From Acidobacteriota bacterium (GTDB taxonomy: Bacteria; Acidobacteriota; Terriglobia; Bryobacterales; Bryobacteraceae): a stretch of DNA of 41,769 nt. Positions 1 to 41,769 of this stretch are shown here, piece by piece. Location: NCBI GenBank assembly GCA_016215215.1, contig JACRKW010000074.1:1-41769 (forward strand). Direction: 5' to 3'. Both the position numbers and the translations under genes were made by a program. Under the pieces are notes generated by a model. That model did no database searches. It was given only the letters and a program-made list of their open reading frames with translations, and had not been told where the DNA came from. The stretch's first letter is position 1; every line of letters begins with the position of its first letter.

Positions 1-2
1 GG

Positions 3-77
3 CCGGAGGAGGCCGTTCAGAAGGTCGATGCGGCCCTGAAGCCCGCACTTGAAAAGCAGTGCCGCGTCGTCGGGTGA
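3..77 (+). CDS. C-terminal end of a truncated upstream protein (…PEEAVQKVDAALKPALEKQCRVVG*)
   Basis: Open frame from the window edge to TGA at 75-77 with protein-like composition; too short to identify. Confidence 0.3.
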   Translation, partial: PEEAVQKVDAALKPALEKQCRVVG

Positions 78-203
78 CGTTTGCTGCTGCCGAGCCCCTT
101 TACGCACCCAGGAGTACCGTTTGCAGTCCGTTTGCAACTCGTGGGTTCTGACGCAGAACCCATCCAGTGTGCGTGGGTCGATTTCGTCTGTAAGTAATTG
201 GAC

Positions 204-297
<94 letters not shown>

Positions 298-338
298 GCG
301 AAGTGTGTGTGGTGGGTCAATTCGATGTTAGCACAGGG

Positions 339-2744
339 TCAAAGGGCTTTGAGGACGATGACGGTGATGTCGTCGTGCTGATCCGCTCCGGCGGCGAAGG
401 CATCGACATCTGCGATGACGCGGGCGATGATTTCGGAGGGGGGAAGGGAAGAGCAGGCGCGGACGGCGGCGAGCCAGCGGGCGTCGCCGAACTCCTCGCC
501 GGCGTGGTTCATGGCTTCCAGGACGCCGTCGGTGCAGACAGCGAGAAGGTCACCGGGCTGAAGCGTGAGTTCAGCGGAGGGATAGACGGCGTGGGGGACC
601 AGGCCTAAGGCGAGGCCGCGCGCGGCGGGGATTTCCACCTCGCCCCCGTGGCGGAGCAGGACCGCGCCGGCGTGGCCGGCGGAGGAGTGGCGGAGGGTAC
701 GGGCGGCGGGGTCCCACTGGCAGCAAAAGAGGGTGGCGAAGCGGTTGCGGGGCGTGGAGTCGAAGACGAGGCGGTTGAGGCGGGACATGAGGTCGCCGAG
801 GCCGGCTACGCCGCCGGCGCAGAGGCCGCGGAGGGAGGCCTGGAGTCCGGCCATGAGGAGGGCAGCGGGGACGCCTTTGCCGCAGATGTCGCCGATGACG
901 GCGGTGAGGTGGGAGGCAGGGGTGAGGAAGAAATCAAAGTAGTCGCCGCCGATGGACTGGGCCGGGCGGCAGTGGCCGGCGCACTCCAGGCCAGGGACGG
1001 GGGGAGGCCGGCGGGGGAGGAGGCGTTCCTGAACCTCCCGGGCGATTTCCAGTTCACGGTGGATGCGTTCGCGGCGGGCGGCCTCGGCGGCCACTTCGCG
1101 GGTGAGGCGGGAGTTTTCGAGGGCGAGGGCGGTCTGGGTGGCGACGGTTTCGAGCAGGCGGCGGTCGCTGCGTGAGTAGGGCTCCTCGTTCCGCTTGGGG
1201 CCGAGGACGAGGTGGCCGTGGGCGTCGGCGCCGGCGGAGAGGGGGATGGCGAGTTCCCAGCCGTCGCCGGCGCCGTTGGAAGTGATCTCGACGCGCTCGA
1301 CGTGCAGGGCGGCGGAGACGCGGCTGCAGACGCGGAGCTTGAGTTCTTCGGCGTCGGCGATGCTGCGCACTTCGTCGCTGAGGGCGGCGAGCACCTGTTC
1401 GGCCTCCACCTGCTCGCGGAAGAAGCGGCGGTCCACCCAGGCGCGGGCCTTGCCGGCGCCGCGTTGCACGACGATGGCGGCCAGCATGGAGTAGGCGATG
1501 AGTTGAAGCTGGCGAGCCGGTCTCATGCCGACGCTTTTGAACTCCTGGTAGACCACCCACATGACCAGCAACATGACGAGCGCCGTGAGGACGCGCACGC
1601 CTTTCTGGGCGAGGGCGTACTGGAGGCCCTGGCGGAGCACGACGCGCACATCGAGGGCCTTCTGGACGACGATGACGTAGCCGAGCGTGGCCGGGAAGAC
1701 GAACATGAGGAGCATCAGGACGAGGATGAGCGGACCGGGGAGGGAATTGAGGTCCGTGCCTCGGATGCGGGTATAGACGGCGGCGAAGAACATGGGGGCC
1801 AGGCTGAGATTGGCGCCCCACCATAGGAGCTTGAGGCGCCTTCTGGCGTCGGCGGCGGGCTCCTTGGCGGCTTTATAGGGGATATTGGCGAAGAAGACCG
1901 CGATGCCGCAGAGAAGGAGGATGAAGAAGACCGGGGAGGCGAGAAGGAGGATGAAGAAGACCGGGGAGGCGAAGCGGAGCGCGCGGTTGACGAGATCGGG
2001 GGTCTGGCCACCGGCGGCTTCGATGGACTCGAAGATTGCCACGGTGAGGCTGAAGGCGAGTAAGGGCAGCCCGACCGCCCATTGGGTCCAGCGAAGGATG
2101 CGGACAGGCGAGCGCGGGTCAGGGAAGTAGAGGCCGAAGAGCAGCATCCACAGCGCCCAGGTGGTATTGGCGATGAAAGCATAGAAGACGCCGGAACTGC
2201 GCCAAGGCTGATCCCATTCCAGGGGGATGTTGCCGACGCCGGTGGCCAGGTGGCCGAAGCTGATCATGAGGCCAAGGACGAGCCAGGCGGCGAGGTCGCG
2301 CGGGCGGACGAGGACGACGAAGAAGCCGAGGGCGAGGCAGACGACGCGTGTGAGGAAGTCGACGAAGATGGCGATGATCCAGTCGCGCCAACCGGACATG
2401 GGTCCGGCGGCGGGCTTGAGCTGGATTTCGGCGGAGAGGGTCTGCCCGCCGCGGAGGTACTGGACGGGAAGGTGCTGGCCGGCTGCGGCGGAGCGGAGGG
2501 AGGCCTTGAACTCGCCGCCGTGACGGAGCGGGCGGCCGGCGACGGTGAGGACCCGGTCGCCAGGCTGGAGGCCGGCGGCCGTGGCCTCATCCTGAAGCGC
2601 GGAGATGACGGTGGTGTGAGAGGGGATGGTGAAGGGCAGGCGGGGGGCGTCGCGGTAGAAGCGGATGGCTCCCCAGGTGTGGGCGATTTCGTAACTGCCG
2701 GCCAGAAGCAGGAGAAGGCCAGCGAGCAGGCGCAGGTAGCGCAT
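339..2744 (-). CDS. Membrane-anchored PDZ / multi-TM / GAF / PP2C SpoIIE-family phosphatase
   Basis: PDZ-like ALQDEATAAGLQPGDRVLTVAGRPL, several TM segments, GAF-like region, PP2C/RsbU-type …GGDYFDFF…AVIGDICGKGVPAALLMAGLQ…HSSAGHAGAVLL…GDLLAVCTDGVLEAMN…HDDITVIVLKAL. The 339-3419 ORF is trimmed to MRYLRLLAGLLLL at 2744. Confidence 0.9.
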   Translation of the reverse strand: MRYLRLLAGLLLLLAGSYEIAHTWGAIRFYRDAPRLPFTIPSHTTVISALQDEATAAGLQPGDRVLTVAGRPLRHGGEFKASLRSAAAGQHLPVQYLRGGQTLSAEIQLKPAAGPMSGWRDWIIAIFVDFLTRVVCLALGFFVVLVRPRDLAAWLVLGLMISFGHLATGVGNIPLEWDQPWRSSGVFYAFIANTTWALWMLLFGLYFPDPRSPVRILRWTQWAVGLPLLAFSLTVAIFESIEAAGGQTPDLVNRALRFASPVFFILLLASPVFFILLLCGIAVFFANIPYKAAKEPAADARRRLKLLWWGANLSLAPMFFAAVYTRIRGTDLNSLPGPLILVLMLLMFVFPATLGYVIVVQKALDVRVVLRQGLQYALAQKGVRVLTALVMLLVMWVVYQEFKSVGMRPARQLQLIAYSMLAAIVVQRGAGKARAWVDRRFFREQVEAEQVLAALSDEVRSIADAEELKLRVCSRVSAALHVERVEITSNGAGDGWELAIPLSAGADAHGHLVLGPKRNEEPYSRSDRRLLETVATQTALALENSRLTREVAAEAARRERIHRELEIAREVQERLLPRRPPPVPGLECAGHCRPAQSIGGDYFDFFLTPASHLTAVIGDICGKGVPAALLMAGLQASLRGLCAGGVAGLGDLMSRLNRLVFDSTPRNRFATLFCCQWDPAARTLRHSSAGHAGAVLLRHGGEVEIPAARGLALGLVPHAVYPSAELTLQPGDLLAVCTDGVLEAMNHAGEEFGDARWLAAVRACSSLPPSEIIARVIADVDAFAAGADQHDDITVIVLKAL

Positions 2745-2807
2745 CAGGTCTAGATTACCGCCTATGGGTGGCAGGGGGCGGATACCGGCATAATAAGAGA
2801 AGTACAT

Positions 2808-3885
2808 ATGAGCTTTGCCACTATTCCGGAAGCCCTCGACGCCTTCCGTGCCGGCCGCATGCTGGTGGTTGTCGACGATGAGGACAGAGAGAACGAAGGC
2901 GATCTGACGCTGGCGGCGGAGTTCGCCACGCCGGAGGCGATCAACTTCATGGCGCTGCACGGGCGCGGGCTGGTGTGCCTGGCGCTGGCTCCGGAGGTCT
3001 GCGACCGGCTGAACCTGCCGCTGATGTCGCAGCGGAACACGTCGCAGTTCGGGACGGCGTTCTGCGAGGCGGTGGACGCGACCGAGGGGGTGACGACGGG
3101 CATTTCGGCGGCCGACCGGGCGCGGACGATTCAGGTGGCGATTGATCCAGGCTCGCACCCGGCCGACTTGGCGCGGCCGGGACACGTGTTTCCGTTGCGG
3201 GCACGGGAGGGCGGGGTGCTGATCCGGTCCGGCCAGACCGAGGCGGCGGTCGACCTGGCGAGACTTGCGGGACTGCGGCCGGGCGGCGTGATCTGCGAGA
3301 TCATGAACGACGACGGCACCATGGCGCGGGTGCCGCAACTGGTGGAGTTCTGCAAGCGGCACGACCTGTTGCTGATCTCGGTGGCGGACCTGATCCGCTA
3401 CCGGCTGGAGAACGAGCACATTGTGCGGCGCGCGGCCGAGGGGTCCATCACGATGGACCTGGGGACGTTCCGCACGATCTCATACGCGTCCTCGATCGAT
3501 CCGGAGACGCACCTGGCGCTGATCTACGGCAATCCGGAGAAGGCGGGCTCGGCGCTGGTGCGGATGCATTCGCGGTGCACCTACGGGGACGTGTTCCACT
3601 CGACGGAGTGCGAGTGCCACCGGATTCTGCGGGCGGCGCTGGAGCATATTGTCGCCGAGGGGGCGGGGGTGCTGGTGTACCTGCACCAGACGGGATCGGG
3701 GATCAGGCAGATCGCACTATTCGTCGCCGGCGGGGCAGCGGCTGCTGCAGCACGAGACGGGGTTGGGGGCGCAGATCCTGTCGGACCTGGGGCTGCACCG
3801 GATTCGGCTCCTGACCAACCACAGGCGGAAGGTGGTGGGGTTGGAGGGGTTCAACATCGAGATCGTGGACCAGCTTCCGCTGTAG
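2808..3885 (+). CDS. ribBA: Bifunctional 3,4-DHBP synthase / GTP cyclohydrolase II; apparent frameshift near 3710-3722
   Basis: N-terminal RibB domain (VVDDEDRENEGDLTLAAEFATPEAINFM…STGISAADRA-like…HVFPLRAREGGVL); RibA Zn site CTYGDVFHSTECEC. After VYLHQTGSGIRQ the homologous sequence continues in another frame (HYSSPAGQRLLQHETGLGAQILSDLGLHRIRLLTNHRRKVVGLEGFNIEIVDQLPL*, ending 3885); the original frame runs into low-complexity residues to 3908. Confidence 0.85.
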
Positions 3886-3943
3886 GGGCGGGCGGTCTGG
3901 TAGACTGAAAGTTCGAATTCACGCCGGAAGGAGGTGAGTAGGA

Positions 3944-4141
3944 ATGGCAGAAGTATACATTCAGGACGGTGAGACTCTTGAATCCGCATTACGCCGCTTC
4001 AAGCGGAAAGTGCAGCAGGAGGACATCATCAAGGAGATCAAGAAACACTCCTACTACATGAAGCCCGGCGAAAAGAAGCGCGTGAAGGCGGCATTGGCGC
4101 GGAAGCGCAATCGCAAGAAGCGGCCGAGGGACGTGGAGTAG
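3944..4141 (+). CDS. rpsU: 30S ribosomal protein bS21
   Basis: 65 aa MAEVYIQDGETLESALRRFKRKVQQEDIIKEIKKHSYYMKPGEKKRVKAALARKRNRKK; strong RBS GGAAGGAGGTGA upstream. Confidence 0.97.
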   Translation: MAEVYIQDGETLESALRRFKRKVQQEDIIKEIKKHSYYMKPGEKKRVKAALARKRNRKKRPRDVE

Positions 4142-4166
4142 GGGCTCGATCGAGTTTGATGCGGGA

Positions 4167-4200
4167 CAGGCCACCTTTCGGGGTGGCCTGTTTTGCGTTT
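4167..4200 (+). terminator. Intrinsic terminator after rpsU
   Basis: Perfect 9-bp stem CAGGCCACC-TTTCGG-GGTGGCCTG followed by TTTTGCGTTT. Confidence 0.85.
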
Positions 4201-4226
4201 GCCCCAAGGCTTTACCATGGAGGCGT

Positions 4227-5135
4227 ATGCCGCCGTTTCTTGCCGCGCTGAAGTGGGACCGGATCGACGAGTGGTTGGTGATGAGCCTGAAGGCGTCGGT
4301 GTACCTGGCGGGGGCGGCGCTGCTGACGTTCCTGCTGGGGAAGTTGTTCCGGCGGATCCGGCGGCTCTCGGCGGAGCTGATCCGGGAACGGGGCGGGGCG
4401 GACGCGGAGATCGAGAAGCAGACCGACACGATAGCCAGCATCTCGCGGCGGGTATTGTTTTCGCTGATCTGGACGCTGGCGATGGTGCTAGCGCTGCGCG
4501 AGTTCAAGTTCGACGTGGGGCCGCTGCTGGCGGGCGCCGGGGTGGCCGGTTTGGCGGTGGGCTTCGCGGCGCAGAGCGTGCTGAAGGACTGGATCAACGG
4601 GCTGTTCCTGCTGACCGAGGGCCAGATCCGGATCGGCGACGTGATCAAGATCGGCGACCTGACGGGGACGGTGGAGCAGCTCTCTCTGCGGACCACGGTG
4701 TTGCGGGGCTACGACGGGAATGTGCATGTGGTCGCCAACGGATCGGTGCAGAACTTCTCGAACCTGACGCTGGGCCACTCCTATGCCGTGTTTGAGATGG
4801 CGGCTGATTATGGGGAAGATCCGGAGCTGCTGTTGGGCGCATTGCGAGAGGCGGGCGACGAGTTGCGTGCGGACGCGGAGTTCGGACCTCTGGTGCTGGA
4901 GGAGATGGAGGTGGCGGGCGTGGACCGCTTCACCGAGCAGGGGGTGGTGGTGAAGGCGCGCATGCGCACGCGGCCGAGCCAGCAGTGGAGGGTGGCGCGC
5001 GAGGTGAACCGCCGGGTGCGGTTGAAGTGCGCCGAACGAGGGATCACAATCGCCACCGCGCAGCGCGCGGTGCAGATCTTCGAGAAAGGGTTTGGCCATG
5101 ATTCCCATCCAGCGCAACCAACTAGCCGGCCTTGA
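4227..5135 (+). CDS. MscS-family mechanosensitive ion channel
   Basis: VAGLAVGFAAQSVLKDWINGLFLLTEGQIRIGDVIKIGDLTGTVEQLSLRTTVLRGYDGNVHVVANGSVQNFSNLT, typical MscS pore/beta domain; N-terminal TM segments. Confidence 0.92.
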   Translation: MPPFLAALKWDRIDEWLVMSLKASVYLAGAALLTFLLGKLFRRIRRLSAELIRERGGADAEIEKQTDTIASISRRVLFSLIWTLAMVLALREFKFDVGPLLAGAGVAGLAVGFAAQSVLKDWINGLFLLTEGQIRIGDVIKIGDLTGTVEQLSLRTTVLRGYDGNVHVVANGSVQNFSNLTLGHSYAVFEMAADYGEDPELLLGALREAGDELRADAEFGPLVLEEMEVAGVDRFTEQGVVVKARMRTRPSQQWRVAREVNRRVRLKCAERGITIATAQRAVQIFEKGFGHDSHPAQPTSRP

Positions 5136-5628
5136 GTGGCGGCAACCAGGGGCATTCTCGCGGACGTACGAGCTGCGAGCGGGCGATTCGCTGTTGGCCC
5201 GATTGGAGTTCAAGAAGACGTTCGGCACACTGGCAGAAGCCGAGACGGCGCAGGGGAAATGGAGCTTCAAGCGCACGGGGTTCCTGTCACCACTGGTTTC
5301 GGCGCGCGTGCTGGGCGAGGAGGCCGATATCGCCATCTACAAGCCGAGTTTCTCTGGCCAAAAGGGCGCCCTGCGGCTGGCCGGCGGAGAGACTTTGGCA
5401 CTGCATACGATGGGCTTCTGGGGCTCGGAGTGGGCGCTGACGGCCGCGGGCGGAGAGCAGTTGCTGCGATTCCACAACAAGGGGCTGGTGCATCACGGCG
5501 CCGACATCGATGTGGGTGAGGCGGCTCGCAACCGCGAGGATCTGGAACTGTTGCTGACGATGGCGTGGTACATCCTGGTGCTTCACATGGCGGATTCCAA
5601 CGCCATGATATGCATGGTGGGTTCTTGA
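5098..5628 (+). CDS. Conserved-looking hypothetical protein, about 176 aa
   Basis: ORF overlapping the MscS stop; good coding composition; ATG at 5098; no family recognised with certainty. Confidence 0.7.
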   Translation: MIPIQRNQLAGLEWRQPGAFSRTYELRAGDSLLARLEFKKTFGTLAEAETAQGKWSFKRTGFLSPLVSARVLGEEADIAIYKPSFSGQKGALRLAGGETLALHTMGFWGSEWALTAAGGEQLLRFHNKGLVHHGADIDVGEAARNREDLELLLTMAWYILVLHMADSNAMICMVGS

Positions 5629-6860
5629 GCCCGCGGCGGATTCTGTATCTGGCCGCTCACGGGGGTTTCGCCGGGCAGGGCATCCCGTTGGGCGGCGGGG
5701 CGGCGGTGTCGGAGATGCTGCTGGCGGAGTGGTCGCGTTGCGGAGTGGATGTGGAGATGGTGGCGCCTTCGGTACTGGGCGGCACGGCACCGGGCGGGCG
5801 GGAACTGGTGGAGTACAACGAGCGGCAGTATGCGGCATTCTGCGACGCGTTCCGGGAGGCGTCGACGGCGGAAGCGCTGCGGCACGATCCGGCCACAACA
5901 TCGATCCTGGTGAACGATATCAGCGAGGGACCCGACTTTGCGAGGCTGCGGGCGGCGGGATTCCGTGTGGTGACGGTTTATCACGTGGACGTGGTGGCCT
6001 ACATCGCGGCGATCTACTTACGCGGGGTGGCGGGCCCGGCGGCGCTGGCGCGGCTGTGGGAGAGGTTGCGGGCGCTGGGGGCGGGACGCATCGCACCGCG
6101 GATTCTCAGGCTGATTTTCGAGCAGCAGCGGGCGAGCCTGGCGCACTCGGACGCGGTGGTTGTGCCGTCGGCGGCGATGAAGGAGATTCTGCTGGCCGGT
6201 TACGCGGACACGCCGGCGGAGAGGATTCACGTTGTGCCGTGGGGAGCGCCGCCGGAGGCGGCGGCGGATCCGGCGATCGACCTGCGGCGCGAGTATGGTG
6301 TCCCGGGCGAGGCGCGGGTGCTGCTGTGCCTGAGCCGGATTTCGCCGGAGAAGGGGCAGGATGCACTGCTGGAGTCGCTGCTGGATTGGGAGGGGTCGGG
6401 CAGGATGCCGGCTCGGCCGGTGTGGCTCTTCATCTGCGGCGAAGCGGCGTTCATGCACGGCCGCCGGCACATGGAGAGATTGCGGGCGCTGGCATCGCGG
6501 TTGAAGCGCGTCAGGGTGGTGTTTCCGGGATACGTGGCAGGCGCACGGAAGCGGGCCTTTTTCGAGATGGCGGACCTGTATGTATTTCCGTCGCGGCACG
6601 AGAGCTATGGACTGACGCTGATGGAGGCTCTGCAGGCGGGGCTGCCGGCGGTTTGCGCGGAGAGCGCCGGCTCGCGGGAGATCATGGCGCCGGAGTTTGG
6701 TGTGACTGTGCCGGCGGGCAGACCGCTTTGGCCGGCGATCGCCGGACTGCTTGAGGATGACGGCCGGAGGGTGGCGATGGGACGGGCGGCAGGCGAGTTC
6801 GCGCGGGCGCGGCCTTTCGCGGCAAGCGCGGCGCGGCTGGCGGAGTTGTTGCTGGGTTAG
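5610..6860 (+). CDS. Glycosyltransferase family 4 (GT-B)
   Basis: GGGAAVSEMLLAEW…VLLCLSRISPEKGQDALLESL…VVFPGYVAGARKRAFFEMADLYVFPSRHESYGLTLMEALQAGLPAVCAESAGSREIM. Confidence 0.9.
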   Translation: MHGGFLSPRRILYLAAHGGFAGQGIPLGGGAAVSEMLLAEWSRCGVDVEMVAPSVLGGTAPGGRELVEYNERQYAAFCDAFREASTAEALRHDPATTSILVNDISEGPDFARLRAAGFRVVTVYHVDVVAYIAAIYLRGVAGPAALARLWERLRALGAGRIAPRILRLIFEQQRASLAHSDAVVVPSAAMKEILLAGYADTPAERIHVVPWGAPPEAAADPAIDLRREYGVPGEARVLLCLSRISPEKGQDALLESLLDWEGSGRMPARPVWLFICGEAAFMHGRRHMERLRALASRLKRVRVVFPGYVAGARKRAFFEMADLYVFPSRHESYGLTLMEALQAGLPAVCAESAGSREIMAPEFGVTVPAGRPLWPAIAGLLEDDGRRVAMGRAAGEFARARPFAASAARLAELLLG

Positions 6861-7729
6861 CGGGCGGCGTCGAAGAGCGCGGCGGCGACGCGGTCCAGCG
6901 GGGCGACAACCTGCGCGGCGCCGAGGCGAATGGCCTCGCGGGGCATACCGAAGACAACGGAGGAGTCCTCATCCTGGGCGACGGTGCGGGCACCGGCGCG
7001 CAGCATGGCCAGCATACCCTCGGCTCCGTCGCTGCCCATGCCGGTGAGCAGGGCAGCGGAGGCGCAGGAGCCGGCGGCCTGGGCGACGGAATGGAACAGG
7101 ACGTCGACCGAGGGGCGCTTGTAGCAGACCTTGGGGCCGTCGGGGATGTGCTGGGTGATGACGATGGGCGGGACATCGCCGGAGAGCGACTTCAGGACCT
7201 TCTCGATGGCCTGGGTGCCGCCGGTGGATGCGCCGATGGCGACGATGCGCTTGGGCGGGATGGAGCCGGCCTGGAGCTTAACAGGCGGGGCGGCGGCGGG
7301 CGCCTGCGGATGCGGGCGGGCCGGGCGGGAGCGGGCCGCGGCGCGGATGCGGCGGGGGAGGTCCTCGCGCAGGTCGCCGACCGAGTACGGGCCGCCGGGC
7401 TTGGCGAGCACATCGACGGCTCCGCGGCTGAGGGCCTCCATGGCTTTTCCGGTGGAGCTTTGGGTGAGGGAACTGATGACGATGACCGGGAGAGGGTGGT
7501 GCACCATCAGCTTGTCGAGGAAGGTGAGGCCGTCCATGCGGGGCATTTCGATGTCGAGGGTGAGGACATCTGGGGCGAGGGAGAGGATCTTGTCCCGGGC
7601 GACGAAGGGATCGGGTGCGGTGCCGACGACGTCGAGGTCGGGCTGCGAGTTCAGGATATCGCTCAGGACTTTGCGAACGATGGCCGAGTCGTCGACGACG
7701 AGGACGCGGGTTTTGGCGGGGGCAGGCAT
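6857..7729 (-). CDS. cheB: Chemotaxis response regulator protein-glutamate methylesterase CheB, internally shortened
   Basis: Receiver domain (VLVVDDSAIVRKVLSDIL…DVLTLDIEMPRMDGLTFLDKLM…AKP) and methylesterase motifs AIGASTGGTQAIEKVL, ITQHIP, RPSVDVLFHSVAQ, LLTGMGSDGAEGM. Only 290 aa, with QHIP joined directly to DGPKVCYKRPSVDVLF. Confidence 0.93.
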   Translation of the reverse strand: MPAPAKTRVLVVDDSAIVRKVLSDILNSQPDLDVVGTAPDPFVARDKILSLAPDVLTLDIEMPRMDGLTFLDKLMVHHPLPVIVISSLTQSSTGKAMEALSRGAVDVLAKPGGPYSVGDLREDLPRRIRAAARSRPARPHPQAPAAAPPVKLQAGSIPPKRIVAIGASTGGTQAIEKVLKSLSGDVPPIVITQHIPDGPKVCYKRPSVDVLFHSVAQAAGSCASAALLTGMGSDGAEGMLAMLRAGARTVAQDEDSSVVFGMPREAIRLGAAQVVAPLDRVAAALFDAAR

Positions 7730-8178
7730 TATGGCTCCTGGAACTGGATGAAGACGGAGATGCAGCCGTCCTCGAGTTGGAAGGTGAGCCAGTGGCCGGA
7801 CGGGGCGTAGGAAGCGGCAATCGATTGGGGCTGCTCGATATGGAGGCGTCCTTCGGGTTCGAAGCGGCTGATGGTGGCGCCGCAGAGCATATTGGCGAGT
7901 TCGGTGACGGTGCTGAGACAGTTCTGGGCGTCGATTTCATCGGGCTCCAGGCCAAGCAGGCTGGCGGCGAGGCGGATACAGGAGCTGCGGGTGATGGCGA
8001 CGGTGAGTGCGCCTTGAAGGCTGCCGTTGAAGCGAGCGGAGGCGGCGCAAGAGTCCGGCTGGAAGGCGGAAGAGACTTCGGCGGTGGTGATGGGGAGCTC
8101 GAAGAACATCAGTTCGAGGACCTCGAGGACGGCAGCCTGGCAGGCGTTTCGGAGCTTGGGGTGGGAAAGGTCTTTCAT
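7729..8178 (-). CDS. CheX/CheC-like chemotaxis phosphatase domain protein
   Basis: MKDLSHPKLRNACQAAVLEVLELMFFELP…LTVAITRSSCIRLAASLLGLEPDEI…CLSTVTELANMLCGATISRFEPEG; between cheY and cheB with overlapping stop/start. Confidence 0.75.
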   Translation of the reverse strand: MKDLSHPKLRNACQAAVLEVLELMFFELPITTAEVSSAFQPDSCAASARFNGSLQGALTVAITRSSCIRLAASLLGLEPDEIDAQNCLSTVTELANMLCGATISRFEPEGRLHIEQPQSIAASYAPSGHWLTFQLEDGCISVFIQFQEP

Positions 8179-8206
8179 AGGAATCTCCCGCGCCGGGCGC
8201 CTGGAG

Positions 8207-8611
8207 TCACGAGGCGCTCCATTCCGGGAAGAGGCCGGAGAGGACCTGAAAGAGCTTCTCGGGTGGGAAGGGTTTGCGTACATAGTCCGAAGCGCCAAGA
8301 CGCATGAGGGCGTCAACGCGCTGGTCAGTGGAGTCAGTGGAGACGACAACGACCGGGATGCGGGCGAGGCCGGGATCGAGACGCAGCTCCCGGAGCAGGC
8401 CCTCACCGTCGAGCACCGGCATGTTGATATCGGTGAGGATGAGGTCGACCTGAGCGCCGGCCTGGGCGGCCGAGCGGAGGCGTTCGAGGGCTTCGCGGCC
8501 GTTGCCGGCTTCGAGGCAGGCGGAGACGCTGAGGCCGGCCACGGCGATAGTGCGCTTGACGAACGAACGCATGACGGGGGAGTCGTCGACGATGAGGACG
8601 TTCTTTGTCAT
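8207..8611 (-). CDS. CheY-like single-domain response regulator
   Basis: MTKNVLIVDDSPVMRSFVKRTI…DLILTDINMPVLDGEGLLREL…VVVVSTDSTDQ…GASDYVRKPFPPEKL. Confidence 0.93.
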   Translation of the reverse strand: MTKNVLIVDDSPVMRSFVKRTIAVAGLSVSACLEAGNGREALERLRSAAQAGAQVDLILTDINMPVLDGEGLLRELRLDPGLARIPVVVVSTDSTDQRVDALMRLGASDYVRKPFPPEKLFQVLSGLFPEWSAS

Positions 8612-9144
8612 TCCACACCTCCGTTGAGAGCGGCGTGCACGGCCGAGGCGGCACGGGCGGCCAGTTCGCGCTCGGGCTGGCCGGGCGCGCGAACCAGCAT
8701 GCGGCCGCTGGCGGCTTCCAGGCGGATGGTCCGAGATACCGAGCCGCCGACCTCCTCGCCGTGGATGAGCACGCCGGCCTTCCACAGGAGTTTGCGCAGC
8801 GCGGCGTAGTTGCGTTTGCCGATGCTGAAGATGCCGTTGTCGTCGACCACCGCGGCGCCGCCGGCCAGGCGGACGACGAGGCGGCGTTTGTCCGCGCCCT
8901 GGCGGTAGGCGGCCTGAAACAGCAGGGGCGTGCCTGTGTCGGCATAGCGGAAGGGGTTCTCGCGCCCGTTGGTGAGGCGGTCGACGGCGCTGTCGGGGAG
9001 CATGAAGTGCAGCATGCCACTGACCTTGGAAAGCGGATCCCAGATGGCGACGGCTATGCAGGAGCCCAGGGCATAGGTGACCAGTTCGGCGGCCGGATCG
9101 CCGGTCACTTTGCAGTCGCCCACTCCGACCACAAGGGCGCTCAT
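8608..9144 (-). CDS. cheD: Chemoreceptor glutamine deamidase CheD
   Basis: LVTYALGSCIAVAIWDPLSKVSGMLHFMLPDS…FRYADTGTPLLF…IGKRNYAALRKLLWKAGVLIHGEEVGGSVSRTIRLEAASGRMLVR; ATGA overlap with cheY. Confidence 0.93.
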   Translation of the reverse strand: MSALVVGVGDCKVTGDPAAELVTYALGSCIAVAIWDPLSKVSGMLHFMLPDSAVDRLTNGRENPFRYADTGTPLLFQAAYRQGADKRRLVVRLAGGAAVVDDNGIFSIGKRNYAALRKLLWKAGVLIHGEEVGGSVSRTIRLEAASGRMLVRAPGQPERELAARAASAVHAALNGGVE

Positions 9145-10040
9145 GAGGCGCTCCTTCCGGCCGGTCCGGCGGCGCGCCCCGGTTTGCGGTAGACGGCCGG
9201 CAGGCAATAGTCCAGGCCGTGACGCATGCCCAGCAGTCCTTCAGAGTGGCCGATGAAGAGCCAGCCGCCGGGCTCCAACTGCGCGGCAAAGCGGCGAACC
9301 AGCTTCTCCTGTGTGGGCTTGTCGAAGTAGATCATGACGTTACGGCAGAAGATGACGGCGCACAGGGGAAGGCGGGAGAAGTCCTGCATGAGGTTCAGAC
9401 GGGAGAAGCTGACGCGCTGGCGCCACTCCGGCCGCACGCGGACTTTCCCGGCGCTGGCTCCCTCGCCGCGCTGGAAAAAGCGGCGGTGCCAGGACTCCGG
9501 CAGGTCCTTCAGCTTTTCGGCGGCAAACACGCCGGACTGCGCCGCGTCGAGCACGCGGGTAGAGATGTCGGTAGCCAACAGGCGAAGCGAGCCCAGACGA
9601 GACTCGCCGAGCGCCTCGGCGCACTGGAACAGAATGCTATAGGGCTCCTCTCCGGTGGAGCATCCCGCGCTCCAAATGGTGAAGACCTGCCGCCGGGCCG
9701 CCAGTGTGGGGAGGATCCGCTCGCTCAGCAGCGCGAAGTGTTGAGCTTCACGCATGAAGCTGGTGAAGTTGGTGGTCAGGGCGTCGATCAGGGCCGACAG
9801 TTCCTGGCCGGAGCGGTCGTCGCGCACGTACGCCAGATAGGCCTGAATGTCCTGCAGGCCGAGTTCACGCACGCGCTTGCCCAGCCTGGCGCTGACCAGC
9901 ATCTCTTTGCCCTGTTTCAGATCGAGGCCGAAGACCTCGCGAGCCAGCGCGCGAATCTCATCAAACACGCGCTGGCTGAGGTCGGCGGCGGCGGGCGGGC
10001 TGGAGGCGGATGCCGCCGAGGGCAGGGCCTCAGGCGGCAT
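9141..10040 (-). CDS. cheR: Chemotaxis protein methyltransferase CheR
   Basis: TTNFTSFMREAQHFALL…FTIWSAGCSTGEEPYSI…LLATDISTRVLDAAQSGVF…FCRNVMIYFDKPTQEKLVRRFAAQLEPGGWLFIGHSEGL. Confidence 0.95.
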   Translation of the reverse strand: MPPEALPSAASASSPPAAADLSQRVFDEIRALAREVFGLDLKQGKEMLVSARLGKRVRELGLQDIQAYLAYVRDDRSGQELSALIDALTTNFTSFMREAQHFALLSERILPTLAARRQVFTIWSAGCSTGEEPYSILFQCAEALGESRLGSLRLLATDISTRVLDAAQSGVFAAEKLKDLPESWHRRFFQRGEGASAGKVRVRPEWRQRVSFSRLNLMQDFSRLPLCAVIFCRNVMIYFDKPTQEKLVRRFAAQLEPGGWLFIGHSEGLLGMRHGLDYCLPAVYRKPGRAAGPAGRSAS

Positions 10041-11790
10041 GGCTGACTCCGGCGGCCAGAGTTGAAAGGTCCAGAATGAGGCCGACGCGGCCGTCGCCGA
10101 GGATGGCTCCACCGGCGATCCCCGACACGCCATGAAATGTCTCGCCGAGGCTCTTGATGACCACTTCCTGTTTGCCGACCAGTTCGTCCACCAGCAGGCA
10201 GAACGTGCGGCTGCCGCTCTCGCCGACGATCATCAGGCCCTCGCACGGGTCCTCGGACCGTGGTTTGACCCCGAGGCGGCGTCCCAGGCGGAGTACCGGC
10301 AGCAGGCGCTCGCGCACCAGGGCCATCTCGCCGCGATTCTCGACCGTGAACAACTGGCCGGCGGTGGGACGGAACATCTCGCGCACGGCGAAGATGGGGA
10401 CGATGTAGCGCTCGCCGCCCACCAGAGCCACCAGGCCGTCGATGATGGCCAGCGTCAGCGGGACTTCGAGATGGAAGGTGGTCCCGGAGCCAGGCTGCGA
10501 GGTGATGGTGATACGCCCACGCAGGCGGTTGATGTGTTTCCGCACCACGTCCATGCCCACACCGCGGCCGCTGACGTCGGTCACTCTCTCCGCAGTGGAG
10601 AAGCCGGGCTCGAAGATGAGGTGAAAGACTTCACTGTCGGTGAGGACGGCGTCGGGTTGGGCCAGGCCGCGCTCGACGGCTTTGCGCAGGATTTTGTTCC
10701 GGTCCAATCCGCGGCCGTCGTCACTGATGCCGATCATGATCTGGCCGGCCTGGTGAGCGGCGGTGAGGCGGATACGACCGGTGTGCGGCTTGCCGGCGGC
10801 CTCGCGTTCGGCCGGAGTCTCCAGGCCGTGGTCCATGGAATTGCGCAGCATGTGGACCAAGGGGTCGGATAGCTCCTCGACGATGGTTCTATCCAGCTCG
10901 ACATCTTCACCGCGCATCTCGAGTTCGGCCGGCTTGCCGGACTTGCGCGAAAGGTCGCGCACCAGGCGCGACATACGGCGGAACAACTGGCCGATGGGGA
11001 CCATGCGCATCGACATGGCCGTCTTCTGCACCTCGGCGGTGACGCGCGTCAATTGGGCGATGTTGCGTTGCAGACGCGGCGATTTCACATCGCCCAACTC
11101 CGGCGTGTGGCGCAGCATGGACTGGCCGATGACCAGTTCGCCCACCATTTCCACCAGGTACTCCAGTTTGGCGGTTTCCACCTTCAGCATTGAAGTTTCG
11201 CCGCGCGGCCCCTGCTTGGCCGTGCCCGGCTCCTCTCCGGCCTGTTGCGGGGGGGCGCCGGCGGCATCGGCCGGCTGGGACGATTGATCCGGCGAAGCGG
11301 CGGCACGTATCTTCTCCAGGAGACCGGCCGGCGGCGGCGGCGTCCTGGTTTGAAGGCCTTGCTGGGCCTCCTCGATGTGATTCAGCCAGGCGGCAAGGTA
11401 ATCACCGGAGCGGAGCACGACATCGATGCGCGGAGGATCGAGCATCAGTTGGCCGGTACGCGCCAGATCCAGGAGCGATTCGACCTCGTGTGAAACCTCC
11501 TGCAGCACGCCGAGGTCCAGGAAGCCGGCGAGGCCCTTGATGGTATGGAAACTCCGGAAGGCCGCGTTCAGCGTCTCCTCGTTTTGCGCACCCTGCTCGA
11601 TTTCGAGCATCCGCGCCTCGATTGTGCTCAGGTGCTCGCGGGCCTCGACCAGAAAATCCTGCATCAGTTGCGGGTCCTGGTTCAGGCTGGTGATGGGGTC
11701 CGCCGGCGAGGCCATGGAGGCATCGAGCGCCTGCATGGCCTGGACCACGTCCGGAGGGGGGACCAGGGCATTGGACTTGCGTGTTGCCAT
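10030..11790 (-). CDS. cheA: Chemotaxis histidine kinase CheA
   Basis: HPt AFRSFHTIKGLAGFLDL; dimerisation and HATPase ELSDPLVHMLRNSMDHGLETPAER…DDGRGLDRNKI…GFSTAERVTDVSGRGVGMDVV; C-terminal CheW-like domain. Confidence 0.96.
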   Translation of the reverse strand: MATRKSNALVPPPDVVQAMQALDASMASPADPITSLNQDPQLMQDFLVEAREHLSTIEARMLEIEQGAQNEETLNAAFRSFHTIKGLAGFLDLGVLQEVSHEVESLLDLARTGQLMLDPPRIDVVLRSGDYLAAWLNHIEEAQQGLQTRTPPPPAGLLEKIRAAASPDQSSQPADAAGAPPQQAGEEPGTAKQGPRGETSMLKVETAKLEYLVEMVGELVIGQSMLRHTPELGDVKSPRLQRNIAQLTRVTAEVQKTAMSMRMVPIGQLFRRMSRLVRDLSRKSGKPAELEMRGEDVELDRTIVEELSDPLVHMLRNSMDHGLETPAEREAAGKPHTGRIRLTAAHQAGQIMIGISDDGRGLDRNKILRKAVERGLAQPDAVLTDSEVFHLIFEPGFSTAERVTDVSGRGVGMDVVRKHINRLRGRITITSQPGSGTTFHLEVPLTLAIIDGLVALVGGERYIVPIFAVREMFRPTAGQLFTVENRGEMALVRERLLPVLRLGRRLGVKPRSEDPCEGLMIVGESGSRTFCLLVDELVGKQEVVIKSLGETFHGVSGIAGGAILGDGRVGLILDLSTLAAGVSHAA

Positions 11791-11818
11791 GGGAGGCTCC
11801 TGTGACTGTGCCGGCCGG

Positions 11819-13411
11819 CTAGAAATCTTTGAAGTCACCCATTGGAATTGCCGAGTGCGCCGGGGCCTGCCAACCGGCGCGCGCAGAGGTCTTGTGGAGC
11901 AACCCGAGGTCAGGGCGAGCGGCTGCCATGTGGGGCCGCGCCGGCCCGGTAGAGCCGGCCGCACCGTTCACCAAGAGCCGCAGCCGTTCCACCGAATCGT
12001 GCAGCGACTGCGCCTGGGCGCTCATCTGCTCTCCGGCCGAGGCGCTTTGTTCGGCGCTTGCGGCGGTGGACTGTGTCACCTGCTGCATCTGCGACACCGA
12101 ACGCGAGATCTGCTCGATGCCGCGGGCCTGCTCCTGGCTGCCGAGGTTGACTTCGTTGAACAACACGCGGATACGCGAGGAGTTTTCAAAGACGTTGGCG
12201 ACGCAGGCGGCCACCTCATCCAGCCTGAGTTTGCCCTCGCCGGAGCGCTGAATGGACTCCTCGATCAATTCAGAGGTATCACGGGCGGCTTGGGCGCTGC
12301 GTTGCGCCAGGTTGCGCACTTCGTCGGCGACCACGGCGAAACCCATGCCGGCCTGGCCGGCGCGAGCCGCCTCGACGGCGGCGTTCAAGGCCAGGATGTT
12401 GGTCTGAAACGCGATCTCATCGATGACGCGGATGATGCGGGAGATCTTTTCGCTCGAAGTGTTGATTTCGCGCATGGAGGTGATCATCTCGCCGAGCTTC
12501 TGGTCGGTCGCCTTCAGGAGTTGATCAGCGCGGTCTGATTCGGTGGCCGCGGTGCGCGCGTTTTCGGCGTTCTTCTGGGTCATGGAGTTGAGCTCTTCAG
12601 TGGAGGCCGAGGTCTCCTCTAACGTCGCCGCCTGTTCTGACGAACCCTGCGCCAGGGCCTGTGAGGATCCCGAGACCTGGTGCGCGGCGGAGGCGACCTG
12701 GCGCGAGCCCTCCTCAATTTCTCCGGCGATGCGCGAGAGTTCGGCGGCGTTGCCGTGGATGACCCAGAACACCACCGCGCCGATAGCCAGAGAGACCAAA
12801 CAGAGCAGCGCCGATACCAGTTTCCAGAGGCTGACCTGAGAGGTGGACGCCTCGGCGCTACGCGCCTGAGCGGCGTTGGCGGCAGACGATAGCTCCTCGG
12901 CCTTGCTCAGCATGCGATCGAAGATCGGCCGGAAGACCTCGGCCTGCGCTTTGGAGGCCTCGTCGAATCGCTGGCCCCGGATGTTGGAGTCCCACTTGGA
13001 GTACTCGCGCTGCCAGTCCTCCACGGTGGAGTTCATCTGCGCGTGGAGGTTCCGCTCCACCTCCTCGGCCAGCAGCGGCTCCATCGCCCGTAGCGATTGC
13101 CTGAGCCGCGAGGCAGAGTCGCGTAGCTGCCGCGAGGCGGATTCCACCTGGGCGGCATCGCCGGTGAGACTGCCCAGCAGCACACCGCGCTGGGCGTTCA
13201 GGATGGCGCCCGCCGTTGCGCCGGCCTCGGCCGACATCTGGCTCTTGCGGGCGTCGCGGTGGACCACCTGGTCCAGCCGCTGTTGCAGGAGGCTCAATGC
13301 GAGGACCGAAAGAAGGCCGAGTAGCAACACGAGCGAAGTCAGGGCGCCGGCACTGGCGTAGATCTTCCAAGCGAGACTCATCTGATTCCAGCCTCTGGTA
13401 TTGCTGTTCAT
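11819..13411 (-). CDS. Methyl-accepting chemotaxis protein
   Basis: N-terminal TM and helical sensor region; signalling hairpin [61 protein letters not shown]. Confidence 0.95.
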
Positions 13412-13965
13412 GACTGCGTTTCTCCCGCGAAGGCGTTCTCAAGTTCCGCACCCTGCCCGAGTTGAGGCAAGTGCTCCAGTCCGCGCACCTCCTGGCGCGA
13501 CAGGACCTCGTCGATGTCGAGCAGGATTTTCACTTTGCCCTTGACCTTGGCCATGCCGAGGATGTAGGGCGTGGCCATCTCCTCACCGAATTCCGGCGTG
13601 TTTTCGATCTCGTTCTCCTGAATGGTGAGAACCTCCGAGACGCCGTCCACGATGGCCCCCATCAGGATGGCTCCGCTTTCCATTGCCACCTGCAAGACGA
13701 TGATGCAGGTGCGCGAGGTGTATTCGGCCTCCTCCATGCGGAATTTGCGGCGAAGGTCGATGACCGGGATCACCTTGCCGCGCAGGTTGATGACACCGCG
13801 CACGAATTCCGGCGTCTGCGGAACACAGGTGATCTCCTGGATTCCCATGATCTCGCGCACCTTCAGCACGTGGACGCCGAACTCTTCCTTTCCGAGGTGG
13901 AAGACGAGGTACTTGCCCTGACGCGCCTTGACCGCAACGTTTTCCGACACTGCCGCTGCTTGCAC
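13408..13965 (-). CDS. cheW: Chemotaxis coupling protein CheW
   Basis: [58 protein letters not shown]…[13 protein letters not shown]…[25 protein letters not shown]. Confidence 0.95.
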
Positions 13966-14167
13966 TGTTCTGTCTCCTGTAGGGGCCGGGCCGCCTGGCG
14001 GCGGCGCGGCTCACGTACGCCTTATCGGAGAGCGCGGCGGAGGGTGAGAGAGAAATGCGCGGAGGAATGTGGTGTGGCCGGACCGGCGGCTCTGCTATGC
14101 TCAATCGCAAGTGCACAAGCGTGACCGCACCGGGCAGGACCGGGGCGGTTGAAGGAAGGGAGAGCCG

Positions 14168-14713
14168 ATGAGAATCATTTCATTTCTGGGAATGGCCGTG
14201 GGGACAGTCCTGACCGCCGGCATGCTGCCGGCACAGGCGCCCGCTCCGCCGAAGACACACCTCAAAGTTGGCGACGCGGCGCCGGATTTCAGCCTGCGGA
14301 CGACCGCGGGCAGTACGTTCAAGCTCTCCGAGCAGAGAGGGAAGACCGTGGTGGTGGCCTTCTTTCCGGCCGCCTTCACCGGTGGTTGAACGAAGGAACT
14401 CACGGCGTACCAGGCTGGTCTCGCCAAATTCGAAGAAGCGGGCGCGGTGGTCATCGGCATCAGCACGGATAACCTGCCGACGCTCAGTCATTGGTCGAAG
14501 GAAGAGTTGAAGCTGTCCTTCCCGCTGGCCTCCGATTTCAGCCAGCGCAAGGTGTCGGAAACGTACGGCGTTCTGAATAAGGATGCCGGATACGCCAGCC
14601 GGGCGACGTTCGTTGTGGACGCCGACGGCAGGATCCAGCACATCGAAGAGGGCAACTCGGCGGTGAACCCGGAGGGCGCGGCCACGGCTTGCGCGAGAGT
14701 GAGGAAGAAGTAG
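14168..14713 (+). CDS. Exported AhpC/TSA-BCP-type peroxiredoxin, candidate selenoprotein (Sec encoded by TGA 14387-14389)
   Basis: Signal peptide MRIISFLGMAVGTVLTAGMLPAQAPA; VGDAAPDFSLRTTAGSTFKLSEQRGKTVVVAFFPAAFTGG-[TGA]-TKELTAYQAGLAKFEEAGAVVIGISTDNLPT…FPLASDFSQRKVSETYGVLNKDAGYASRATFVVDADGRIQHIEEG. Both halves are in the same frame; the TGA is at the peroxidatic cysteine. Confidence 0.85.
14404..14425 (+). promoter_or_regulatory. Candidate bacterial SECIS hairpin
   Basis: GGCG-U-ACCA-[GGC]-UGGU-CU-CGCC. Upper stem ACC(A)/(U)GGU with G-containing apical loop, lower stem GGCG/CGCC, unpaired U on the 5' side; apical loop 23 nt after the UGA. Confidence 0.65.
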
Positions 14714-14797
14714 GCAGAAGGCAGAAGACAGAAGCCAGAAGTCAGAAGGCAGAAGTCAGAAGTCAGAAGACAGAAGTCAGAAGACGGAAGTCAGGAG
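14714..14797. repeat. Heptamer tandem array (NCAGAAG), about 12 units
   Basis: gcagaag gcagaag acagaag ccagaag tcagaag gcagaag tcagaag tcagaag acagaag tcagaag acggaag tcaggag; starts immediately after the TAG stop at 14711-14713. Confidence 0.95.
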
Positions 14798-16047
14798 CCA
14801 GGGGAGTCGAAGAACGGCTCGCCTGGCTTTCTGTATTTCCAGGCGACATCGAGGTCTATTTCAATTCCCAGACCGGGGGTATCGGGAACGCGCACTTTGC
14901 CGTTGACGATCATGGGGCGGTCGCCTGTTTGGATGAGGTCGTCGAAGAATGGCACACTGGCGGCGTGCCATTCCAGGGCGAGCACATTGGGAGTGGCGGC
15001 GCAGAGGTGGACTCCGGCCATGGTGCCGAGCGGCGAGCTGATGTTGTGCCAGGTGAGGTTGACGTAGTGGAGGTCGGCCAGGTCGGCGAGCTTGCGGCCT
15101 TCCCAGAGGCCGATTTTCTGCACGTCGGGGGCCAGCACGCGCAGGCCAGCTTCGGTGATGAGGCGCTCGAAGTCGAGGCGGAAGAAGTGATTTTCGCCGG
15201 TGGCCAGGGGCGTTCTGGTCGCGCGCTGGACCTGGGCGAGAGCGGCGATGTTTTCCGGCGGGCAGACGTCTTCGAGCCAGAGCAGGCGGAGCGGCTCCAG
15301 GGCACGGGCGAGGTCCACTGCGGCGGCGGCGCCGTAGTTCCAGTGGCAATCGATGGCCAGCCCGATCTCGGGCCCGACCGCCTGGCGGACGGCGGAGGCG
15401 AGCGAGGCGGCGAAGTCGACCTCCTGCGGGCTCAACGACCGGTTGTACTCGTCGGTCTCGTAGGGGGTAGGCACATCGACGTCGAACTTGAGGATGCGGA
15501 ATCCGCGGGCGGCCATGGCGGCGGCGCGCCCGGCGTATTGCGCTGGGGCGAGGTCGAGACTTTGTGAGGCGTCCCAGCCGTGGTGCTTGATGCTGACGCG
15601 CGATTCGGATGTGGCGCCGGGTTGCTCCATCCAGGATGGCGTGCGGGGCTTGAGCAGGGGCGTGATGGAATCCAGGGCGCCGCCGCCGTGACAATCGGCG
15701 TAGATGGTGACGTGGTCGCGGTACTTGCCGCCTAGAATCTGCCAGACGGGCATGCGGTAGGCCTTGCCGAGCAGATCGAGGATGGCGGTTTCGATGCCGC
15801 CGATGGCATGGAAGACGAGGCCGGGCGCGGCGTAGACGGTGCAGGCGCGCATGCGGCGGATGAGACGGTCGATGTGGATGGGGTCCTCGCCTACCAGGAC
15901 CTCATTGAAGGAACGGATGACGCCGCTGACGCCGGGGCCGAGAAAGGCCTCGCCGTAGCCGGCCAGGCCCGCGTCGGTTTCCACGCGCACCAGGACCCAG
16001 TCGAAGTTGGCCTCGATGACGGCGGTGGAGACGCGCGTAATGTGCAT
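14791..16047 (-). CDS. Mandelate racemase / muconate lactonizing enzyme family (enolase superfamily), sugar-acid dehydratase-like
   Basis: TDAGLAGYGEAFLGPG…HAIGGIETAILDLLGKAYRMPVWQILGG…FRILKFDVDVPT…AIDCHWNY…WLEDVCPPEN…TGENHFFR. Confidence 0.9.
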   Translation of the reverse strand: MHITRVSTAVIEANFDWVLVRVETDAGLAGYGEAFLGPGVSGVIRSFNEVLVGEDPIHIDRLIRRMRACTVYAAPGLVFHAIGGIETAILDLLGKAYRMPVWQILGGKYRDHVTIYADCHGGGALDSITPLLKPRTPSWMEQPGATSESRVSIKHHGWDASQSLDLAPAQYAGRAAAMAARGFRILKFDVDVPTPYETDEYNRSLSPQEVDFAASLASAVRQAVGPEIGLAIDCHWNYGAAAAVDLARALEPLRLLWLEDVCPPENIAALAQVQRATRTPLATGENHFFRLDFERLITEAGLRVLAPDVQKIGLWEGRKLADLADLHYVNLTWHNISSPLGTMAGVHLCAATPNVLALEWHAASVPFFDDLIQTGDRPMIVNGKVRVPDTPGLGIEIDLDVAWKYRKPGEPFFDSPGS

Positions 16048-16079
16048 ATTCCAGCTACGCTAGCACGCCGGGACGAAGG

Positions 16080-17963
16080 TTACTTGAACTCCAGCGTGAC
16101 CAGTTCTCCGGCGATGGGCGGCGAGGGCGGTGCGGGTTTGGGCCGGGCGGCGGCTTTGGGCGCGGCTTTAGTTGCCGCCTTCGCGGGCGCCTTGGCGGCC
16201 GGCGGTTTGGCCGCCGACGGCGCAGGCGCGGAAGTAGGCAGGCGTCCGGCGACATAGCCGGCCTCCACGGGTGGGGCCGGTTTCTGGGGGCCGCAGATAA
16301 ACTCGCGGCGGGCCGAGCTGGTTCCCCTGAGCATGACCTGGTTCAGTTTCTCGGTAAACAGGATGGTCCGCTGGGCGGGCGTCTTGCCGGCGGCGGGGCG
16401 GGTTTCGACGTGGAACATGACGGAGGCGGCGCCGCAGTCGAGCAGCACGAGATTGCCGGTGACGGAGGAGTCGCCCTGGGGAGTCGCCCACGTGCCAGGT
16501 GTGGTCACTGGGGGCTTGGCAGCCGCTCGGGCGGCGGGGGCGGTCTCGACCTCACGTAGCGCCCCGCGGGCCATTTCGGATTGCTGCGGGGTGGCTGCCG
16601 CCTCGACTGCGCGCAGGGCGGAAGCGCGGGCGGCCTCCCGATTGCCGGCAGCGAGCTGGGCGCGGGCGAGGGCCTCCCAGAACATGGACTGCCGGGGAAG
16701 GATCTCGACGGCGCGTTGGAGCGCGGCGACGGCCTCCTGGGCGCGGCCTTGCCGGAGTTGTCCGGCGCCGAGGAAGAACCATGCCTCGGCGAAGGAAGGG
16801 TTGGATTGCACGGTGCGCTCCAGGCTCTCCATGACGAGCGCTTCGGGGCCGCGGGTGTCCCTGACCAGCATGGCGTATTCGAACTGGGTGGAGGCGCGGG
16901 TATCGCCCAGCGCCATGGCGCGTTCGAGATTTGCGCGGGCGGCGTCGTAACTGGAGCGGCGCAGGGCTGCGTAGCCGAGCCCGGCGACGGGGGCGGGGTG
17001 GGTGGGCCACTTCTTGGCGATCTCACTGTAGGCCGACTCCGCCTCGGCGGTTTTGCCGCAATCGAGGAGTGCGTCGGCGCGGGCCAGCCGCGCGTCGAGG
17101 TCGGAGAGGCCGGTGACTATGTAGGCGGAGGGCTGCGGGAGCAGGCCCAGGGCGACCTCGCGCTCAGGCAGTTGCCGGGCGGCGACGGCGGCGCGGGCGG
17201 CGGCGATGGCTTCGGGGAAGCCCAGATTGAAGGTCTCAGCGAATGCGGCCTGCTGCGACTTGCCGGCGCGGATGGCCTGCTGGAAGGCAGTGATGCGGTC
17301 GCGAGGAGACGGCGCACGGAAGAGGAAGTGCGTGAGAGCCCAGCTTTGGGCATAGAACAACGTGGAGGCGCGCGAATCGGTATAGACTGGATCACGGTTT
17401 CCGACCGAGGCGAAGAGCGACGGCTCCATCCATGATTCGCGATTGAGGAGTTCAAGATGAGCCTGCACGGGTCTGCCGGCGATGGCCTTGCCGGCGGCGC
17501 TTTGAGTACCTGGGGCAAGAGTGGAGAAGTATTCGGCGAGGCCCTCCTCCAGCCATTGGGGCAGAGGGCCGGTGGAGTGGTGGAGCGCGAGGTGGACGTA
17601 CTCGTGGCGTGCGGCGCGGAGGGTGTCCTCGCCGATGTCGGCAAGCACGATCAGGTCGCGGCCGGCCGCGGGCTGGAAGAGTCCGTTGTTGTTGGTGGCG
17701 GTGCGGAAGGCGTCGAAGTCCTGGGCGCGGCGAAAGAGAACAATGCGCACGGCGGGCGCCGCGTCGGGCCGTTGCCATCCGGTGGCGCGGAACGCCGCGT
17801 CGATCTCCAGGAGGCGCGACAGGACGGCCGAACCGGTCTTGGGCCCGGCGTCGGTAAGCAGTTCCCAGCGGCCCGATTCGAGCTTCAGCCAGCGCGGGGC
17901 GGCCTGAAGCAGCCCGAGGGACAGAACGGCCAGTGCGGTGAGGAGTTTGCGTGGGTGGGGCAC
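16080..17963 (-). CDS. Exported metallopeptidase-like (HExxH-type, DUF1570/peptidase-MA-like) protein with TPR repeats
   Basis: ARHEYVHLALHHSTGPLPQWLEEGLAEYFS gives HExxH…E geometry; C-terminal TPR-like helices; hydrophobic leader RKLLTALAVLSLGLLQA. Start uncertain: GTG 17963, or up to 18017 in the ORF track. Confidence 0.75.
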   Translation of the reverse strand: MPHPRKLLTALAVLSLGLLQAAPRWLKLESGRWELLTDAGPKTGSAVLSRLLEIDAAFRATGWQRPDAAPAVRIVLFRRAQDFDAFRTATNNNGLFQPAAGRDLIVLADIGEDTLRAARHEYVHLALHHSTGPLPQWLEEGLAEYFSTLAPGTQSAAGKAIAGRPVQAHLELLNRESWMEPSLFASVGNRDPVYTDSRASTLFYAQSWALTHFLFRAPSPRDRITAFQQAIRAGKSQQAAFAETFNLGFPEAIAAARAAVAARQLPEREVALGLLPQPSAYIVTGLSDLDARLARADALLDCGKTAEAESAYSEIAKKWPTHPAPVAGLGYAALRRSSYDAARANLERAMALGDTRASTQFEYAMLVRDTRGPEALVMESLERTVQSNPSFAEAWFFLGAGQLRQGRAQEAVAALQRAVEILPRQSMFWEALARAQLAAGNREAARASALRAVEAAATPQQSEMARGALREVETAPAARAAAKPPVTTPGTWATPQGDSSVTGNLVLLDCGAASVMFHVETRPAAGKTPAQRTILFTEKLNQVMLRGTSSARREFICGPQKPAPPVEAGYVAGRLPTSAPAPSAAKPPAAKAPAKAATKAAPKAAARPKPAPPSPPIAGELVTLEFK

Positions 17964-18031
17964 GATAGAATGGGTCTGATAGAAAGTTTCGATTGGACCA
18001 TGTGGGGCCCAATTCATATCCTACAGTCAGC

Positions 18032-18811
18032 ATGGCCACTTTGACGTTCATGGAACCAAACACCAGTCAGGTATCGCTACTGCACCGGATCAGCAGTATC
18101 GTGAGTTCGAACCGCTCGGTGGACGAGATGCTGGGCGAGATTGTGGGAATGACGGTACAGGTGACGGGGTGCGATGCGTGTCTGGTGTACATGTTCGAGC
18201 CCGAGAGCAGCGAGATCGTGCTGCGTGCGTCGCAGGTGCCGCACGCGGCCGAGATCGGCCACCTGAGCGTGAAGGTGGGCGAGGGTATCACGGGGTGGGT
18301 GTTTGAGAACAAGAGCGTGGTGGCGCTGGCGGCCAACGCGCAGTCGGACCAGCGCTTCATCCGTCTGCCGGGACTGATCGAGGACACCTACGAGGCGTTC
18401 TGCGCGGTGCCGATTGTGGCGGCGGGCCAGGTGATCGGCGTGATCAACGTGCACCACAAGGAGCGGCACGACCACGCGCCTGAAGAGTTGGCGCTGCTGA
18501 CGTTTGTGGGCGAGCAGATGGGAGGCGCGATCTCCAAGGCCAAGCTGCAGGACGAAAACGCGCGGCTGGTGGAAGAGACGCAGGAGATGAAGCGGCAGCT
18601 CGAGACGCGCAAGGTGGTGGAGCGCGCCAAAGGGATTCTGCAATTCAAGTATCACCTGACCGAGGAAGAGGCCTACCTGCGGCTAAGGAATGAGAGCCGC
18701 AGACTGCGGCGCCCCATGCGCGACCTGGCGGAAGCCATCATCCTGACCGAGGACTTCGCCCGCAAGGCAGGTGAGCCCGGGTCTTTGGATCGCGAAGTGG
18801 AAGGCGACTAA
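18032..18811 (+). CDS. GAF-ANTAR domain regulator (RNA-binding antiterminator type)
   Basis: GAF: LVYMFEPESSEIVLRASQVPHAAEIGHLSVKVGEGITGWVFENKSVVAL…; ANTAR: QLETRKVVERAKGILQFKYHLTEEEAYLRLRNESRRLRRPMRDLAEAII. Confidence 0.88.
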   Translation: MATLTFMEPNTSQVSLLHRISSIVSSNRSVDEMLGEIVGMTVQVTGCDACLVYMFEPESSEIVLRASQVPHAAEIGHLSVKVGEGITGWVFENKSVVALAANAQSDQRFIRLPGLIEDTYEAFCAVPIVAAGQVIGVINVHHKERHDHAPEELALLTFVGEQMGGAISKAKLQDENARLVEETQEMKRQLETRKVVERAKGILQFKYHLTEEEAYLRLRNESRRLRRPMRDLAEAIILTEDFARKAGEPGSLDREVEGD

Positions 18812-18824
18812 GACTCAGCCGGGC

Positions 18825-20009
18825 CTAGAGACCGGTCACCGACTGCCGGGTGATCTCCGCCAACGAGCGTGCGCCGCACTGCTGCATGATGAGGCGGAAC
18901 TCTGCCTGGAGCAGATCGATGATCTTTTCGACGCCTGCCTGGCCGAATGCGCCCAGGCCCCAGACGTAGGGGCGGCCGATGGCGACGGCGCGTGCGCCAA
19001 GGGCGAGAGCCTTGAAGATGTCGGTGCCGCGGCGGAAGCCCCCGTCGATCAAGACAGGGAGGGTTGAGCCTGCGCCGTCGAGCACCTCGGAAAGGCTCTC
19101 AATGGTGGCGCGGCCGGTCTCTTCGGCGCGGCCACCGTGATTGGAGACGACGATGGCGTCGACACCATGCTCGCGGCAGAGGCGGGCGTCCTCGCGGGTA
19201 ACGATGCCTTTGAGCACGAGCTTCATCTTCGTCATGCGGCGGAGCCGGTCGACGTAACCCCAGGTGAGCGTGGCATTGTATGGGACCAACCCGGCGACGT
19301 CCAGACCTTTGAAGATGGGACGGCGGAAAGATGAAGCCGGCATGGAGTCGCCGTGACAGGACGAACACCGGCGCTTATCGAGACGCTCGAACCGTTTCTG
19401 GGTTTCGGGATTGCGGCCGGCGGGGATGTCGGTAGTGAGCACCAGCACGGGGCAGCCGGCGGCTTCGGCGCGCTGGACCACACGCTCGGCGACGGTGAGT
19501 GAACTGGTGGGGTAGAGCTGGAACCAGACTGGGCGGCCGCCTTCACGATTGACCTGCTCGACGCTGTAAGAAGAGAAGGTGGAGAGGATCTGGAGGGTGC
19601 GTTTCTGTTTGGCGGCGCGGGCGACGCCTGCCTCGCCTTCGGCGTGGAACGCTCCCTGGTTGGCGACGGGGGCCAGGAGTATGGGGGTGTCCCACTTCGT
19701 GCCGAGGAGGTCCACGCTCGTATCCACTGTGCTGACGTCGATGAGGCGGCGGGGGCGGAGTTGGATGCGGGCGAGCGCCTCGCGGTTGGCGCGCAGGGTG
19801 GCGTCGCCATCCACGCCGGTGGAGAGGTAGCCAAAGTGGGCAGGCGGGATGGCCTTGCGGGCAGCGTCTTCGAACTCCAGGACATTGAGGGCGTCCTTGA
19901 GGTCGGACAGCACGGCGCCATCGCCGGCGCCCGCGGCGAAGAGCGGGCTGCCGGCGAGAAGATGCAGGAAACGCCTGCGCGATGCGGCTGATCCCATGGC
20001 CCCGGTCAT
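18825..20009 (-). CDS. Tat-exported FMN-dependent alpha-hydroxy-acid (lactate-type) dehydrogenase
   Basis: SRRRFLHLLAG Tat-like leader; LILAPVANQG-type strand, DAIVVSNHGGRAEE, PVLIDGGFRRGTDIFKALALGARAVAIGRPYVWGL; internal CSSCH. Confidence 0.9.
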   Translation of the reverse strand: MTGAMGSAASRRRFLHLLAGSPLFAAGAGDGAVLSDLKDALNVLEFEDAARKAIPPAHFGYLSTGVDGDATLRANREALARIQLRPRRLIDVSTVDTSVDLLGTKWDTPILLAPVANQGAFHAEGEAGVARAAKQKRTLQILSTFSSYSVEQVNREGGRPVWFQLYPTSSLTVAERVVQRAEAAGCPVLVLTTDIPAGRNPETQKRFERLDKRRCSSCHGDSMPASSFRRPIFKGLDVAGLVPYNATLTWGYVDRLRRMTKMKLVLKGIVTREDARLCREHGVDAIVVSNHGGRAEETGRATIESLSEVLDGAGSTLPVLIDGGFRRGTDIFKALALGARAVAIGRPYVWGLGAFGQAGVEKIIDLLQAEFRLIMQQCGARSLAEITRQSVTGL

Positions 20010-20015
20010 GGGGGA

Positions 20016-21029
20016 CTATTGTAGCGCGGCGGGCAAGATCTCGCGGACGAATTGGGCGGTCTGGCCGATTTGGTCGTTGAAGCGCTGATACAGCCCGATG
20101 ATAACGGGGTCGGTGGGCTTGATGCCGTTCAGGGCGACGGTCATGCGCTCCTTCACCTCCTTGGGAGAGTTGACGGTGCGGCCGGCGGCGAGGACCTTGT
20201 AGGTGAGGCAGGGCTTTTTCGCTGTACGGATGGTCTGCATCATGCGGGGCGGGTCGGAGGGCAGGTAGATCTCGCCGAGGGGGACCTGGCCGAGGATCTT
20301 CTCGAACTCGGCGCGGGGGCGGTTCATGTAGTAGAGGCTGGTCATGAAGTAGTCGATGTCCCAGCCCTTCTCCTCGGCATACTCCACTTCCAGAGGGTTG
20401 TGGCAGGAGAGACCAACCATGACACCCACGTCGCGGATGCGCTTGAGGTAGTCGAGGGACTTGTCGAGCTGGCCCATGTCCCAGAAGCGGTTGGTGGCGG
20501 CGCCGTGCTGGGCGATACCCATGGGTTTCAGCTTGGCGACGCGGGGCAGGATCTCGGGGGTGTTGTTGAAGTCGGGGCGGGAGAGGACGAGCAGTTGGAG
20601 TTTACCGCCCTGCTCCTTGTACTTGAGCCAGTCGGTCTCCAGGCGTTCGCTCCAACTTGCCTGCCAGGTGTTGAGACCGGCGCGCTCGAGCTCCTTCAGG
20701 AAGGCGATGACGCGGGCGGTGGTGTGGTACTCGCCCATGTGAGCGGAGAAGAGATAGTTGAAGTGCGAGTAGCCGTAAATGGTGTTGGCGCCGGCGATCA
20801 GGCGGGTGAGCTGGTACTTGCCGAAGGGGATGGTAGGCAGCAGAGGGCCGGGTTTGGCTTCAGGGACTCGTCCGTCCGGGGGATCGGCGGGGGCGGCCTG
20901 GGCGTTGGCGGCGGCGAGCCAGGCGGCGATGGTGCCGGCTCCGCGGAAGAGGTCGCGGCGGTCGACGCCGGGATCGTCCACCGGTTCCAGTTCGGTCATG
21001 CCGTTCATCCAGGGGGGCTCGTGTTCCAT
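20016..21029 (-). CDS. Tat-leader protein with aldo/keto reductase-like TIM-barrel features
   Basis: DRRDLFRGAGTIAAWLAAANAQA leader; FGKYQLTRLIAGANTIYGYSHFN…GLNTWQASWSERLETDW…; distant AKR character only. Confidence 0.65.
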   Translation of the reverse strand: MEHEPPWMNGMTELEPVDDPGVDRRDLFRGAGTIAAWLAAANAQAAPADPPDGRVPEAKPGPLLPTIPFGKYQLTRLIAGANTIYGYSHFNYLFSAHMGEYHTTARVIAFLKELERAGLNTWQASWSERLETDWLKYKEQGGKLQLLVLSRPDFNNTPEILPRVAKLKPMGIAQHGAATNRFWDMGQLDKSLDYLKRIRDVGVMVGLSCHNPLEVEYAEEKGWDIDYFMTSLYYMNRPRAEFEKILGQVPLGEIYLPSDPPRMMQTIRTAKKPCLTYKVLAAGRTVNSPKEVKERMTVALNGIKPTDPVIIGLYQRFNDQIGQTAQFVREILPAALQ

Positions 21030-21096
21030 GCACACCCTTGTATCACCATCGAATGCGTTCCGGGGGTTGGGTGGTAAGTTTGAACGAGAAGGCCTC

Positions 21097-23661
21097 ATGC
21101 GAATTCCAGCATTGATTCTCCTCTGCTGTTTCTTACTCTCCGCACAGGAAGGGCCGCGGATGATGGCGACCCAGACGGACCTGGCCGCGGCCGTGGCGCG
21201 GGCGGAAGCGGAGCCGTGGGCGCGGGCGGTGATGGACCAGACGGTGAATGCGGCCAAGGCGTGGCCGCAGTCGCACCTGACCAAGTACGGGTTGAAGGAA
21301 CTGGCTTTGCCCCCGGAGCCAGGGCAGTGGACGCTGTGGGACGTGTGTCCGGTGCATGGTGTGAGTCTCAGATACACGCCGCCGGACGTGAAGACATGCC
21401 CCATCGACAACAAGCGCTGGTCGGGCTGGCCGTACGACCAGGTGACCTACGACCGGCGTCTGGACGATCTTGCCGGAGCGGCTCGCGATCTGGGGCTGGC
21501 GTTCCGTTTCACCGGGGAACGCGTGTTTGCGGAGCAGTCGGCATGGATTCTGAAGGAGTTCGCCGCCAAGTACCTCTCCTATCCGTTGCACGACAAGGAC
21601 AACAGGAACACGCGCAGCGGGGCGCGCGTGCACGCGCAGACTCTGGACGAGGCCATCTGGCTGATCAACGTCGCCTGGGCTTACGATCTGCTGGCGGGCT
21701 CGGACGTGCTGACGGATGCCGACCGGGCCGACATCGAGAAGAACCTCCTTCGCGCCGCGGTGGAGACAATCCAGCGATACGATGCGGGTATTTCCAACTG
21801 GCAGTCGTGGCACAACGCTGCGATCGGGGCTGTGGGATTCGCTTTGGGCGATCAGGGATTGATCAGTGCGGCGATCGACGGCAAGTCAGGCTTCCGTTTC
21901 CAGATGCTGAATTCGGTGACGCCGGACGGCTACTGGTATGAAGGGGCGTGGGGCTACCATTTCTATGCCTTCGACGCGCACCTGAAGCTGGCCACGATGG
22001 CCTCCAGGAACGGCATCGACCTGTTCGGCGAACTGCCGCTGCGGCGGATGTTCGACGCGCCGCTGCAGCTTGTTCTGCCGAGCGGCAACCTACCGGCGTT
22101 CAACGACAGCAAGGAAGTGAACCTGTATGGGTACGACCGGCTGTACGAGTACGCCTGGGCGATGTACGGCGATCCGTCCTACGCCGCGGTGCTGGGGCGG
22201 AGGTCACGGTCACTGGACGCTTTGCTGTGGGGCAACCCGGAGATTCCCAAGGTGGAGTTGACGTCGATGGCATCGGCGGTATTCCCCGAGTCCGGCTACG
22301 CGGTGCTGCGGGCGCCGGAGGGCGACCACACCATAGCCATCAAGTTCGGCCCGCACGGCGGAGGGCACGGGCACTACGACAAGCTGAACTTCATCTCTTA
22401 CGCGCTGGGAGCGACCATGGGGCTGGACCCGGGCACGCAGTCCTACGCCGCGCCAACGCACAACACGTGGGACAAGGTCACGGTGGCGCACAACACGGTG
22501 GCGGTGGATGAGACGACGCAGGGGGAGTCCGCCGGCGCGCTCGTGTGGGCGGAGCTGGAGCACCCGGTTTATCGCGCCGTGCGCGCCTCGGCGGGCACGG
22601 GGGCGTACTGGCAGGCATTGCTGGCCCGAACAATGGTGTTGACCGGCGAATACGCGCTGGACGTGTTCGATGTGGAATCCCGGGATGGCGCCGAGCACCA
22701 GATGGATTGGATCTACCACAACGATGGCGTGCTGACGGACTTCCAGGCGGGCGCCGCTGCGACGGCATACCCGGCCTTCCCGAAGACGAACGGCTACCAG
22801 CACCTGACAGAAGCCAAGGCGGCCTCGACGGAGGAGGCGTGGCAGGTGGTAATCGACGCTGGAACCGCTGCGCCCTTCAACGGCTCGGCCTATGCGTCCA
22901 ATTCCAATGTGTCGGGGACGATTGCGCCGTCGGCCGAGCAAGCCGTGAGCGCCCCGAACTCGGTGAAGCTCACCTACGCCTTCAACGGCGCGGGCTACGT
23001 CCTGCTCACGGCCTCGCGGCTGGCGCCGCTGCCGGAGGCCGTGCCCGCGCGGGTGAAGCTGTGGGTGTACGGAGACAACTCCGGGCACAAGCTGGCATTT
23101 CGGTTGTACGATTCCACCGACGAGCGCTTCGTCACGCCGCAGGTGGTGGTGAACTGGACGGGGTGGAAGGAGTTCGAGTTCGATGCACCGGAAGGCTGGA
23201 GCCACTATCTGGGCAACAATGACGGAGTGTTGGATCTGCCGGTGAAGCAGATCTCGTTTGAGATCACCAACGCCGGCGGAGAGACTCCCAGGAGTGGAGT
23301 GCTGTACGCCGACGATGTCCGGTTCCTGTACGACGCCTGGCCGGAGACGACGGCGGCCGCGTTTGATCCGCCACTGAGGAAGATCCGGGTGTGGATGCTG
23401 GGCGCGCCGGGCACGACGGTGGTGACCGGGCGCGGCCTGGGTCCGGTGCTGCCGAACACCGCGCCGTTTGTGATGGCGCGCAGGAAGGCCGCTGGCACTC
23501 AGTTTGTCACGCTGCTGGAGCCGTTCGAGCGGCAGCCTGCCGTGACGGCGTTCGAGAGGGACGCCGAAGGCCGGTTTGTGGTGGAGACGGCGGCGTTCCG
23601 CGACACGTTTCGGGTGACGGCGGAGGGGGTGCGGGAGTTTGAACGGACGCGCAAGGAATGA
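21097..23661 (+). CDS. Secreted heparinase II/III / alginate-lyase-like polysaccharide lyase
   Basis: Signal MRIPALILLCCFLLSAQ; alpha-toroid NWQSWHNAAIGAVGFALGD…DGYWYEGAWGYHFYAFDAHLKL; heparinase II/III-like FGPHGGGHGHYDKLNFISYALG…HNTVAVDETTQ. Confidence 0.87.
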   Translation: MRIPALILLCCFLLSAQEGPRMMATQTDLAAAVARAEAEPWARAVMDQTVNAAKAWPQSHLTKYGLKELALPPEPGQWTLWDVCPVHGVSLRYTPPDVKTCPIDNKRWSGWPYDQVTYDRRLDDLAGAARDLGLAFRFTGERVFAEQSAWILKEFAAKYLSYPLHDKDNRNTRSGARVHAQTLDEAIWLINVAWAYDLLAGSDVLTDADRADIEKNLLRAAVETIQRYDAGISNWQSWHNAAIGAVGFALGDQGLISAAIDGKSGFRFQMLNSVTPDGYWYEGAWGYHFYAFDAHLKLATMASRNGIDLFGELPLRRMFDAPLQLVLPSGNLPAFNDSKEVNLYGYDRLYEYAWAMYGDPSYAAVLGRRSRSLDALLWGNPEIPKVELTSMASAVFPESGYAVLRAPEGDHTIAIKFGPHGGGHGHYDKLNFISYALGATMGLDPGTQSYAAPTHNTWDKVTVAHNTVAVDETTQGESAGALVWAELEHPVYRAVRASAGTGAYWQALLARTMVLTGEYALDVFDVESRDGAEHQMDWIYHNDGVLTDFQAGAAATAYPAFPKTNGYQHLTEAKAASTEEAWQVVIDAGTAAPFNGSAYASNSNVSGTIAPSAEQAVSAPNSVKLTYAFNGAGYVLLTASRLAPLPEAVPARVKLWVYGDNSGHKLAFRLYDSTDERFVTPQVVVNWTGWKEFEFDAPEGWSHYLGNNDGVLDLPVKQISFEITNAGGETPRSGVLYADDVRFLYDAWPETTAAAFDPPLRKIRVWMLGAPGTTVVTGRGLGPVLPNTAPFVMARRKAAGTQFVTLLEPFERQPAVTAFERDAEGRFVVETAAFRDTFRVTAEGVREFERTRKE

Positions 23662-23686
23662 TGCAGCCGGCCGCCGGTGATTGAAG

Positions 23687-24982
23687 ATGAACTTGCCGCA
23701 CGTGGTGATCATCGGCGGAGGATTCGGCGGCCTGACCGCGGCGCGTGCGCTGCGGAGGCTGCCGGTGCGAGTGACGCTGATCGATCGCGCCAACCACCAT
23801 CTCTTCCAGCCACTGTTGTACCAGGTGGCGACGGCGATGCTGATGCCGGGGCAGATCGCCGCGCCGATCAGGCAGGTGCTCCAGCGGCACCGGCGTGCCC
23901 AGGTGGTGCTTGGCGATGTGACAGGGGTGGAAGCCGGGCGGCGGCAGGTGATCTACCATGCTGGAGAGTCCGGCCAACAACGGCTGGACTACGACTACCT
24001 GATTGTGGCGACGGGGGTGCGGCACAGTTACTTCGGCCGCGGGGACTTTGAGCCGTTTGCGCCGGGGTTGAAGACGCTTGGGGATGCGACACACGTGCGG
24101 AACCGGATCCTGTCGGCTTTCGAGGCCGCCGAACGGGAGACCGATGTGGCGAAGCGCCGGGCGCTGCTGACATTTGTGGTGGTAGGCGGCGGCCCGACGG
24201 GGGTGGAGCTAGCCGGGGCGATCGCTGAGCTGGCTAGGGTGGCGATGAAGGAGGATTTCCGGCGGATCGACACGCGGCTGACGAGGATCCTGCTAGTGGA
24301 GGCCGGGCCGCGAATATTGCCATCGTTCAGCGAGGACTTGGCGGCGGCAGCCACGGGCCGGCTACGGGCAATGGGCGTGGATGTGGCCTGTGGCTCCGCG
24401 GTGGAGGAGATCGACGATGGCGGCGTACGCGTGGGCGGGGTGGCGGTGGCGGGCCGGACGGTGCTCTGGGCCGCTGGAGTGGAAGGGAGCCCAGCGGCGG
24501 CGTGGCTTGGTGCGCCGCGTGACCGCGCCGGGCGCGTGCAGGTGCGCTATGACCTGAGCGTGCCGGACAGGCCGGAGATCTTCGTGATCGGGGATGTGGC
24601 GGCGTTTGAGCAGGACGGGCGGCAACTTCCCGGAGTGGCGCAGGTGGCGCTGCAAATGGGGCGGCATGCGGCCCGGGTGATTGAGGCGCGGTTGCTGAAC
24701 GATGCGCCTCCGCCGCCGTTTTCCTACCGCGACACGGGCAATCTGGCGGTGGTGGGGCGGAACTATGCGGTACTCGAGCGAGGCAGATTGCGGCTCTCCG
24801 GGTATCCGGCCTGGGCTGTGTGGTCGATGATCCACATCCTGTTTCTGGCGCTGCCGAACATGCGCGCGAGCGTGTTCCTGCAATGGGTTTGGTCGTATGT
24901 GACTGGGCAGCTGGGCTCGCGATTAATTGTCGAGCAGAAGTTTTCCTCAAGTTCCGGCCGATCTTCCCGATCTGGGGGATGA
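23687..24982 (+). CDS. ndh: Type II NADH dehydrogenase (NDH-2)
   Basis: HVVIIGGGFGGLTAARALRRLPVRVTLIDRANHHLFQPLLYQVATAML…FVVVGGGPTGVELAGAIAELAR…EIFVIGDVAAFEQDGRQLPGVAQVALQMGRHAAR. Confidence 0.95.
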   Translation: MNLPHVVIIGGGFGGLTAARALRRLPVRVTLIDRANHHLFQPLLYQVATAMLMPGQIAAPIRQVLQRHRRAQVVLGDVTGVEAGRRQVIYHAGESGQQRLDYDYLIVATGVRHSYFGRGDFEPFAPGLKTLGDATHVRNRILSAFEAAERETDVAKRRALLTFVVVGGGPTGVELAGAIAELARVAMKEDFRRIDTRLTRILLVEAGPRILPSFSEDLAAAATGRLRAMGVDVACGSAVEEIDDGGVRVGGVAVAGRTVLWAAGVEGSPAAAWLGAPRDRAGRVQVRYDLSVPDRPEIFVIGDVAAFEQDGRQLPGVAQVALQMGRHAARVIEARLLNDAPPPPFSYRDTGNLAVVGRNYAVLERGRLRLSGYPAWAVWSMIHILFLALPNMRASVFLQWVWSYVTGQLGSRLIVEQKFSSSSGRSSRSGG

Positions 24983-24992
24983 GGTCACCCGG

Positions 24993-25766
24993 ATGCTCAC
25001 TCTGGCAATCGTGTTCGCCAACCTCACGCCGGCGCCGGAGTGGCGCCAGGCCACGCTGGGGAGGCCCTGGTCGCTGCCGCTGGACGTGGAGGGCGGAGCG
25101 GCGCCGCTTCAATGGGAGGTAGTCGAGGGCACTCTCCCGCCGGGCGTGCCTCTGGTGGACCTGGCGACGGTAATGATGGGTTCGGCGTCACGGGCCGGTC
25201 TCTACGGCGCCGCGGCTGAGGTAGGGCGGTGGCCTGTACGTGTCCGGGTTACCGATGCCGAGGGAGCGGTAGCGGAGAAATCGATGGAGATTGGGGTGTC
25301 GCCGCTTGGCCTGCGGCAGGCGCACATGGTTGCGCCCGCCGGGCAGGCCCTGGAATGGCTATTGGAGCCCGTGGAGTATGCGCCTCCGTACAAGGTGAGC
25401 GCCGCTCCGGATGCATACCTGCCGCTGGGGCTGACGATGGGTGAGGATGGAGTATTGCGGGGCACGCCGGTGATTTCGGGCTCGTACGAGATTCCGGTTC
25501 AGGTGGCCGATTCCGGGGGCAACAGCTTGCGCACGATGGTGACCCTGGCGGTGTACGGAGTGGAATCCGCGCTGCCGCCGGTGGCGGTGCGAATCCGGCC
25601 GGACGGCTGCAATATCGTCGTGGAATGGACCCCGCTGCAGGAGGGGTTCACGGTGGAATGGTCGGGCAGCGAAGATCTTGTTGTCGTGGTGACGGACCGG
25701 GAGAGCGGCGAACAGGTCAAGGCGGTGTACGTGGTGAAGCGCCCGCCGTGCTCCTCAGATGCGTAA
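24993..25766 (+). CDS. Putative Ig-like (cadherin/He_PIG-like) domain protein
   Basis: PLQWEVVEGTLPPGV…GLYGAAAEVGRWPVRVRVTDAEG…PLGLTMGEDGVLRGTPVISGSYEIPVQVADSGGNSLRTMVTL. Confidence 0.65.
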   Translation: MLTLAIVFANLTPAPEWRQATLGRPWSLPLDVEGGAAPLQWEVVEGTLPPGVPLVDLATVMMGSASRAGLYGAAAEVGRWPVRVRVTDAEGAVAEKSMEIGVSPLGLRQAHMVAPAGQALEWLLEPVEYAPPYKVSAAPDAYLPLGLTMGEDGVLRGTPVISGSYEIPVQVADSGGNSLRTMVTLAVYGVESALPPVAVRIRPDGCNIVVEWTPLQEGFTVEWSGSEDLVVVVTDRESGEQVKAVYVVKRPPCSSDA

Positions 25767-27635
25767 CCGGGCCAGCAGCAGCTTGGCCTGCTCGTCCACC
25801 TTGTCTTTGGGCATGGCCTTGGGGCTCTGGTAGCGAAGCGAGGCCAGCGCCATCTTCTGCGCCAGAGGCGCCACCAGCGTCTGGACCTTGTGGCTATCGT
25901 AGAAGACGCCGCCGGTGGCGTCTTCGGCGCGGGACTCCTTCCAGCCGCGCAGATTCCATGTCTTCAGGTGCGTGTCCTTGGTGGCGGCCGCGGGGGAGTA
26001 AGGAGCGCCGCCTTCCACCAGTTCGAGACCCTCCAGCGGACCGCCCGTTATTTCCACGGTGTGGATTCGCGACTCGAACTCCCCCACAAACTGCACTTCT
26101 GTATGGACCTTGGCGCGGACGCTGCCGAGGCCGATGGAGTACTCCATTTCGACCTTCTCAGCCTCCACCGCCCAGGTGGTGACCTCGCCGCGCGTGGCGG
26201 TGACTCCTGTGGCGGGGTTGCGCAGGGCGAGGGTGTTATCGATGGTGTCCTTGCCCTTCTCATGGGCGACGGCGAAGGGGAAGTGGGACGAGTAGACGAA
26301 CTTGTTGTACTTGTCGCGGTAGTGGAGATCGGCGCGGTAAGAGCGGGCGTTGAACAGGCGGACCTGGCCGGATGATCGCGTGCCGGCGATGAGCAGTCCG
26401 GGCTCGGGTATAGCGATGGCGTAGTCGCTCTTTTCCACTGGCAGGGGCTCGGCCGGGGCGGTCCAGAAGGGGTCCGTTGGGGGGATGGCGAAGAAGGCGA
26501 AGGCCTGCATCCCCCAATAGGGGTGGCCGCCGTCGATGTAGGTCTCCCTGATGGCGGGCGAGCCACCGGGCGTGAAGGTTTCGCGGAGCTTGCCGGCGGC
26601 CTGATCGAATGCGCCGCTGGAAGCGTGCCAGAGGATGTTGCGTTCGACAATGCTGCGCAGCAGACCGGGCGAGTGGGGCCAGAGCCCCTGCTGGTAGGCG
26701 AGAACCAACGGCGTGAGGACGCCCCAGCGATAGATGAGCGAGCGGCCGTAGAGGACATGGCCACCGTGACCGGCGAAGAAGTAGGGCGCGGTTTCGAGGT
26801 AGTTCTTCAGCCGCGCGGCGAAGCGCGAGCGCCAACCGGGGAAGCGTTCGCCGATGACGGCGTTCCAGTAGAGGAAGTGGGAGGCGAAGACCCAGCTGTT
26901 GTAGTAGTCGAACGCGGAGCCCTTGAAGCCATCGTTATACCAGCCGCTGTCGCCGGTGGCCATGGAGTCCAGCACGCGCAAGTCCTCAATCAGCGGAACT
27001 TGGTCGGCGGAGAACTCGGGCCAGCGTTCGGCCAGGCGTAGGCGCACGGCTGAATTGACGGCGGTGAACCAGGCCCAATTGTTGTTGCGGACGGGGACCT
27101 GTGTGCAGGAGGCGAGCCAAGCGGCGATGTTGGTCCGCTCGGCGTCGCTCATGGTGGGCAGGAGTTTGTCGCGGAGCAGCCAGAGGCTCCAGGCGACGAT
27201 GGAGGACTCCACCTGGCGCTGATCGCTGGAAGCCGGGCGCGAGAGTTGCCAGAAGTCGGGATGCTGCGGGTTGCAGCCGTTCACCAAAGCGTCGCGGACC
27301 AGGCGGAGCTCTTCCTCCGAGCCATGACCTCCGGCCACCCAGGCGGCCAAAGCGGGCAACATGCGGGTGACTCCGGTGGCGCTGAGACCGGACTTGGAGA
27401 GGAAATTCTTGGTGATGGTGGCGTTGGGGTACTCGACTACGGCGAGGCTCGACGAGGTCTTGAGGGCGTTGCGCCGGTACCCTTCGACGATGCTGAGGAA
27501 GAGGCTCCGCACCTGTTCGGCGGCCGTGGGAGGAGGCGGGGCGGTCTGCTGCTTCCGGCCCCGCTGGGCGAAGGCGGCGGCGGGGATCATGCCAAGCAGG
27601 TGGCGGCGTGGGAGGGGGGACATTCTGAGGAGCAT
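25755..27635 (-). CDS. DUF2264-like protein with twin-arginine-like leader
   Basis: SPLPRRHLLGMIPAAAFAQ; NNWAWFTAVNSAVRLRLAE…GDSGWYNDGFKGSAFDYYNSWVFASHFLYW…IPEPGLLIAGTRSSGQVRLFNARSYR. Confidence 0.8.
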   Translation of the reverse strand: MLLRMSPLPRRHLLGMIPAAAFAQRGRKQQTAPPPPTAAEQVRSLFLSIVEGYRRNALKTSSSLAVVEYPNATITKNFLSKSGLSATGVTRMLPALAAWVAGGHGSEEELRLVRDALVNGCNPQHPDFWQLSRPASSDQRQVESSIVAWSLWLLRDKLLPTMSDAERTNIAAWLASCTQVPVRNNNWAWFTAVNSAVRLRLAERWPEFSADQVPLIEDLRVLDSMATGDSGWYNDGFKGSAFDYYNSWVFASHFLYWNAVIGERFPGWRSRFAARLKNYLETAPYFFAGHGGHVLYGRSLIYRWGVLTPLVLAYQQGLWPHSPGLLRSIVERNILWHASSGAFDQAAGKLRETFTPGGSPAIRETYIDGGHPYWGMQAFAFFAIPPTDPFWTAPAEPLPVEKSDYAIAIPEPGLLIAGTRSSGQVRLFNARSYRADLHYRDKYNKFVYSSHFPFAVAHEKGKDTIDNTLALRNPATGVTATRGEVTTWAVEAEKVEMEYSIGLGSVRAKVHTEVQFVGEFESRIHTVEITGGPLEGLELVEGGAPYSPAAATKDTHLKTWNLRGWKESRAEDATGGVFYDSHKVQTLVAPLAQKMALASLRYQSPKAMPKDKVDEQAKLLLARLRI

Positions 27636-28294
27636 TATGGCTGAACCTTCAGCTGTTTGACAGCCTTGCGGCCCATGGTGCCGTGCGCGGTCAGGGTGTA
27701 GGTGGTGGGTTCTTTCGGCGCGACGTAGAAGCAGCCTTGCAGGAGCTTCCAGGATGGAAAGGCGGGCGGGTCGACCTCGACCAGTTCCGCATTCCAGGTG
27801 GAAAAGCAGAGAAGGTGAGTGGACCCCTCCCGGTTGACCTGGGTGCCGCGCACGCTGAAATACTCAATCCGCGGCACACGGTGGGAGTCCGGCTTCACCT
27901 TGACGTCGAAGCTGGCGGTGGCGGACTTGCCCTGGCCGTCTTCGGCGGTGAGGGTATAACGTGTGTCCTTGACGGGCGTCACGCTGAGGCAGGTGTTGAG
28001 CGAGGGCGAGAGCGTATCGACAGGCGGATCAATGCGGACCGTGCGGGCGTTGGCGACGCCGTAGCAGATGGAGATGGACTGGCCTTCTTCCACCACGCCG
28101 GGCGAGCCGTAGAACATGATGATCTGCAGGCCCTTGGCGGGATCCACCCAGTCGAAGAACTCCGGCCGCTTGGGCGGTGCGGAGCGGCCTTGCCGCCAGC
28201 GCAGCAGCGCAGGCAGGCCGTCCAGGAGCATCCAGGCCATCAAAGCGAGGAGAAAGAGGTTGGCGACCTGCAGCCAGTCCTGCCAGCGTTTCAT
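27635..28294 (-). CDS. Membrane-anchored hypothetical protein with Ig-like repeats
   Basis: N-terminal TM LQVANLFLLALMAWMLL; two Ig-like segments (VEEGQSISICYGVANARTVRIDPPV…DTRYTLTAEDGQGKSATASFDVKV). Confidence 0.65.
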   Translation of the reverse strand: MKRWQDWLQVANLFLLALMAWMLLDGLPALLRWRQGRSAPPKRPEFFDWVDPAKGLQIIMFYGSPGVVEEGQSISICYGVANARTVRIDPPVDTLSPSLNTCLSVTPVKDTRYTLTAEDGQGKSATASFDVKVKPDSHRVPRIEYFSVRGTQVNREGSTHLLCFSTWNAELVEVDPPAFPSWKLLQGCFYVAPKEPTTYTLTAHGTMGRKAVKQLKVQP

Positions 28295-28315
28295 CAGAGG
28301 TTGGACGCGGCTGCG

Positions 28316-29350
28316 TCAGCCAAGTTTCGGCGGCAATTCGGTCAGCGGGCCCATCCACTGCAATTCGCGGTCGATGTCGGTGTGGAGGCGGTACTTCTTG
28401 GCCACCTTTTCCGGCGTCTCGCCGCGGACCTCGATCTGCGCGCGGTCCCACGTTCCGACCCCGACCTTGGCGCACCAGTCGAGGTAGCCGAGCCATTCGG
28501 GATTGATGCCCATGACGTCGGCGCCGACGCGGTCGGCGGCCAGGAAGTCGGTGGAGGCGATGGCGACGCGGTGTTCGACGGGCGTGCCGGAGTTGGGCCC
28601 GTTTCCTTCCATGCCCTCCCAGCCGTCGATGACGGCGACGCCCCAGTTGCGGTGGAGGCGCTCGGCAGTGCGCATGATGTCGTAGTGGGTTTGGCGGACT
28701 CCGCCGTGGTAGATGCGCTTGTCGTTCCAGCGCTTGGTTTCGCCGCGCTTGTAGTGGAGGGGCGATCCGAGCGCCATGTTCTTAATGTTCATGGTGGCGA
28801 TGACGGTGTTGTGCGTCTTCAGCATGCAACTGGAGATGACAAACGCGTCGGGGTCGCAGAGGCGCTTGGCCAGCCGCGCGGGCTGGATGTGGAGGTCGCC
28901 GTTGAGGAGATAGATGGTCTCGAAAAGAGCCTCTTCGTTGAGGTCCACGAGCTTGACGTTGAGCCGCTTGTGGTCGTCGGCGGCGAGCTGGTACTTGAAG
29001 TTGTCGTAGCCCTCGGTGGTGAATCCGGCCGAGGATTCGGCGATGAACACGGGGCCCTTCCAGCGCGTGGAAAGGTAGTCGAGGATGCCCTGCAGGGCGT
29101 CGACGTGGGTGGAGGCGAGCTGCCGCTGGGTGTTGACGATGTTGGGCTTGATGACGACGGATTTCCTGCCCCTCAAACCGGCGGAGATCTCTTTGTCGAT
29201 CAGCTTCAGCGCCTGTGCGATGTTCTCCCGGCGGCTGCCACCCTGGACCAGGGCCGCGGGGACGCCGCTGGAGCCTCTGAGTGCGCGGGGGGCGAGCAAC
29301 AGGCCGGCCGATGCGCCGAACAGGCCGCGGCGTGTAACCAAGTGGGGCAT
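28316..29350 (-). CDS. DUF362 domain protein with Tat-like leader
   Basis: TRRGLFGASAGLLLAPRAL; KSVVIKPNIVNTQRQ…VFIAESSAGFTTEGYDNF…SSCMLKTHNTVIATMNIKNMALGSP. Confidence 0.85.
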   Translation of the reverse strand: MPHLVTRRGLFGASAGLLLAPRALRGSSGVPAALVQGGSRRENIAQALKLIDKEISAGLRGRKSVVIKPNIVNTQRQLASTHVDALQGILDYLSTRWKGPVFIAESSAGFTTEGYDNFKYQLAADDHKRLNVKLVDLNEEALFETIYLLNGDLHIQPARLAKRLCDPDAFVISSCMLKTHNTVIATMNIKNMALGSPLHYKRGETKRWNDKRIYHGGVRQTHYDIMRTAERLHRNWGVAVIDGWEGMEGNGPNSGTPVEHRVAIASTDFLAADRVGADVMGINPEWLGYLDWCAKVGVGTWDRAQIEVRGETPEKVAKKYRLHTDIDRELQWMGPLTELPPKLG

Positions 29351-29411
29351 TGCGGACACCTCAGACCATATAGTATTTAAAGAGCGGGAACTCTGTAAAG
29401 GAGAAACTTGT

Positions 29412-30545
29412 ATGTTCAATCAAGCTTCACGGCGTGGCTTCCTCGGAGCCGGAATCGGATTGCTGGGGGCGGGGGCGGCCGGGGCCGCGCCGGACAAGCT
29501 GGAGATGCCCAAACGGAAGCTGGGCAAGACCGGCTTGACGCCGACGGTGCTGGGCTTCGGATGCATGACGACCTCCGACCCGACGGTGATTGAACAGGCG
29601 GCCGACGCCGGCATCAACTGGTTCGACACTGCGCGCGGCTACCAGAACGGGAACAACGAGCGCATGGTGGGCGCGGCGCTGAAGAGCCGGCGCGACAAGC
29701 TGCACATTACCAGCAAGACGCAGGCCAAAACCAAGACCGACGCTCTGGCGAACCTCGACAAGACGCTGGGCGAACTACAGACCGACCACATCGACGTGTG
29801 GTATCTCCACTCCAGGTCGAACCCCGCGGCTTGCCCCGACGAACTGTTCGACGCGCAGGACGAGGCGGTCAAAGCCGGCAAAGTGCGCTTCAGGGGCGTC
29901 AGCTTCCATGGCGGGCACAAGGAGATGATCCCGTTCCTGATGGAGAAGGGGCGTACCGATGTCATCCTGATGAGCTACAACTTCACGATGGATCCGGAGC
30001 TGGACGCGCTAATCGACAAGGCGTCGGCTGCGGGCATTGGCATGGTGGCCATGAAGGTGATGGCGGGCGGCTTCCGCACGGCTAAGCCGGGCACTCCGAT
30101 GCATGAGAAGCTGAGCCGCCAGGGCGCCCCGGCGGCTATGTTGAAGTGGGCTGTGCGGCGGCCGTCGATCCACACTTCGATTCCGGGCATCATGGACCTG
30201 GACCAGTTGGACGAGAACTTCAAGGCAGTGTGCGCCGGCTACAAGAAGGAGCTGGATGACAAGGTCCTGGCGGCGCAGTTGAAGTTCATCTCTCCGCTCT
30301 ATTGCCGGTTCTGCGGCTCGTGCTCCGGCAAGTGCTCGCAGGGACTGCCGGTGAGCGACCTGATCCGGTTTGTCAGCTACGCAGAGGGATACGGCGAATT
30401 CGCCCTGGGCCGCGAGAACTACCTCGCTCTTCCGGAGAAGCTACAGAACGCCAGTTGCTCGGATTGCAGCCATTGCGCTGTCCACTGCCCGAACGGCGTG
30501 CGTGTGGCCGAGCGCGTGGCGCGGGCGCAGGAGTTGTTCGCTTGA
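29412..30545 (+). CDS. Tat-exported aldo/keto reductase with C-terminal 2[4Fe-4S] ferredoxin-like domain
   Basis: SRRGFLGAGIGLLGAGAAGAA; KRKLGKTGLTPTVLGFGCMTT…NWFDTARGYQNGNNERMVG; CRFCGSCSGKC and CSDCSHCAVHC clusters. Confidence 0.92.
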   Translation: MFNQASRRGFLGAGIGLLGAGAAGAAPDKLEMPKRKLGKTGLTPTVLGFGCMTTSDPTVIEQAADAGINWFDTARGYQNGNNERMVGAALKSRRDKLHITSKTQAKTKTDALANLDKTLGELQTDHIDVWYLHSRSNPAACPDELFDAQDEAVKAGKVRFRGVSFHGGHKEMIPFLMEKGRTDVILMSYNFTMDPELDALIDKASAAGIGMVAMKVMAGGFRTAKPGTPMHEKLSRQGAPAAMLKWAVRRPSIHTSIPGIMDLDQLDENFKAVCAGYKKELDDKVLAAQLKFISPLYCRFCGSCSGKCSQGLPVSDLIRFVSYAEGYGEFALGRENYLALPEKLQNASCSDCSHCAVHCPNGVRVAERVARAQELFA

Positions 30546-31363
30546 AAGCGGCGTTGATCTTTCTCGTGACGGCGATGGCGGCGGGGCAGTCTCCGGACTG
30601 CTCCGCTGTCCCCGGTTCGGTCCAGGACGGCAAGGCTCGCGAATACGACAGCGAGACATTGTACGAGTACATGAACGGCAACTCGGAGGGGTATTTTCTC
30701 TACGGGTTTTCGAAGATGCGCGGGGTGACGTGCAAGCTGGGCGGGGTGAGCTTCGTCGTCGACGTCAGCGAGTTCAAGTCTGCGGAACTTGCCTACGGGA
30801 TGTTCACAGGCAACATTGATCCGCGGCTACCGGCGGAAAAGATCGCCGCCGGCGGTCAGGTGACGCCGCGCAAGGTGATCTTCGTCAAGGGCCAGTACTT
30901 CGGTGAGATCGCGGCCGAGCCGGACGGCGATCACACCGCGGCGCTGCGCGCCGGCGCGTTGGCGCTGGCCAGGCGCCTGCCGGGTTCGGTGGAGCCGCCG
31001 GCGGCATTGGGCTGGTTCCCGAAGGAAAAGTTGCAGGCGGGCTCGCCCCGTCTGGTGCCTCAGAGCGTACTGGGTCTACGGATGCTGCAACGCGGCTACC
31101 TGGCGCTGTATGAGCAGGGCAAAGCCTTTATCGTGACGGAGGAGTCCGAACAGGCCGCCAAGGCTCTGATGGCGAAGTTGAAAGAGCGATTCATTCCCTC
31201 GGGCCCGGTGGCGGGTCTGGAGGACGGCTTCATCACGGAGGATCGCTACCTGGGACGGATGTGCATCTTCCGCAAGGGCTCGCGGGTGGCAGGATGGACG
31301 AATATTCCGGCGGGCCTGGAGCCGGCCGAGCAGGGCAAGCGGCTTGCGGCCTCGATGCCCTGA
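30542..31363 (+). CDS. DUF6599-like secreted hypothetical protein
   Basis: TTG start overlapping the upstream TGA (TTGA coupling); leader KAALIFLVTAMAAGQS; ETLYEYMNGNSEGYFLYGFSKMRG…VDVSEFKSAELAYGMFT. Confidence 0.72.
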   Translation: MKAALIFLVTAMAAGQSPDCSAVPGSVQDGKAREYDSETLYEYMNGNSEGYFLYGFSKMRGVTCKLGGVSFVVDVSEFKSAELAYGMFTGNIDPRLPAEKIAAGGQVTPRKVIFVKGQYFGEIAAEPDGDHTAALRAGALALARRLPGSVEPPAALGWFPKEKLQAGSPRLVPQSVLGLRMLQRGYLALYEQGKAFIVTEESEQAAKALMAKLKERFIPSGPVAGLEDGFITEDRYLGRMCIFRKGSRVAGWTNIPAGLEPAEQGKRLAASMP

Positions 31364-31428
31364 GCCAAGCCGCCAAGCGCACATTCCCTACCGGGGCCGC
31401 CCGCAGGCCGGTCAGCCAATGGCAGGCC

Positions 31429-31461
31429 TTGACTTTCAATCGCTCTATTGATAGTTTTAAT
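31429..31461 (+). promoter_or_regulatory. Candidate promoter upstream of the M23 peptidase gene
   Basis: TTGACT followed by an AT-rich island CTATTGATAGTTTTAATAG in otherwise GC-rich DNA; spacing and -10 assignment ambiguous. Confidence 0.35.
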
Positions 31462-31529
31462 AGTCGCGCCCTTCGCTGCAACTGAGGGGTGCGTAGCGGC
31501 CTTCACCGGCAGGCGCCTCCGAGCCAACG

Positions 31530-32429
31530 ATGAATCAGCCTTACTTTATTGTGGTCCTAGCCCACTCCCTTCATGGGCGGCTGCGCCGTTTCCACATCGA
31601 CCAGAAAGTGGTCTTCGCGGTCCTGGGTCTTGCTTTGCTCGGCGGCTTCACCCTGTTCGGCATGGTTTCCAGTTACCTTCGCATGGCCTGGAAGGTAGCC
31701 AATTACAACAGTTTACGAGAAGAGACCGACTTCCTGAAGGTCCGCTACCAGCGCCTCCTCACCGAGGCCCAGCAGACCAACGAGAGCATGGCTAGCCTGA
31801 AGGTGTTCGCCAGCGAAGTTTCGGTAGCTTACGGCATCAACAGCAAGCTGGACTCCTCGCCCTCCGCCACTCTCGCCTCCCTCACCGACCACCAGTTGAC
31901 GCCTTCGCTGTCTGAGACCCTCGAGCAGTTCAACCGCCTGAAGACCGCCTCGCTCACCGCCCCCAGCCGTTTTTCCACGCGGCGCTGGATGGTCAATACC
32001 ACCCCCAGCCTCTGGCCGGTGATGGGCCGCCTCCTGAGCCACTACGGCAACCGTGAGGATCCCTTCTTCGGCCACCAGGCGTTCCACGCCGGCGTCGACA
32101 TTTCCGCCGTGGTTGGCACTCCGGTGCGCGCCACAGCCGACGGCGTGGTGATTTCGGCCGACTGGGGGGGCAACTACGGCAAGCTGATCGTCGTGGACCA
32201 CGGCAACGGGCTGCAGTCCTACTACGCCCACCTCTCCCGCATGGACGTGATCGCCGGCCAGGAGGTCCGCCTGGGCCAGGTGATAGCCGGGAGCGGCGCC
32301 ACCGGCCGGGCCACCTCCCCGCACCTCCACTACGAAGTGCGACAGGGCGGCACCCCGATGAATCCCTACCGGTATCTAGCCAAGTCCGCCGTGACCACGG
32401 CCACCACATCCCGCGATTTCGCCTTCTAA
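31530..32429 (+). CDS. M23 (LytM-type) metallopeptidase, membrane anchored
   Basis: N-terminal TM; HAGVDISAVVGTPVRATADGVVISADWGGNYGKLIVVDHGNGLQSYYAHLSRM…ATGRATSPHLHYEVRQGGTPMNPYRYL. Confidence 0.93.
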   Translation: MNQPYFIVVLAHSLHGRLRRFHIDQKVVFAVLGLALLGGFTLFGMVSSYLRMAWKVANYNSLREETDFLKVRYQRLLTEAQQTNESMASLKVFASEVSVAYGINSKLDSSPSATLASLTDHQLTPSLSETLEQFNRLKTASLTAPSRFSTRRWMVNTTPSLWPVMGRLLSHYGNREDPFFGHQAFHAGVDISAVVGTPVRATADGVVISADWGGNYGKLIVVDHGNGLQSYYAHLSRMDVIAGQEVRLGQVIAGSGATGRATSPHLHYEVRQGGTPMNPYRYLAKSAVTTATTSRDFAF

Positions 32430-32467
32430 GCCCCGTTCACCCCGCCCGCTCGTGTAGAATCATCTTC

Positions 32468-33535
32468 ATGCGTATCTGGGCTGGGATCACCCTCTGTCTG
32501 CTTTCCGCCTCCATCTGGGCTCATGACGGCCACCCCGCGCTGCCGCGAATGGTCTCCACCGCGCGGAACTTCCTGGCCGCACTCACCCCCGAACAGCGCC
32601 AAAAGGTTGTCTTTCCCTTCGACGTCGAAGAGCGCTTCTTCTGGCACTATATCCCCTCCGACGACATCCCCAAGCGGTTCGACCAGCCGCGCCGCGGTCT
32701 CACACTAGCGGAGATGGATGGCCATCAGAAGGCCCTGGCCAGCGCGCTGCTCAGCGCCGGGTTGAGTCAGCAGGGCTTCATTAAGGCGACCACCATCATG
32801 AGCCTGGAGGACATCCTGCGCATCATGGAGAAGGACACCGCCGGCCGCCGTAACCCGGAGAAATACCACTTCTCCATCTTCGGGGAGCCCAGCGAGACGG
32901 GCACGTGGGCATACCGGATCGAGGGCCACCACGTGAGTCTTCACTTCACGGTGGTGAAGGGAAAGGTAACAGGAAACCCGACCTTCTTGGGGTCGAATCC
33001 GGCGGAGGTGCGCCAGGGTCCCCGCGCCGGACTGCGGGTGCTGGGCGCGGAGGAAGACAAGGCTCGCGCCCTGCTGGATTCCCTCACGCCCGCCCAGCGC
33101 AAGGTGGCCGTGGTCAGCGAAAAGGCGCCCGCGGACATCCTGACCGAGCGAACCCGCAAGGCGGCGCTGGAGGGCCAGCCGTCTGGACTGCACGCCTCCA
33201 AGATGACCGCGCCGCAGCGCAGACTGCTTCAAGCGATACTTCAAGAATACGTGGACAACTTGCCGGCTGAATTGGCCGATCAGCGCCGTGCCCGAGTGCA
33301 GGCCGCCGGGCTGAACGTGCACTTCGCCTGGGCCGGTTCGGGCGAGAAGGGCGGGCCACACTACTACCGCGTCCAGGCGGCCACGTTTCTGATCGAATAC
33401 GACAACACCCAGAACAACGCCAACCACGTCCATAGCGTGTGGAGGGATTTCGAGAACGACTTCGGCGTGGATCTGCTGCAGGAGCATTACGCGACGGCTC
33501 CGGCCGCTCACGGCCACGCCGCGCCGAAGAAGTGA
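32468..33535 (+). CDS. Secreted DUF3500 family protein
   Basis: Signal peptide; FLAALTPEQRQKVVFPFDVEERFFWHYIPSD…GLTLAEMDGHQKALASALLSAGLSQQG…FSIFGEPSETGTWAYRIEGHHVSLHFTVV. Confidence 0.85.
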   Translation: MRIWAGITLCLLSASIWAHDGHPALPRMVSTARNFLAALTPEQRQKVVFPFDVEERFFWHYIPSDDIPKRFDQPRRGLTLAEMDGHQKALASALLSAGLSQQGFIKATTIMSLEDILRIMEKDTAGRRNPEKYHFSIFGEPSETGTWAYRIEGHHVSLHFTVVKGKVTGNPTFLGSNPAEVRQGPRAGLRVLGAEEDKARALLDSLTPAQRKVAVVSEKAPADILTERTRKAALEGQPSGLHASKMTAPQRRLLQAILQEYVDNLPAELADQRRARVQAAGLNVHFAWAGSGEKGGPHYYRVQAATFLIEYDNTQNNANHVHSVWRDFENDFGVDLLQEHYATAPAAHGHAAPKK

Positions 33536-33564
33536 CAGGGCCGGTCCTTGCTAAGATCGTCTCC

Positions 33565-34533
33565 ATGAGACTGTCCCGGCGGGCGCTTCTGGTCTCACTC
33601 GCCGGCGCCTCTCCTGCCCAGATCAAACCGCCAACAGAATTGGTCCGCTACGCTGATCCGGCCACTGAGTTTGAGGTGGTCCGCCTGACCGACCCGGCCT
33701 TCGAGAGCCGTCTGGCTCCGCAGCCGGCGCGGGCCATCGACCGGCGGAGCCGCACGCTGCTCTATGCGTCCATGCGTAGCGGCTCATGGCAGGCCTGGCA
33801 GCTGGAACTGTCCGGCGGCCGCAACCGCCAGCTCGGCACGCTGGACGGGTTTGACCCCGGCTCATTGACTCTTTCCTCCGACGACCGGTCGGCGCTGCTG
33901 ATCAACGGGGGAGATCTCATGTCGATCGGCCTGGCTTCGTTGCGGCTGCAGGGCCTGTACAGCGCCCGCGAAGGGGGCGCGCTCCGGGGACCGGTGGCCT
34001 GCACCGAGGACGGCACGTCGATGTTCCTGGTGGAGACGCGAGGGTCCACGTCCAGACTGTTGCGCCTCCGGTTGGCCAAGGGCGGACCCGAGACGGTCCT
34101 GGAGCAGGAAGGGGCGATTCTGGAACCAACGCCCAACCCGAGGCGGGCCACGGTCTTCTGGAGGACCGCGGGCGGGGAACTGTGGCTGAGCGCATTCGAT
34201 GGCGCGGGGCTGCGGCGCATGGAGACACCGCCTGGCCGGGTACTGCAGGCGCACTGGGCGCCCGACGGCCAGTCCATTCTGTACCTGATTGAGCACGCGG
34301 ACACCTCGCAGCTGAACGCCATCCGCGAGCAGGGCCTGGATTCCCGCGCCGACTCGCTGGTGGCGCAGACCAGCCAGTTCGCCTCGTTTTCGCGCAACCT
34401 GAACGCTACGGTCTTCCTGGGCGCCAGCCGCAACAAGGCGTCGCCGGCCGTTCTGGCGCTATTGAGGGCGACGCGGCGGGAGTTCGCGACGGGGTCTTCC
34501 AGCACGCTCACGAACTCGGCGATGGTGACGTAG
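33565..34533 (+). CDS. TolB-like beta-propeller protein (oligogalacturonate-lyase-like), probably 3'-truncated
   Basis: LSRRALLVSLAGASPAQ leader; VVRLTDPAFESRLAPQPARAIDRRSRTLLYASMRSGSWQAWQLEL… propeller blades; ends abruptly in ATGSSSTLTNSAMVT, which is antisense to the S24 gene. Confidence 0.75.
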   Translation: MRLSRRALLVSLAGASPAQIKPPTELVRYADPATEFEVVRLTDPAFESRLAPQPARAIDRRSRTLLYASMRSGSWQAWQLELSGGRNRQLGTLDGFDPGSLTLSSDDRSALLINGGDLMSIGLASLRLQGLYSAREGGALRGPVACTEDGTSMFLVETRGSTSRLLRLRLAKGGPETVLEQEGAILEPTPNPRRATVFWRTAGGELWLSAFDGAGLRRMETPPGRVLQAHWAPDGQSILYLIEHADTSQLNAIREQGLDSRADSLVAQTSQFASFSRNLNATVFLGASRNKASPAVLALLRATRREFATGSSSTLTNSAMVT

Positions 34534-35291
34534 CGGTCTTCTTCCTTGAGGTCCCATGCCTCGAACTCCGGATTGTCCGGTCGCATGTGGATTTGCGTGT
34601 GTTCCCACTGATCGCTGGACTGCTGCTTGCGGCTGGCGTAACGCTTGATGGTGAACTCGCCGCCCTCGTCGTGGGTGGCGATGCGCTGGACGATGTAGAT
34701 GCCGCCTGTCCGGGAGCCGCCATAGTAGGAGCGGAAGACGCAGAGCGAGCCGTCCGGAATGTCGGGTTCCATGGAGCGGCCGCGGATACGCACAATAAAC
34801 AGGTCTTCACTGAGCGCGCGGCGGCCGGGGACCTCCGCCTCGATCCACTCCTTCACGCCGGTGGCTCGGTCCTGTCCGAGCTTGCCGGCGGCGAGGTCGA
34901 TGGGGATCAGTGGCAGGTGGGTCTTGTACTCCCGGACAGTGGATTTCACCAGCCGCCGGTAGAGCGCCTGGGCCGTGCGTTCGAGGTCGGCGCAGATGGT
35001 CTGTGCGGGCGGCTCCACGCGGAAAGTGCCCGACAAGGAGGAATCGATCCACTCCAGAAACTGCTGCGTGCCCAGTTCGCGCTGTTTATGAGGAAGATCC
35101 TCGCAGATAGCTGTCAGGACTTCAGCTTCGGCGCCGGCGAAGTCCTCCCAATCCCTTCTAAAGCGGAAGACGCATTCGCCCGTGGAGCGATCGGTGACCA
35201 TCACGCCGCAGTTCTCACCCAGGGCTTCGAAGATACGGTACTCGGCCTGCCTCGTCGGCAGCGGAGCCCGGGAGTGCTGGGAGTGGGCCAT
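34487..35291 (-). CDS. S24-type (LexA/UmuD-like) serine peptidase domain protein; frame continues artefactually to 33762
   Basis: LAAGKLG cleavage-site-like segment; FIVRIRGRSMEPDIPDGSLCVFRSY (Ser) and EFTIKRYASRK (Lys); conserved-looking domain ends EFVSVLE near the 34.49 kb junction. Confidence 0.82.
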
Positions 35292-35350
35292 GCGTTGTAT
35301 GCCTTATCGGCGTAAAGCGGGTGAACGCGCCCGTGGAACTTGAGTAAGCC

Positions 35351-36403
35351 CTATGGAGCGAAGGGGTAGTACCCCTCCCTAGCGCGAACTTTCACATTAC
35401 CCAACTTCACCTTCACTTCAATCCGTCTGAAAGTCTTAGCCACGTCCGTATTGGATGGAGTATACCGGAGAATGTACTGTGTTGTGATCTCACCGGCCGT
35501 TGCCGCGATGGCATTGACGATACCCTTCATGATCGCAGCCGCATAGCCGCCGGTGCCTACCTTCAGCGCATAGTTGCCTTCGTCGGACGGGGTGGAGAGG
35601 TAGCCGCTCACGTCGGAGTAGATGTTTTCCAACGGGTAGACGACGCGGCCACCGGTCGATTCGGCAAGCCGCTTCAGGTTGGGCTCCCCGGGGTTGGTGA
35701 AGCCGAAGGCGGTGGTGGAAACACCATAGATTGTCACCAGGTTACGCTGCGCGATCTCAACAACTTCATCCAGTGTCTTTTTACTGGAGTTGTCGTGGCC
35801 GTCGCCGATGATGACGATGACGCGACGGGGTTCGATGGGTTCGCCCTTGACCAGGGTACGGCTGGCGCACGCCATGTAGACGGCATCAAAGAGAGCAGCG
35901 CCGCCGCCAGGCTTGATACGCCGGATCCGGTCGAGGATCTTCTCCGGGTCTGCCGTGGTGTTGACCATGAGCTCGGCCTCGGTGGAATAGCCGATCATGT
36001 AGCCGGAGAACCGCGGGTCGGGCTTGCCGTCAGGCTCCATGGTGGCCAGAGTCAGATCCTGGATGGCTTCCTTGAATTTGTCCCAATGCAGGCGATTGGT
36101 GTTGGAGAGGTCGACCAGGAAACCGATGACCACGGGCTGATTGCGCTCGCGGGTGAAGTAAGTGATGGTTTGAAGCTTGCCCTCGTCGTACAGTTCAAAG
36201 TCCTTCTGTTCCAGGTCGCGAACAAAGCGGCCCTTCTCCTCGGTTACGGTAACGGGGACGATGACTTCGGCCACGGAGGACTTGAAGGCCTCCTCAGGCT
36301 TCATGGCCTGGGCCCGGGGGGGCGTCTGCGCCGAGACGCTGGAAGCGCTCGCCAACAGGGCGAGGACAATAATGCCCAGAGAGAGGTGCCTGCGAGTGTA
36401 CAT
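35351..36403 (-). CDS. VWFA-related secreted protein (Acidobacterial type)
   Basis: VIVPVTVTEEKGRFVRDLEQKDFELYDEGKLQTITYFTRERNQPVVIGFLVDLSNTN…RVIVIIGDGHDNSSKKTLDEVVEIAQRNLVTIYGVST…YILRYTPSN…VKVRAREGYYPFAP. Confidence 0.9.
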   Translation of the reverse strand: MYTRRHLSLGIIVLALLASASSVSAQTPPRAQAMKPEEAFKSSVAEVIVPVTVTEEKGRFVRDLEQKDFELYDEGKLQTITYFTRERNQPVVIGFLVDLSNTNRLHWDKFKEAIQDLTLATMEPDGKPDPRFSGYMIGYSTEAELMVNTTADPEKILDRIRRIKPGGGAALFDAVYMACASRTLVKGEPIEPRRVIVIIGDGHDNSSKKTLDEVVEIAQRNLVTIYGVSTTAFGFTNPGEPNLKRLAESTGGRVVYPLENIYSDVSGYLSTPSDEGNYALKVGTGGYAAAIMKGIVNAIAATAGEITTQYILRYTPSNTDVAKTFRRIEVKVKLGNVKVRAREGYYPFAP

Positions 36404-36584
36404 GCGGGTTCAGCCCCATTATACGGGGTAAGGGCGGGTCCGCGCCGCCCCCGAAGTGGCCGCCTGCGGCTTGAGGTGAACGCCCGACAGGGGGTAAGGA
36501 AACGCCGTATTCCTGCAAGCGTCAAGCTTGAGTCTTCCCATATCGCCCCCTGCGCCCCTATGATTGGGCTAGGATCGTAAAACT

Positions 36585-38960
36585 ATGCGTTGCACAGCTT
36601 CAGCCCGTCTCGTTCTGTTCGCTGCCGGGCTCGTCCCCGCCGCGGCCCAGAATCCGTATCTCACATGGAGCCCGACGAGCGTCACTCTTGAGGCCACAGC
36701 TGGATCGGCGACCCCAGTGACCGTGCGGGTGCGGCTGACCAACTCCGGCAATGCATTCAACTTCCTGGCTTCCGGCAACCAGGGTTGGTTTTCGTCGACA
36801 CCGACCAGCGGGACTCTGGCCGCCGGCGGAACGATCGAGTTCGTGATATCGGCCGACCCGACCGGCATGCAGACGGGAACGTACACGGCGGCGTTCACTG
36901 TGACGCCGGGACCGGGGACGGGGCTGCCGCCTTCCTCAATTGAAGTGACATTCAATGTGACAGGTTTTGCTTTTCTCACCGTGCCGGAGAGCCTGGAGTT
37001 CACGGTGGGGCCGGAGGCTACAGACGCCAAGAGCTTCAGTGTTTCGCTGTCGGACGGCATCGCCCGTGAAGTGGTGGCGACCCCGTACACGGGGAACACG
37101 GGCAACTGGCTGGCGGTGCTGAACTCGGCGCCGATCACGACACCGACGGCGATCAACGTACGTGTAAGCGCGGCCGGGCTGGAGATCGGTACGGTGCTAC
37201 AAGGGGAGATCCGCCTGACGGCGCCGGCGCTGCCGGGACTGCAGAAGAGCATTCCGATCAAGATGACGGTGGTGGACCGGTCGCCGGGCTATAGCGTGGT
37301 TCCGAGTCACCTGAATTTCTACTCCTTCAGTACGACACAGCCGCCGGCGCAACCGGTGCAGGTATTCGCCAGCGCCGACCGGAGGCTGCCGTTCGACGTG
37401 GTCAAATCGCCAGGTTCAACGCCGTTGTCGGCATCACTGACCCGCGGAATCACTCCCATCACCTTCACGGCCTCGATGGACACGTCTCTGACGCCGGAAC
37501 TGCCGCGGGACGATTCGATGTCGATTGTCCCGCTGGACGGCTCCAGCGAGATCGTGGTGCCGATCCGCACGTCGATCGAACCAGCGCGGGTCTACGCGAT
37601 CCCGCAGGTGGCCGACGGCGGAGGCTTCCGCACGGCCTTTACGGTGGTGAACAACGATCCGGCGACAGCCCTGATCGCGTTGCGATTCTACAAGTCCGAT
37701 CCGGTAACGCATGCCACCAGCGCGTGGACTCCGGCGATGGAGAACAACGAGCGGGTGGACAACATCCAGATTCCGGCAGGGGCGTCGTGGACGGTGCAGA
37801 CGGCCGGGGCAGCGACGGGGATCACCTCAGGGTGGGCCGAGGTGGTATGCGCCTCTTGCACGGGCAACAGCAAGGGCGTGAGCGGGCTGGCCGTCTTCCG
37901 GCAGGCGCAGCCGGACGGCCGGATCCAGGAGGCGGCCGTGCCGATCAACGCATCGCTGATGCAGCGCAGCTTCCTGCCGTATGACAACGCTGGCGGGATG
38001 GTCACCTCGATGGCCATCGCCAACATCAGCCAGACGGAAGTCGCCAAGGTGAGGGTGGCGTTCCGTGACGCCAGCGGGCGGGTGTTGCGGATCGACCGGG
38101 TGAAGGACATCCCGCCGCGCGGTCATTTTGCTTTCGAACTGATCCGCGAATTCCCATACCTGAACGGGACACGGGGCACTGCGGATTTCTGGATCACTTC
38201 CGGGCAGATCTCGATTCTAGGCCTGCGCTTCAGTCCCAGCGGCGCCTTCACGTCCTTCGAGGCGCAGACGCTGAACCGGCGGGCGTTTGGCCGGCGGTCG
38301 CTTCCTCAGATTGCCGACGGTGGAGAGTTCCGGACTTCGATCACCCTGGTGAACAATGACTCGGCCGTCGCGCAAGTTAGGCTCCGTTTCTGGCGCGCGA
38401 CGTCCAACGGCGCAACGGAGGGCTGGACGCTGGGGTTCGTAGGAGGCATCAATCCGGACAACCTGACAATTCCGCCGGGCTCGTCGATCACGCTGGAATC
38501 GGCCGGTGCAAGTCCTACGGTCCAATCCGGCTGGGCGGAGGTGGTCACAGACCAGTGGGTAACCGGCCTGGCGGTGTTCCGCCAGTCGTTGCCGGGGCGG
38601 CCGGATCAAGAGGCCGCGGTGCCGGTGAATGTGGCGACGCCGAACCGCTTGCTGCTCCCGTTCGACAATACGGGCGGCTTCACAACCTCAGTGGCGCTGA
38701 TCAACATGAGCGCCGCAGTGCCGGCGCAGGTGAATCTGACGTTCAGGGACGGCCAGGGGCTGCGGATCTTCCAGACTGCCTTGCCGGAGATGCCGGTGCA
38801 GGGCCACCGGGCTTTCAACCTGGGAGAGCAATACCCGCAACTGAAGGGGCTGAAGGGCACGATGGAGCTTTCGGCGCTGAGCGGAGAGGTTTCGCTGCTC
38901 GGGCTGCGGTTCTCCGACGCAGGTGCCTATACCTCGTTCCGGGCGCAGCCGGTTCAGTGA
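36585..38960 (+). CDS. Secreted BACON-like beta-sandwich protein with a duplicated C-terminal module
   Basis: Leader LVLFAAGLVPAAAQ; BACON-like WSPTSVTLEATAGS…SGNQGWFSSTPTSGTLAAGG; two homologous segments PQVADGGGFRTAFTVVNND… and PQIADGGEFRTSITLVNND…. Confidence 0.8.
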   Translation: MRCTASARLVLFAAGLVPAAAQNPYLTWSPTSVTLEATAGSATPVTVRVRLTNSGNAFNFLASGNQGWFSSTPTSGTLAAGGTIEFVISADPTGMQTGTYTAAFTVTPGPGTGLPPSSIEVTFNVTGFAFLTVPESLEFTVGPEATDAKSFSVSLSDGIAREVVATPYTGNTGNWLAVLNSAPITTPTAINVRVSAAGLEIGTVLQGEIRLTAPALPGLQKSIPIKMTVVDRSPGYSVVPSHLNFYSFSTTQPPAQPVQVFASADRRLPFDVVKSPGSTPLSASLTRGITPITFTASMDTSLTPELPRDDSMSIVPLDGSSEIVVPIRTSIEPARVYAIPQVADGGGFRTAFTVVNNDPATALIALRFYKSDPVTHATSAWTPAMENNERVDNIQIPAGASWTVQTAGAATGITSGWAEVVCASCTGNSKGVSGLAVFRQAQPDGRIQEAAVPINASLMQRSFLPYDNAGGMVTSMAIANISQTEVAKVRVAFRDASGRVLRIDRVKDIPPRGHFAFELIREFPYLNGTRGTADFWITSGQISILGLRFSPSGAFTSFEAQTLNRRAFGRRSLPQIADGGEFRTSITLVNNDSAVAQVRLRFWRATSNGATEGWTLGFVGGINPDNLTIPPGSSITLESAGASPTVQSGWAEVVTDQWVTGLAVFRQSLPGRPDQEAAVPVNVATPNRLLLPFDNTGGFTTSVALINMSAAVPAQVNLTFRDGQGLRIFQTALPEMPVQGHRAFNLGEQYPQLKGLKGTMELSALSGEVSLLGLRFSDAGAYTSFRAQPVQ

Positions 38961-38972
38961 GCGAGGCCAGTC

Positions 38973-40214
38973 CTACTTGAGCAACTCGACCTCGTGGAGG
39001 CACATGCCGTAGCCGCTGCCGGGCGGGTTGGAGAGGTGCTTTTCCTTGAAGTTGGCGTTGCCATTGCTGAAGTTGGCGGCGTAGCATAGCCAGGCGGTGC
39101 GGCCGTCGAGGGAGATGAACTTCGAGGGGAAGTTGACGAAGTAGGCCTGTTCGCCGAAGCGTTTCATGAAGGTGACCATGCGCCAGGGTCCGGTGATGGA
39201 AGCGGATTCGAGGATCCAGGTGTCGAACTTGGAGATGGTGTTGCCGCCGTCGGTGACCACCATGAGGTACTTGGCGAGCGGCGCGTTGTAGGTGATGGAG
39301 ACGTTGCCGCAGCGGTTGTTCCAATCGACGAGCGGCTGGATGCGGTCGAACTGATGGGTCCAACGTGCGCGGCCGCGCGAGTCGCGGCCGGCGAAGAACT
39401 GCCACTTTCTGCGGTCGTTGATGGTGCGCAGGGACGGCTTCACGCGCGCGAGGTAGATCTGGTCGCCGGTGATCCAACTCGCGTTGGCGGGGCGTGGGGA
39501 GGGGTCGGGGTCACGGGCGCCATGGGCGACGAGGTAGGCGTAGCCCCCGGGCGAGTTCCGCATGTCGCGGCCAAAGTCGACGAAGTGGGGCGCGCCGAAC
39601 TTCACTTTGCCGCCGGGCGAAACGGGTTCAGGGAAAAGGGGCTGCGAGGGCGTGTGCGGGGTCTCGATCCAGGTCTTGCCGTTGTCAATGGAGGTACGGA
39701 AACCGACGAAGGGGCCGAGGATGTCCCAATTGAGGCCTGTGCCGGGATTGCCGTCGGAGTCCATGAGGCAATAAGTTCCGTAGTACCAGATGCCCTTGTG
39801 ATGGAGGCTGGCCGAGGGGTAGCGGCCGCCATAGGGCTCGGGGGCAGCGGCCACCGCGCCGCGAGAGGTGATCTTGAGTTGCATCGGGTCATCACCTTCG
39901 ATGACGGCCCAACCAGTGGTGGCCTTGGGGCCGATGGAGACGGCTTTGAGCCCGTCGGCCGTGCCGTCGGTCCAGGGCGAATAGAGGCGGCCGTCGGCCC
40001 CCCAGGACGGATACCAGGTGTCGGCGGTGGTGTACTTGATCTGGCGGCCGGTGAAGCGGAGTCCGGTGATGGCGGTGGAATTCGGGAAGGGGCAGTCGGC
40101 CGGCGGCTCGGAAGGCCAGACGCGGCCGGCCGGCGCAGGGGTTTGGGCCCGTACGGCCAGGGCGACCAGGAACAAACGGGCGATTCGCACATTGAGGCGC
40201 ACTTGATACTCCAC
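38973..40214 (-). CDS. Secreted sialidase/DUF4185-like beta-propeller protein
   Basis: GTG start; ADTWYPSWGADGRLYSPWTDGT…DNGKTWIETPHTPSQPLFPE…FGAPHFVDFGRDMRNSPGGYAYLVAHGA…ITYNAPLAKYLMV. Confidence 0.7.
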   Translation of the reverse strand: MEYQVRLNVRIARLFLVALAVRAQTPAPAGRVWPSEPPADCPFPNSTAITGLRFTGRQIKYTTADTWYPSWGADGRLYSPWTDGTADGLKAVSIGPKATTGWAVIEGDDPMQLKITSRGAVAAAPEPYGGRYPSASLHHKGIWYYGTYCLMDSDGNPGTGLNWDILGPFVGFRTSIDNGKTWIETPHTPSQPLFPEPVSPGGKVKFGAPHFVDFGRDMRNSPGGYAYLVAHGARDPDPSPRPANASWITGDQIYLARVKPSLRTINDRRKWQFFAGRDSRGRARWTHQFDRIQPLVDWNNRCGNVSITYNAPLAKYLMVVTDGGNTISKFDTWILESASITGPWRMVTFMKRFGEQAYFVNFPSKFISLDGRTAWLCYAANFSNGNANFKEKHLSNPPGSGYGMCLHEVELLK

Positions 40215-40446
40215 GACTCACGTCCTCCTTGATTCACCCCAAGCGGCACGCTCCAATGTGAAGCGTCGAAAGATCTCTTGCAGTCGGCCGAGCGCGTTCT
40301 GGTAGCGCCGCGCCACCAATCTTGAAGCCTGCAACATGGGAGTGCCATCCAAGCATATATCCACCACGGCATGCGCCACAGCGTGATGCCGGCGAGGCGA
40401 TTCCTATGAATTGCGTCCTGGCCGGGGACGAGAAAGCGAGACAACC

Positions 40447-41046
40447 ATGGCGGAGGGAATGAAGGTTGTACTGATCGGCGGGAGTGTGCGGCCGGGGAAC
40501 TACACAGCGATGGCGTTGGCTCTGGCAGCGGATGAGTTGGGGAAGCGCGAGACGGCATATGAGATGGTGGATCCGGCAACCCTGTCTCTGCCGTTTCCGG
40601 GCGTGAATCCCGATTCGAAGGACGCGCGGGAACTACGTGAAAGAGTAGCCGAAGCCACGGGAGTGATTCTGGCGACGCCGGAGTACCACGGATCGTTCAG
40701 CAGCGTGATGAAACTGGTGATCGAAAACCTGGGGTTCCCCTCGGCGCTTGCGGGGAAACCGGTGGCACTGCTGGGAGTGGCGGCAGGGCAGATCGGAGCG
40801 ATCAAGTCGCTCGAGGCGCTGGCGAGCATTTGCACGCATGTCGGGGCGCTGGTGCTTCCTGGCGCGGTGTCGGTGGCCGGCGTACAGAAGGCATTCGACC
40901 GAGAGGGGCGGTGTGTTGACGCGGAGGTGGAGAAGCGGATCCGGTCGGTGGCGACCAACCTGATTGAGTACGCGCGCGGCAGCATTTGTCCGCGGATTGC
41001 GCTGGAAGCAATGGTACGGGGGGCGACGGGGGAAATGCGCGGGTAG
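40447..41046 (+). CDS. NADPH-dependent FMN reductase
   Basis: KVVLIGGSVRPGNYTAMALALA…GVILATPEYHGSFSSVMKLVIENLGFPSALAGKPVALLGVAAGQIGAIKSLEAL. Confidence 0.92.
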   Translation: MAEGMKVVLIGGSVRPGNYTAMALALAADELGKRETAYEMVDPATLSLPFPGVNPDSKDARELRERVAEATGVILATPEYHGSFSSVMKLVIENLGFPSALAGKPVALLGVAAGQIGAIKSLEALASICTHVGALVLPGAVSVAGVQKAFDREGRCVDAEVEKRIRSVATNLIEYARGSICPRIALEAMVRGATGEMRG

Positions 41047-41077
41047 GAAAGAGACATGAACTGACGGTCTTACCGGG

Positions 41078-41769
41078 TCAAAGCTCGCTGGGCGCAGGCA
41101 CCGGTTCGAAATCGTGGAGGCGGTTGAGGTCGATGGCAACCTTGTCGGCATCGGGCAGATACATGTCTCTGAAGCGCGCGCCCCAGACTATATCGGCCTT
41201 GTCGTAGCTGGTCTTGGCGTGCACGGTTTGAGCGAAGGTCTCGTCGTCGGCGTTGATGAGGCAGACGATTTCGGGATCCGAAGCCGCGAGGGACTCCGGC
41301 GTGAGGCCGCGCAGCGGACTGGTGTCAGTGATGGGGTGGACGATGACCCAGTGCAGCGGCATGAAGATGATGAAGTCACGCTCCAGGGAGAGCTGGTCGA
41401 ACCGGCGATGCCGCTGGCCGTTCTCCTCGCTCCAGCGCGCGAAAGAGACGATGGCGTGCACGTCGGTGAGGTCGTGGTTGCGGAGGTTGGCGAGACGGAA
41501 GACGAGAGCCCAACCATCCTGGTAGGGTGCGATCAGAGCTTTGGGGCTGAAGCTGATTTTGGCGGTGGGCCGAGCGAAACGGGCAAAAAGCAGGGCGCTG
41601 AGGATGGCAAAGCCGAGCAGGCCGACCAGCGCCTCGATGGCGACCAGGAGGTGCGCGGCTCGTGTGTTGGGCGTGAGCTTGCCGTATCCGATGGTCGCCA
41701 GGGTCTGGACACTGAAGAAGAAGCAGTCCTCGAAACGCGCGATTGGGTAGGCGGCGGAGGTGGAAAGAG
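41078..41769 (-). CDS. Inward-rectifier (Kir/KirBac-type) potassium channel, 5' end beyond the window
   Basis: Minus-strand frame includes FFFSVQTLATIGYGKLTPN (selectivity filter TIGYG), second TM, then Kir C-terminal domain ISFSPKALIAPYQDGWALVFRLANLRNHDLTDVHAIVSFARW…FMPLHWVIVHPITDTSPL. Confidence 0.9.
   Translation of the reverse strand, partial: LSTSAAYPIARFEDCFFFSVQTLATIGYGKLTPNTRAAHLLVAIEALVGLLGFAILSALLFARFARPTAKISFSPKALIAPYQDGWALVFRLANLRNHDLTDVHAIVSFARWSEENGQRHRRFDQLSLERDFIIFMPLHWVIVHPITDTSPLRGLTPESLAASDPEIVCLINADDETFAQTVHAKTSYDKADIVWGARFRDMYLPDADKVAIDLNRLHDFEPVPAPSEL

Follow-up and report, generated by a model that had tools for sequence, protein, structure and literature searches.

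A putative exported selenocysteine peroxiredoxin encoded by an Acidobacteriota genome

The stretch of DNA analysed here (the window) comprises 41,769 nucleotides of an Acidobacteriota genome and carries a peroxiredoxin gene whose reading frame contains a single in-frame stop, a TGA at codon 74 (Table 1). Another 107 sense codons lie between this TGA and the terminal TAG. A first-pass annotation described the locus as two open reading frames in the same frame that are split by the TGA. The single frame stands, but the second 'ORF' beginning at 14447 merely reflects an internal start codon. When read through, the protein covers the entire Pfam AhpC-TSA profile (PF00578) with 126 bits (cut-off 26), which indicates that both half-ORFs form one domain. 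Specifically, the active site reads P67-A-A-F-T71-G-G-U74, which fits the PxxxTxxC motif with the TGA at the position of the peroxidatic Cys. This PxxxTxx-U alignment, together with an invariant Arg145 that we take to be the conserved active-site Arg of peroxiredoxins, bears out the earlier claim that the TGA falls exactly at the catalytic Cys of an AhpC/TSA-type protein. The gene is solitary, flanked by a divergent chemotaxis cluster and an enolase-superfamily gene, an order that is preserved in the closest relatives only. Given these neighbours and their limited conservation, we discarded the idea of an operon with a redox partner; no reductase lies next to the peroxiredoxin gene. Short imperfect repeats of cagaag-type units (e.g. 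aggcagaagacagaagtcagaag) are present immediately 3' of the stop codon at window positions 14717-14795.

Table 1. Features of the peroxiredoxin locus, in window coordinates.
Feature	Position	Strand	Evidence or remark
Purine-rich AAGGAAGGGAG, likely ribosome binding site ahead of ATG 14168	14152..14162	+	Read from the sequence
Predicted Sec peroxiredoxin, read-through CDS	14168..14713	+	181 aa, stop TAG; Pfam AhpC-TSA 1.1e-36
Signal-peptide-like N-terminus (MRIISFLGMAVGTVLTAGMLPAQA)	14168..14239	+	Hydropathy 2.25 over 13 residues
TGA codon 74, peroxidatic position, predicted Sec	14387..14389	+	TGA, TGC or TGT only in 98 distinct homologues
SECIS hairpin	14404..14425	+	Fold; kept and covarying in TGA orthologues only
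Arg145 codon	14600..14602	+	Invariant in 52 aligned homologues
Cys175 codon, candidate resolving Cys	14690..14692	+	Conserved in 73/74 family members; C-terminal helix 169-180 (model)

A confident structure model of the read-through protein (pLDDT 90.7) has Bcp4 of Sulfolobus and AhpE of mycobacteria as its nearest matches, and the sequence-profile neighbours are likewise Sulfolobus Bcp proteins and AhpE. Hydrophobic N-termini like that of the window protein are also present in most orthologues, with model confidence for the window protein being low in this region as expected. The peroxiredoxin is probably exported. Several orthologues (L038, L039 and L156-L160) have twin-arginine-like leaders (ERRSFFL, SRRAVLL) that suggest export by the Tat pathway, while the window protein has no such leader.

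We compared codon 74 across homologues collected from bacterial and archaeal genomes and from 30 relatives of the source genome. Among 98 distinct homologues this codon is TGA in 54, TGC in 41 and TGT in 3, with no other codon observed. Chance is excluded as the TGA recurs at one position where only TGA or Cys codons occur, and this alternation with Cys codons favours a selenocysteine (Sec) reading. All eight same-genus relatives also carry the TGA (four assemblies are at 99-100% estimated completeness, in 2, 3, 40 and 80 contigs). One could still suppose a nonsense mutation or a sequencing error, where the gene would be a pseudogene or have a miscalled Cys codon and the match to the active site would be coincidental. 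TGA is indeed only one base removed from TGC and TGT, and L040, a Cys form, shares 66% identity with the window protein. However, the TGA with an intact flanking frame is found in 8/8 congeners and in all 54 TGA homologues, TAA and TAG never occur at this position, and a base error is very unlikely given that relatives sequenced independently show this TGA as well. The orthologues therefore show a conserved active-site TGA as opposed to scattered stops, and the earlier view that a mutation or base error is improbable holds up well; we give this explanation very little credence. A separate possibility is that the UGA is read as Trp or Cys, or is passed by unspecific stop readthrough, instead of being decoded as Sec. 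A Trp reading is disfavoured by the absence of TGG from codon 74 in the 98 homologues. Note that one relative (G026) harbours the gene in both its Cys and its TGA form (G026:C3 and G026:C14).

The region downstream of the UGA can fold into a hairpin, GGCG-U-ACCA(GGC)UGGU-CU-CGCC, with a lower stem GGCG/CGCC, a bulged U, a 4-bp upper stem ACCA/UGGU and a GGC loop (14413-14415), spaced 23 nt past the UGA and with a folding energy of -10.1 kcal/mol. Taken alone this hairpin does not exceed dinucleotide-shuffled sequence in stability (z -0.53), and no Rfam family matches it. Its significance comes from the comparison with relatives, as single-sequence folding is non-significant. Thus, the earlier argument that a downstream hairpin speaks against an error is upheld across orthologues but not as evidence from the single sequence. 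Specifically, pairing in the four-pair core stem reaches 92% with covariation in 39 TGA orthologues versus 42% with no covariation in 23 Cys orthologues, so that conservation with covariation is confined to TGA forms. RNAalifold also recovers the stem in the TGA set, with the Cys set giving no structure. The window hairpin agrees with the published SECIS model for bacteria (PMC13188914), whose limits on loop, spacing and energy are satisfied by 36/39 TGA orthologues versus 1/23 Cys orthologues.

The hairpin also leaves a mark on codon choice. Using as a measure the fraction of sequence pairs sharing the same amino acid that have different codons, synonymous differences at +8/+9/+10 amount to 0.00/0.01/0.02 in TGA forms versus 0.39/0.71/0.63 in Cys forms. 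Furthermore, a switch of the Tyr codon from TAC to TAT is accompanied in 10/11 TGA cases by a change of the opposing GGT (Gly) codon to GAT or GAC (Asp) (Fisher p 1.7e-8, a descriptive value that treats related sequences as independent), a link that is absent in Cys forms (p 0.35). This indicates that the RNA pair is preserved even where this means replacing Gly with Asp. A hairpin conserved in TGA forms only is not expected from a nonsense mutation or sequencing error, and it would be needless if the UGA were read as Trp or Cys or simply read through. One Cys orthologue (L045 6214-6258) retains the complete SECIS hairpin sequence (GGATACCAGGCTGGTATTC) and looks like a recent Sec-to-Cys change.

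In regards to the machinery for Sec insertion, the source genome encodes SelA (484.5 bits), SelB (348.9 bits) and SelD (351.9 bits), each above its curated cut-off. A tRNA-Sec was not found in the source assembly, which is a metagenome-assembled genome (MAG) of 392 contigs with an estimated completeness of 85%, nor was a selC observed beside selA, selB or selD. This absence lends something both to an error or nonsense codon and to non-Sec decoding of the UGA. However, a tRNA-Sec is present in 8/8 congeners (67.6-78.8 bits), so that the search for selC fails in the incomplete source assembly and succeeds in all of its same-genus relatives. Overall, 27/31 genomes searched have a tRNA-Sec match above the cut-off, with G018 being included just by a weak 50-bit hit, and the anticodon is TCA in the genomes checked. 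Most of the nearest congener's selC region has no match in the source assembly. The simplest reading of the missing tRNA-Sec is an assembly gap, which the 85% completeness explains but does not prove. The complete selA/selB/selD set and the tRNA-Sec of all congeners argue against a Trp or Cys reading or unspecific readthrough, which we regard as a very remote prospect.

Several weaker tRNA candidates were rejected. Five weak tRNA-Sec matches in the source genome are tRNA-Ser, tRNA-Leu and tRNA-Gly. The window segment 204-297 (minus strand) reaches 46.7 bits on the tRNA-Sec model (cut-off 47) and is identified by ARAGORN as tRNA-Ser(GCT). A pattern search for the tRNA-Sec anticodon plus T-arm gave 7 matches versus 4 in a reversed control, none of them tRNA-like.

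The source genome has two further redox genes with an in-frame TGA and a similar hairpin, which adds to the case for Sec decoding. Its selD (L020 4453-5352; G000:C377:9452-10351) contains one (KAAG-U-ASKL) that is followed by a hairpin with a GGU loop. A second exported-looking thioredoxin-fold gene (L026; G000:C154:10062-10517) also contains an in-frame TGA (ADW-U-PWC) with a strong hairpin that has a GUG loop, and probably codes for another selenoprotein. Hairpins with three-base loops occur 20-23 nt past the TGA in the peroxiredoxin, selD and L026 genes, as counted from the printed folds. The WAxxUGC selenoprotein family scores below its cut-off in the source genome.

The conserved TGA, the TGA-specific hairpin, the presence of selA/selB/selD and the tRNA-Sec of congeners all support the first-pass proposal that this UGA is decoded as Sec. 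We consider it highly probable, from sequence comparisons, that the gene codes for a presumably exported peroxiredoxin of the AhpE/PrxQ type in which UGA codon 74 is decoded as Sec via the downstream in-frame SECIS. SelB and tRNA-Sec would decode UGA 74 at this element, and outside of the cytoplasm the Sec selenolate would then attack H2O2 or an organic hydroperoxide to form a selenenic acid. Cys175 would probably resolve the selenenic acid to give a Sec74-Cys175 selenenylsulfide, with an extracytoplasmic thioredoxin-like reductase as the presumed reductant of this bond.

The proposed role of Cys175 derives from a second Cys that is located +98 to +107 from the catalytic residue in 73/74 family members, comprising Sec and Cys forms alike and including those of Myxococcota. 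This residue is usually the sole other Cys in the protein, and is at +101 in the window protein. As the closest structures are those of AhpE, which is described as a 1-Cys enzyme, the argument for a resolving Cys175 comes entirely from this conservation. On balance we favour resolution of Sec74 by Cys175 through a Sec-Cys selenenylsulfide cycle. The protein could instead be a real selenoperoxiredoxin that functions in a 1-Cys-like manner, where an external thiol would directly reduce the enzyme and Cys175 would have a structural or other role. Such a mechanism would be congruent with AhpE, titled a 1-Cys peroxiredoxin, being among the closest solved structures; the near-universal second Cys in both Sec and Cys forms argues against it, and we judge it possible but rather unlikely.

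On a tree for which the catalytic residue was masked, parsimony gives at least 13 Sec/Cys changes, at least three of which are forced by well-supported branches. This tree is a quick build with many weak branches, so that the direction and exact number of changes are provisional. Two orthologues (L041 and L061) are from MAGs labelled Acidimicrobiia and Micropepsaceae and are nested among Acidobacteriota on the tree; these are likely mislabelled or contaminated bins, with transfer also being possible.

What may be new is an exported, mainly acidobacterial branch that combines a Sec...Cys arrangement with repeated Sec/Cys exchange. We found no description of this branch in searches of the open-access literature. 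There is about an even chance that these proteins constitute an undescribed, mainly Acidobacteriota subfamily of exported AhpE-like selenoperoxidases with an extracytoplasmic Sec-Cys cycle and repeated Sec/Cys exchange. If true, this exchange supplies natural matched Sec/Cys pairs, and Sec forms together with Cys orthologues such as L040 would allow a test of what selenium buys an extracytoplasmic peroxidase. The family also provides a clean comparative case of a coding-region SECIS that constrains both synonymous and amino-acid choice. Because standard annotation would split the gene at its catalytic codon, this presumably extracytoplasmic antioxidant of Acidobacteriota is probably truncated in or missing from databases.

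Regarding known systems, PRDX5-type atypical 2-Cys peroxiredoxins have a resolving Cys in a C-terminal helix about 104 residues past the peroxidatic Cys. This spacing is similar to the 101 residues observed here, a likeness that is an analogy of mechanism only, as the best sequence and fold matches listed do not include PRDX5. Peroxiredoxins with a TxxU motif are an established bacterial selenoprotein family that is catalogued in reviews (PMC13188914, PMC9312934), with PrxU of Eubacterium acidaminophilum as an example (Sohling et al., 2001, as cited in PMC13188914). Sec peroxiredoxins were already counted in 2006, at which time four selenoproteins in three families were given for Acidobacteria (PMC1794560). 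The window protein resembles this TxxU/PrxU family in its PF00578 fold, PxxxTxxU active site, peroxidatic UGA and coding-region SECIS. It departs from PrxU in its signal-peptide-like N-terminus and its C-terminal Cys at +101, and its score on the NCBIfam PrxU model (NF040737) is 77.6 bits, far below the 270-bit cut-off. Prx-SUH (NF045827) is likewise a Sec-containing peroxiredoxin-like family, on which the window protein scores 52.8 bits versus a cut-off of 298; thiol peroxidase Prx-SUH is listed with a CxxU motif and not TxxU (PMC13188914). The best PDB neighbour in both structure and sequence, alongside the Sulfolobus Bcp proteins, is AhpE of Mycobacterium tuberculosis (Rv2238c). AhpE proteins have a PxAF(T/S)xxC signature with an Ala-Phe dyad and a Val or Ile before the peroxidatic residue (PMC5302317). 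The P-x-A-F-T-x-x-U motif of the window protein contains this Ala-Phe dyad. However, it differs from AhpE in having Gly73 and not Val/Ile before the peroxidatic residue, a predicted Sec in place of Cys, a conserved second Cys and predicted export.
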